Shown here: piece by piece, positions 1 to 64,000 of the stretch
Layout: every line of letters starts with the position of its first letter
Numbering within the stretch: the stretch's first letter is position 1
Assembly (NCBI GenBank): GCA_026214975.1
Contig: CM047805.1
Location: 63,317,368-63,381,367, forward strand
Direction: 5' to 3'
DNA length: 64,000 nucleotides
Source: Gentiana macrophylla
Taxonomy: Eukaryota > Streptophyta > Magnoliopsida > Gentianales > Gentianaceae
The notes under the pieces: generated by a model
Told to the model about the DNA's origin: nothing
Seen by the model: only the letters and a program-made list of their open reading frames with translations
Database searches by the model: none
Position numbers and translations under genes: made by a program

Positions 1-157
1 AGTTAACGGATCATTTAATATCTCCTCATAAATATTCTTTTAGATTAAACGAATCATAATTCTGGTCAAACACGCATTCTTCGATGATTTTAAAATCTAT
101 ATAAGAAAAACACTTACTTATCAAACGAATACCAATAATAAAAGTTCAGGGCATACA

Positions 158-160
<3 letters not shown>

Positions 161-236
<76 letters not shown>
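161..236. repeat. (AT)38 microsatellite
   Basis: An uninterrupted AT dinucleotide run. It ends seven bases before the first readable codons of the coat-protein-like frame, so it sits at or inside the left junction of the viral insertion. The 160 bases to its left are AT-rich and show nothing recognisable. Confidence 0.98.
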
Positions 237-238
<2 letters not shown>

Positions 239-242
239 TACA

Positions 243-872
243 GAGGCTCCAGCTAGGAGACCACCTGTATTTTATAAAAAAAAACCTTTTTTTAGGCAGA
301 AAAGACTTTCTGAGAGGAGATTGTTAACAATTCATGACAAACTTACAATTGAAAACACAGGTGAATGTAAGCTTTTGAATAATATAAGTCAAGGTACTAG
401 TTCTGACCAGAGGCTTGGACATGATATTAATTTGTATGGAATTAATATTAAGGGGAAGGTTCATCTTCAGGTGTGTGAGCCATTAACAGGTCTTCATGTT
501 ATATGGTTTTTAATTGTTGATAAAAAACCTAAAGCTACTTCATCAGAAAATTTGAAGATGCAGGATGTTTTCGACATTTATCTTTGATGAAACCCTCTCT
601 GCTATGATTAAAGAGAGAGATGACCGATGATTCGGAGGGTTTTAAGAAGGGGTGTTTTTTGGCTATCAAAGGAAGGATCCACTTCCGGTGGTCAGAAAGA
701 GCAAGTAGTAAAAGAATATTGCAACAAAAAAATATTTGTTAAATATGGAGGTGCAACCACTGGCACTATTGATAACATTCATGAGAATGCTTTGTATTTA
801 TGTCTTTGCCCGATTCGTGAAAAGTACATTAAGCGATAATGGCATGATACGCCGAATGTATTTTCTGATTAA
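243..872 (+). pseudogene. Geminivirus-like coat protein (V1), N-terminally truncated and frameshifted
   Basis: The coat protein packages geminiviral ssDNA and enters the nucleus. The readable frame starts after the AT run with a basic stretch (RRPP, KKK, RQKR) like the family's nuclear-localisation N-terminus. It stays open to a TGA at 585-587. The middle portion (KVHLQVCEP, then WFLIVDKKP) resembles the central beta-barrel region. The frame then shifts: the next bases read on in another frame, and a third segment at 627-839 carries IHENALYLCLC, resembling the conserved C-terminal strand. A last shift gives an aromatic tail and a stop near 872. About 210 codons remain against about 250 in the family, the missing part being the N-terminus lost at the AT repeat. 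At least three frame disruptions make it non-functional. Confidence 0.8.
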
Positions 873-975
873 TAAATAAATTTTGTATATCAACCCCAAT
901 GACAAAGAAAAATCGTGAATCAAAAAAGTGTTATCAATATATATAAGCTATCAAGCATTATTTGGCCCATTGGGT
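871..975. promoter_or_regulatory. Short intergenic region between the convergent viral genes, with AATAAA signals
   Basis: Two overlapping AATAAA hexamers (871-876 and 875-880) lie right at the end of the coat-protein-like frame and would serve its transcript. The Rep-like frame ends at 976-978 on the other strand. The roughly 100-base gap between the two 3' ends matches the short intergenic region of geminiviruses lacking C2/C3. Confidence 0.6.
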
Positions 976-2103
976 TTAATAAAATGGTTCTTTTATTTCT
1001 AATTGTATTACATTTCCTTGGGCCCATTCAGAGAATCTACTATTGTCACTTTCTATTGCTATTTTATAACTACGATCACAGGTTACACAATACAATACAT
1101 GGTATACCCCACAGTATTTTTTTTTTTTCTTACAATACTTATCGTTACTGATAAAGTCTTTTGAGCACCTAACAATTCTTTTTGTAAGAAAAAAATTAAA
1201 GGGTATATCGTCTACAATATTATATAGGCGTCTACATCATAACAAGAAAAATCTATACTACCACAAAAGTAATTATGGCGGCCCAAACTTAGCCCAAAAT
1301 TGTTTTTCCTATTACGGTTGGGCCTTCAATTATCATCGACAGGGGGCGGTCCGGTTTGTTCTTGGGGTCCGATTAGTATTTAATATATCCCTAATATGAT
1401 GATAATGCTCATTAAGGTCCATTAGGGTTATTTCGTGTGCCCACTCGACATTTCCTTGGTTGCATGTTCACTACTGAAGTTTGTAGGTTTTCAACGCTAC
1501 CAAGAATAAATTACATTCAACTTGAGTCTTTTAATTCTGGGGATATTTAAAAAGCTTGTAAATCGGGCCAGTATTCGGTTGAATTTGAGGCCATTTGGAA
1601 TTTCTTTGCATATTCAGATTCCTTATTTGGGTAGCCAGGATGAGCGGTTGCTCTACTGCACCCTAGAAAGGAAGTCGATTTTGGATGTGGACTCATTTAT
1701 TATTGATGTCCATATGTCATCCTAGACTTCTTTCTTTGACGTTATATTTTCTTGGTATACCCCTTTCCTCAAATGTCCCACCTTTAGCGATGTATGCTGC
1801 TACGTCCGCATCATTTTTTGCTATTTGAGTGTTGGGGTGATATGAGTGTATCCCATTTGGGTCTTTGATGTCAAAGAACCTATTGTCCCTAGTATCCAAT
1901 TTTTTATTTAATTGTACTAGGCAATGCAAATGAGGCTCCCCATCAACATGATTTTCACTACAGACTCTAGCATAAAAAATGTCTAGGTCTTTTAGTAAAT
2001 TAAATAAAAAATCTAGGCAGAAAAGGGGGATGATGGGGCAACGTGGGTATGTTAAAAATAAAGATTTCCCCTGCAGTCTGTATTGAGCAGGTCTGCGAGG
2101 CAT
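976..2103 (-). pseudogene. Geminivirus-like replication initiator Rep (C1), full length but broken
   Basis: Rep nicks the viral origin and acts as a helicase. The first 128 codons (2103-1720) are open and hold the whole HUH endonuclease: motif I FLTYP at residues 16-20, motif II HLH at 58-60, and motif III YIAKGG with catalytic Tyr 104. The region between II and III resembles the geminiviral GRS. A TGA at 1717-1719 closes this frame. Rep-like sequence continues in the neighbouring frame with in-frame stops, reaching Walker A GPTVIGKT at 1301-1324. It shifts again for a segment around 1219-1292, and again at Walker B IVDDIPF (1198-1218), from where it is open through a motif-C-like LYCVTC to the TAA at 976-978. 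The total of about 375 codons equals the family length. The start ATG at 2101-2103 is supported by the motif I spacing. The copy cannot encode a full protein. Confidence 0.92.
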
Positions 2104-2190
2104 TGTTAGTTCTTTTAGAGATAGAATAATAGATAGAGATAGAGATTGAGTAATAGTGTTTTTGAACTCTTTTCTTACAATGGTTTTGCG

Positions 2191-2205
2191 GAGGGACAGA
2201 GGGAC
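2191..2205 (+). repeat. Tandem GAGGGAC repeat, candidate Rep-binding iteron
   Basis: GAGGGAC occurs at 2191-2197 and again at 2199-2205, next to the TATA box on the Rep side of the hairpin. Geminiviral iterons are short tandem repeats in this position, recognised by the Rep N-terminus. Only two copies are clear, so the assignment is an inference from position. Confidence 0.5.
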
Positions 2206-2212
2206 TTTTATA
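2206..2212 (-). promoter_or_regulatory. TATA box of the Rep-like gene
   Basis: TATAAAA on the - strand, about 100 bases upstream of the Rep ATG and between that ATG and the origin hairpin. This is the standard place for the complementary-sense promoter of geminiviruses. Confidence 0.7.
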
Positions 2213-2250
2213 GTGCCCTCTGATTCTGATTTTTAATCCTGGTCGTTCAT

Positions 2251-2285
2251 GTGGCAAAACCAAATAATATTACTGAGTTTGCCGC
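2251..2285 (+). other. Geminivirus-type origin stem-loop with TAATATTAC
   Basis: GTGGCAAA (2251-2258) pairs with TTTGCCGC (2278-2285) in an 8-bp stem with one G-T pair. The loop contains the exact nonanucleotide TAATATTAC at 2265-2273. Rep of geminiviruses nicks this sequence between T7 and A8 to start rolling-circle replication. It lies about 150 bases upstream of the Rep ATG, as expected, and both nonanucleotide and stem are undamaged although the genes are broken. Confidence 0.88.
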
Positions 2286-2627
2286 GTGTCGGCCAAAGAT
2301 TGGGCTTTGTTGTTATCAAATTGTGTCCCCTACACGTGGACTCGGTATGTGATTGTCGGCCAACTCTTTTCTTTTCTTTGTTGTAAAATAGTGCTTGTCG
2401 GTACATTTTCACTGCTGAGCAATAGTGAAAACACTTTTTATTTTAACCTTTCTGCTCTAGCAACTATTGTCTTTCAGACAATCATTACATCTTTGAATAA
2501 AACCCTAGGTTACTATTCATAAAGCAACTTTTTCCTGTATCAATTGATCGGAACGAAGAAAAATCTGAATTATTATCCGATTAATTGGTCTTGTGTTGAA
2601 TTTCTTGGAAAAGCATCTACTGTGAAG

Positions 2628-2687
2628 ATGGAAATTCCAATATTTGAATCCGTTTACGGTGATTACGAGGCGATTATCTTGATATAA
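2628..2687 (+). pseudogene. Possible V2-like reading frame start
   Basis: A 19-codon frame begins with ATG about 340 bases to the right of the hairpin, where virion-sense V2 would begin. Its ESVYGDYEAI segment weakly resembles the start of geminiviral V2 (pre-coat) proteins. It stops at a TAA. The match is short, so this is suggestive only. If right, it completes the circular order hairpin-V2-coat protein-Rep across the two ends of the insertion. Confidence 0.35.
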
Positions 2688-3526
2688 AGTCGAGGATCTG
2701 CTTTGTTGTATCTGTGAAGTTAAAATACCCTATTTTTATTGTGGGGCATTCAACAAGATGAAGAATCTTTCGGTAATGATAGATAGTTATCTGTTGTTAT
2801 CTGAGACCTCAATGCCCTGATGAACTCGAAGGTTGTGTTAGGGTTAGAGTTTTTGACAACAAGTTATCACGAACTGATTGCAAGCAGTGAGTTCGTTTTC
2901 CCGATATCTTGTTGTTTAAATATGACCTATTTTGGTAATCCTATGCCAGTTTAAATGACAAAGAATGTCCTTGGTCAATTACTTATGTTTTGGAAAATGT
3001 CCTTGGTCGCCTCTCTTGTTGTTTAAATATGCCCTTTTTCTTGATGAACTTAAAAAAATTAATATTATTTTATAGATTTTTGTCAGGAAGACAAAATTAT
3101 CAAAAAAATCGGGATAGAAGAAGCGTAATTTTAATCGGGTGACAAAAAGAATAAATATGAAATATGAAATATGAATAATAAATGGAGAATAGAGTAAATA
3201 TGAAGTATGATTGTAAAAGCAAAGAACATTGCGTTGCGTGAAATAATGATTTAAAAGTAATAATTGTGATTTTTGTCGCTTTATAATCGTGAAAATATTC
3301 TTTTGTCGGCTTTGACTCCATTTATTAATTTTTTTGTCGTCGTGTGGCGCATTCATCCATTATTTTATCCATAGATTTAAAATATTATTCACCATTAAAA
3401 CATCTAATCACAGGCATATTATCTGTACAATTTTTCTATGTTTATCTTCCATTCATAATTCTCCACATCAGCCAAGCATCAACAAACAACACTCCTTTAC
3501 CCCGATCACCACTACTGCTCTATCTA
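2688..3526. other. No gene seen; short direct repeats at the right flank of the viral element
   Basis: AT-rich. A phrase around TTGTTTAAATATG occurs near 2911 and again near 3017, and ATGTCCTTGGTC occurs near 2965 and 2998, so about 100 bases are partly duplicated. The exact right end of the viral insertion could lie in this stretch. The remainder shows nothing codable. Confidence 0.5.
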
Positions 3527-5918
3527 TCTATATCTTATGAAAAGAGAGGCGAATGCATTACACACTTCCACGTCACCCCCTTTTCCTTGCTTCCTGATGC
3601 CTTGGCTGGCTGACACGTGGTCAGATATATGTTAGGCTGACACGTATCAGCTGGTTCTAATTAAAAAAATGCTAATTTTTCAAAATTAACCTCAGGATGC
3701 CATCCCTTGATTTTTATTTTTAATTTTTTTAACTTTTGCGTGAAGCTTATTCAAGAAGCTTTGTCATCAAGTCATCGTACAGAGGCTGTCACAGAGGAAA
3801 GAGGCAAGTAAAAAGGGGTGATTCTTTTGTGGAGAGGCACTAATCTGGAGAGATGTCTGGTAAGTGAACATCTGAGATACGCGATTTAAATTCTGTGTGT
3901 GAATTCCTTATCAGATCTAAAGCGTGTGTGGTCAGGATGTTGCGCGATAATCTCTATTAAGTTCTCTCACAATGTAATCACCCGTAAAAAGGAATATGAT
4001 GTCCCAACCACAAATTTAACACTCCACCCGATGCAAGTTAAGTTAGCTGTAAAGGAGAAGAAACACTCCATTCAAGCAGTTTTCCCTACTCACGTACAAC
4101 TATAGAGGAGTGCACCTTATTGAAGACTCCATTAAACAATGAATTAAAAAATGTCAATTCCTACTTCAAGTTTCCAGTGGGCGCTTATGTTCTTCGATGA
4201 GCTCTGCTCAACTTGGGTAAAAAAAAAATTAATCTGCTAACTTTTTTTTTTTGTTCATCTTTGGTGTAAAATTTCTTTGATTGGGCTTTTGGTTTTTGAG
4301 TATTTAGGTGCTAGGGGAGTTCTATTTCAGAAGACATAAGCTGCTTTGGAGGCTTTGGAGTTCAGTGATGGTACTCCAAAGGAAGAAATTGGTTCAAATT
4401 TTGCAGACGTGGTCCACTTAATGGCTCAGGTTGTGAGTTTACTTGAAGAAATCATTTATTATATTTGCTCTGGCTAGCTATATTGATTGTGTAAGAAGGT
4501 ATGATGTAGACAAAACCGGTGACAAGTTGGTCCAAGGTCCAATGCGAGGAGAGCACGGTTCCCGATTGACAAAACCGGTGAGCAAATCCTGCGTGAATTG
4601 GAAATTCTTAATCTGATGCTTTGCATAATAATTATGATTATTCTCTCTTCAATATGAGCAGAGCAAGCAGAAGAAGATGAACATCTAAGAGAAAAATCAC
4701 ATAGATGTTGCCGGAAACAGGAAAACTCAAGAGGTTAACGGCCAAAAGAGATTCATGACAAGGTTCACGCTAGACGAGAGACAAAAAATTTTGGACTTTG
4801 CAAAAAACTAGGGTGGACGATGCAGAAAAGGGAATTGGGATCGTCTGCCGTGAATGAGTGCCTGCCGTGAATGCTGTGATGTGAAACGGCGTCGTTTCGA
4901 CGCAAAGCGACACCATTTTGCGTCGATGTTTTTTTTTTATTTTTAAGTTCGCGACCAAAAGCGGCGTGGCGTTGTGTCGAAAACGACGCTGTTTTTGGGC
5001 TTCACAGCGCGCGTCTGCTGTGCTTGACCTACGGCAGAGGATCGAGGCTCCAGAAAGGATGGAGAGATGATTACTTGTTTTTGCACTGAAATTGGTGCGG
5101 AGAAAGGGTATGGACTGGATGCACAATAACAAGAACATCTTTGGCAAGAAATAACACTATAACGCTATTCCGACCACCGTGAAGAACCCAAATTCAAACG
5201 CCACACCAGCAACTAACAACGGTAATGGTATTTATCATTTGTCACTACCATCTTCAAAATCGATCATGGAATTTAGAATAAGAATGCGAGAAACAATAAT
5301 CATTTTCATCGCTACCCCTAATAGGTCTTCATCCACTTATTGACTCCGAATAATAAGAATTATTAGATAGATTAACAGGTAAATGCTACCATCTTGCTTT
5401 GGCTTTTATTGTTTTTTTTTTGTTGTTGTATTTTATAGCAATTTTTCTTACCTTTGTTTTTTTTATTTTTTCTTTCTTTCTATAGTATGTATCTTGCTTT
5501 AGTTTTTTGAATGATTAAGATTATGTATTGCAGGTTCAAATGGTGAAGAGTTATATAAACCGTAGGGAAAACACGACTTAATCTCTAAGTGATTTGTGTT
5601 AGAATCTGATAATTGGATGATGTAGTAACCTTGCAAATTACATCTTATGATATCAATTGGATGAAGTAGTAACCTTTTTTTTTAGAGTTATTCACAAAGC
5701 AGTCGGTCTACTTGGTTACAACTATTGAAGGCAAAGTTGGAGGCCAAAAAATATGATAATTGTTTGTGTTTCAATCTCTACGGACTGTTGATTCTTTATG
5801 TGCACAGTTGATGTTCTGTATTTAACTATGCATATGATAGCATCTGTGTAAGGTATGAAATGGGGAATACAAATGCTTGGTCTATTGTGTTAGAATCTGA
5901 TAATCTCTTTTCTGTTAG

Positions 5919-6007
5919 GTTACGGAGCTCGGCCAATGTACTATGGCGGTGACATTGCAGCAATACCTTCATTGTCCATATATACAGTCGACATGGCTAA
6001 TCTCCAG
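5919..6007 (+). pseudogene. Captured exon-like block of unknown origin inside Helitron A
   Basis: An 89-base block bounded by AG on the left and GT on the right reads without stops in one phase, giving a peptide with YGARPMYYGGDIAAIP and YTVDMANLQ. I do not recognise the protein. Clean splice borders and an open phase inside a Helitron suggest a captured host exon. Confidence 0.4.
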
Positions 6008-7030
6008 GTACTATTGGAGCAATACTTCCCCTGTTACGCTAGCTTTGTTACATTAGACTATGCATAGTAGACGATGGATTCAAAACAACTTCTGTGCTCA
6101 ACTTTGAAGAAGTTTTCACGGTGAGTTTCATGGTGAATGGAAGATCCTTTTGAGTTCTTTCATGTGGGTTTTAGTAAAAATAAATACATGGATATCTACT
6201 ATTCTTGATTCGGGTGATCTTTACGTATGTCTATATTTTGAAATAGATGACGGTTCTCGACTAACCCGGTAGCTAGTTAGTTATTCAACAACTTATGTTA
6301 TTTAGTAGTCTTTGGGGATTTATTTTAAAGTTGGATGTTTTGAAATTGAATGTATGTTATGTGTTTTTGGTTCTATGTTTTCTTGAATTGAAGTGGCAAA
6401 AAATTAATTGCAGAGGTGGGGAAGGGAAAATTATGCTTTAAGCCATTACCCAGTTTTCTACTCTTCTACTCTTTTACTCTTTCTACTCTAACATGTAACT
6501 CCTTCAATAGGTTTACTGTCCATCATCACGAATACTTCTTTTGTTTAAAAATATACCAATCTATGACATTGATACTGTGTTAACCTTAAATGATAAGCAT
6601 GCAAGCTCTGCTTGTAGATACATGTAACATGTATGAGCTCATCTAGCATGCTGTATTAAGCATTTAGTTACCTAAGTATTGGCACAGCTAAACACCATAA
6701 ATCCTGTTGATTACTATAAGTTGATTTACCTTGATACTGTTGTGAATGAAAAAAATTAAACCTTCATTGATGACTTCTTTGTGTGGATAAAGTTTTTTGT
6801 GTATAGTAAGTATATATAAGTGCATGCTTGCAATGAATTGTATTTCCACTATTTTTCGTAACTTATTGCAGCTAAACGGTAGAACATCATAGATGGTATG
6901 TTAAATACATTATGTATCTTTTGAGCTGCGTGAGCTGATATAAATTAAAAAACATAGTTGTGTCACTCCTATGCATGTGAGAATGTACTTTTGTTAGACG
7001 TCTATTCTTGCATTTCTAACTGTATCGGGC

Positions 7031-7066
7031 ATGCCGTGCCTTGCACGGCATATGTATTGCAACTAG
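7031..7066 (+). other. 3' terminal hairpin and CTAG of Helitron A
   Basis: ATGCCGTGC (7031-7039), loop CTT, GCACGGCAT (7043-7051), then 11 bases and CTAG (7063-7066) followed by T. This is the Helitron transposition stop signal. Confidence 0.88.
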
Positions 7067-9274
7067 TATATCTATATATGTATATATCTATATTGTCATA
7101 TCAATTTTTATATTTATATTAAATTGTATTAAAAAAAATTGTAGAACTCTTGAAGAGTGAAGTTAAAGCAACTGGTATGTTTCTATATCTTAATTTATTC
7201 CGTTGAAATACATATGTCATCTCTATCTAGTGAGATACCACCCCGTTCAATTCTACGCTGCTCTTAATAATAATTCTATATAAAACCCATAAGTACAGTG
7301 AAATGGAAATCATGATTAATAGTACACGATTAGCCAAAAATTATGGACTCGGCAAGCTTTACAACAACACCGAGAACCTATATTCCTTTATGGATTAAAG
7401 CGAAAACAAACCGTAAACTAAAAATCATTTGGACAATAATGTAATCACATTAACACCCAAAAAACTTTTCAATTTTGAAAAAACACATTCAATCACATTG
7501 AAAAAAATTTATAACATATATGATAAACAACTTTAACATCAACATATATGATAATTAGGTTACATCAAGGAAGGATTATCTAAGCAGCTAAAAATCTAAA
7601 ACAATATCGATTGCTACCATAATCTTCTTCTCCAACTCTACACCAAATGGTTTAACATTTCCTCAATAAAGTCAACATCTACACCAAATGATTTAACATT
7701 TGGACCCTATCTCAATTCATAGATCATTACCAATTAAGGAGCATTAGCCTCTTCTTGGAATATTAGCTCGTAGATCCCCGCCTTTGGTTTCAATGCGTCG
7801 ACCTCAGCACCATAACATGATATCAATATCAAGATTGTCGATGTCGATTATCACAAACATCGTATCATACAGCTAGAAGTCAAAATTATGATTCATCCCT
7901 GATTGATGTTGTATGATGATGTTCATACATATCGAAAACCAACATTGTTGTTCGGAGACCAGTATATTTCTTAATCGGACACCAACATAGTTGTTCTTAG
8001 GAGAACACATGTAAGAGGTTGAAATTGCAATAATAGTCAATACAAACATGAACTTGAAAACCAGTTTGAAACTGCATTTCCCTCTTTCCTCCTTAATTTT
8101 ACATTACCACCACCACCAACAAGCTGCACATGGTTTTCTTGTTTTGTAAAAATACCTTCTTGTGCAGGACCCCTACTTTCAAGATTGAGGGAGTTTTGTG
8201 GAGGAAATTATCAAAAGGGTGTCCTTTTTAGCAGACAAAATCTTCTTTCTGAGAAATGAAGACTTTACTGCAGTGAAGCTTGATAGGGGACATGAAGTGT
8301 TTGCGTAAAGTTTTCTGAGAATTTTGAGGGGAATCGTTCTCATCAGTTTGACCTATTCAAGAAATTGATTTCTTAGCAAAATGATCTAACAAAAATTCAT
8401 GAAATGATAAATGTAATAGAGTCAAATTGAGTCTGAGATTGGAATTCAAAGTACTTCTTCAACACAACAACATGAAACCCTTTAATTTTCACCCTCATCC
8501 ATTATTGTTTCAAAAATCAATCACATAAAGAAAACAACAATCAAGATACCCATATGAAATTAATGAAATTTCAGTAAAATCAATCAGGATCGAATAGCCA
8601 AATTAAAGAAAAATTCGTGATTGAAGTGCTACAGCCGATTATTGAGTTTCAAGGTTTCCTACCCAATAAAGAGCACTAAGATTCCCATTTAATCTTTAAA
8701 ATATTGTTTCAAAATTCAAACTGAATCAACAATCCCCAAAAATTAACAAGACGCTGACCAAATTTAGATCGATTTCAATGATCAGAGCAACATGTGAAAA
8801 AAAGGGCTTCAAGATCGATTTCTGAGTTAATCTTCAATTATCGTTTCGAAAATCAAATAGAATCAATAATCCCCAAGTAGAAGAAGCGGTAATTGAAAAT
8901 AAAGGTAAAATAGTCCATTATAATTTTTTTTATACTTATTGCAACTAAAAAAATGAGTGTAGATTAAAGTTTAAATAAAGAGGAAAATGTGGATTTATAT
9001 CTAATTTTTCTAAATTATTATTTTAATTTCTCTTCTATTTGAGTTGCATTAACACATCTTTTAATTTCTTTTCAGTTTTAGTTCCATTAACTGATGAGTT
9101 TTAGTTCCATTTAACTGATCTTCGGGTTAAGAAGTTAGTGTTGGATAACAAGCTGCAAATGAACAAGCTCATTTTCTATGCCTACCGGACCTGTATCCTA
9201 CGCCTTAGGAACCTATTTTCTACTTACAGAATAAATTAATGATACATTAGAAAGCTATTCACATCAATTTGATG
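7067..9274. other. No gene seen
   Basis: AT-rich DNA with stops in all frames. A phrase CTACACCAAATG.TTTAACATTT occurs twice near 7640 and 7680, a small local duplication. Nothing else could be assigned. Confidence 0.5.
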
Positions 9275-9414
9275 GTAGCTAGATTTTTTTTTTTGCGCGG
9301 GATACGAAAGCTTATTTAACTAAACTACGGGGAGGAGGATTCGAACCCTGGACCTCCCACTGGAGGCGAGGGTAAGCCCTAGTGGCTAGGATGAGCTTAA
9401 GCTCGTAGCTAGAT
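9275..9414 (-). mobile_element. tRNA-derived SINE with target-site duplication
   Basis: A body of about 120 bases is flanked by perfect 10-bp repeats GTAGCTAGAT (9275-9284 and 9405-9414). On the - strand it contains a polymerase III B box, GGGTTCGAATCC (complement of 9337-9348), about 55 bases from its 5' end, and ends in a run of As (seen as Ts at 9284-9294). B box, A tail and variable-length duplication together define a SINE. Confidence 0.8.
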
Positions 9415-9802
9415 CAAATGATGCATAAATAGATTATCTAGTTGATTATATTTTTATTTTTTTTAATAAAAGAAGAGGTGTTTGGAGTTTGGACACATTT
9501 ACTTTTTAGTTGTATGGGGGATTTTCTAAGACATCAAACTACGAAATCCACATAAGTTGCAACTATTTTTCTGATCAAACTTTCCGATCATTTTCAAAAA
9601 AAAATATAGTTGGTATAATTTGCTCATGCCCATTGTTTTTCCACACTATGAATGGCCATACTTATTGTTTTTACTTATTGCTTTGCTATGGAGATAATAT
9701 TTTGTACATTTGGTCAGTTTATTCGGAGCCATTAAAGGCATATTTTTATTTTTATTTTATAGTTATTTGTTTATAAGGACCGGTTTGAGATGTCCGGTTT
9801 GA

Positions 9803-10066
9803 AAGGCTACGATAGTATATTGCGACAATGTGAGTGCCATTTATTTTTCCGGGAATCCCGTTCAACACCAGCGCACAATGCATATTGAAATGGATATTCA
9901 TTTTGTTCGAGAGAAAGTAGCGCGTGGCGAGGTTCGTGTTCATCATGTTCCTTCCTGTCTTCAGATCACGGATATTTTCACTAAAGGATTGCCCCTTATT
10001 TTATTTGACGATTTCCGGAACAGTCTCAACGTACGTGACCCTCCCGTTTCGACCGCGGAGGTGTGA
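9803..10066 (+). pseudogene. Ty1/copia RNase H C-terminal fragment
   Basis: This is the last part of a copia polyprotein. It reads VYCDN.SAIY, then HIEMDIHFVREKVARGEVRV, then the hallmark DIFTKGLPL near the end, and stops at TGA 10064-10066. In copia elements RNase H removes the RNA strand after reverse transcription. An in-frame TGA just upstream (9800-9802) and the absence of recognisable RT or integrase before it show that only the 3' tail of pol remains. It abuts an LTR (10064-10241). Confidence 0.85.
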
Positions 10067-10241
10067 TAGATTATGGAATAATACTAAATATCTGTGTAGA
10101 TTATGGAGTAATTGTGAATATCTTTGTATTATTAGTTTCCTAAATATAGCCTTAGTTATAGCCTAATGAGTAGCGATTGTAACATTTGTATATATTCATT
10201 GAACGATAAAAGGAATAGACACAGAATTATATTCTTTCACA
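10064..10241 (+). repeat. Copia LTR, 178 bp, downstream of the RNase H tail
   Basis: Starts TGATAGATTATGG right after the purine-rich GCGGAGGTG and ends in TTTCACA, giving TG...CA borders. It would be the 3' LTR of the element whose RNase H precedes it. No matching 5' LTR is seen in the window. Confidence 0.65.
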
Positions 10242-10683
10242 TACTAGCATAAATTTTCACTAAGACCATAACATTTTTAGGGGTTCGTGCCTACCTGCCG
10301 ACCATAATGAAGCAGGCACTCACCACCGTTTCAAGAAAAATTTGAAGAAATCGATTGGATTAATAGATTTTTTTTGTAGGGTAGATTAATAGATATTATT
10401 CCCTTCCAAAAGGTACATGAAGAAACCACATATTTTCTGTCTGCAAAATAAGAACAAAATAACAACCACAATAATAAAGTGCTAAAAATAATATGAAGTC
10501 AAAGTTTAGAAAAAGCATAGGGTGAAAACATGTGGTAGTATTTATCTTTAAAGAGTAAAATCCTCAAATCTGACTTTGGTAAAAATTAATAGTGTGTGTT
10601 GCACTCCTAAGGTTCGACAACCCATTGGTAATTTTCGTGTGTAGTGAAAAAGACCATGAACCACCGTATTATTCAATGCTCAA
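10242..10683. other. No gene seen
   Basis: AT-rich sequence between the copia LTR and the MITE; nothing recognisable. Confidence 0.5.
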
Positions 10684-10691
10684 GTTGTAAG

Positions 10692-11273
10692 CTATGAAGC
10701 ACCGACACTTCAACTTGGGCGTCGTGGTCACATTCCCGACGGGTGTCCGACACGTGTCGGTTGATTAAAATAATATTATTTAAAATTATATATCCGACAT
10801 GATGTTGACACTCTCAAATGATCTTTGAACCCAATTTTGTAAATTTTGTTTTTTTCTTTATTTGCCTTTCTTCTTGATGGAAACGTTAAAATACATGATT
10901 TTCATCACTATTATAATTTAACAAATAATATGTCGTATTAATATTTTTAATTTTTTTTTTTTAATTTTAAGTTTTTTCAATGAAAACGTTAAAATATACG
11001 ATTTTCATCACTATAATAATTTAATAAATAATATGCCGTATTCAGTTTATATTTTTTTTTTGTTGATAAACATTCATTTTTACAATTTATATAATATTTT
11101 GAAGTTATTCACAATTTTTTTTGGAACCGTATAAAGGCCGAATATCTATTTTAGATACTCATAAAGTTTAAACGTATCGGCGGCGTGTCGTGTCCTTAAA
11201 TTTTGGTATTAGCCAATCGTCGTGTGTGTAACATGTCGTGCGGCGTGTCCGTGTCCGTGTTTGTGCTTCGTAG
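10692..11273. mobile_element. hAT-type MITE with inverted ends and 8-bp duplication
   Basis: Left end CTATGAAGCACCGACAC is an imperfect inverse of the right end GTGTTTGTGCTTCGTAG. It is flanked by GTTGTAAG (10684-10691) and GTCGTAAG (11274-11281), an 8-bp duplication with one mismatch. An 8-bp target site and a non-coding 582-bp body fit a hAT-derived MITE. The interior contains two similar AT-rich blocks near 10880 and 10980. Confidence 0.7.
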
Positions 11274-11281
11274 GTCGTAAG

Positions 11282-12284
11282 GAATATATAATCAAGGATG
11301 GGATTGATAATAACAGCATGGTTCTTAGGATTGATCAGGGTATTATTATTATTCCGTAGGATTGATTAGGCCTCCTCTGATAGGGTGGAGATAAAATTTG
11401 CTACGGCACGGTCATGGACAAGCTTATACCATTTCGCTCCACGAGCAGAATCTTTTAATTTCTTCACTGTCAGGAGGCCTATCGCGCACCTATATTATTC
11501 TTTGCCCCAAAGGCATATCCATAGGAGCTAAGAGAGTGCTTCCTTTGTCGAGCATTATAATCCTCTCCTCGGACGAGCATTAGAATCCTTATCAGTCGAG
11601 TGGCGTACGCACCTCTCATCTGCGTTCCCTCCCCCTACGGTCGGGTAGAAAAACTTTTTAATTTATGATTTTTAATAGTTATAATTGGACAAAAGACACG
11701 GAAACCAAAGATATTAAGGAAAAAGAATTATTAATATAAGATTAAAAAAACATAAAAATTACCTTATGATATACAGGGTAAATCGTGTTTGAACATCATA
11801 ATTCTTGCAATTATACCGGATTCAGATAAACCAACCTCCTCCAAAAACCTGGATTGGATCCTCATTTACATATCATTTTGGATTCGGATATACCAACCCG
11901 TCTTCTTCGTGATTTGATACACAAGCTTCCCTCTTAATACATACAAATTCAACCAAATAGAAGTGATGAAGCTACTTGGAGCTTGACGTCACAGTGTTGG
12001 TTGGTTGGATTTAGTAGAGTAGCCGCAAGTAAAAAGATGCGGCGAACGATTTCCAAAGGTTAGAAGATATATATGGTTTTGAAAGTAATGTTGCCCTACA
12101 TCTAACGCTTTAGCTTAAATCAATCATAATGAACGGTTTAGGTTGCTAGACATGGATGGAGGGGATTGAAATGACATGGATGGTGGGGATTGAAAGGAGA
12201 GAGTATTAGAGAATTGTGTGTATGATGTTTATTTTAATAAAGTATAAGAGAATTGTGTGTATGATGTTTTTTTAATGATGTTTG
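11282..12284. other. No gene seen
   Basis: A somewhat GC-richer stretch at 11390-11650 reads openly for about 60 codons on +, without recognisable motifs. The rest is AT-rich and unassigned. Confidence 0.45.
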
Positions 12285-12645
12285 ATTTCGTCTTGAGCTT
12301 GACTCGTTAAGATGTAAATATCAAAGTCTAAATACAAAAATAACATATTATAGGTCAATGTGTTATAAATCATGCAACAAAAAATACTAGAAAATTTTCC
12401 AAATCTTATATAAATTCAATTTATAATCCCTGTTAAATTAATAAATGACTTATTATCTTTTCTTTGTGAGAGTTATTGTAAATTTCTTAATTTATATAAG
12501 TAGTTTGGCAAACATAATCGAACGTTCATTAACTGCTCGTGAAAAACGAGCTCACAATCATGTTTGAACTCACTCATAAAGCCTAAATAAACAAACAATC
12601 ATGAATACAATCGAAGTCGAACACAACTCATTATAATAGACATTA
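12285..12645. mobile_element. Degraded relative of the hAT MITE at 42435-42944
   Basis: Blocks such as ACATAATCGAACGTTC and CACAATCATGTT, together with CTCGTTAAGAT.TAAA, recur in the same order as in the element inserted in the right LTR of the Athila-like retrotransposon. Terminal repeats are no longer visible, so the limits are approximate. Confidence 0.5.
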
Positions 12646-12708
12646 TACTGGGATCACGGTAGTCTACAAAATCTGTCCTTAAAAAAACAAAATCTGGTTC
12701 TGGTAGAC

Positions 12709-12710
<2 letters not shown>

Positions 12711-12767
<57 letters not shown>
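12711..12767. repeat. (TA)n microsatellite
   Basis: Uninterrupted TA run of 57 bases. Confidence 0.97.
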
Positions 12768-12770
<3 letters not shown>

Positions 12771-12879
12771 TGAGGATAGCAATATGTTTTTATACTTCTT
12801 GACATAACATATACTTGAAAAACAAATTAAAAAACATATAATAATAATAAACCTTTTATACGCAGTTGGACTATACTTC

Positions 12880-13139
12880 TTGACAAGAATAGAAAATATT
12901 CCTTTAATGGCACCCAATAAAGAAGGGCATGGGTAGGCAAATATGCGTTGAAACTCGTCTAGAATGGCCCAGGCTAGCCTTAGGTCTCTAGATCGTTTGA
13001 TCTCTGTCGAGAGAAAAACGTGAGCTGACGGATGGACAACATCCGGAGAATGTATCAGTCGGTTGCGCCAAAACCATATTCCACAAGTAATTTCGCGGAA
13101 GAGGTACGACCACCGTTTGGTTGAATTTGTTGCTGCCAA
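12880..13139 (-). pseudogene. Open fragment resembling the tail of a plant LINE RT region
   Basis: The - strand reads a stretch with CGIWFWRNRLIHSP and LRLAWAILDEF before running into intron-like or AT repeat sequence. The W.IW.WRN pattern recalls the zinc-binding RT-associated region of plant non-LTR retrotransposons. The match is short, and no RT motifs are present nearby. It may also be a fragment of something else. Confidence 0.3.
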
Positions 13140-13465
13140 CGAAGGTGTAAGGTTGTTGACAACCCAATCATGCGCATCAACCCAATTATTTATTGATTTT
13201 TAAAACATACATTATTAGTAGTTACGAATATACTCAATGATTGTCATATTTTTATCCTTTATTCTTTCATACATGGACAGAGCCACTCTATGGGCTGAGG
13301 GGGGCTAAGCCCACCCAGCCCTCGGCCCTTTTTTTATTTTTTTTACTTAAGTAGATAGCATGAAACAAACTTTTAGCCCACCCCTTCAAATATTTTATCT
13401 ATACATAAGCTCCATTCATTTTTCTTGTCAAGAAATAGAAAAAGAAAAAAGAAAAATGTCATTAG
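13140..13465. other. No gene seen
   Basis: Contains a G/C-biased phrase near 13275-13330 (GGGCTGAGGGGGGCTAAGCC followed by CCCTCGGCCC and a T run) that looks like the end of an old transposon. Not identified. Confidence 0.4.
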
Positions 13466-13660
13466 TGTTATAAAACTAATATAAGAAAGAACAGAAACAA
13501 AGTAATGAAGAAGAAAGGAGAAACGACTTGTGTATTATTCCAATGATATAGGGGTATTTATAGTAGAGATTACAATGTGAACACAATAATGAATTAATCA
13601 CAAATCTACTTAAATCAATCGGAATAATAGATAATCCATCAATGATATTATTTCATAACA
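13466..13660 (-). repeat. 3' LTR of the copia element
   Basis: Matches 19064-19260 with few substitutions and indels. TG...CA borders lie within short inverted TGTTAT/ATAACA ends, and a polypurine tract (complement of 13661-13672) adjoins it. Confidence 0.85.
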
Positions 13661-14379
13661 CTCCCCTCTGGATATCTATTATTTAAACATACAATGAGAT
13701 ATGATACGCCTCATTAAAACCTTACTAAGAAAACCCAGGTGGGAAAAAAATCTTAATTAAGGAAAAGAGTACATATTTATCTCTGGTTGATTTACTCCCA
13801 CGAACCAAGCGTCAATTTCGATATTTCAATTGCCGCATCCCAATGCTCTTCAATGGTCTTTCAAATGTTGCGATTATTAATCGCCTTGATAAATAATTAT
13901 CGGTTGACCGGATCACATTTGCATCAATCTCCTCATTCTTTTGCAAATCATGAGTAAAGAATAACTTGGGTGAAATATGTTTTGTTAATCTCCATTAATA
14001 TAGCCTCACTTCAATTGAGATATGCAAGATGCATTGTCTTCATGCAATTAAATAATTTCCATTCTCATCTAGACAATGTCTCAATTAATTGTCTCGATCG
14101 TAGTTGCATAACGTATATGTCATGTACTATTAACTTTGCTAGAAAAACCCGGTGGGAAAAAAACTAGACAAGGTAAATAGTTCATGTCATATGCTTTTAT
14201 GTGTTGCAATCGATTTGTCTCATTAAAAACCTTTAACTAAGAAAACCCTTTAAAAAAACTTGGTTAAAGGAAAAGAAGTACAATCATTGGTTTTAAGACC
14301 AAATCCACACAAAAGTTTTGAAGTTGTCATTTCTTCCCGACGACAACAATCTTTCAAATGTATACATTCCATTATTATA

Positions 14380-17300
14380 AACACTTATTATCCAAAACCG
14401 ATGTAGGAATAATCTTAGTGAACAAATCATGAGATTGTCACTTGAGCGCATTTTTGCATATCACTCTCTTTAGAGTTTATTGGATAGTCGAATGTAGGGG
14501 CTAATAAGCGTCATTCCCACTACTAACTTGTGCAACACATGCAACACAATCAACATCAGAATCACTAAATAACGGGGAAGTAATATAATCGAAATTTGCA
14601 TGCATATATTTCCACTATCATGCATCGTAATTCCTTAAAATTTATGACATTAACCATGCATTACTTACATATTCCTTTCTCAATAGAATCTACTCAATCT
14701 GGTCATACTACATTCAACATGAATGATAACGACCTTAACCATACGCATGTTGCGATTGTCATATTAATTCATTTCGAAATCCACCAAGGATTTTCATATC
14801 AATATTAATGTCTAACGACCGTAAATATACCATCATGACATAAAGTTATCGCCGGATATATTAGTTAGCGGAACATTATATTATCTATAATGGGAGAATA
14901 TATTTGATCATTAACAAACAAATATTTCCAATTCAAACTCAACCTCAATTGCTTATTTCATTTTTACCTAGTCCGAGTGTTTATGGCACTCTGCGAATGA
15001 CTTAAATAAATCGGATCCGAGATATAATAATAGCAATTAAAGAGGCAAATATGTCGTCGATTTACTATGATATTTTATTATAAATTTCTCCCATAAAATT
15101 CATTGCTAATTCAATATTAGTATAAACCAATTCCTTATCAATGTATGGATTGATTGTTCGCAACCCCAATATTTAATCATTTGATGCACGTGCTAATTTA
15201 TTCGGGGTTTTCGCCTTTCAGACGAATCTCTTTAAGAGTTTTCATGAGTGATCGAATATCAATAATAAATTGATCATTCTTCCGCTGGATTTTTATCTTT
15301 AACACCGATCGGTCTTCTACGCTCGGCGTAGAAATATCTTTAATCATCTTGTTGGTGCATTTATAAATAATCACTCATTTAATTTCAATATAGGCATCGG
15401 CATATTACTTGTTAAATACTACAAGTAAGATTATTTTCATGATTCGATTAAAGCGATGCGTGGAAGATCGTTTATCTTGTTAAAATTTCTCGGCATTCTT
15501 TTATTCTAACATGAGATTTTCTTTATCTCCCCTAATGCCGAGAATCGATCTTCATCGAACATGTTGCACCGAAAGCTATACATTGATGCTCTTTTATTCG
15601 CTTCATGCGATTTACACATATAAAACATAGTGGTTTCAATTAAATATCTCATTCTATGAGATTTTTGAAAGCAATATCTCTCTTGCGCTTCATGCGTTTA
15701 ATATATCACTATGTGATTTTAGATTCTTCAAGAATCGTTCAAATTATTTTTCACGTCATATGTCGAGAAATCACTAGAGTGAGACACTGAACTTTTGGTT
15801 CATATTCTCCATTTTCTCGGAAAATATTCGATTTATGCAAAATGTGCATAAAATCTACCCTTTGTGGGTTTTATGTCAATGAATAATATATGAACTCATG
15901 GTTCATATATGTCAATGTTTGTCATGAGATATAATTACTAATGGACATTCCTTCCCGTATTCTCGGACAACATTTTTAATTTTCACAATCGATATATAGA
16001 AAATTTGCAATAACCCGTGAAGGATTCAATTTTTCAATATTAAATCCTCTTATGCGGGTATCAACAAACATTTTTCATGTTTTCAATCAAAGGGATTTAA
16101 ATAATCACTTCTGGAGATTGATATTTCAATATCGATTCATCCATTGTCTCATTTTGATATGACCACAACAACTGATATCTCCAGAATAATATTATTTTGT
16201 CACGTTCGCTTCGTGGAACGGATTGATGCATCTTAGGTTTTAGTGTGGTCGCATCCACATCATTGAATGGACTTGTACTTGTATAACATGATGCATCTTA
16301 TATAATCTGACACATATATCATTGCATAAATTAATTATGCATATAATATTGGTCACACTCTTTCTAGGAATATACAAGTCTTGTCATTTATAACAAGTTT
16401 CTCTGTCTCAATATGATATCCATTTTCACAAATATATCCAATACTCGATAAAATTTCTTGAGACACGGAGATCGAGTACTTTAGTTCAAACGATTTTGTA
16501 TCAATGGCTCTTTCGAGGCATTGTATTCATATAGCACTTGCACGCTTTTACATTCAACGCTTCTACCATATTTTCTTCTAAGATATTCTCTTTATTTCGC
16601 AATATAACATGCGTTTCGTGACTATCGATGAGACAAATATTGCCATTACCATCTTCATCAATGAATATCATTTTTATGGCTTCCATTTTTCTTTTTTCGA
16701 TCAATAATTTGTTCCACAAAATCATAATTATCACAAGGCATAGTATAAATGAATAACAACCTACATATGATTGAAGAAATAATGATATTGATTACAAAAT
16801 AAATGACCAATATATAGTCCAGTCATACATGCACATTCATATTAATACCGGATATTAATCAAAACTATATCGCTTATTCGGTTTGAAGAAAAGTGATGCA
16901 AATTTAACATATTGTAAACCTTCACATGGCTATTAGCAAAATGTATAGATTAACAAATTCTCGCTAACTGGACAATGAGTATTCGAGCTAAATATATCTA
17001 CATTTACTAAAATGGAGCAGTAAATCATCCACTAAAAACGAGGAAACATACATATTTGTTAAAGAAATACTCATGTTAATCAATCTTCCGCCTCTTATTA
17101 TTATTTTATTTTTATAAGATCCGAGAATAAGCTTAATACCACTTGATTCATGTGAGTCACCCGATGGGCTCATTTATTCGAGACAATGATTGGAAATTTG
17201 TTTACGCATATTTTGAATCAATTTTCCTCTTATCGAGGACGGACGATAGCTCCGCAACTATACGGCATGTCCTTGTCAACATAAACCACCAACACATTCA

Positions 17301-18950
17301 AATTAACGCCTTATGCCATTGTCTTAAAACAAAATTCGGGAATTCTCTCACTATAAATAAGAAATATGATCGGGAAATATCATAATGAATAAGACAATAA
17401 TAGAGAGTATAAACGGAAAGTAGTATAAATAAATAAAACTCATCTCAGAAATTTCCTCCGGTGTCATATTAGGTTCAGAGAAATTAATTGGTTCCATTCG
17501 GAAAACCACGGTGCAGATATAGCAACCACGCCAACAACCTGGAACATTGTGTCGCATTCATTTCGAATGGATCGCACTTTTTGATTGATAAGGCAGGACA
17601 TATGATAAGACCAGAATATATCTTCCCTCGATTTCATCACATAATTTCAAATGTGATTTAATAAAAATGATTTGATTATATTCTCGAGTGGTCGAACCTC
17701 TTTCAAATTGTTCTATAATTAATACGGATCTCGAACCTTTCAGATGGTTCAGAATTCATACGGATCTTTCACCGTTAAATACTCTTTTTCTTTCAAATGG
17801 ATCCACAATTTTTTTTCGGATCCATAATTTATACGGATTTCCATGATTCATATGGATCCATAATTCATACGGATCCACGGTTCATTCTTTAAATGACATG
17901 TCAACATGAGTATTCGACATGTGTGACATTTATTTATGTGAATTTCATATTCACTTCGTCACTCTTTGACATGTCTATTTATGTGAATTTCATACTCACT
18001 TTTAGCCTTCAAGGCTTCAAATCAAATTGATAGATATATATATTATAATGTTATTGGATTCTTTTTCAAAAATCTAGGTCACCCGGCCATAAACGATTAG
18101 GTGTGCAATTATATGGGGAAGACGTGCATCTAGAGTAAATAAGCTTTTAAACAATTCTCAAAGAAAACCATATACCCAATCTATATAAAAAATGAACGAA
18201 AACCTGCTATAATTATTCAGCGATTTCATATACTTGTTAAATAAGTATAAGAATAAAAAACAGATCATATTATACATTCATGCTCTTTTCAACGGAAAAT
18301 AATTGAAAAAAAAAAAAAACAAGCCAGCGATTTGATTTCCTCATAAAACAAATATAGCTGCCTAATTTTATTTTATTTTGTTTATCCACATAGATTAACC
18401 GAAAAGCCTTAGATTCAAGATATTGAGACAATTTGTTCAAACCTATATAATTATCTAGTTTCACAAATTGGATCGTTAAAAAAAATCATAAAGAGGATCG
18501 AATACGATAAAACCATAAGCGATAGATCTGGCGCCATATAACGTAATACGTTTAAAAGATTGAGTAGAAAGGGCATACCGGATCGGATCAAAACATACCA
18601 GATCGCATGTGGGAATTCGAATGACGAGATACATTTATACGCATTGTAAATCATTTGAAGCATGGCATGCAAAAATCGAGTGAATTTATTATCACATTGT
18701 AGATCTCAATTTGGCAAGCCACCACCAAATCACCATCAATAACGTAAATAGTAATTTCTCCAGGTTGGCTCTGGGAAAAGATAAAACAAATCAGTAAATA
18801 AATAATTATTATGAAGCCCAAATGAATATCAACATAAAATAAAAATAAAAATAAAACAACTTCCCTTCATATGCTCATGGATCTTGTCCCTACACATAAA
18901 TAATACGACCATTCCAGCATGCTATGAATTGATGGGATCATGGAATTTCG
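14380..18950 (-). pseudogene. Degenerate copia gag-pol
   Basis: On the - strand a protease-like core CLIDSHETHVI occurs near 16626, where the usual copia form is DSATTHTI. An RNase H end, DLFTKIIPTSVLDNK, occurs near 14390-14430. Upstream of the protease, 17-19 kb should be gag but is unreadable. The distance from protease to RNase H end is only about 2.2 kb, short of the usual 3 kb or more, so part of integrase/RT is probably deleted. No frame longer than about 80 codons remains. Confidence 0.6.
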
Positions 18951-19045
18951 GCATCCTTGAAGCACCGATGTGCAGGTTATAAGGAGTAAGTTTTTGGTAA
19001 ATTGATAGGAGACGTGATCAAGAATAAGAGACGTGAGATCAGTAG

Positions 19046-19063
19046 AGACTCGTGCTGATAACG
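19046..19063 (-). other. Primer-binding site of the copia element
   Basis: CGTTATCAGCACGAG on the - strand starts directly at the inner edge of the right LTR. This form, close to the initiator-methionine tRNA site TGGTATCAGAGC, is frequent in plant copia elements. Confidence 0.6.
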
Positions 19064-19260
19064 TGTTATAAAACTAATATAAGAAAGAACAGAAACAAAG
19101 TAATGAAGAGAAAGGAGAAACGCTTGTGTATTATTCCAATGATATAAGGGGGTATTTATAGTAGAGATTACAATGTGAACACAATAATCTGAATTAATCA
19201 CAAATCTACTTAAATCAATCAGAATAATAGATAATCCATCAATGATATTATTTCATAACA
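19064..19260 (-). repeat. 5' LTR of the copia element
   Basis: Partner of 13466-13660. It is followed by the target duplication ATTAG. Confidence 0.85.
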
Positions 19261-20720
19261 ATTAGTTGTCATTATTACTTGTTATTATGACTTGTTATGA
19301 TTAGTGTAAAAGAATTCCTCTTGAAAATAAATTAAGAACCGTCACTGAATTATTACTTGATTAAATCAAATGGAAAATTAGGGATAATGACACTATCCGG
19401 AATATTTTTAAGAATATAATAAATTTACATATTTTTTATAGGGAGAATGACAATCGCATAATTTTATAGCGAGAAAGATAAACAAATGAATCTCGAAAAT
19501 CGGTGAATCTCTCAGGTGAATCCGAAATCGGTGAATTTCGACAATGAATTTTGAAAATCGGTGAATTTCGACGATGAATTTTAATAAATGAATTTCGGCG
19601 TGAATTTAAGCAGTGAATTTCGATAGTGAATGAATAGTTTTGTCGCTTTATGCAAAAGTTTCAAAAGACCGTCCTTTTACTCAATTGATAAAATATTTAT
19701 GCTATTCTCCTCATTTCTCCTAAATCAAAATGGTTTTTCCAAAAGTTATTTTTACTTCTAATTTCTATACTAATTTTTTGGGCTATGATTTGTACTCCAT
19801 TCATTTCACCTCTACACCTCTACTCTACCGACGCACCACACCGCTTTCACCAAATCGATTTTGTAAAAGTCGGTTTTGGAGTCAAAAACCGATTTTTCCT
19901 GAGTTGATTTAGAATCGATTCTCACTTGAAAGTCGATTTTGATTTGAACCGACTTTTACAATTTTAATTTTATTGTGCTACATAGGTAAATAAAGGCCCC
20001 GCCATTATTTCCGGTATAAAAGAACACTATAAAAAATTTATTCTAAATTTCACTGCCCACCAGAAAAATATTTCCTGGCTCCTTCATTGCTTTCATATAT
20101 CATTCTCTTTTGTAAGAGAGAGATGTTTCGTGCGTTTTTAGTAAAAAAGGTTTGAGTTTAGTTGAGTATGTCGAATGGAGTTCCACCCATGTAATGATGT
20201 CTTGTGCATTGAATACGCTTAATAAAATTACTTTTACCTATCAAAAAAAAAAATTTATTCTTGAGGTATATATTTAATACTAATTTATATTTCTCTCGAT
20301 TAATTAATTTCTTTGACCTTTTCAAAAAATTTTAAATAAATGTCCTATAATTTAGGAGGTACATGAGACGGTGTGTGATTGGCTTTATCTCATTTTCCTA
20401 CATTTCTCGGAAGGAAAATACAGTGGTGATACATCCACTACTTTTTCAACCACAACATCTTTACACAACACAATCAACACTTGCATATTCTCATTGGGAC
20501 CCATCACAAAAATAATTGATCACTTTAATCAACGACTCACCACGCGTGTAGTGGTTTTTACATTACACAAAAATGTAGTGCACATATCATTATTCAGGAA
20601 AATATACGTTGGGCAGAAGATAAAAAAACAAAAGCAATCGCTTTACTTTTCCTTCTGCTTTTGGTCGATTGCAATTGCTTTGCAGTGTACAATTAATGTG
20701 AAAAGTACTAAAAAAAAAAA

Positions 20721-20775
<55 letters not shown>

Positions 20776-20920
20776 TGATCACATAATCACAAGGCATAAT
20801 GCATGCCATGCGCTTCATTCCAATTTAGATTCATGATGTTGGTGTGCCTTTATGTGCTGTATAGTGTGCTGATACGCAGTAAGTAAAGGTTTTGAAGGAA
20901 TTAAATAAGATAAACATACA
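19261..20920. other. No gene seen; degenerate short repeats and a microsatellite
   Basis: At about 19480-19640 a GTGAATTTCGA-like unit recurs irregularly (for example GAATTTCGACAATGAATTTT and GAATTTCGACGATGAATTTT). At 20722-20772 there is a (TA)n run. A GATTTTG/AAAACCGA mirror-rich stretch lies at 19850-19960. No coding evidence. Confidence 0.5.
20722..20772. repeat. (TA)n microsatellite
   Basis: Uninterrupted TA run of 51 bases. Confidence 0.97.
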
Positions 20921-22182
20921 TCTATATCTAATAAGAAGAGAGGAAGATTCATCCAGCAGCCTCCATGTCGCCCCTTTCTCCAACTTTTGAGTGCTCTCCT
21001 GCTTGACACGTGTCAAGCTCTCAACTTGACCACGTGTCAGCTGCTTTATATGAAAAAAAAACATATATCTATTATCCCTCTTGGCTGGATCCAGCCTGTA
21101 TTGCACTCATCTTTCTCATCTGCTTCTCCAAAGCCTCCCCTGCCATTCCGTCCTTTCTTCTTCCCCCCTCATTTTACACCACACATTTCTTCTACTTATC
21201 AACAAAACATTATACCTCTTCATAACATATTACTTTAAGCTTACTTTGGGTTTTGATTATCAGCAACCTCCGGCGCTTGCTTGGTTGTAGGATTTCTTTG
21301 AATGGCCTGGGTATATGCAATATTTTTTGGAATATAGATCGGTTTACTACTATACCCAGTGGATTTTGTGGCTTGCTCTGACTAATCTTAGATTTCTTAC
21401 TTCGATTTTTATTGATTCTGGCGGCGGCAGATGAGTGTCTGAATCATTTCTTTTATGGGGTAAAAGCTTCAAACTTTTTGTGCAGTATACTTAGGAATGT
21501 TTATTGTTGGATATATATACTATAGAGTTGTATTCTACATAAACTCTAATTTTTATGCAGGTGCTGCTTGTGTTGAATAAATGTAGTACTTTCTGCCATT
21601 CATATTCTACTTTCTGCCATTTACATTTTTTTTTACGACATTAGGTCCTGGAATCAATTTTCCTTTGCTCTTCATTCAGGTATGAATGAACAAGATGTTC
21701 CTGGAATCAATTTTCCTTTATTGCTGCTCTGTTAACCTGCTAATTTGAGTTAAATGCTTCCATTGTATTAATTGTTTGCATTGCATTACATAGCTTCTCT
21801 TTAGGTTGATATCTCCATATCTCCATAGCATCTCCAGGTTCACAGCTTCACAGTGCCCGAGAGAAAAGTGAACAGTTTTATGATGCAGGCATTGAATTTT
21901 TTTAGACTATTGCTATGTTATTGGAACAAAGAAGATTATGTTAAGTTTCATTTATGTTTTGGAAAATAGGTATAATGTGCTTTAATCTTTTTGCTTCAAC
22001 GATTTTAAGAAAATGTACTGATACATCTAATATATATATTTTTAAAATATCCTATACAGGGGCAGAAGAAAACAATGCACAAAAGGCCATATTTACAGAT
22101 TGTGTAGATTTTCATGCATAATATGCTATGATTATACATCTAAATACCATATATGACTTACATGTCAGTTTTCACATTGCAG

Positions 22183-23010
22183 GTTACCCTTGCATTGGCA
22201 ATTGCAGAAGCCGTATACGAGTTTGAACATAGAGACATGCACTGTTATGGTTGCTCATATTATTCATGTAGTCTAATGCTTGTATTGTGACCATGTCCAT
22301 GTGTGTAATAATTTGGTGGGAACAGGGGAAACGTTCTGGTACGCTGTGGAGATTCTGAAAATATGTGTTTCATTCTTGAGGGACGAAAAATTCATGTCAA
22401 GACCTTCGGATTATCGATTTGAATAATTGATTTCACTCTTTCAAGATTGAAAACAGGTCAATGTTGTTATTTATGATGCCATATTTGAGTGTTCAGGTTT
22501 TTCATGCAGTTGTAAATGTTTTTTTTGCCTACAGGAGATGATATATTGTTTTTCGACCTCTCATTGGATCCTGAAATCTATGATGGCCCAAAAGGACATA
22601 AACAAGTAACTTAGTTTTCAGAAGCCTCTTTGTTCATAAAAATAACCCAAAATGAAAATATCGTTTGTCTTTTGAATCGTGTTTATCTAACCATGTGGTG
22701 TACGATTGCAGTTTGATACATATAGGAAAATGAAAGAAGTTAACGATGATTGCTGGGAGGGAAGGTATAAAACTGCAGATTGTTAATTTGGATTTGATAA
22801 GTTTGCTTATTTTTAGAAAGTAACTTTGGCTGTTAAATCTGAATGCCCAAAAAGGGTTCCTAATCGCAGTGAAAAGTTCATCGAGACCTTCTCCCATTCA
22901 TTTTCCTTCAAAATGCAAATGCTGGTTTTTTTTTGGTTTTGTTTTGTATAGTTACCCCAAAACAAATGTATTATGGCTGGAGTACTTGGTCCACATTCTT
23001 ATGTTCAATA
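22183..23010 (+). pseudogene. Captured fragment of a haspin (histone H3 Thr3) kinase gene
   Basis: Five exon-like blocks: 22183-22244, 22326-22456, 22535-22605, 22712-22764 and 22952 to about 23010. All have AG before them, and the second to fourth have GT after them. Joined phases read the haspin C-lobe in order: ALAIAEAVYEFEHRDMH with the catalytic HRD, GNVLVRCGDSENM, IIDFTLSRLKT where DFT replaces DFG (a haspin hallmark), FFDLSLDPEIYDGPKG, YRKMKEVNDDCWEG, and YPKTNVLWLEYLVHILM. Haspin phosphorylates histone H3 Thr3 at mitosis. The N-lobe is absent. There is a TGA inside exon 2 (22420-22422), and the donor after exon 1 is TT instead of GT, so the piece is dead. Confidence 0.82.
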
Positions 23011-25383
23011 AGTCATGTCTAAGTCTTTTATTCAAGATCTGTTGACATCATCACTCATCAGGGTCAGGGCCAAGGCCAGGTTCTTTGCCTGTGACTGTTC
23101 TTCCATTCATTCTGCCTTGAGCTTCATGGCAGCCACAGCTTTTCTGATTATGAAAGGAATTAGATACATTGCAACTTTGGTATGTAAGTTACAGAAGTTT
23201 TAGTGTTTCTTATATTTTCTTATTCATTTTCTTGGAATTGGATACATAAATAAAACCACCATGTTTTGCTGGTTGCTACGCGTTTCTTATCTGCCAGCAA
23301 ATTAAAAGGAAAAGATAATCCGTGTATATTATGGTGGGAAGAACGGTTTGTATATTATGCCTTTTTTACACTATGTTTTATTTAATGGCAACATACTATA
23401 CAAAATTATGTTCTAGCTAGATAAAACAATGCCATTATCATTTGTAACTAATTCTAGAGTCTAGACCAAACAATTGCACCAGGATGTGTTGGTGTGTAGG
23501 TAGCTTGGTAAATATGGCTATCAATTAAATACATGGATGACATTTGGTGCGCTCAAATTACATTGACAATGGACACTAAAACCTCAATCATTGCAACTTT
23601 TCAAGAAATACGACCTCCCGAGGTATTTTACTTTTGCTGTAAAGCTTGTAAGTGATACATATGCTTTCCCTTAACTTTGCTCACCATGAAGTCGAAGTGC
23701 GATATGCAACTGTTGTAACGCATGTTACGTAGGTTTCTCTCTAAAGACTAAAGAGAGGTTTATTTAGAGATTTAGAGAATTTTACTTTCTATCTAGCACA
23801 TGGTTTATAAATAATGTTTTGAGGCTTAGTTCCTCCTTTGTTGTATGAATTTATGTTCATATTTGTGATAAATAATAATAATAATAGACTTGCATAGAAG
23901 GCTGTTGATGACTTGCTTTGTGTGGAGGTAAAGGTGAAGGTCTAGGTCTGCTACTATACATGAAAAGAAAACATGGAATCATGTAAGTAATGAATGTTTT
24001 CTTCTTTTGGCGTTGTTTTATGCAAAAAACTCTCTGCCTTGAACTTATTTTACGCTGGCCGTAACTTGAGTTTGGATGCAACACTAATTGTTTTGGCTCA
24101 GTTCACAACATCATTGCTAAATACATTTTTTATTTGACAAGGTATGTCTTTTCCTCCTTTTTTTTTTTTTTTTTTTATTGAGTCGGTTTCTCTACATCTC
24201 GGGATTCAACTTCTGGAGTATATAGTATAATGGAAATAATGGAATGCAATTATGATATATATCCCGGTGTAGATTTGGTTTACATAAATGAAATTTGGTT
24301 ATAAAGGAGGATAAAGGGTGAAGAATTTTCTTCAGCTTATTTCTCCCATGAGCTACTTATTTCTCCCATGAGTAAGCATCGTGCTTAGTATTTCAGAGAA
24401 ATTAGCAATGGTATGACTATTTAATAACTAAACACAATAAAGAAAAACAGTTGCCAAATAAAATATGCATCTTAAACATGTATATATATGGTATATATGG
24501 AAGAGCATCTACCATTCTAAAACGAAAGTGCAATTGAAACATTTGTTCTAAAAATTGAAATATAGTTGTGTTATGCTAATGTTAGATTGGTTACATTAGT
24601 GCATAACCCTTATGATTAAAAGATTATGTGGAAAGATCGCTTTTGGATATTTATGGTATATTAGTTTTAGGAAATATGGTGTGTATTAATTGTAATCGTT
24701 TTTAACTTTTAAGAAAATAACATTCATATGCAATTTACATTTTCTTTAATCAAGTACTTGCATATTTCCTAGATTATGTGTTTTTAGATTGTGTGTTTTT
24801 GGGTTACAACAATGTAATGCAACACTTTCTACTGATTTTTAGAATTGCACTGAAGTATGGCAACTCCAACGATATAGCGGTTTGTTGTGGAAAACATGTT
24901 GCAACTGGTGCAACTCAACAACGTTGCCCTTAATTGGAGAGACCTCAAACAGTTATCCATAAAAAAAATGGATATCTCAAGTCAATCATTTGTTTTTTTT
25001 CTTTTTTCTTTTCGGGAAACGGAAAGATTCATACAACCAAAGTCAAGGTTTACAGAGAAGAGCATCTGACTACTTCCTCCTCTTTCATCCCAGTAATGAT
25101 CCAAGGAGGAAAAAATCCAGTCCATATGGTTGGATTAACAAGATACTTGGAAAAAGATGCAATGTTGAAGTCAATCATTTGTGATGGGCTTAAATTTGTT
25201 GATGTTTTAGTGAATGTAATTGTGTTAGAAATATAATTGTTAAAATAGTTTTTTTTAACCACAATTTTTAATATAGTTGTATTTGTGTTAATGTTTTATT
25301 TACATAAAAAAAAAATTCAAGTTATTTTTTCATTAAATCTTATGGTGTCTAATACATATCTACCGTCTATATATTGTATTGGG

Positions 25384-25420
25384 CATGCCGTGCCTTGCAC
25401 GGCATGAGTATTGCAACTAG
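25384..25420 (+). other. 3' terminal hairpin and CTAG of Helitron B
   Basis: CATGCCGTGC (25384-25393), loop CTT, GCACGGCATG (25397-25406), then CTAG at 25417-25420 followed by T. It is one base pair longer than in copy A. Confidence 0.9.
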
Positions 25421-25599
25421 TTAATATTACAAGAGCATTGGGTGTTTTTCACCACATAATACAAGGTTGTAGATGATGCATGGTAGAAGTGCAATGTTAG
25501 TAGCATGCTTGCCCAGGTTTACAAAAGTCCAAACACATAACCTTTTTAGGGGGCCTAACAAAATATTCAGAAGGCACATATTATGACCATTAAGATTCA

Positions 25600-28309
25600 T
25601 TATACTTAGAACCTTAATGATGTAATATGTTGCCGATAGGTAGAGACATTAATACTTCCGGTGTTCAAAAGTTGTTTCAAAAGGTTTTAGCTTTAATATC
25701 TACATTTACAGATGCTAGGTTTTGGTGTTGTCGGCCTTTGTCTTCTTCATTGGGGTTGTTTCGTGAATCAACGATCTGTGCCTCCATAGCTTTGGTTGCC
25801 TCTTGTGTAGTGGGGAGATCAGGTGTAGCTTTATCTCGGGGTGATTTGTTGCTGGGTAAGTTTGGGTTCTTCAAAAGTCAATTTGCGTTTTGTTCTAAAC
25901 CGTTGTCCTTGCTTTGTTTTCGGGAGCGAAGTTATCTCAGGTGAATCTGCTATGACACTTTGGATTGTAGGGTGTAGACCTCTTTGTTAGCAGGAGTTTT
26001 TGGTGCGAGAGGTTGACGATCCAATATGGTCGAAACAGATTACTATCTTGAAGCAACGCGCGACAAGTGCGACTTTTTGTTGTGATGCATTATACTCATG
26101 CATTTACGCTTCGAGTAGATCTTTATACGAGGATAGCGTCGGTGCATTGTGCCACAGGATTCTTTGTCATAGTACTTCAAATAGCGGATAGCGTGTTTCT
26201 TTTGGAGAGCCACTTCTATCTCGGCTTGTCGGTGGTTTGTTCTATGAAATAGAAGGCAACAACATAAACTAAGAAATTGAATAAAAAAGAAAGTTAAAGT
26301 ATGTTATGGTGAGATTATGGGGTACTTACACTTGCAGTTAAAGGCAAGCAAAGCGACTTCATTGGGTGTGAAGGCGGTAGCTTATCAATTTACGGAGATT
26401 TCACAAACACCTCAATGATGAGTTTTCCCATGGTTTAAGAACACTCCAAGTTTGTAAATTGAACCATTTAAATTTATGTGGGTTAAAGTGTAAACATGGA
26501 AAGCATAGTAAGAAGAAGACATGAAACTAAAGCGGATAAGAAAAGTATTTACCTCATAGTGACCTTAGTGTATTCTTGGCAATATCTGAACACATTATTT
26601 TCTGATCCATGTCCACATCCAATTCCGTGGAGCATTGTTCGCATGCTTCATGCGGAAATCTTCTTTGTCAAGTATAAAAGTTATTGAGCCTTCAGTCCAG
26701 ACTGCTTTCACCTGCATTTTAAAATCGGTATTCGTTTTAGCGTGAGCATGGTAAATGGAGAATTGAATGTATCTTAGCATATGAGTTACATTTTCAATAG
26801 AGGCAATGGCAAAAGTTAATGGCAGTATCTCAGAAGGACGGGGTGGGTGGAACAGTATAGCTGGGTCCCTATAAGCGCGAGTTTGGATCATTGATGAGAT
26901 CTTCACTGAGTGTGCATCATACCTGTTATGCAGCGAGTATAAACATCAGCTTAAATACCACATAAGTAAATAATAACGGGGATCAGAACAGGCCTACCAT
27001 TCTTTTAAGGGCTTCTCCTTTATCAGCGGCGGGTTTTCCATGAAGTAGGCATGTGTCCTTGTTCGGAGCGATAGACCTACATTGGAGTGGAACGATATGA
27101 ACACAGTTTAAGTATCCATAGAAAACTTTTATAATTGTCTTTGGTGTTTAATGGTGAAGGAAGATTTCATATATTTGGGGTGGGCATTGTAAGGCTACCT
27201 GTGCATAATTATTTAGGCGCTTTGCACACACATGAAATTGGTTATAAACATAAGAAGAGTAAGCAATTAAATAGAAAGAAACATCTAAAGAGGACTATTG
27301 TATTTCATGAGTAAGTGAATGAAATATAAGGTAGTGAGTCGCCTGTCAAAAAAAATAGAGCTACCCAAGAGAATTCTATACTGAGATGTGAACGATTGAT
27401 TACATACCGTTCTGTGTGCTCACGTTGAGTCCATACGCAATAATCAATGTCGGACATTTGTATTTTGCATACACGTTCACATCACTATCGAGGTCCACAT
27501 CGTCCCAGACTCGCACCAACATGGGAATCATTCTACAATAGTGTTAAAATTATTGTCTGGTGGGATAAATTTTCAAAAGGGTTAAATGACCGGAACAATA
27601 CATAGTAGTATAGTGAAGGAATGCATTACTTACTCTTCATTAATGACCACACAGTCCCTGTAAGTAGATTTAGCACTCGCTTGTTGAACTGGCAAAGTAT
27701 GCACAACCAGTGCTTTGATACCTAAGTCAAGTGTCAATGTTTTTATGTAATTAAGAATCAATATATGCAGATCAATATCGAGTTTTAATGTAGGTCGGCG
27801 GGAATGAATGCTTACAGATTGGCTTCTCATGATCTGCATAACGGTAGAAGTCTGCGAATTTATCTAGCTCAAATTTGCAAGGAAGTGGAGGCGGGATTGG
27901 TTCCTCATATGGTTCCACAAGGTTTTTGCGTTGCAGAGTCCAAGTATATGGATACTGAAGGGACTTGAATTGAGTCGGAGTGTCTTTGGCAACAGCATTC
28001 GAGACATAGTATCTTTTGTATGGCTCAAGTGTGTGGGCAAAGCGGGTCACAGTCCCGTCGAACATGACCATCGGGACCAAGGTTCCCTGTAATAGATATA
28101 AAATTCATTAAGATTGACCTTTTTAATTATCAGAATAATATTTTTGAATGAATGTACATTACCTTTGTGTCAGTGACCACGTAGTTTCGAAACAGAGGGC
28201 CGTTTTCCTTTTTCTTTGGTTTGCGCCGCAGAATAACCTGAATCAAGACACACCATTTCGTTGCTATCACAGGGGTGATCTGAATGGCATCCTTTAGTTG
28301 TCGTGGCAT
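25600..28309 (-). pseudogene. RPA-like single-stranded-DNA-binding protein of the Helitron
   Basis: Probable exons with GT-AG borders in consistent phase: 28309-28163, 28086-27817, 27721-27634, 27532-27409, 27076-26998, 26922-26790, 26711-26553. The start is ATG at 28309. Order: first OB fold (WCVLIQVILRRKPKKKE, NYVVTDTKGTLVPMVMFDG, YYVSNAVAKDTP, YPYTWTLQRKN), second OB fold (STYRDCVVINEE, MLVRVWDDVDLDSDVNVY, EWYDAHSVKISSMIQ), then a zinc-ribbon start CEQC...MC. In the zinc ribbon the frame shifts before YCQEYTKVTMR, so the last third is out of frame. A charged tail (LTFEEPKL) lies near 25.9 kb. Proteins of this type coat ssDNA and are thought to aid Helitron replication. The promoter side was displaced by the LTR element ending exactly at the ATG. 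Confidence 0.75.
28305..28309. repeat. Target-site duplication GGCAT, left copy
   Basis: GGCAT precedes the left LTR and recurs at 44224-44228 after the right LTR. On the - strand it reads ATGCC and includes the putative RPA start codon. Confidence 0.85.
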
Positions 28310-29586
28310 TGACGTGGCCTTTTCTAGTGCTATTCCGGTCCTTAACCGGCGATTGTATCGGGTCAAATTGTAGTGCTAGTATGGCGAGTCGGTGTCGAAT
28401 CCTCGAGGAAGCGTATGGTAATTGAGTGTGGCTAAACACCAAGAAGCTATTATTAACTCAATCTAAGTCGCAATTTTCTTTTTCTATTTAGTAACCTTAA
28501 AGCAATTAAATAAATGCATAAAAATAAAGCAGATATATATAGATACAAAAATATATATATAAGCATATAGAAATACAAATATATATATAGATATAAATAT
28601 ATATAGTACCAATACAATATATAAGATATAAATACTAGTAATATTATTAGAAACTAGCCAAGAATATGTCACTTTGAATCAAATTATCTCTTTTAGTAGA
28701 AATAGATGTGCTTGATCTTTCCTTAATTTAAGGTGAATCAATTATATGTGAATCGGTGTATTCTAAGCTAGACAACTCCTCCTCACACAGCGTATGAAAT
28801 TGTCATATGTCAAATTGTCATCGATTTAATCTCCACAAGCGCCCCATGCTAATCTCGGTTAGTCAACGAGCAGTGCAGTACAAATCTACCCCGGATAAAA
28901 GAGGTTATTCCGTTTGTCAGACGGCCGATGTTATTCAAAAGGCTCCGGTTGTCAGGCGGATCGATTTAACTTTCCGGTGTTAGTTTCAATTAAACCATTG
29001 ATTTTAACATTATTATAATCTTGAACACAAATTTAATAAGATTCATCTTTCCCAAGACAAATCTGCCCCCGGGTAGGAAATCGGATTCCGTTGTCACGTT
29101 TTCACTCGGCCAATTTTACCCTCCGGTTTTTCTATCCTTTATCTCATATCCTAACTTCTGCAGTGGGTTCATCATTAGGTTATATGTTGCGATTCATCTT
29201 GGTTAATTACGTCAATCCGAATATTATCAATACGTTGCAAGATAGAAAAAGATTCATTATAATCGATTTTAATTCAATTTTAACATAGTCATCATCTATT
29301 TCCCTAAAAAGATAAACTAATTCAATTTCATATCTTGGCTAGATATAGAGTTAGCCTAATATCATTATAACTAATAGATAGATACTAATAACAACAAACA
29401 AACATAAATACATTAAAAGTTGCAGATTACGATTGTAGCGTCGAGCCGTATTCTCCGGAAATAACAACTCCTTTAGCAACAACGAGCCTTGATAATCCTT
29501 CTAAGTACTAAAACGATACTTATACTACATTATTATTTTCGATGAGTGTCGTTTACGGTATTCTGAGAACTACAAACTAGATTAAG

Positions 29587-29621
<35 letters not shown>

Positions 29622-30083
29622 GTGATATATATATATTGGTACAACTCCATCAAGCTGCAAATGAGGAGTATTTATAGAGTGGATGTCAAGGCCGGCGCGC
29701 GGGCGGTGTAGTACGCGCTGGCGGGCGGTGCTCTGATGGAGATTCTCTCTGGCGATCCCGTGTCTTTGGTGGCGAGAGAGATTCGGCTCGGGCGGGTTTT
29801 TCGGTTCGGGCGGATCTTGAAAAATATCTTTCTTCCGTTTCTTCTCTGTTTTGGTTTTAATCCTTGATTTTCCATCACACGTACCACAAGCGAGTCAAAA
29901 ACACGAGCCACGATAATTTTGATCATAAAAACTATAAGTTTTACTAAAATAATAACGATAATATCTATTTATAACGATTTTGATTTTTATGTGTTTTAGA
30001 TATATTTTTATAGAATTTATACGATATTATCGTAAATACGATATAAAAGTCATATAATATGGTTATATTTTTATCATACATCA
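28310..30083 (-). repeat. 3' LTR of the Athila-like element
   Basis: 1774 bp, collinear with 41957-44223 over its whole length except for the 510-bp MITE in the other copy. Includes a (TA)n run at 29591-29618. On - it begins TGATGTATGATAAAAATATA and ends GGCCACGTCA. The closing CA abuts the RPA ATG. Confidence 0.9.
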
Positions 30084-30098
30084 ACTACTCCCCACTTA
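30084..30098 (-). other. Polypurine tract of the Athila-like element
   Basis: AAGTGGGGAGTAGT on - directly adjoins the 3' LTR, the expected site for plus-strand priming. Confidence 0.7.
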
Positions 30099-32076
30099 GC
30101 TTTTGATCGTCATAAAGCAAAATAGCGATAATATATAAGCTGTTATAATGCAAACAATATAGTTCTTCTAGACTAAATTTCTAACTTAGTAATGCATCTT
30201 TGTCAACATTATAATTATATTAATTTTATCTATCTAAGATTATTAAAAAATAAAAGTGTGTATAACTTAATAAACTAGTTATAAAATATTATTTAAATGA
30301 AATTCTACATGAATTACTTAATAACTATAAAATAAAATACTTAGAAAAATTTTGTAATCGCTTACTTGTATGAAATTTGAGAATCAAGGACTAAGTCAAG
30401 TAGTTGGCAAAATGGCTTATAACGTTCAGCTCGGGGTGTTTGGCTAATCAACGAGGATAACAAAGGAAATCAAAAGAAAATAGTGGCAAGTAAATGCGTA
30501 CTTACACCTTCAACACGATCAAAAAATACCTTGATTAGTAACATCCGACCTTTTTTTTTTATTTTTTATTTTTAACAACAAACAAACATATCCGAACTCA
30601 TTACAGAATCGACTATCTTTCAAGTGTCATGAGGTGAGTACGGATACATCAAACACTTAATTATTCCAACTTTTTCTTTTCAGAGAATAACACTTTTTGA
30701 AAAGCAGTTGCCTTCGAATAATATTTATTCCAATCTCGGCATATACCATTATTGAATTTCGATGTCGTCACCGCTTATCCATAAGTACATACTAAAACTG
30801 CGGGATTTCAAGGAAATGTAGACCAATTTAAGTTAAGGGTCGGTTATATCTAGTTAATCATAATGGCTAATTTCGAGTGAGGTCTTGATCACTCTGCAAG
30901 GCTGAGGTGGGGACAAAAATTTGAAATTACGTTCGGGTAGGCTTATTTGGCCATAGTTAGTCAAAGTAATGCCAAAAATCTCATCATTCCTAATCCGATT
31001 CCAAATTCATACTTGTCTTGAAAAGAAAATCATTCTAAAACTTTATTATAATTATAAGTAACTTTTGTCTAATTCCATAAAAAATAATATTTCATACTAT
31101 TTGTCTAGGTATACATACTTAAAATCTTGATAAAAATCTAACATAAATATAAATAATATAGAAATAATATATCGAGATTACTTTACTTAATTAAAATTTT
31201 ATTCTATCCAAATATGTCATTTTATTATAATGATTATATATTATTTCGTTTATTTCCTTAAGATTGATTAAACTAAGTGCATCGATTATTTGATATATTA
31301 AATTTATTTTATTTACTAACCAATCTCTACCCCACTTACTTAATTCACATCGTCTCGATGTGTAATGAGTAGTAAAAAGTTAGTTTAGGAATTAAAATAA
31401 AATTTTTTAACGGGTGAATATTGTTACGTGTCATATAGATTAGCGTTTATATAATATAGCATAAAAAAAAAAAACATTAACACAAACAAATATATTACAA
31501 TATTAAAAAGTACATGTTAACTACTAAATACTACTATAAACTAAAAAAAAACTAAAACTAAGTTAATCTAAGTTATGATTAAACTAATTTATTCTAAGTT
31601 AATTTATTCTACTATTATTATTACGTTTGATATTCCTTACAACTATCATAACTATCTAATTTTCTCCACTTGAAGATCCTCCCGAATATCATTGGTAGTA
31701 GCCCTACGAGGAAAGCGAATGGAAAGTACTCATCTGTCGCTCTTTCCGGTACCCTAGCCAAACGAACACTTATGCGGAAATCGACCATGCAAAGGCATAA
31801 GGTGACGGATCGATCTCGCTTCCAAATGCAAAACTAACAAATTGCTTTACGAATCAATATTCCCGATCTATAACTTGACCCGTTTCGTTATAGCATACAA
31901 TAATAACAATTCATCATCAGCGATTTCCGAGAAATCATCAGTTGGATAAACTCGTGAATTGATGAAGCGTTTCGAGGTTTTCAAATGGGAAGTAAAGCGG
32001 CGGTGAAGACATCTCTATCCCTATTATAATGTTGGAATAAAACTTGATAAGATTCGAACATTTGTTAATAAATCCT
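30099..32076 (-). other. Non-coding interior of the Athila-like element
   Basis: About 2 kb of AT-rich sequence between the 3' LTR and the nearest ORF, without readable protein. Such spacers are usual in Athila. Confidence 0.55.
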
Positions 32077-32532
32077 TCAGGTGTCAAGTCTCCACTGATA
32101 CTCATAATGACTAGAGGGTGATGTTTGGACTGGTGGTATATGAAAATTTTGATTGATTATGGTAGAAGTAAAAGGAACAACAGTACCTCTAATGGTAACA
32201 GACTGTAACGACTCTAGAGTACTAGCCTCTGCAAGTACTGAGTAAAACTCTCTTACCATTGTAACATTAATTCTTCCTCTGGGCATACGACAAAAATAGT
32301 CCCACCCATCTGTTCCCATTCTTATGAATGCCCAATTATCCACTTTTCTAAAATTTAGACCTCTTTCAACCAGCACCGGTGATTGGTTGAAATTACTCAA
32401 AAAAGGGTTTGGATTTGCTTCATTCATATAATTGTAAGGGATGGGGTGGAAAAACGGATAATGCGAATTAGGGAGTACGGAGTTTGGGGTATGCGGAGGA
32501 GAATAACTGTTAACTGACGAATGATCGGACAT
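32077..32532 (-). CDS. Extra ORF 2 of the Athila-like element: plant-transposon-protein domain, truncated
   Basis: 151 codons from ATG at 32532. Residues 1-60 are rich in Pro, Asn and Ser. Residues 89-100 are NVTMVREFYSVL, followed by VTIRGTVVPFTSTIINQNF and SPSSHYEYQW. The same blocks occur, with the same spacing, in the 267-residue protein at 56914-57717 (NVTMIREFYSVL at 81-92), so both belong to one family, often annotated as putative plant transposon protein. Function is unknown. It is cut off after about half of the domain. It lies in the same sense as pol and has its own TATATAA 76 bases upstream. Whether it is translated is unknown. Confidence 0.7.
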   Translation of the reverse strand: MSDHSSVNSYSPPHTPNSVLPNSHYPFFHPIPYNYMNEANPNPFLSNFNQSPVLVERGLNFRKVDNWAFIRMGTDGWDYFCRMPRGRINVTMVREFYSVLAEASTLESLQSVTIRGTVVPFTSTIINQNFHIPPVQTSPSSHYEYQWRLDT

Positions 32533-32607
32533 TTTATACGCAATATATAAGAAAACGAGAGACTAAAGAGGTGAATTGGCAAATTGAGGAGTGAGCCCTC
32601 TGTTTCC

Positions 32608-32614
32608 TTATATA
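32608..32614 (-). promoter_or_regulatory. TATA box upstream of extra ORF 2
   Basis: TATATAA on -, 76 bases before the ATG at 32532. It suggests transcription independent of the LTR. Confidence 0.5.
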
Positions 32615-32933
32615 GAAGTGCTAGAAATAGATAAGAAACAACCTGAATAAGGTCGGTAGAACACCAGGCGGCGCGGGCGGTGCGATGCAGCGCGGGCGGT
32701 GCTACGATTAACCGATCCTGATTTTTGCATTTCAGGATGTTTTATCAGGTTAATTCAGTGTGAATACATGTAATTTTATATAAAACAGGGGTGAAAAATT
32801 CTAATAATACAGAAACAACGTAAAAACGTAAAACTGAGTAGTGTACTAACCACAGAGCACATCAAACCGTCTAAAATAAAAATCAAACCAAAGTATATCG
32901 TCATACATCGTAAAATAGGAAAAGTTTACTTAA

Positions 32934-34489
32934 CTACTCATCTCCATCGTAATCCTCATCTTCATCATAAGATGAGTCAAAATGAGCGAAAAAAGATCCA
33001 AACATACTAGAAGTAAAATCAGCCCGAGAAGTGAGTCGTACTAAAATCATAGTTAAAGCTGTTGTGGATCCACCGGCGTAGAAGCTTGAAATGTAGCACT
33101 GAGTTTGCCTCGTCGTCATCGTCACGAACCTTCCAATCCAAGCGAGCCGAGACCTGCTTTGTCACATACACGCTCTGAAGTTACTCCTCCCGTGCCCATA
33201 GATGCATCAAGCGAACACAGTAAACATACTACCTCCTCTGGATGACGGCATATAGTCCTGGAATAAAGCGTTAGTGGGACAGGTGGAATCAATCGGCATA
33301 GTATATGGGGTGGTGACTACGAGGGTAACGAGCGAGAAATCTCTGCATATTTGGGATCTATATCAACGATGAAAGCTCTGTGACCTCTTTGGCCAATCCT
33401 AAGATCTTGACCCACTTTCTATTACGTTCACAAGCTAAGGCTATATTAGCATCGATTCTAGCTGAGCTTGAATCATATCTTTGAAACATAGCCTCTACAC
33501 AGCTATTTTGGCCTGAAGTGGATGCGGTGAGGGATTGCCTAGGAACTCGAGATGTATGAATAGGAGATGCATTTGTGGTGGTTGTTGATGTTCTTTGGCG
33601 GTTAGGATTATTGTAGTTGATTCTACCCGGCCAGGCAAAGCGATTAGTTTACGGCCAATAAGTGGAGCAAAGGTGACATAATCCTATTTGAGGTAATCTT
33701 GGTACTTCATGCAGAAGATCACACAAGGCGAAATAAGATTAGAGGAGCAGCCAGGCGTCCTCCTCGAGTTCTATTCTTAACAAAATCACATGCCTTGGTA
33801 AAAATTAACTTCCTAGATTTATTGGAATGTCATGCACCATAGCCTGAGTCAAAACAACATCATCTCGACCATAAGCTGAGAGATGAGTCGAAGGATTAAC
33901 ATTATATCCTATAAATTGCTTGATAGCCACGATGTCCCTTATACCTTTGTCCATAAGAAACCTATTATCCTTCCAAATTCTTTGTGGGATCAAAGCGGCT
34001 GAGCTTCAAATGATTTAGCTAGTAGTCTACCAGCGGTCTAAGTTCCAAGCAGTCGATAATCATCATCCTCAGTATCTCGGGTAACCCATAAATAGAATTT
34101 ATCATGGCGAGATTGAAGGAGACATTAACCGTCCTAAGAGGATACTTACAGATCATCAAGAGTAGCCCTATCATAAGTAGATAAAGCAGAATAAAATTCG
34201 GCTACCATTGTGACATTTATGTTACTAGTGCGTTCCATCGCAATTTCCATCCATTCCACTATCTTGGAAGATTTTTTCACTTCTTCTCCCAAGCGGTCAA
34301 AATCCATACCACGTTAAAGTGACCCCGCACTTCTTGAAAAATCCATCATAGGCATTTTTAGCTTCAATACTAGCGGTTTTTAAAAAAGCGGCTTCTTCAA
34401 GTTCGATTAAGGGTCGCGGTTCATGAACGGTACTACTACTGAGGTTATCGGTTTTCTTTTCTTAGAGCTTCTCTAGATGATGAGGCCAT
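32934..34489 (-). pseudogene. Extra ORF 1 of the Athila-like element: plant-transposon-protein domain, broken
   Basis: Begins at ATG 34489 with MASSSREAL, then PFMNRDP and an acidic EAAFLKTASIEAKNAYDGFF region. It contains NVTMVAEFYSAL near 34200, aligned with ORF 2 and with 56914-57717. A C-terminal helper region (IRDIVAIKQFIGYNVNPSTH) lies at 33900 and an acidic tail DEDEDYDGDE ends at 32934. Several frame shifts interrupt it. A TATATATA run lies about 150 bases upstream, near 34640. It is larger than ORF 2, and both sit in tandem, so one may be a duplicate of the other. Confidence 0.6.
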
Positions 34490-34639
34490 CTACGATTTTG
34501 GTATGACAAAATAACAACAAAAACAACAACAAACAACAAACACAAACAAGTACTTAGACCAAATTATAGGAAAAAAAATAAAATTAAAATTAAAAACTAA
34601 AAGCTTGATAAAAATTGAAATGATTGATATACATATATA

Positions 34640-35850
34640 TATAGTCACCGTAGAGAGCTAGAAAGAGTAGATAGTTGCCGGAATAAATGGTGGTGCCGCC
34701 GAAATTGTGTTGAAAAAGAGAGGAGCTTTGCTTGAAAAATCTATCCTTTTATGCAATGTTGATGAATTTGTGGAGTGGAATGGAAGAGAAGATGGTGAAT
34801 TAAGTAATTTGGGATAGAAAATTTGGTGAAAAAGTGATGAAATTTTTGAAGAGGGGAAAAGGGGTGGGGTCGGCTTTTTGGGGTTGAAGAAATGAAGAAG
34901 ATGAAGATGAAAGTGTGATATTTTTAGGTTATATAGCTACTTGAATCGAATCGAACTCCTATCGATTCGAATCGTTAGTAATTACTCGATTCTCCTTTCA
35001 TTTTTTGTTGTTTTTTTTTTTTTTTTGTGTGATAATTTAGATTATATCATAAAAATATTTTTATAAAATCATAAAATTATTTAATGATAAAATAAATTAT
35101 TACGATTTTTTTATAAAAGCTTTTTAAAGAAAATATTTTTGGTATGATAAATTTTAATTCTATCATATAAACCATATATGATCTAATAATAAGTTTATCA
35201 TAAAATTTTTATGAAATTTTTGAAAATAAATAATATAAATAAAAAAAAAAAACATAAAACTTAATTGAATTCTACTCCCATCATCCTTAAATCTTGAGAT
35301 TTTATAGTAATGGTCCATCAACCTAATTCCTAGAAATGATGCGTTTGAATTCTCTCTTTGTTGTCCATCGGGATTTTAGGATAATAGCATAATCGTTCCC
35401 ATCTTAATTACATTCAAACATTAAATCGCAGGATTTGGTTGTCTTTGTCCACACATTTTCCATTATGTTCACTTTTGCCACAAATTCTACATCTCTTTAG
35501 AAATCTTGCCGCTTCTCTTTATAGCACTTCTTGAATTTCCATTACAAAGATCTCTTTCTCGATTTCGCGTATCAGTTCCTTGTTCAAGTTAGAAACTAAG
35601 GCTTTATTCTAAAGGCAACATCTTTATCTAAACCTAATTTTAACGATAAAATAAAAACTTCTATTCTATCTATGAAAGGCATTCCGGTTCTTTTTCGTCT
35701 GCCGGTAAAAAAGCGAAACTACTTAAATTGCATATTAAAAAGTGAATTTAGAAAGATAGTACCCGTAATCGGTTGAGTTTAGAATTCTGCTTCCTTAATC
35801 CGTTGGAGGGTCGTTAAGCAATAATATTTCTTCTGTTTGAGGTATCCCGC
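34640..35850 (-). other. Non-coding stretch between extra ORF 1 and integrase
   Basis: AT-rich. It includes the presumed promoter and leader of extra ORF 1 and the degraded 3' end of pol. Confidence 0.45.
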
Positions 35851-36950
35851 CGGTTTCCACGAATAATTTTACCACCTGTGGCCATTGGCTATAAAAGTTG
35901 TTTTCCATTGATTAGTTCAGCGACTCAGGACTTATAGACTTTAGTTACGTCGTAGGGACTGTCCATCTAGATTTAAGCTTTCTGGAAACAACTTTAAGCG
36001 TGAATTGTACAAAAGTACTCGATCACCTACATGGAACTCACGATTATAGATTTTCTTATCATGGAAAGCTTTCGTGCGTTCTTATGTAGTCGAGCATTTT
36101 CATAAGAATCAGTGAAACTCATCGATTACATTAGCGAAGTAATCTATGATCACCATGACTTTAGGATCAAAATTTAGGAATTTAATAGCCCACAAAGCTC
36201 GGTGTTCTAATTCAACGAGGAGATGACAAGATTTACCAAAAACTAATTTATACGGAGAACAACCAATTGGTGTTTAAAAGGTACATTCTATATGCCCGTA
36301 ATGCATCATCTAGTCTTTGCACTTGATTTCTACGATTTGAGTCCTTTATTTTCTCCACGATTCTTTTAATTTCTACATTAGACACCTCTGCACTGTCCCT
36401 TAGTTTGCGGATGATAGGGTGTTCAGCTTATGAGTTACACCATATTTCTCAATTATCTTAGTAAATGGTCGGTTTGCAAAAATGTGAACCTCTATCACTA
36501 ATGATAGCCCTCGGAGTGCCATATCATGTAAATATATTCTTTTTAAGGAACCTTAGCACAACCTTGGTATCGTTAGTGGGAAGAGCTTAGAAACCTACCC
36601 ATTTCGAGACATAATCGACCATTACAAGAATAAATCTTTTTCCAAGCGATATAGGGAAAGGTCCATGAAATCTATACCCCATACATCAAATAATTCACAT
36701 TCTAAAATCGGTTGCATAGGCATTTCATGTTTTTTCGATATATTTCCCATTTTTGACATGATTTACAAGATTTTACGTATTTATACGCATCTTTATATAG
36801 TGTAGGCCAATAAAAACCACATTGTAAAACTTTAAAAGCGATTTTCCATCCTCCACGATGACCTCGCCTCACGATCATGACGAATGATAAAACACTTAAA
36901 ATCTCACTATCGAGGAATACATTTTACGATTATTCCATCCGAGCATCTTC
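35850..36950 (-). pseudogene. Athila-like integrase
   Basis: Inserts the cDNA into host DNA. On - and across several frames: KSCKSCQK near 36770 (zinc-binding end), [20 protein letters not shown] then WGIDF near 36665 (first catalytic Asp), [42 protein letters not shown] near 36500 (second catalytic Asp), and [15 protein letters not shown] then [17 protein letters not shown] near 36200. Conserved phrases are intact but joined by single-base shifts, so no continuous frame exists. Confidence 0.8.
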
Positions 36951-37099
36951 GGAAAGATCAGTTTCTCCCAATAGTAAAACTTTAAGTCGTACAAGAATTT
37001 CTTTTCTCTTTGCCAAGTCAATGAGGCGGAGCGTAATTACGAGGTAAGATAGTTAACTATATTCCCAAACCATGGTGAATTTTCTTTTAATGGTATTTT

Positions 37100-39780
37100 A
37101 TCTTTTAATAATTGCATGGTTAAGGAGTATCTATCCTAAAAGTTGTTCATCAGGAAATGAATCTAAGTATTTCATTTCCTCTTCCTTCATCATTTTCCAT
37201 TCTACTTAGATGATCTGCTACTACATTTTCACTTCCCTTTTTATCCTTGATTTTTATATCAAATTCTTGAAGTAACAAAATCCATCTAAGAAGGCGTGGT
37301 TTAGCATCTTTCTTATATGAGATACAAAATTTGAATAGTGCGTATAAATAATAACCTTAGATCCGACAATATACGATCTAAACTTTCTAAGGCAAATATT
37401 ATAGCCAATGATTCTTTTAGTAGTTGCATAATTAAGTTGATTTGCATTTAGAGTGTGAGGCGCATAGTAAATTGCTTTGAGTATTTTGTTATATCTTTGA
37501 CCTAAGGCAGACTCCTACTGACTAAATCACTTGCATCACACATTATTTCAAGCGGCAAATCCCAATCGGTGCCACGATCTTGGTGCGATAGTCAATTTCG
37601 CTTTTAGGGTCTTAAAGGCTTTCATACATTTATCATCAAAGTTAAATGGTACTTCGCTTTTCAAGCAAATGACTTAGAGGCTTTGCTATTTTGAGAAATC
37701 TGCAATAAATCTCTATAAAAACACTGCATGTCCGAGAAATCCTCTCAAAGTTCTTAAATTATTTGGTGGAGAGTAACTTTTCGATTACTTGACTTTAGCT
37801 TTATCTACTTGATACTACTTGAGAGATTCTATGACTAGAACAATTCCATACGATACCATTAAGTGACATTTTTCCCGAGTTTAATACTAAATTGGTATCT
37901 TCACAGCGTTGTAACACTCGTTCTAAGTATGATAAACATTCATCGAAAGAATCTCCATAAACACTAAAGTCATCCATAAAGATTTCTAAGAATTTCTCGA
38001 CCATGTCGGAAAATATTGCCATCATACATCATTTGAAATGTATTTGGTGCATTACATAAACCAAATGGCATTCGTTTATAAGCAAAAGTTCCATACGGAC
38101 AAGTAGCGATAGTTTTTCTCTATCTCTGCTTTGCAATGAATATCTGTAAATATCACGAATAGCCATCTAAGAAAGCGATAATATTTATGTCCACTTAATT
38201 GTTCCAACATTTTATACGATGAATGGAAGTGGATGATGATCTTTCTTAGTATGTTCATTCAGTTTTCTAAAATCAATACACATTCGATATCCTGTAATTT
38301 CCCTTGTCGGAATCCATTCATTTTATCATTTTCTTTTACCGTGAAACCTTCTTTCTTTGGTTCTACTTGAGTTGGACTCACCCATTCACTATCGATATGG
38401 GAAAGATTATCCCCATTTCTAATAGCTTAATAACCTCTTTCTTAACAATGGTTTGTAAATGCAGGTTGAGGCAGGCGTTGTGGTGAATACAAGGTTTAGC
38501 TCCTCATTTAGGATGATCTTATGAGCATATCTCGGGGCTAATTCCTTGAATATACGCTTTTGTCCATCCAAATGCTTTCTTATGATTTCTTAACATTCTA
38601 AGTAATTGATCTTCTTGTTCATTAGTTAAGGTTGATGAAATAATAATCGGTAGTAGATTATCGGTTTCAAGAAAAGCATACTTAAGATTTGTAGGTAGCG
38701 GTTTCAACTCAGATTCTTGGTGGATCTTCTACTTGAAGGTTTTAGAAGCTGGTCTTTCTAGTTCTAATTCCAAATACTTATGCCACGGATGTTTAGAAAA
38801 CAGCCCCTTATCAAGATAAAGGATCACTTCTTTCATTTTGATTATCATTTTCATCTTAACTTTATAGATAGATAATGCTAAACATTCCTCACAGCTTATC
38901 TTCATAATCTTGCAATTGATCATCATCACAGTGTAGATATCTCATATATAAGCGAACACGATTACGGTGAATTGTATGGATGATTCATAGCTTTGAAGAT
39001 ATTGAAGGAAACTTCATCTTCGTTAACTCTTAGTATCAGTTCTCCTTTACGAACATCGATTAATGTTCTTCTTCTGTTGCTAGAAATGGACAACCTAGAA
39101 TAATTGGTATTTGAATATCCTTCTTCCATTTCCATTATTACAAAATCTCTTTGGAAAGTAAAATTTGTCTACTTTAACCAACACGTCCTCGATGACTCCC
39201 TTAGGATGTTTAATCGATCTATACGCCATCTGAAGGGTCATTTCGGTATTTGTAAGCTCTCCTATGCCTAGTTTCTTATAATCCTCATAAGACATGAGAT
39301 TTATACTTGCTCAAGATCACATAGTACTTTCTTAAGCAGAAATCCTCCAATCTCACATGGGATTGTAAAACTACGAGGATCTTTAAGTTTAGGAGGCAAC
39401 TTATGTTGGAGTCTTATGAGCATTCTTCATTAAGGCATATATTCTCATATTCTTCTAACCGTTTTTGTTTGATAGGATATCTTTAAGAAACTTTCCATAG
39501 GTAGGCATGTTGATTAGGGCTTCGATATGGGGATATTGACATGAATATGGCGAAAAGTATCAAGGAAGCGAGCATACTTCTTATCAGTTTTATCTTTCTA
39601 ATTTGATCCTTAGGTGGGTAAGGTAAAGATTCCAAATCTATAACCTTTGGTTCTGAAGTTATACCCTCTTTTCCTTTTTCCTTAAATCTTTGATCATTAC
39701 TTGTTCGCCATGTTTCATTCTCATCGATCTTTTCTTTGAAGCATCTTACGTATCGATTTTCCACTTTACCGGTTATTGGC
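37100..39780 (-). pseudogene. Athila-like protease, reverse transcriptase and RNase H
   Basis: The protease end (LQMAYRSIKHPKGVIEDVLV) lies at 39230. RT begins at 38700 with LKYAFLETDNLLPIIISSTL and HKKAFGWTKAYIQGISP. The catalytic block IFMDDFSVYGDSFDECL is at about 37970-38025, and RNase H remnants follow to about 37.1 kb. These phrases are those of Athila pol. Open stretches do not exceed about 100 codons because of stops and small indels. Confidence 0.8.
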
Positions 39781-40225
39781 AAATCTTCCTTCTTTTCTTG
39801 ATATTGTTTTCTCTAACATGTTCCTTAAATAAGGTTCTCGAGTCCCTTTGTCCATTGGATTTTTAGAATCTAGGAGTTTTAACCCATTCCTTATTCTTAC
39901 TTTGAGTTCAACTTTACTATTTTGTTTCAAGAAATCTTCAATAATTTCTTCTTCTTCATGATAAATTCAAGTTCATTTGAGGTTTCCATATTTGTCTCAA
40001 TTTTTCCATTTAAATCATTCTCTACTTCATTATCTCTGAGTTTTACTGTTCGAGTATCTCCACAAAGTTTTCTACTTCTCGTAATAATGACATTTACTTC
40101 TCTCGGGTTTCTTTCGGTATTACTTGGTAATCCTCTCCGGAGGTCTCTTGTTTTTACGTTCTCCTTCTCTACTCAAATGATCTTCCATATTCCTTATTGA
40201 TGCTTCTATAGTTCTCATTACAGTA

Positions 40226-41640
40226 TCATGTCCACTCATGGATGTTTTCAAGCGTACTCATATCCTTAGTATTTGTCACTATAGAAGTTATCATAGTTTC
40301 TACATTTTTAGCTTGAGTAGAAACTACACCCATCATATTTTCCATTAATTTCTCCCATTTATCAACTCCTTGAGGTTGAGTTGAACTTTGAGTATTTGGT
40401 ATACTTTGAGTAGTATCTAGGTAATGATTGTAGGTTACGATTCGCGGTATCTCCTTGATAAACTTGATTACTATATGAATTCTTATATTGAGCTGGATAC
40501 GGTGGTTGTCCTTGCTTACTAGGGTTTTCGGACCAGCGATAAGTAGGGTGATCTCTTCTAATAGCACTAAGCGAGTTAGAATACGCGTTGTTCAAATTCT
40601 TATCTTTGTTGTGAAAAACTCACCTCTTCCCTTGAATATCATACAGTTCTTCTTCCACTAATGACACATTATCATGATTTGAGTAGTCATTTGTTAAATT
40701 ATTTTCCAAGTTAGCATTCTTCTTGGTTTGTAAGCCATCAAATTTCCTACTTAAATTCTCCAAGTGTGCTAGAACTTCCGTATTCGATGTACATTCTCCT
40801 GCAAATGCTACTTTTCTTGTGCTAGAACCGGTTTCCCACATTACATTATTTTGGAAATCTTTTCTATGGCATCGTAAACTAATTGGGCTTCACTCATCAT
40901 TAAAGAACCACCACATGCATGATCAGCGTCGCGCGTGAGTCTTTCCTCGATTCTGACGAGAAAAGTTGGATTTGCATATCTAAGGAATAACCATGATCGG
41001 GACAAGCTCTTAATAGTTTCTTAAATCTCTCCCAAGCATTCCCAGCGTTTCTTGAGATCCTTGTCTAAAGTTAGCAACCCGACCTTTAACTCCAAATTTC
41101 TACCGGGGAGTAAAATCTTTGCTTTAAGAACTCGGTTTGAATCTCCTCCCAACTTGTCAACGAATGATGTGGGAGTGACATAAACCAATCTCGTGCTCTT
41201 CCTTTTAAAGAAAAGGAAACATAGACATCCTTGTTAATTCACGATGAGCACCTTGACTTTTGTTTGTATTACACAATTCTTGAAAAGATAAAGATGATGA
41301 TGTGGATCCTCATCATCTTCTCCTAGAAATTGGGCTCTTGTGTCAATTAAACCAAAAGATGAGATTTTATTTGAAATTATTAAGCTCCTTCATTTGGTAA
41401 GCGAATTGGATTATTAGTGCGGTTTCTTCTTACGGTGCGATCACGAGATAGGTCTCGGGTTTGGTAGGTTAGGATTATTATGATTATTACGGTTCCGATT
41501 TTGATTATTTCTATCATTAGGATTTTGATTATTTGGTATTGGTGGATTACGATTAAGGTTTTGTCCATGTCTTGGGCATGTACAATACCTTGTTCGAATG
41601 TTTCATCAGCGATTTCGGCCATTCTCGTTTCTCGATTTGA
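40226..41640 (-). pseudogene. Athila-like gag
   Basis: Structural capsid precursor. It begins near 41640 with MAEIADETFEQGI and passes through RLPNEGA and region 41300-40900, which is unreadable. Then come AHLENLSRKFDGLQTKKNANLENN near 40760 and low-complexity QPPYPAQYKNSYSNQ and TQPQGVDKWEKLMENMM near 40500-40350. All lie on - upstream of protease. Broken by frame shifts. Confidence 0.65.
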
Positions 41641-41932
41641 TGATGATTCGTCGGGATTTCCACGACTAGTATGACCTCGTTTACTCTCTACTCTTAGCGC
41701 CTTTCGTAAGTATTTATGTCAGGCTTATAAGGAGTGAGTGGGGCCTTACATACGGTCATCAACTATCGAAAACAAAAATAACTTGATAAAGGCAGTAAAA
41801 AAATTGGTAACTTACCACAAGGTAAGTACCAGCGAAAAATAAAAGAAATGTGATAAGAAGAGTGTTGACTTATCGCCGAGAATTTTGAGCTAATACAAGT
41901 AGAAACCATTTGAACACAATGAATTAGCGTCG

Positions 41933-41952
41933 TGTCCCGACAGCGGTGCGGA
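41933..41952 (-). other. Degenerate primer-binding site, tRNA-Asp type
   Basis: CGCACCGCTGTCGGG lies a few bases inside the 5' LTR on -. It agrees at 11 of 15 positions with the GGCGCCGTTGCCGGG site used by many Athila elements. Confidence 0.45.
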
Positions 41953-41956
41953 AAGG

Positions 41957-44223
41957 CGGCGTGGCCTTTTCTGGTGCTATTCGGGTCCTTAACCGGCGGT
42001 GTATCGGGTCAAGCTGTAGTGCTAGTATGGTGAGTCAGTGTCGAATCCTCGAGGAAGCGTATGGTAATTGAGTGTGGCTAAACACCAGAAGCTATTATTA
42101 ACTCAATCTAAGTCGCATAAATTTTCTTTTTCTATTTAGTAACCTTAAAGCTTGATAAATAAATGCATAAAACTAAAGCAGATATATATAGATACAAAAA
42201 TATATATATAAGCATATAGAAATACAAATATATATATAGATATAAATATATATAGGTACCAATACAATATATAAGATATAAATACTAGTAATATTATTAG
42301 AAACTAGCCAAGAATATGTCACTGAATCAGTATCTCTTTTTAGTAGAAATAGATGTGCTTGATCTTTCCTTAATTTAAGGTGAATCAATTATATGTGAAT
42401 CGGTGTATTCCTAAGCTAGACAACTCCTCCTCACTAGAGCTGTTAACGAGCCGAGCCGAGCCGAGTATTGGTGGTTCGAACTCGAGCTCGTTAAGCTCAT
42501 GAGCTCGTTCAAGCTCGTTCGTTTGTTAAACGAACAAAAAATTCTGTTCGAGCTCGGCTCGTTTAAAAGATAAAATGTTCAAGCTCGTTCGAGCTCGGCT
42601 CGTTAGACATATTTTCTTGTCTTTTGGCTCGACTTTGGCTCAAATTCGGCTCGAGCTCGGTTCGTTAAGATATAAAACACAAAGTGCTAATGTAAAAATA
42701 ACATGTTAGACATTAAAATTACATATATTATAAGCATATAAGCATGTTCGCGAACATTATATAAGCATGTTCGCGAACATAATCGAACGTTCGCGAACCA
42801 AGCTCGAGCTCGGCTCGTTAAGCAAACGAGCCTACAATCATGTTCGAGCTCGGCTCGTTAAGCTAAAGCGAACAAGCGATCCACGAACACTAACAGGCGA
42901 ACACGAGCTTGTTCCACGGCGGCTCTGTTCGTTTAACGACTCTACTCTCCACGCAGCGTATGAAATTGTTATATGTCAAATTGTCATCGAGTTTAATCTC
43001 CACAAGCGCGTACTAATCTCGGTTAGTGCGAACATGTATGAGTACAAATCTACCCCGGATAAAAGAGGTTATTCCGTTTGTCAGACGGCCGATGTTATTC
43101 AAAAGGCTCGGTTGTCGGCGGATCGATTTAACTTTCGGTGTTAGTTTCAATTAAACCATTGATTTTAACATTATTATAATCTTGAACACAAATTTAATAA
43201 GATTCATCTTTCCCAGAACAAATCGCCCCGGGTAGGAAATCGGATTCCGTTGTCACGTTTTCACTCGGCCAATTTTACCCTCGGTTTTCTATCCTTTATC
43301 TCATATCCTAACTTCTATGGTCAGTTCATCATTAGGTTATATGTTGCGATTCATCTTGGTTAATTACGTCAATCCGAATATTATCAATACGTTGCAAGAT
43401 AGAAAAAGATTCATTATAATCGATTTTAATTCAATTTTAACATAGTCATCATCTATTTCCCTAAAAAGATAAACTAATTCAATTTCATATCTTGGCTAGA
43501 TATAGAGTTAGCCTAATATCATTATAACTAATAGATAGATACTAATAACAACAAACAAACATAAATACATTAAAAAGTTACGAGATTACGATTGTAGCGT
43601 CAGAGCCATATTCTCCGGAAATAACAACTCCTTTAGCAACAACGAGCCTTGATAATCCTTCTAAGTACTAAAACGATACTTATACTACATTATTATTTAA
43701 ATGAGTGTCGTTTTACGGTATTCTGAGAACTACAAACTAGATTAAGATAATATATATATAGAAGTGATATATATATATTGGTACAACTCCATCAAAGCTG
43801 CAAATGAGGAGTATTTATAGAGTGAATGTCAAGGCGGCGCGGGCGGTGTAGTACCGGCGCGGGCGGTGCTACGATGGAGATTCTCTCTGGCGATCCCCAT
43901 GTCTTTGGTGGCGAGAGAGATTCGGCTCGGGCGGGTTTTTTCGATTCGGGCGGATTTTGAAAAATATCTTTCTTCCGTTTCTTCTTGTTTGGTTTTAATC
44001 CTTGATTTTCCATCACACGTGTACACAAGCAGATCAAAAACACGAGCCCACGATAATTTTGATCATAAAAACTATAAGTTTTACTAAAATAATAACGATA
44101 ATATCTATTTATAACGATTTTGATTTTTATGTGTTTTTAGATATATTTTTATAGAATTTTAACGATATTATCGTAAATACGATAAAAAAGTCATATAATA
44201 TGGTTATATTTTATCATACATCA
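41957..44223 (-). repeat. 5' LTR of the Athila-like element, with a nested MITE
   Basis: About 1750 bp of LTR plus the 510-bp insertion at 42435-42944. Closely similar to 28310-30083. The start is set by alignment, since its edge bases differ from the left copy. The right border CA is followed by GGCAT. Confidence 0.88.
42435..42944. mobile_element. hAT-type MITE inserted in the 5' LTR
   Basis: Begins TAGAGCTGTTAACGAGCC and ends in the imperfect inverse (GTTTAACGACTCTA). It is flanked by CTCCTCAC (42427-42434) and CTCTCCAC (42945-42952), an 8-bp duplication with small changes. The other LTR has the empty site near 28790. The interior is full of GAGCTCGGCTCGTT repeats. A degraded relative lies at 12285-12645. 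Confidence 0.85.
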
Positions 44224-44228
44224 GGCAT
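44224..44228. repeat. Target-site duplication GGCAT, right copy
   Basis: Partner of 28305-28309. Confidence 0.85.
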
Positions 44229-44849
44229 TTCTAAAGAAAATGGGAATTGTTGTTTTCATGGTATCTAACGAAGTGTGTGATAAATTTTTTGTTTATTCAT
44301 TTCAAGTAAAGGCGCGATGCGAAATATCGGGCAAATTGAAATGGTGATCGATGCGGTCAAACATTCGTGTAACAACGAACAATTTTTTTGCCTTAGTACA
44401 CAAAGGCATGAAACAATATTTATTTTGCGGGCATAATATTTGACAAAGGTTGTGGCGACTCATAAAAGAGAACACGTGAAATATTCTGAGGCAACATGTG
44501 CTCAACTGGATCAATAGAAAGCAAGTGTGGTGTACAGGCGAACAAAATCAGACAGCATTATAATACGTAAAACGGAATGTGTGGTTTTTTCTGTACAGTA
44601 TTACAAGCAATTTTTTTGTACGTACGTAACTGTGTGCAAATTTGTGCTAAAACAAAATCGAGATAGCATTATAATCGTAAAATGGAATGTGTGGTTTTTG
44701 TGTCTGATATTATAAGCAAATTTTTGTATGAGCGTAACTATGTGCAAATTTGTGCTAGTTTTTCCATTATGTGTATGTGGAGCAGGAGTTGGATACAAGC
44801 TGTAGTACTTCTTTGTACACAACATTTCGTGTTTCATTTGCCTGAGACG

Positions 44850-47800
44850 GTGCACGCGTTTGTTGCTTATGTACTCTTTGACATTTGAAGAAGTGCGTGC
44901 GCGGGCGAGACTACATCTGGTGACCATGAGAAAACACGTGTTCCTTAAGGTACACACCCACAAAGTCAGGGTTTGACCTACGATTTGTTTATCGTCATTG
45001 CGAAGCATAGGCCAGACGAAGCCGAATTCTTTTATAAGGGGCTAGGCGAGAATTCACCTTTCGTTGGTTGCAGCGGTATTCTTAGTATGAAAACTTGCTT
45101 TGCAAAGTCTCAATGACTATCTCGGCGTGGATCACATTTTTGGAGAAAGACTTGCAAATTAATCGCGTGCCGTTGCATAAGCCCTCACCGGGATCTATAT
45201 TCCTTAAGCGAGAATAATAGGAGCATTTTTTTAAGAATAAGTTTGTGCGGAGGCAAACCATTTGAGGACAAGTTATTGACTAAATCTTCATACAATCCTT
45301 GAGTGCGAAGGATTGAGAGTTTAGTGCGAACCTATGTACTCGACCTCGGGGAACTGGATATTTACGAATAATATTTGCGTTTATCTCATCGACAAACAAG
45401 TTTTAGTTGTCAAGATAGCTCTATTGAAGCGGGACATCGAAGCGGCCATCGATCTAGGTTAGGGTAGACAAGGAAATGAATTCTTGAAGTCGTTTGTTGG
45501 AGAGATTTGGGTATAGCAAATATGATGCGGAAGCAAAGCGAGTCAATATCTTTAGGTGGTGGACACCATCACCGATGGCTAAGAGAAATAGCGTGGTGCG
45601 GATCTAGCTGGCGTGCATGTTGGAGACCAAGCGTAGTTGCCTAAGATTTGGCCCACGGAGATCTAATTAACGATGTGTTGATGGTTTTGTTTTGTGCCTT
45701 TAGGAACCACCGGTAAGGTTTGCGGAAATCACCCCCTAAGACAACGACTTTTCCACCAACCATATCTTTGGATTCCATTAAATCCTGGAGTAAACTATTC
45801 AAACCCTCAAGCGATTCTTTTTGCCAATGGGGCTTCATCCCATAGGATTAACTTTGATTCCTTGATAAGCAAAGCTAAGGAGGGCTTGCTTGCTTATCTG
45901 CATCTTTGAGATATCTTCCACATCAATTGGTATCTTGAACCTTGAATGAGCTATTCGTCCTCCGGGCAATAAGGAGGCAGCAATACCTGATGTAGCTGTT
46001 GCCAATGCAATCTGGCATTTGGCTCTTACATGTGCCAAAAGAGCTCTCGGTAAAGGAAGGTTTTCGGTACCACTGGCCCGTCTATGAAGAAGGCCCCTGG
46101 TTTGTAATGGTCAACAAGCTGCAATAATGCGAGTCAAGCAGCGCCTTTTGTTCGACATTCAACAACTCCATGATGCTAGATCCGTAGCGAGAGACTAAGA
46201 TAGATTTCTCTCAACATAAGTTCTTTAGTCGGTGTCGATTAGATTCATCAAAGGCATCTGCAAACAAGTGTTGACAAATATTGTAATGCTTGAGGCTCTT
46301 ACCCATGCCAAGTAAATAAAATTGATATGTTGCAAAACTTGCTTTCTTATCAAGTGCTTGGGTAAGCTTGAGCGAAAAAGTCAAGTCGTGCGACATGTCA
46401 TCCTCAAACTGGACCACGGTGAGAAGGATTGTTTGGGCAGAATGCACAAGCAAATCTGCATAACGACTTTCTCAATCTGGTGGCATGTTGTACCAGCGAC
46501 TTACGCCATACATTGCTCTTGGCTATTATCTTCCACAAGTAAGCCATACTACAAAGCGACTTCATGAAGCGTGCCAAATACGACCGTTTATGGTTCTAAG
46601 GTGCGTAATATGATGTTAGGCGTGACGTTGGCGTAAGTAAGCGAGAAAATAGCGTTCTCATACGCGGTTTGTCTTTGTCACCACCACCAGCTGAATTTCC
46701 CCTTGCCGAAGTTTCCATTTTTTGTCCACCAACCGGACAAAATGGTGAGAAGTCTGAGTAAACCTGATTCCTTGCTTTTGCATTAGGATTGGTTTTATTC
46801 ATGTAGAAAAATTTTGCCGACATTATTCTTTGATTTAGTGGATTATTAAAACGAGAGGACATGAGTTCTTTGTGCTTGAAAGTAATAATTTGGTAATTTT
46901 CAAGGTGAGCGTGCATTTGAATGACAAGGGTTTTATTTGATGGTGGGAACTTAAACATGCGCCACAAAGACTCGGTGCGAAATCCAGCGGCCACTTTGAT
47001 ATTGTTCAATCTCGTTGACTTGACCACAAGCTATTAGAAGCGGGGTCATGTTGTTTACGGTTTGACACATTGAGCGAGGATGCGGTCGCTACCTTTGCAT
47101 ATATATTTATATATATGCGTGATAGCTTTGATTGTTGAGCAAATCTCAACATTCATATGGCGATCAAACTTGGCAAGAAGGTAGGGTTATGCGGCAGCCC
47201 AGCGATTGTCCAACCAAACACCTCGCACTATCTCCTAACACCATTATTGCGCTGCGATAACTTGGGTATGCATCGTCGTCGACGACATGTCTAAATCACG
47301 AGAAGGCTCTCGGTTAAAAGTCTTTGCATGTTGCATTTTTTTCATGCAAGCGTTTGTAGGATTCCCGATCACCACATGGACCATGTAACATGTGCTTTAA
47401 GACCGACTTATGCGAGATGAGGGTGTTTTAGTTTGTCAGGTATTTCAGCACACACAAACATATCAAATTCCTCGGGCCGGTAAATTTTGGATTGTGGTTT
47501 AAGAATCAAGAGGATGTGTGCATGGGGAAGACCTCTTTTCTGGAACTCAATGACATAAGTGTATCTTTGCAACCTTCCCAAAGACATTGTTTTTAAACAA
47601 CTCATTTTGAGTTCTTACAAGCTTAGCTCTAAACACCCTACCAACTATATCGAGGCCTATCTTGAGATTGTTCATTGTAGTTCGGATGCTCCTTTATCTC
47701 AGGCCAATTGGGATTGGATGTCATGGTGATAAAGATGTCAGGCTTCCCAAATTTTTTCACCAAAGACATAGCATCTAAATATTTTTTTCTCATGTGCCTA

Positions 47801-49250
47801 GGACCACCAATAAAGGTAGCAGGCAACACAACACGCTGGCCTACTTTGCCTGGCACTTTGCTGCTTTGTGGCAAAAGCGTCTGCAAGTCCTTGTAGAATT
47901 CTTGTCTAATGTTGTCTTGTTGGGATCTAAAATAGTCAAGCCTCTGTGTTTCTAATTTGATAAACATATCCACTTTGCATATTCTTTGGAGCAGTGGCCA
48001 AAATCGACAAATATATGCCTGATCGAAGGTCTTATTTGAAACTTATAGCGATAGTACTCACGGATTGACACGTTATTAGGGTTATCATGATTTGCATTTG
48101 GTATTTTCTCTTCATGGTCAAGTAAACTCTGGCATCACATGCGGTAGCGATTTAACTGACACTACTATCCTCGCATCTACCTCTTTTCCTACCTTTTTGT
48201 GTCATCCACTTGTTTGAGGATACCTTGGTGCCAACCAAAGGCATCCGTAAAGGAACAACAAAGGATATTGCAAAGGTCATATCAACCATAAGTAATCTTG
48301 TATGGTGTGAGCACGTCCGGCAAGGGTGTAGATCTTGATGCTCTATGGTGGTTCTCGGTACCATCTACTAAGATACCGACAACTTGGTTAACGAAGGTTT
48401 GTTGTAAGCAGCGTTGGTCCACGGTTGGATTACAATAAGCGAGAATGGCATGTTCTTCAAGATTAGGCTCGGTCCTTAAACTCTAAAAAACCTAGCATAA
48501 GGATTTTCTTCCGGGACAAGCAAGATTTTTGGGGCGACATTTCGTACAACCTAGGACATTACCCGGCTGTTTGCAACTTCATGCTCGGTATCATGAAGAT
48601 AGAGCGCAAGTTTTAGTGGAATCACCTTCACCAAACAAAGGTGGCATGAAGTGGTAAACTTGCCCTTGTACTCTAAAGGTGTAGATGCCACTTATTTAAG
48701 TCGGGATAGATCCTTATCATAGGTTGCACCCGAGTGAAGTGAAGGCTAAATGATTATTATAGGTCCGGATGCATGACTAAAACTCTTAGATTCATCAGAA
48801 CTGATGTCAACATGTCGACTAAGATGCTAGGAAGAGGAGTCTTGACAAGAACTATGTCACCTCCATTACAACATGAGTGGGAGGTTCATGAAAAATCTAA
48901 CTACTCATGAACCACAATTGGTTGTAGCGGGTAAAATATCGACAAAAGCGGTACATTGGATAAGGTGTACGATGTGCGGAGAGGTCACGTATGTCCATTT
49001 TGTTCTTTTTACGGTGGACTCTTTTCTTTGGAATCAATGCGGGACCATGGGCGAAGGCAGTAGGACCGAGGATTAGGGGTGCAACATGAGTGTTCTTTGT
49101 GTGTGTAAGTAAATTGTTTGGATCGGATGTTGTAGAAAGCAATGGCGCTTGCCAGGCATTATTTGAGATGAAGATGGAGTGCCGTGAGGAGCGGCTATGC
49201 TCGAATGCATAAGCGTGTTTCGGTGTGGAACGAAGGACATACATGAAGTT
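44850..49250 (-). pseudogene. Helitron Rep/helicase (HUH nuclease plus PIF1-type helicase)
   Basis: On -, in order: N-terminal zinc-finger-like region (49.2-48.1 kb, poorly readable); Rep entry with VLPATFIGGPRHMRKKYLDA and KPDIFITMTSNPNWPEI (47.97-47.64 kb); HUH motif KRGLPHAHILLIL with HAH at 47516-47524; helicase Walker A region FFIDGPVVPKTFLYR near 46060, where the usual GGTG is altered; motif Ia ATATSGIAASLLPGGR; motif II-III KVVVLGGDFRK near 45750; late phrases SSNGLPPHKL and DPGEGLCNGTRL near 45200; and LARARTSSNVK near 44900. Rep nicks and religates Helitron ends; the helicase unwinds. All conserved blocks are in order but connected by single-base shifts. Confidence 0.85.
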
Positions 49251-49485
49251 GTATTTAGTTGTAAAATCTGAATGTTTTGTGAAGAGGAAGGGATTAATTT
49301 GGGTTAGTTCTTTGTAAAATGGTATCTTGGCCTTTTACGCATATTCAAAAGACCAGAGCCTTTGTGAGTTTCTTCCAGGGGATATTTAATGGGAGAAAGA
49401 ACATTGCTTTCCTTGGTGTTAGTAGAAGCGAAATGCTATGGCCAAGGTGTTTCGTTTTTTTCTCACAGCCATCTAATTATTGCTA

Positions 49486-51206
49486 ATTTCCGATCATACG
49501 AGATGTTATCATTTTACTTAAGAAGAGGGCGCACCACATTAATGAGAACATTGTAAAAGTGGGGAGAAGATTGCATCATTTGTAAATCGAACAAAACATT
49601 AATAAAACTAACTATTGCATAGGATGTTCCATATTTAAAAAAAGGCAATGAGAATATAAATAAACCCTTGAAAACAAAGGTCATGTTATCAAGTGAAACA
49701 CAAAGTGATGAGGCACGTATAAAAGCACAAGTGACAAGGCACATGTAAAAGAGAATAGCTATATGTGAAAGTGGCAGATTATTTCTAATGGGAAAAGGGC
49801 CGTGAACACCACGTAACTTTGACTTAATGAAATTTGGTGAAAGAGAAAGCGTCCTTTTAGCTCAAAGAAAAAAGGAACTAAAGGAAGCAAGTTCTATGAC
49901 ACCACACACTCTTCACAGATGCTAATCTGACAGGAAGATGCAGAAAAACCTAGAAGTAGCAATATAACTTATATGAAATGGTGTGCATGCATGTAAACAA
50001 GAAGCACATAAAAATTATCACTTTGTTATTAGATATAGATACACAGCGCACATATACGAAGAACAAAACAAGAGTGGCTATTTAGAAAGGGCCAGTGAAG
50101 ACTTTCAAAGCGCACCTAATAACACTGAATAAAAAAAAGGCTAGCGTTTCAGGCATACAGAAATAGCTGCGAAATATAATAAATTCTTGATCATCAAGAT
50201 TCACGAAGGAAAACTAATCTCACATTAAACTTTACAAGCAAACCACAAATACCAAGATGACCCAGAAAGAAACATTGATCGTGGATCTAAATACTGAAGC
50301 AGAAGCGAATATCGGTTTGTGAAGTACAACAAATCTTAAGCAATGAAAAGTTTAAGGTTATTATTTCCGATACACGAGATGTTATTATTTTACTTAAAGA
50401 AGAGGGCGCACCACATTAACAAAACATTTAAGAAATTTGGGAGAAGATTGCATCGTTTGTAAAGTGATCAAAGCGTTAATAAAACTAAGTATTGCATAGG
50501 ATGTTCCATATTTAAAAGACCATGAGAATACAAATAAACCCTTGAAAACAAAGGTGAGGTTATCAAGTGAAACACAAAGTCACAGACACATATATAAGCA
50601 CAAACCGGCCAGGCACATGTAAAGAGGATATCATATGTGAAGGCAGAGGCGATTATTCGTAATGGGAAAAGGTCCGTGGACACAATGTAACCTTACTTAA
50701 TCAGTGGTTGTAAAGAAATGGTGTTCTTTTAGGCCCACGAAAAGGAACTAAAGAAAGCAAGTCTATAACACCACACACTCTTCCACAGATGCTAATTTGT
50801 GAAGCTATGAGAAAAACCTAGAAGCGACAATGAATTATATGAAATGGTGTGCATGCATGTAAGCAGGAAGCACATAAAAGATCACCTTGTTATTAGCTAT
50901 AGATATACAACACACATATATGAAGAACAAAACAAGGCCCTTTATTTAGAAAGGGCGGTGAAGACTTTCAAAGTGCACTAATAACTGCGATTAAAAAAAA
51001 ATCCTAGCGTTTGAGGCACATGAAATGGCTCACGAAATATAATAAATTCTTCATCATCAAGATTCTAAAGGAAAACTAATTTGATTAAATTTTACAAGCG
51101 AACCACAAATACCAAGATGACCAAAGGAAATATTGATTATGAATCTAAATCTGAAAGCAGAAGCGGAAATCGATGCTGTGAAGTACAACAAAAAGCAAGC
51201 AATGGC
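49486..51206. repeat. Tandem duplication of about 860 bp upstream of the Helitron gene
   Basis: 49486-50346 and 50363-51206 align throughout (shared phrases GAGGGCGCACCACATTAA, TTGCATAGGATGTTCCATAT and GGTGTGCATGCATGTAA), with scattered substitutions and small indels. Each copy is non-coding. They lie upstream of the Rep/helicase in its direction of transcription, perhaps leader or intron sequence. Confidence 0.85.
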
Positions 51207-52620
51207 GCCAACCTTTTTGCAGTGAATTGAATAAACCACCACACAAACCTAAGAAAATCATATCCAACAACAAACACACATCAACAATGGCGAAAAAAAA
51301 AGTGCATGCACAGACAATGGTAAAAGAAAAAGAGAGAAGAAGAAGAAAGACCTTTACGGAAATAAAACTTATAAGCGTAATAATCCTTCTCTTTCCCTTA
51401 TAACACGAGAGCAAACAATTTTATGTGGCCAAGATTAAGAGAAATCAGTGTAATCATTTGATTACCTTGCAAGACATCGTAATCACACCAAGTTGGGAAG
51501 ATTTCATCTTGGTAGTAGGAAGATTTGGGTTTGATTGACCTCAAGGTCACACCGCCGTTTCTGTCAATTTTTTGGGGCAGCAGGTTGCAAGTGGAGCGAT
51601 GCTGAAAGAAGAAAGGAAAAAAAAAACTAAAACCCCAAAAAGCGGAAAAAATTATAAAGAAAAACAAAGAAATAGCACGTGTCCTCTTCCCCCTTTCCCC
51701 CCTTGTATCATGTTATAAGTGTCAGGCAAAAAAAACATTTATTTTTATTGCGCTTACGTAAATTCTATACTATTACATTACATATAGTATCATATATAAA
51801 TGTAGTAATAATTATAATATACCTATGCACAGGTCACTATATGTATTGGGTATATTTATATCTAATAACTACTATTCAAATTAACAAAGTCTATAAGAAA
51901 CAATTTAATAATTATTTTGGTAGTTATTAAACTAACATCATGTCAAACTTATGCGTAATTGCATAACCTATAAAAGAAAAACTATAGTCGAATCTTTCGG
52001 TTTTAATAATTAGATTTATTAAAAAGTAAACAATAGGAAATGAGTAAAGCTATAAGGAATCATAAAAGGCACAAAGCATTTAGCTATATCATTATTATAA
52101 GGTGTTAAATAGGAGTGAGGACACACTCTGCGTTTAATATGTGGACGGGAGGTAAAAGCGGAACAATTAATGGAATTGAAAGAATTTTGAAATCCGCAAG
52201 TGCAAAAATAAAAATTAAAATGAAAAAACTGTTGTGTACTATATATCAAGTATTTTATACGCATTATTGTGAAAAAGGGCAAAACGGAGGTGGAAATGTA
52301 AAATGAGGACAACGGAATTTTTAATTAGGAAAAAAGGACAATTTTTAGTGGATTTTAGGAAATTCCACTATAAACATAAGGTGAAAAATGGTAGAATTGA
52401 TATGATTTGTCCTTCTTCACACTTTTTTTCTTTTCACTGTCCTTCCTTCTCTTTTTCCAACATTTTTTTTGTACTTTATTACAACTGTCCCTATTTTATA
52501 TTTTTTGGCCTAGTGAGCCGTGTTTCTGGTGTCTGTACAACGACGTATTACGTGTCAACGCTAGTGTACCGTTTTTTTTAAAGGAACGTTACCGTACCAC
52601 GAAGTATGATGTGTTGTGTT

Positions 52621-52684
52621 ATACCGAATGTGATAAATATATTAGGTATGATATACCGAATGTGATAAATATATTAGGTATGAT
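52621..52684. repeat. 32-bp perfect tandem duplication
   Basis: A unit starting ATACCGAATGTGATAAATAT occurs twice, head to tail, without change. Confidence 0.95.
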
Positions 52685-53887
52685 ATACTTAGTACGTTGT
52701 ATTATAACGTAGCGTAAAGTATATTACGTTGTATTACACCGGAAGCAATATTAAGCGGACACGACGAATGTGGAACACCGAATTTTAAAAACAATATAAC
52801 ATGAAACGTCGTTATATAACAAAATAATTAAATGGGCAGCGGCAAAAAAAAAACTAAAAAATACCTACACGCGTCGTAATAAAATTGATGTAAATTTCTT
52901 ACTATTGTCCCAACTAACAACAATATAGTTATTGTATCTTAAGCATCTAAATAGATAACCACACTTTTATTAACAATCTATGAACTAAACTAAGATAACA
53001 TAAAATATCATTAAATCGTTTAAAAATATATTAAACTTTACTTAAAAAAAAAAATATATTAAGCTATAATAACGTGTATACGTAAATGCATAACGACCCA
53101 TACTACTAAAAACCGAAATAATACTAAAATTTATGTAAATTTGTGAGTATTGTCGAGAACTATCTACAGTGAAAATAAATCCATAGAAATATGGCGTCCA
53201 GTGGTGAAATGGCTAATGAATCGGAGAATCCGGAGGAAAAGAGGAATGAATACACTATATAGAAAAATTTAGCGTATAGTCGTGAACATCAACGGAAAAG
53301 CGATAGGAAACGTCTACTAATATGATAAAAGCTCGTTTTAACGTGTATCTTAAGGCCAGCGCTCCACAAAAAAACCGATATCATAATAAAATTGATGTGA
53401 ATTTGTTACTATTGTCGAAGTAATAACGATAACTTATATTATATCGTATCTTAAGCGTCTAAATAATGACAAACCGTTTTTTAATAACAATCTAACGAGG
53501 TAAACTAAGATAACATAAAATATCATTAAATCGTTTAAAATATATATTAAGCTATAATAAGCGTGTATACGTAATGGCCATGACTCACCAGAAAAGCAGG
53601 AATAATAATATTAGAATCGAGAAGGGGAAAGAAGTATAAATATAGATCATATATATATATATGAATACATACATTATGTATGTATAGGTGAAAAGTTAGT
53701 GAAAAGAGAAAAGTTAGAAAAAAATTAAAAAAAAATCGTAAATGTCGCAATGTGTACCAGGAAAGAGAGTGAAAGGATTTAAAAAATAAAAAAAAAAACC
53801 AAAAAGTGTCGAGGCCAATCAGGAGGCCAGACACGTATAACCTCAAAAGCTCCCTCAAAGCGCCCCTTGTTCCTTTATTAGATATGA

Positions 53888-53890
<3 letters not shown>

Positions 53891-53955
<65 letters not shown>
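53891..53955. repeat. (TA)n microsatellite
   Basis: Uninterrupted TA run of 65 bases. Confidence 0.97.
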
Positions 53956-53957
<2 letters not shown>

Positions 53958-54102
53958 CTTCACTTACGACTTATGAAGCATGAGACAGACACATATATAC
54001 ATACGACGACATTTGTGCGACGATTAGGTATATCTAAAATTTAAGAGACCAACAGCGCTTAGCAAATCGTTATATATATAAACAAACAATCATGAATACA
54101 CG

Positions 54103-54135
<33 letters not shown>

Positions 54136-54202
54136 GGAAATTAGGGATAATAATGCGATCGAAATATATTTAAGTAGCTTGTATTTACAATATTTTTATA
54201 GG

Positions 54203-54302
54203 NNNNNNNNNNNNNNNNNNNNNNNNNNNNNNNNNNNNNNNNNNNNNNNNNNNNNNNNNNNNNNNNNNNNNNNNNNNNNNNNNNNNNNNNNNNNNNNNNN
54301 NN
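54203..54302. other. Assembly gap (100 Ns)
   Basis: Exactly 100 Ns, the conventional spacer for a gap of unknown size. Base composition and element content differ on the two sides. Confidence 0.99.
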
Positions 54303-54818
54303 AAGTCTCCCCGAGGGCGTAAGACTCCCCGCCTACTATTCCCGCTTCTCAATAAGTTTCATAAGTGGGGCGCTGGTAATTGGAAGTCGAGTCGAAGGTA
54401 GGTTGGCCTTTTCCTAGGCGCGATCCGCTGGAGGCAAATCCACGCTTTTAATCCTTGGCCCCCTGCGTGAGTGAGCGGCGCCACGTAAAGGGGCGATGAC
54501 GTTAATTCGGCCGGACGGGCGGCGCCATCTCGGAGAAATGTTTCTTGGGTTGAACTTTTGATCTCGGCCGAGCCTTTTGTGTGTATGGCGGGCCTAGTGG
54601 GCAGGGGGAATGCGCGCCGCTTGGTACGAATGGGTCTCGAGCTGCGATCCGGACTGGATTGGGGGTTGTCATATCAACAAATGTTTCCCCTCTGAGTGTC
54701 CGGAATGTGGGGGCGATCCTATACTTAGGCCGCTTTGTAACTTTCTTTGTCCACTTGTATTTATTTGTAAATGCTCATTTTGTTTTCCTGGGTTCTAAAC
54801 CGCTTTCTTTTTGTAGGT
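54303..54818 (+). other. Leader region of the antisense gene, possibly part of the 3' LTR
   Basis: GC-rich. It starts with two similar AAG(T/A)CTCCCCG phrases. The stretch before 54819 ends in a pyrimidine tract and TAG, so a splice acceptor may precede the ATG. No LTR border can be recognised. Confidence 0.35.
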
Positions 54819-56072
54819 ATGGATCCAAATGCTCGTAGGGCTCGCCGAAACAAGCTTAATGCGGAGGCAGACACGGCGGCCAATGCTCGACAGGAGGCTT
54901 TGAAGAAAGCTCTAGGGATGGTGCCCCGAACTGTAGACGCCTCGATTGTCGAAGAGGCACATAACCCGGAAGCTGCGACCTCTTCTGCCCTTGTTGCGAC
55001 TTCCTCTGCCCTTGTTGCGAGCCCAGGTCAGGCTGGTGCCTCAACAAAGACTCATCCCCCTACTAAAGAGTCGCACGGAATGAAGCGACCTCAACCAGAG
55101 AAGGCGAAGGATGATCGCCCACCCAAACGGTCCGCTCCCAGTCCGGCGCATCTTGAAGAGGTTGAAACTCCGGTGGAGAAGAGCGCACCTGCTGAGACGC
55201 TGCCACAAAAAACTTTGCCTCGAGGTTATTCTGGGAAAGAGGCCCTATGGTTGGATCCGAGCTTTACCCAGGATCTTGACCTATCCAAAGCTCGCCGGGT
55301 TGGTGAAGCAATTGCTGATGTGATTCCTCTTGGGCCGATCCCTTTCGGCTATCCTGATCATGTTCAAGTGGAGATTGGCCGGGGCATATTAGCCCGCTTT
55401 GCGGCTCAAGACAACTCTCCGCCTCAAGATGAGATTGCTGAAATCAGAGATTTGAGCGGCCAGTTTGGGATTGCAGCTTCTCTGGTAAGACCAGTTTTTT
55501 TTTTTTTTTTTTTTTTTTGACTAACCGTCCCTTGCTTTCCCCAGCTCGGCGCTCGCTTGAATAGGGTGCTCGAGGCCGCTGAGAGGCGCGAGGCAGAGGT
55601 GAGGAAAGTGACGGCGCAGCTGGGAGCGACTGATAAGGCGAGGGTTACTGCCGAAAAGAAAGCTAAGCACGCGGCTGGAGAGATGGAGAAGATGAAAGCA
55701 ATCATGGAGGAGCACGCTAAATTGGATGCTGAGATCAATGAGAAAGTTGCATCTTTGACAAAGGATTATGCGGGGGCGCAGGAGGAGATCGCCACGTTGA
55801 GGGTTAAGCTTGCTGAGGCGGAGACGGCTGCCAAAGAGGCTGCTGAGAAAGCTATTGAGGAAGCTGCGAAGAAAACGGCTGAGGCTGTCGAGGAGGCCAA
55901 GTCTGGGGCCGTCGCCGCCTATAAGAATTCGGATGACTTCTTCGACCTTATGGAGCATAGCTTTGACCAGGGCTTTAGTCACCTAGCTCAGATCTGGGCC
56001 GATCGAGGCGGGGAGCACATTACTCTGGAAGATATGTCGCGGTGGGTGAACACGCACCAAGGTCATCCCTGA
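54819..56072 (+). CDS. Antisense ORF a: spliced coiled-coil protein of the Tat element
   Basis: ATG at 54819 (MDPNARRARRNKLN). Exon 1 runs to 55484, a 60-bp intron (GTAAGA...CCCCAG, 55485-55544) with a run of 24 Ts follows, and exon 2 runs to the stop at 56072, about 397 residues in all. The first 130 residues are Ala/Pro/Lys-rich and disordered. Then comes a compact region (GYSGKEALWLDPSFTQDLDL, IPLGPIPFGYPDH). Exon 2 is a long Ala/Glu/Lys coiled coil from LNRVLEAAERREAEV through KEAAEKAIEEAAKKTAEAVE, ending in DLMEHSFDQGFSHLAQIW. No enzyme motif. Open throughout, unlike pol. Known relatives are antisense ORFs of Grande/Retand; function unknown. Confidence 0.7.
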
Positions 56073-56805
56073 TCTAGTGGTCTTTCACCCGAAATCCCTT
56101 ATGCCGGTGAGCTTATTACCTCGATCTGCAGGCGAACGACTTTAGTCGTGGCGAGCCTGTTTGGGATCCCGCTCTGTTAATCCTGTAAACTTTGAGACGT
56201 TGAAGAAGCCGCCGCCTCCGAGCAAGGTGACGAGTTTATCAAAGACCCCGCCTACCCTCATGCTCTCTAGATTTCTTGGTTTTTTCAGAGCTCCTTGAAA
56301 ATTTGATTTGTAACTTTGATTATTTATTTGTGATTTGGTGAATCTTGAGTTGTAATATCTTGACAATTTACTTTCTGCATTTTTCAATTTATAAAACTTA
56401 GTTTTTCCCGCCCTCGATTCGATCTGGCGGCCTTTCGCGAGGCTATGAGCGAGTTATTTTATTTTCCGTATGTTGCCCTCTTGATTAAATGCGAGGTTGT
56501 TCAATAATTTGGCGGCGTCAAGCAAGTCCTCATTCTAACCATAGTCGCTATGCGACGTTAAAATTTTTCAAAGTTCCAGCGCCCTAATGAGCGAGTGCTT
56601 TGCCAGAGAACGAGCTTCTCGTGAGCAGCCTTTGATCATCATTAAAGCGATTATGACCTAATGACTAGGCGCCGCTTGTAATCGTAGCCATAAATTTCGG
56701 TCTCTTCATGGTGCCGCGCGCCTCGTTGCCTTGGTTTTCGAGGCGCTTTGCATATCCGGCCCTAGGATCCGATTAATCCCAACCGTTGATTATGTCCCTT
56801 TCCGG
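56073..56805 (+). other. Spacer between the two antisense ORFs
   Basis: No ORF of interest. Contains TTTATTTG and TTGTAATATCTTG, typical of a 3' untranslated region for ORF a (56.3 kb), then moderately GC-rich DNA leading into the promoter of ORF b. Confidence 0.45.
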
Positions 56806-56812
56806 TATAAAA
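56806..56812 (+). promoter_or_regulatory. TATA box of antisense ORF b
   Basis: GGTATAAAAGGG, with TATAAAA at 56806-56812, lies 102 bases before the ATG at 56914, followed by a pyrimidine-rich leader (CTTTCTTTCCTCCTC). This fits an independent RNA polymerase II promoter inside the retrotransposon. Confidence 0.65.
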
Positions 56813-56913
56813 GGGTTACTTTGGGACTCACTCTACCTCTTGCCTCATCTTGAATTTGCTTTCTTTCCTCCTCAATCGTTCATTATCCTCTTTACCGTTT
56901 ATCCCCTGACTCT

Positions 56914-57717
56914 ATGTCTCATCCAGGGGAAAGCAGCCAGGTTCGGATATGGAAAGCTCGTCCTATCCGGGATGTTTCTCCCTTTTTCACCACTGCCTCC
57001 CCCATAGCCAAGGATTATTTCTGGGATTATTTTAAGTGGCGTGATACTATGAGGGAGAGGGGCTTAAATGAACAACGAATAGAAGATGGCTCCATGCTGC
57101 GCGTTCGGCTTTCTGGCTGGTGGGAATTTATTGCTAAGCCTCGGGCAGCGGATAATGTTACCATGATACGGGAATTTTACTCCGTGCTTTCTGAGGTAGC
57201 CTCTGGCGGGACAGTGAGTAGTATTTCTCTCCGGGGTGTCCCCGTTATCTTTACTCCGGAGAGAATTAATCAAGCTTTTAACATACCCGCTATAAATCCC
57301 TCCTCCCATTATGAGATCGCCTGGGACCTCGCAGATGAGGAAAATAGGCAGATTCGTCTAGGTATTGCAATGTGCGAGCTGTTCCCCGAGCATCCGCAGG
57401 TTTGGTCTTTGAGAGTGACTGCGTCCGACCTCTCTCGCAGCGACCGTGAGTGGAAGAAGTTTATAAATTCCCGCGCTCTTATCTTTGCCGATGCTGATGT
57501 TGTTAGTGAGAGCGAAGCGCTCCTTCTGCACGCCATTCGCGACCATCGAGTGGATATAGACTGGGGAGTGTTGATCCATCGCGAGGCACTAAGATATGCG
57601 TGCTCGGTGGGGCAAGATCGCCGAGGTACTGGTCGCCGCATGCCTTTCGCGTCGCTGATAACCAAATTATGCAGTGGCGCCAGGGTTCCCTTCCATACTC
57701 TCGACCGATATGTTTGA
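56914..57717 (+). CDS. Antisense ORF b: plant-transposon-protein domain
   Basis: 267 residues, uninterrupted, starting MSHPGESSQ. Domain blocks: DYFWDYFKWRDTMRERGL (35-52), SGWWEFIAKP (67-76), NVTMIREFYSVL (81-92), ISLRGVPVIFTPERINQAFN, PSSHYEIAWDL, DREWKKFINSRALI, DWGVLIHREAL, and PFASLITKLC near the end. The same family appears, in the same sense as pol, in the Athila-like element (32077-34489). Here it opposes pol and converges on integrase, whose frame ends at 57949. The last 26 bases recur 125 bases further on (57704 and 57829). Function is not known. No catalytic triad is evident. Confidence 0.75.
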   Translation: MSHPGESSQVRIWKARPIRDVSPFFTTASPIAKDYFWDYFKWRDTMRERGLNEQRIEDGSMLRVRLSGWWEFIAKPRAADNVTMIREFYSVLSEVASGGTVSSISLRGVPVIFTPERINQAFNIPAINPSSHYEIAWDLADEENRQIRLGIAMCELFPEHPQVWSLRVTASDLSRSDREWKKFINSRALIFADADVVSESEALLLHAIRDHRVDIDWGVLIHREALRYACSVGQDRRGTGRRMPFASLITKLCSGARVPFHTLDRYV

Positions 57718-57948
57718 AAAAACTTATCCGGTGGAGCCCCTTGCAAGCGTGGTGTCGTTTTTGGACCTCCACACATGTGATCGGAGGAAGATAACCATCT
57801 TGCCGTTGATGGAAGTTTGTCCAGGCTTGATCGATATGTTTGAAAAAACTTCTCATCGTCATCAATTTTTTTTTTTTTTTTTTTACGATGACGAAAAGAC
57901 AAGAATGTAAATACAAATTGGAAGAACAGCTTTATTTGAATTGGCTTG

Positions 57949-59160
57949 TTACATATAGTATTTTTTTAGATTGTCTGCATGCCATGGCCTATTATACTCG
58001 CGGCCCTCCTTGTCACTTAGCATGTACGTCCCCTTTTTGATAACTCGCGAAATCCGTAGGGGGCCCTCCCAGTTTTCCGATAGCTTTCCTTTTTTCGCTT
58101 CGTGGCCAGTGGCTTGTCTTTTTTGTAGAACGTAATCCCCGACGGCGAAGTGATGATTGCGAATACGCTTATCGTGATGGCGCTTTGCCGCCTGTTTATA
58201 GTTGACTAGACGACTGTATGCCTGGATGCGCCGCTCCTCTACTAGATCAAGCTCGAGTTTACGCGCCGCCGTATTATTGACCTCGCTGTAAAAAACGACC
58301 CTAGGGCTTGGTAGGGCCATTTCCACAGGCGCCATAGCCTCAGATCCATATGTTAAAGCAAAAGGAGTTTCCCTCATTGTGATTTTTCGCGACGTCCTGA
58401 GTGCCCATAGAGCCGCTGGAAGGTGATCCGGCCAGTGGCCTGCTTTCTCACCCAGGCTCTTCTTTAACACACTTAGGACCTGTTTGTTGGCATTTTCGGC
58501 TTGCCCATTTCCTTGCGGGTAGCACACGGATGATTGCCAATGTTTAACATTGTTCTCTTCACAAAATCGTCGAATTCGTCTACGAATTGAGGTCCGTGAT
58601 CGGAAATCATCACTCTCGGAACACCAAATCTTGTCCATATTTGATCGAGCAAAAGTATGTTATGTCCCTGGTATTGGTTTTACCAAGGCCTTAGCCTCGA
58701 CCCATTTAGTAAAATAATCCACCGCGACGACCACGTATTCAAGAACTGAGCGACCCTTCTTCAAAGGTCCGATGAGGTCGATCGCCCACATGTCGAAAGG
58801 CCAGGCAGCTACCACTATGCTTTGTTCGACTGAGGGTAGCCTGGGGATATTTGCGAACCTCTGGCAAGTATCACATGCTTGGGTATGAGATTTGGCGTCT
58901 TCTGCTAATTTCGGCCAATAATATCCGGCTAGAAGTACCTTCTGTGCTAGTGTTCGATTGGAGGGATGGCCGCCGCACATTCCCTCATGTAGTTCTGTTA
59001 GAATTCCCGTTACCTCCTCAGGTCGTACGCACCGCAGAAGGGGTTTCGAGAATGAATGACGGTAAAGCACATCGTCCATAATCATATATCTTGCGGCCCT
59101 TTTTACTAAGGCCTTAGCTTTGCAAGGATCGCTGGGAAGCTCCCCTAACTCAATATAAGA
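57949..59160 (-). pseudogene. Tat-type integrase
   Basis: H2C2-like zinc segment (HEGMCGGHPSNRTL, then CDTCQRFANIPRLPS) at about 58.9 kb, first catalytic Asp in MWAIDLIGP near 58778, VVAVDYFTKWVEAKAL, second Asp in VMISDHGPQF near 58600, and the Glu-containing PQGNGQAENANKQVL. Then comes a long C-terminal domain (GDYVLQKRQATGHEAKKGKL, NWEGPLRISRVIKKGTYML) ending at 57949. A frame shift between about 58660 and 58570 separates the core from the C-terminal part, otherwise it is intact. Confidence 0.85.
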
Positions 59161-59620
59161 CTTCATGATGTCGACCCAACAAGTGTTACTGGGGTTGGAA
59201 TTCCATGATCTCGACTTGGGAGATGGCGGGCTCCGATAGGTGTTGAACCATGAGGCTGGATCGCACGACGCGTCTTCGCTGGTTAATTTGGATAAGTAGT
59301 CTGCCCTATGATTGTCCTCTCGAGGGATGTTTTTGAATTGACAATATGCGAAGCTGCTTTCGAGTCTTTTGACGAGGTTAATATACCTCTGTAAAATTTC
59401 GCAATGAATGCCAAAGGACCCATTGATTTGATTCACCACCAACTGTGAGTCGCAAAATACTTGTATATTTTCGACTTTCATGGCTTTGGCGAGTTTCAAC
59501 CCAGCAATGACGGCCTCGTATTCTGCCTGGTTATTAGAGGCGGTGAAGTCGAATCTCAGAGCCTGCTCAATTTCTTCTGAGGTGCCCGGCTCTAACAGAT
59601 TATTCCCGCCGCACGCACTT
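59160..59620 (-). pseudogene. Second, archaeal-like RNase H of the Tat element
   Basis: Reads AKAMKVENIQVFCDSQLVVN, INGSFGIHCEILQRYINLV, KNIPREDNHRADYLSKL at 59499-59260, with the acidic residues in CDSQLV and in the ADYLSKL segment. The upstream part (AEYEAVIAG-like, complement of about 59500-59530) is also readable. This domain marks the Tat lineage. It is continuous with integrase downstream. Confidence 0.8.
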
Positions 59621-59752
59621 TGTGATTAGCGGCACCATCGACGTAGAGTCGCTTAGCGGTGACTTGGCCACGATAGGCTCGTCCTCCGTGGTGACCTTAT
59701 CTGGTCGTATTCGGAGCGGACACCGCTCTTTCACTTCTTCGTTGAAGCTTGT

Positions 59753-60432
59753 TTACGCTATGAAATGCGGGAGAGCCTGGGCCTTTATAGCCTTCCGAGG
59801 CTCATATCGGATATCGAACTCAGTAAGCTCGATGGCCCATCGGAGCAGTCGACCGGATAGGTCTGGTTTGTGAAGAACCTGTCTTAGCGATGCATTTGAT
59901 AAGACTACGATGGTGTGCGATGAAAAGTAAGCCCTTAATTTGCGGGCAGCTATAACAACACAATAAGCCAACTTTTCTATATTAAAATAACGACTTTCAA
60001 CGGGGCTTAGAGCTTTGGAAACATAAAAAACTGGCTTCTGCGAGCCTTCCTCCTCTTTTACAAGTGCTGCGGCTACGGCCCTATCCGAAATTTGCCAAAT
60101 ACAAAAACAAAGTATCCCGAGCCTCAAAATTTTAGTTAACAACGGCGGTCTTGACAAGTATTCTTTGAGGTCTTTAAATGCGGGAGCATTCCATTTGCCC
60201 AAGAGAAGGTACCACTACTTTTCGAGAATTTTGAAGAAAAGCGGACTTCTTCTGCAGATTTCGAGACAAACTCGCCCAGAGTCGTGATCCTGCCGTTAAG
60301 CGATTGTACTTCTTTATCTTTGGTGGGCTCGCTCATGTTGACCAGGGCCTCGATTTTCTCGGGATTTGCCTCGATCCCCCTTTGACTTACCATAAAGCCC
60401 GAGAAATTTTCTGCTGGACCCCGAAAGTACAT
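59753..60432 (-). pseudogene. RT thumb and first RNase H of the Tat element
   Basis: FMVSQRGIEANPEKIEALVN near 60390 is the RT-RNase H connection. Then a separate frame (60202-59753) has FKDLKEYLSRPPLL, ISDRAVAAALVKEEEG, VFYVSKALSPVESRYFNIEK, and ends LLRWAIELTEFDIRYEPRKA. The two frames overlap because of a small indel near 60200, and another shift separates them from RT. Confidence 0.78.
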
Positions 60433-60463
60433 TTCGTAGGGTTTAGTTTCATTGAGTGGCCCC

Positions 60464-61837
60464 CTACATTGGCGAAGGTTTTTGAAGGTCCACCAGGTGA
60501 CCCTGGCGACTTGACTTTACGACCATATCATCAATATAGGCTTCCATGTTCCTGCCTATTTGTGTGTTGAAGACTCGGTTTACCATTCTCTGATATGTCG
60601 AACCTGCGTTCTTTAGGCCGAAAGGCATCATCTCATAGTAATAGAGTCCACCTGCGGCTCTGAAGGCCGTCATTTCCTTGTCTTCATCTGCCATTTTGAC
60701 TTGGTGATAACCGGAATATGCGTCCAGAAAACTCAGTGTCTCGAATCCTGCGATCCCGTCGACCATTTTGTCAATCCGGGGCAGCGCATAAGGGTCTTTG
60801 GGGCAAGCTTTGTTCAAGTCTGTGAAGTCGACACACATCCGCCACTTGCCGTTGTGTTTCTTCACCATTACTACGTTTGCCAGCCATGTGGGATATTGGA
60901 GCTCCTTGATGATGCCTGCTGCTAGAAGTTTCTTGATTTCGCCTTTTATTGCGATCTCTTTTTCCAGAGAGAACTGGCGTGCTCTTTGCTGTATTGGTCT
61001 GAAGTTGGGGTCGGCATTCAGATAGTGCAAAGCGACCTCTGACCCAACGCCCCTCATGTCTGTTACTTCCCATGCAAAGGCGCTCAAGTTGTCTTTTAGA
61101 AGCCCGATCAATTCTTCCCTCTCTTCCTCGGTGGTCCTCGATCCTATTTTTATCTTTTGATCGGGATATTTGTCGTTTATTATGACCTCGATCAACTCGT
61201 CCTCGGCAGTGAAGTCGGGCTCGTCTCGAACTTGCAATGTTTCCACTTCTACTGCCTTTTCCGGGATTTCTTCCATCATAGCGATCTGATCCGTGGCCGT
61301 GTTAAAACCATCCAGTCGGGGTCGCTTAGAATCGACTCTGTTTTTGGTCATGTAGTCGAGGAAAGCTCCAGGTCGGCTGATGGCGACCCCAACTTCTTCC
61401 CCTACGTGAAATTTGACCCGTTGGTGGGGAACGGACGCCACCATTTGAAATTTTTTCATGGCCGGGATCCCCAAGATAATGTTGTAGTATGAGGGAAGAT
61501 CAATAACTAAAAACGTAATTATCTCAGTTCTGCATGGCTCATAGTCGCCCAAAGTGACGTTGAGGTCGACCGTTCCCTTGACCCGCACGGTGTCGTTGGT
61601 AAAGCCCTCGAGCACCCCGAGGTAAGGTTTCAACTTAGCTTCTCCAAATCCGATCTGTTTTAAACAGTCGAAATAGATGACGTCGCGACCAGCCCCTGTG
61701 TCGATCATCGCTCTGCTGACTCCATGTTTGTCGTTTATTCCGATTTTGAGAACAAGGGGTACCTCCATGGGGCCCTCGCTTGTGGCCAATTCGCTTTTAG
61801 TGAACATGATTCCCTTCTCGTTTTCCCCCAATACCAC
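60464..61837 (-). CDS. Protease and reverse transcriptase of the Tat element
   Basis: 457 codons open. The protease core is RAMIDTGAGRDVIYF with catalytic Asp 46 (near 61702). RT: PIQQRARQFS, VVMVKKHNGKWRMCVDFTDL, FLDAYSGYHQV, MPFGLKNAGSTYQRMVN, and the catalytic YIDDMVVKS at residues 434-442. The frame is lost just after the YIDD block, near 60470, by a small indel, and the thumb continues in another frame. It should begin upstream as part of a gag-pol polyprotein, so this start is not the true one. Confidence 0.85.
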   Translation of the reverse strand: MVLGENEKGIMFTKSELATSEGPMEVPLVLKIGINDKHGVSRAMIDTGAGRDVIYFDCLKQIGFGEAKLKPYLGVLEGFTNDTVRVKGTVDLNVTLGDYEPCRTEIITFLVIDLPSYYNIILGIPAMKKFQMVASVPHQRVKFHVGEEVGVAISRPGAFLDYMTKNRVDSKRPRLDGFNTATDQIAMMEEIPEKAVEVETLQVRDEPDFTAEDELIEVIINDKYPDQKIKIGSRTTEEEREELIGLLKDNLSAFAWEVTDMRGVGSEVALHYLNADPNFRPIQQRARQFSLEKEIAIKGEIKKLLAAGIIKELQYPTWLANVVMVKKHNGKWRMCVDFTDLNKACPKDPYALPRIDKMVDGIAGFETLSFLDAYSGYHQVKMADEDKEMTAFRAAGGLYYYEMMPFGLKNAGSTYQRMVNRVFNTQIGRNMEAYIDDMVVKSSRQGHLVDLQKPSPM

Positions 61838-61985
61838 CTGCTTTTCAAAGCCGCGTGCATTGATCTGGTGTATCTGAGATTTCAGCCGACTGTTGCTGGG
61901 GATATCCCCATGGATAACTTGGACCTCTTTCTGATAGACGCGGGGCGACCTTGACCGGTGTGCGTGTATTCCATCTCGCTTATAC

Positions 61986-63300
61986 TTAGTCGGCTGGCCC
62001 CTCGCGGATTAACCTTTCTATTTCTCGCCTTAACGTGAAGCATTCATCTGTGATGTGACCATGATCCTTGTGATAGTCACAGTACTTGGACTTGTCGCGG
62101 CTGTCGGGATCGCCCCTCATAGGTTTGGGCTTGTCAAAGTGCTCGCGAATTTCGAACAATATTTGAGACGCTTTGGTGTTGAGCGGGGTAAAATTGTCCT
62201 CGCTGAATTTATAAGGCTTTTTTACCTCGCGCTCGTGATTAGCCTCTCGCCCTTTTTCCTTCTTTTTTTCCTCGGTCGCCTCTTTTTGTGGAGGCTGCTC
62301 GCTTTGTCTTTGCCCTGCCCCAGACGGCGCTTCACTGACTCCCATCATTCGAGCCCTTTCCAACATTTCTCTGAGACCCGCTTTAGGGGGTCGTAGGTTG
62401 AATTCGGTTTTCATTGGTCCCTTGGCGATCCCTGTGAGGAAACATGTGACAACTGCATCATCCGGAATGTTCCTTGTCTGATCGTATATTCTGATGAAAC
62501 GTTCATAATATTCTTTTCCGGACTCATGTCCTCCCATGCGAATTTCATATAGGTCCTCTATAGTTTTCTTTGGTCTACTCGCCGATTCAAACTCTCTGAC
62601 GAATTTCTCGGAGAGATCCTCCCAACCTTTCTTGAGCCGCGGGGAGTCCACGTATCAAGATGCGGCCCTATCCTCTGCATGCTTCCGACTAAGGCGATGC
62701 ACTGTGCAGATTTATTTTGTGTCGCCAGGGTGATGCGACCTTGAAAGCGTGAGCGGTCGTTTGGGCAAGAATTTCCGTTGTAGTAATTATATTTGGGATA
62801 GCTAACTTTTCGCGACCGGTAGGCAATGTTTCAGTAATTCTCTTGGCCAAAGACGTCGATTCCCGAGATTGGGGCGGTTCTCTCGGCCGGCCTTGACTTT
62901 TTCAAATCGGGCGAGCTTATTTTTCATTATCTCCATCATTGCTCGCCCAGATGGTCGAAATCGGGTCGTAATAACGCCTGTGTATTAGCCCTCTCTGGGC
63001 TGCGTTCTGACTCCCCGCCGTCCTCCGACTCCTCCCGGCGAGCTCTCTTTTCACGGATAATTAGGCGGGCGTCCGGTGCGTCCTTGTCTCGTCGGGGGAG
63101 TAATCCTCCCTCAGGAAGGCTGAGACGACTTGGGGCCGAGGCCTTGTCCTTCTCACCCAACCTTTTGAAAGCCGAGCCTTTTTCATGTGATCTTTCCTCG
63201 GGTGATCACGATCAGGGAGAACCGAAGTCTGCTAACGCGTTTTCCCGGGTCGCTGCGGCTGAGTGAGGCGTACACTTTCTTCTATCTCGACCCGTGAGTC
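61986..63300 (-). pseudogene. gag of the Tat element
   Basis: The N-terminal charged region (RARREESEDGGESERSPER, 63160-62936) lies in a different frame from the capsid part (62651-61986). The latter holds KKGWEDLSEKFVREFESA, KTIEDLYEIRMGGHESGKEY, ERFIRIYDQTRNIPDDAVV, FLTGIAKGPMKTEFNLRPPK, and a closing CDYHKDHGHITDECFTLRRE, the C-x2-H-type knuckle of Tat gags. Breaks between 62936 and 62651 disrupt the gene. Confidence 0.78.
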
Positions 63301-63408
63301 GACTCTGCCGACCCTTATTCGCGCCGCGATAGCGATTTCATCTCTGTGGGGATTCGGGGTCGTATCGGCATTGGAGCTTGGCCCTTTGCTACCAGACGGG
63401 AGTTGGTG

Positions 63409-64000
63409 ATCGGCTAAAACTGGGTGTCCAATCTTACCGGCAGTGTACCGGGTCTAATTGTAGTGTAGTCACGGTGAATCAAGTGTCGAATCCTCGGGGA
63501 AAGAAAATGTAATTTAAAATGTGGTTAAACACCAACTAGCTATTATTATCTTGATCTAAGTCGCAATTCTTTTTAATTTAAAGCTATTCAAATGATAATT
63601 AGATATTTAAATAGATATAGATATAGATATAATAGTTATAGATATAGATATAATAGATAGTTAATAAGAACTAACCAAGACAATGTTATTGAATTATGAT
63701 CTCTTTTAGTTTTAATGGATGTGACCAATCTTCTTGTTGAAGTGTAATCGATTATGTGAAGCGGTATACTCCTCAATTAACAAATTCCCCTCATACGAGT
63801 GCACGAATTCATTCTATGCCTCCTCCTTGGTAAAACCGTAATTAAACCTAATGATTTGACATGATAATCTCTTGAGTATAAATATTCTATCCCGGATAAG
63901 AAAAGGGTTCCGTTTGTCAGACGGCCAATTTTACCTTCCGGTCTTTCTACCCTTTTCTCATACCCTAACGTCTGCAGTCGGTTCATGATTAGGTTATGGT
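63409..64000 (-). repeat. LTR of a second Athila-related element, cut by the window end
   Basis: From about 63409 the sequence aligns with the LTR at 28310-29190 (shared GTGTCGAATCCTCG, AAACACCAA, CTATTATTA, GATCTAAGTCGCAATT, GTTTGTCAGACGGCC, TCATGATTAGGTTAT-like). It is clearly more diverged from both LTRs than they are from each other, so it is a related family or an old copy. It interrupts the 5' part of the Tat element. Confidence 0.75.

What the first reader, a model, noticed from the sequence alone, without database searches (positions are those of the whole stretch)
243..2687. Near-complete, permuted endogenous geminivirus genome
Coat-protein-like, short intergenic, Rep-like and long intergenic regions with origin hairpin all occur in correct order and orientation, within the length of one geminiviral circle. 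Most endogenous geminiviral sequences known are Rep and origin fragments, so a copy with the coat protein on the other side is informative for which lineage invaded and when. The absence of space for C2/C3 genes, together with a one-piece Rep, points away from a plain begomovirus.
Basis: partly seen in the sequence, partly recalled or inferred. Interest (0 to 1): 0.93.

Follow-up and report, generated by a model that had tools for sequence, protein, structure and literature searches.

The report
Decayed fragment of integrated plant virus

Summary
Window 236-2999 is geminivirus-derived: coat protein (CP), short intergenic region, Rep on the minus strand, long intergenic region with a TAATATTAC hairpin, in that order. 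Two inferences fail. (1) It is not near-complete. In 18 of 27 other loci read from the same 1.79-Gb plant genome, sequence matching the window's right end runs into a ~995-nt segment absent here, which leads back to CP and encodes the rest of a begomovirus BC1-like movement protein (MP). The source circle was ~3.76 kb; this copy holds ~74%. (2) Rep is not one-piece. In the 5 of 36 copies whose first Rep frame stays open to the end, it stops after 268-269 codons; in 3 of these Walker A lies beyond it in another frame: a RepA/spliced-Rep layout. These features together match Citlodavirus; no tree could be made. The genome gives at least 150 scored Rep and 150 scored CP matches, so this is an ordinary pseudogenised copy: a new member of a known kind. 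Beside the family lies a high-copy, apparently non-coding 1.26-kb satellite-like DNA sharing the virus origin, more novel than the locus itself.

The parts
158..235 (.). AT microsatellite at the left plant/virus junction
   Evidence: the bases shared with viral copies begin at about 235.
236..839 (+). Coat protein pseudogene lacking its N-terminal part; frame disturbed between about 585 and 623
   Evidence: PF00844; genome hit G000:C1:63317619-63318182, 71.5 bits; stop positions.
840..975 (.). Short intergenic region; AATAAA at 871 and 875 (+), and for the minus-strand gene at 992, just inside the Rep end. 894-943 also occurs in the satellite-like DNA.
976..2103 (-). RepA/Rep (C1:C2) pseudogene; stop of the C1 frame at 1333-1335; Walker A piece at about 1301-1324; several frame changes and stops
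   Evidence: Pieces downstream of the HUH domain gave no Pfam hit and are recognised by homology to sister copies.
1717..2103 (-). Open 128-codon ORF with the HUH endonuclease domain (FLTYP, HLH, GRS and YIAK motifs)
   Evidence: PF00799 E=3.7e-27; PDB Rep domains 7vg8 E=6.1e-23, 1l2m, 6q1m; motif positions.
2104..2626 (.). Long intergenic region: Rep-side TATA (2207-2212), G-box (2333), candidate iterons GAGGGAC at 2191-2197 and 2199-2205, hairpin 2248-2288 with TAATATTAC at 2265-2273
   Evidence: 'Iteron' is inference; the GGGAC motif is absent in 9 of 33 viral copies examined.
2627..2999 (+). First ~373 nt of a movement-protein gene (about 858 nt where open at both ends), matched in two different frames here
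   Evidence: Frames and tblastn; the continuation in sister copy L018 matches PF00845 Gemini_BL1 positions 115-205, E=1.1e-12.
2996..3039 (.). Right junction: patches repeating 2964-2976 and 2907-2932, consistent with templated filler
   Evidence: Repeat families D3 and D11; junction bases. Mechanism is inference.

Best explanation
A citlodavirus-like geminivirus with a ~3.76-kb circle (ori - MP - CP - short intergenic region - RepA/spliced Rep) infected an ancestor of this plant. A linear, circularly permuted ~2.76-kb piece, broken within MP and within the CP N-terminus, was joined into a chromosome at a double-strand break, with filler at the right junction (inferred). It has since decayed and has no evident function. 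In the live virus, Rep would bind repeats beside its own promoter, nick TAATATT/AC and drive rolling-circle replication; RepA and Rep would be made by alternative splicing (inferred from homologues). Many related copies sit elsewhere in the genome, and most of their differences arose while Rep was under purifying selection, so they most likely entered by repeated integrations of evolving viruses (inferred). Shown: gene content, order, borders, missing segment, frame layout, decay, abundance of copies, codon-position bias. Inferred: splicing, integration route, lineage name, age.
For: Pfam hits for Rep and CP and, in the adjoining segment of a sister copy, MP. PDB matches to geminivirus Rep domains and a weak one to a capsid protein (6ek5, E=0.017). 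Hairpin origin. Right end at 2999 followed by the segment within about 5 nt in 18 of 27 loci; segment followed by the 236 end within about 5 nt in 10 of 27. C1 open for 268-269 codons to one stop in 5 of 36 copies; Walker A in frame +1 in 3 of those 5 and not found intact in 2. [quoted passage not shown] Plant DNA in the window: Transposase_32 E=1.3e-19 and retrotransposon domains. Differences from 33 other copies by codon position 472/372/1089; dN/dS 0.07-0.41 in the 29 computable pairs.
Against: No geminivirus reference proteins could be searched, so the citlodavirus label rests on architecture. V2/V3 were not identified. MP-before-CP order was not checked against a citlodavirus map. The HUH domain scores better against TYLCV-type (84.6 bits) than WDV-type Rep (62.9) in PDB (virus names of the entries recalled), whereas PMC5923463 groups citlodavirus Reps with becurtoviruses. 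Over all 36 copies a Walker A motif was found in 14: frame +1 in 9, +2 in 3, 0 in 2; L018, with C1 open for 258 codons, has it in frame 0, so the frame layout is not uniform, presumably because of indels. One of two copies reaching 2999 in L024, and L037, are not followed by the segment. The 27 loci are top-scoring Rep matches, not a random sample.
Confidence: 0.82

Rival explanations
1. A begomovirus-type insertion like the Clade 1/2 endogenous geminiviruses, with C2/C3 lost by deletion.
For: Best PDB matches of the HUH domain are the TYLCV-type Reps. Yam, tobacco and macadamia copies are begomovirus-like (PMC5014472 passages; PMC8626973 part 1).
Against: Other copies match continuously across 840-975 (L015, L016), so the close CP/Rep ends are not a deletion private to this copy. 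C1 layout and MP on the CP strand do not fit; begomovirus BC1 lies on a separate DNA-B (PMC8744271, read in full as held).
Confidence: 0.06
2. The copies spread inside the genome as a Rep-driven, Helitron-like mobile element rather than by repeated infection; the window copy is one dead insertion.
For: Many copies, purifying selection across the family, nonanucleotide intact in 31 of 33 viral origins, tandem and inverted arrays, a satellite with the same origin. A Helitron parallel was proposed for yam and tobacco copies (PMC5014472, passages).
Against: Copies start and stop at different circle positions, with no fixed ends. Repeated infection by evolving viruses gives the same codon-position signal. 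Copies were ranked by Rep score, which favours preserved ones.
Confidence: 0.1
3. A phytoplasma plasmid Rep or other non-geminiviral CRESS element, or an assembly chimera with an episomal virus.
For: 15 plasmid records, named as phytoplasmas, match the Rep domain at 31-36% identity, best E=3e-12.
Against: Geminivirus matches are stronger (Pfam 3.7e-27, PDB 6e-23; different tools, so only roughly comparable); CP and MP genes are present; the genes are broken; related copies lie on many chromosomes.
Confidence: 0.02

Closest known systems
Clade 3 endogenous geminiviruses of Ericales (Camellia, Vaccinium, Monotropa), Sharma et al. 2020, PMC7758297
   Same: High copy number, clustered copies, CP and movement-protein domains beside repA/repB homologues, TAATATTAC; sister to CCDaV, MMDaV and CaCDaV in their tree.
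   Different: Their assembled Camellia unit was 4.6 kb and its CP clustered with grabloviruses; here the circle is about 3.76 kb. Sequences could not be compared here.
Genus Citlodavirus (CCDaV, CaCDaV, PCMoV, apiscitlodal virus)
   Same: Large monopartite circle, BC1-like MP on the CP strand, RepA plus Rep from a split C1:C2, TAATATTAC.
   Different: Integrated and decayed; MP about 858 nt against 888-921; V2/V3 not identified; no tree or genome-wide identity.
GRD elements of Nicotiana; EGV1/EGV2 of yam (PMC5014472)
   Same: Chromosomal, tandemly repeated, Rep plus origin.
   Different: Begomovirus-like, and no CP homologue was detected in the yam copies; this family has CP, MP and a C1:C2 layout.
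Virus/host hybrid minicircles of BCTIV (PMC6293997) and geminivirus satellites, for the 1.26-kb units
   Same: Similar size (1,241-1,572 nt) with a helper-virus stem-loop origin plus unrelated DNA.
   Different: Here chromosomal head-to-tail arrays; shared part only about 130 nt plus 50 nt; no ORF over 71 aa in the unit examined; host origin of the private part untested.

Membership tests
Endogenous geminiviral element | Geminivirus Rep and CP homology | tested here: met
   PF00799 3.7e-27; PF00844 4.3e-13 and 7e-5
Endogenous geminiviral element | Joined to plant chromosomal DNA | tested here: met
   In a 196-Mb assembled sequence with plant transposons; the flanks of this copy are not shared with the 27 loci apart from one 71% stretch in L021. 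In the assembly only; no reads were available.
Endogenous geminiviral element | Decayed genes | tested here: met
   Stops and frame changes in CP and Rep and two frames in MP
Citlodavirus (lineage of origin) | Circle larger than other monopartite geminiviruses | tested here: met
   2,764 + ~995 nt, lengths added only; 3,918 nt in apiscitlodal virus (PMC11053556)
Citlodavirus (lineage of origin) | BC1-like MP of about 0.9 kb on the virion strand | tested here: met
   PF00845 E=1.1e-12 in sister copy L018; about 858 nt in the 2 of 20 junctions open at both ends, L024 and L031. The window copy keeps only the first ~373 nt.
Citlodavirus (lineage of origin) | RepA plus Rep by splicing of C1:C2 | tested here: inconclusive
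   C1 length and frame of Walker A fit; Walker lysine at codon-equivalent ~267 against K225 in TYLCV Rep (PMC12724345, passages); no RNA examined
Citlodavirus (lineage of origin) | V2 and V3 genes | tested here: inconclusive
   Short open frames in the segment, no convincing Pfam family
Citlodavirus (lineage of origin) | Rep/CP phylogeny and genome-wide identity | not testable with these tools
   Protein database off; no geminivirus found in viral contigs
Begomovirus | C2 (TrAP) and C3 (REn) genes at the Rep end | tested here: not met
   CP stop 837-839 and Rep end 976 about 136 nt apart; no AL2/AL3 family among the 15 pieces scanned

The most novel reading that the evidence does not exclude
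This genome carries a two-part endogenous replicon system: citlodavirus-like copies that supply Rep, and a high-copy, non-coding 1.26-kb satellite with the same hairpin and candidate Rep-binding repeats but mostly without the Rep-promoter TATA. Both would have been amplified into many loci by Rep-driven rolling-circle replication of integrated or excised copies, in a Helitron-like life cycle, rather than only by repeated infection.
Probability: 0.18. Interest if true: 0.75.

Novelty: new member of a known kind. Interest (0 to 1): 0.4.

Why it matters
The locus adds one decayed copy to a known kind of element. Its family is more useful: it records, in many copies, a large geminivirus lineage of the type proposed as an intermediate between monopartite and bipartite viruses (PMC5923463, abstract passage), so gene layout and age can be studied without a living virus. 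The satellite-like arrays, if confirmed, would be a chromosomal fossil record of geminivirus satellites. No report of endogenous geminivirus satellites was seen in the listings of searches, and the word 'satellite' does not occur in the main texts of the yam and survey papers; other papers in those listings were not read for it.

Tried and rejected
Rejected: near-complete genome; one-piece Rep; begomovirus; phytoplasma plasmid Rep; phage origin (no match). Fixed transposon-like ends at 236 and 2999 were considered and dropped: comparisons end there because this copy's own junctions lie there, and sister copies run on through both points. Selection on the 128-aa Rep domain after insertion is not supported: window-private changes are 7 of 384 against 29 of 724 in the rest of Rep (p=0.052), evenly spread over codon positions (1, 3, 3). 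Of five other copies, two show a stronger deficit in that domain (L028 p=0.0013, L039 p=0.006) and three do not.

Led nowhere: viral-contig scans gave no geminivirus; the five loci matched a DNA pattern only and were not studied. Rfam: no family. Pfam on ten short pieces gave no geminivirus hit. PDB gave nothing for the second CP piece or credible for the Rep C-terminal piece. The host species was not identified.

Not answered: genome-wide counts for MP (PF00845) and for the right plant flank, as the genome search was busy; duplication of the insertion site is therefore untested genome-wide. A genome search with the Rep DNA did not complete.

Full report
What is there. The minus-strand ORF 1717-2103 (128 codons) is a geminivirus Rep endonuclease domain: Gemini_AL1, E=3.7e-27; best PDB match 7vg8, E=6.1e-23. 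FLTYP is at residue 16, HLH at 58, the GRS at 71 and YIAK at 104 (motif names as in PMC11053556 and PMC10548238, passages). The plus-strand pieces 243-587 and 627-839 are geminivirus coat protein, E=4.3e-13 and 7e-5. TAATATTAC occurs four times in the 64 kb counting both strands and once inside the element, at 2265-2273, in a hairpin of -12 kcal/mol against a shuffle mean of -5.06 (z=-3.9, 0 of 200 as stable). AATAAA signals lie at the ends of both genes, and a TATA box and a G-box flank the hairpin. Two GAGGGAC repeats sit beside the TATA (sequence printed); calling them iterons is inference.

The genome. The window is G000:C1:63317368-63381367 of a 1.79-Gb assembly. The DNA is plant: Transposase_32 (E=1.3e-19) and retrotransposon gag, reverse transcriptase, RNase H-like and integrase zinc-binding domains lie in the same window. 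The Rep family gives 150 scored matches out of 331 first-look candidates and the CP family 150 out of 413; the tool calls such counts lower bounds, and both searches ring in 0 of 14 control genomes. The window's own Rep and CP are in the lists at 94.6 and 71.5 bits.

Borders and missing part. The window was compared by blastn with 27 other loci (L015-L021, L022-L041), taken from the top of the Rep list; 26 of 27 gave matches, and L022 gave none at these settings (the same place, as L008, matched at 67% with shorter words). Homology begins at 228/236 and ends at 2999. In 18 of 27 loci the part matching the right end is followed, within about 5 nt, by a segment not in the window; two more (L015, L017) show its first 31-34 nt. 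The rest do not reach 2999, except L037, and one of two copies in L024, which are not followed by it. In 10 of 27 the far end of the segment leads within about 5 nt to the part matching 236. The segment measures 995 and 997 nt in L018 and L019, at 84% identity. It has no match in the window or in the ~4 kb upstream. So the source circle was about 3.76 kb and this copy holds about 2.76 kb. The segment's first open frame matches the BL1 movement protein: PF00845, E=1.1e-12, profile 115-205. At 20 junctions examined, an ATG lies 372-374 nt before the junction in 6, and frames run 479-488 nt beyond it in 8; L024 and L031 have both, giving about 858 nt. The right junction, 2996-3039, repeats two nearby viral patches (2964-2976 exactly, 2907-2932 at 92%), which looks like templated filler from end joining (inference).

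Rep layout. In 36 other Rep copies the frame from the ATG stays open for 268-269 codons, to a stop mapping to window ~1328, in 5; in the other 31 it ends earlier. A Walker A motif was found in 14 of 36: frame +1 in 9, +2 in 3, 0 in 2. Among the five with open C1 it is in frame +1 in 3 and not found intact in 2; L018, open for 258 codons, has it in frame 0. In the window the Walker lysine is at codon-equivalent ~267; in TYLCV Rep it is K225 (PMC12724345, passages). RepA of 260-300 aa with Rep made by splicing is described for mastre-, capula-, becurto- and grabloviruses (PMC10548238, passages), and a citlodavirus has RepA of 864 nt and a 99-nt intron (PMC11053556, passages and section 11). One-piece Rep is therefore not supported, and a split Rep explains the missing C2/C3.

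Lineage. A large circle, a BC1-like MP on the CP strand and RepA/Rep are features given for citlodaviruses (PMC5923463, passages; PMC11053556). Clade 3 endogenous copies in Ericales are their sister group, and the survey assembled one 4.6-kb Camellia unit with CP, MP, repA and repB homologues (PMC7758297, parts 2-4 of 7 and passages). Against this, the HUH domain alone scores better against TYLCV-type than WDV-type domains in PDB (84.6 and 62.9 bits; virus names recalled). No tree could be made.

Selection and age. Over 348 nt of the HUH domain the window differs from 33 other ungapped copies (2 gapped ones dropped) by 472, 372 and 1,089 changes at codon positions 1, 2 and 3. dN/dS is 0.07-0.41 in the 29 pairs where it could be computed, and 27 of the 33 have no stop there. 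The family therefore diversified mostly while Rep was functional, though ranking by Rep score favours preserved copies. Changes private to the window copy against five near relatives are 44 of 1,190 columns, 3.7%; three-way branch estimates give 5.6-6.9%. With rates of 1e-9 (quoted in PMC5014472) to 7e-9 (recalled) this is roughly 5 to 69 million years. It is an upper bound at each rate, because part of the change may predate integration. Within the HUH domain private changes are even over codon positions, so nothing suggests that this copy was kept for a function.

Satellite-like DNA. Seven of the 27 loci carry all or part of a 1,258-nt unit that shares only two stretches with the virus: about 130 nt around the hairpin (window 2152-2283) and about 50 nt of the short intergenic region (894-943). 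Its longest ATG-started frame is 71 aa. A 651-nt piece of its private part gives 52 matches, with 40 of 399 first-look candidates scored. Six loci opened (L052-L057, from four arrays) all show head-to-tail units with intact TAATATTAC. In one search, 8 of 8 origins not followed by Rep kept TAATATTAC; two of these (L030, L031) are probably viral fragments, and of the other six, 5 lack the TATA match and all keep 1-2 GGGAC motifs. Among 33 viral origins, 31 keep TAATATTAC, 33 the TATA match, and 24 at least one GGGAC, while 9 divergent ones have none. This resembles trans-replicated satellites or the virus/host minicircles of 1,241-1,572 nt described for BCTIV (PMC6293997, passages). The host origin of the private part is untested.

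Verdict. A real, decayed, partial endogenous geminivirus of citlodavirus-like architecture, one of many in this plant genome: a new member of a known kind. On the second check the odds of the Helitron-like rival were set at 0.10, so that the alternatives add up; nothing else changed in the odds.

Noticed in passing
L020:1076-2333; also L015, L025, L028, L031, L034, L041, L052-L057: High-copy 1,258-nt head-to-tail unit sharing the virus hairpin region and a 50-nt piece of the short intergenic region, with no ORF over 71 aa: an endogenous satellite-like DNA.
   Followed up: partly
L029:1931-6428: Head-to-tail repeats, each matching window 1540-2796 (Rep 5' part plus origin, about 1.26 kb), with the outermost ones shorter or longer: a subgenomic array of nearly the same length as the satellite-like unit.
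   Followed up: no
G000:C5:91365078-91403464 and C5:91669529-91679237: Clusters of partial coat-protein matches, many spaced about 0.85 kb or multiples of it, with no Rep match listed there among the 150 scored: possibly a tandem repeat built on a coat-protein fragment.
   Followed up: no
window 56914-57717 (+) and 32077-32532 (-): Two Transposase_32 'putative plant transposon' matches, the second partial and below the curated cut-off.
   Followed up: no
window 58660-62651 (-): Degraded LTR-type retrotransposon with gag, reverse transcriptase, RNase H-like and integrase zinc-binding domains.
   Followed up: no
L014:487-738 (about 3.2-3.5 kb upstream of the window start): Short tandem repeat with a 63-bp offset upstream of the element.
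   Followed up: no
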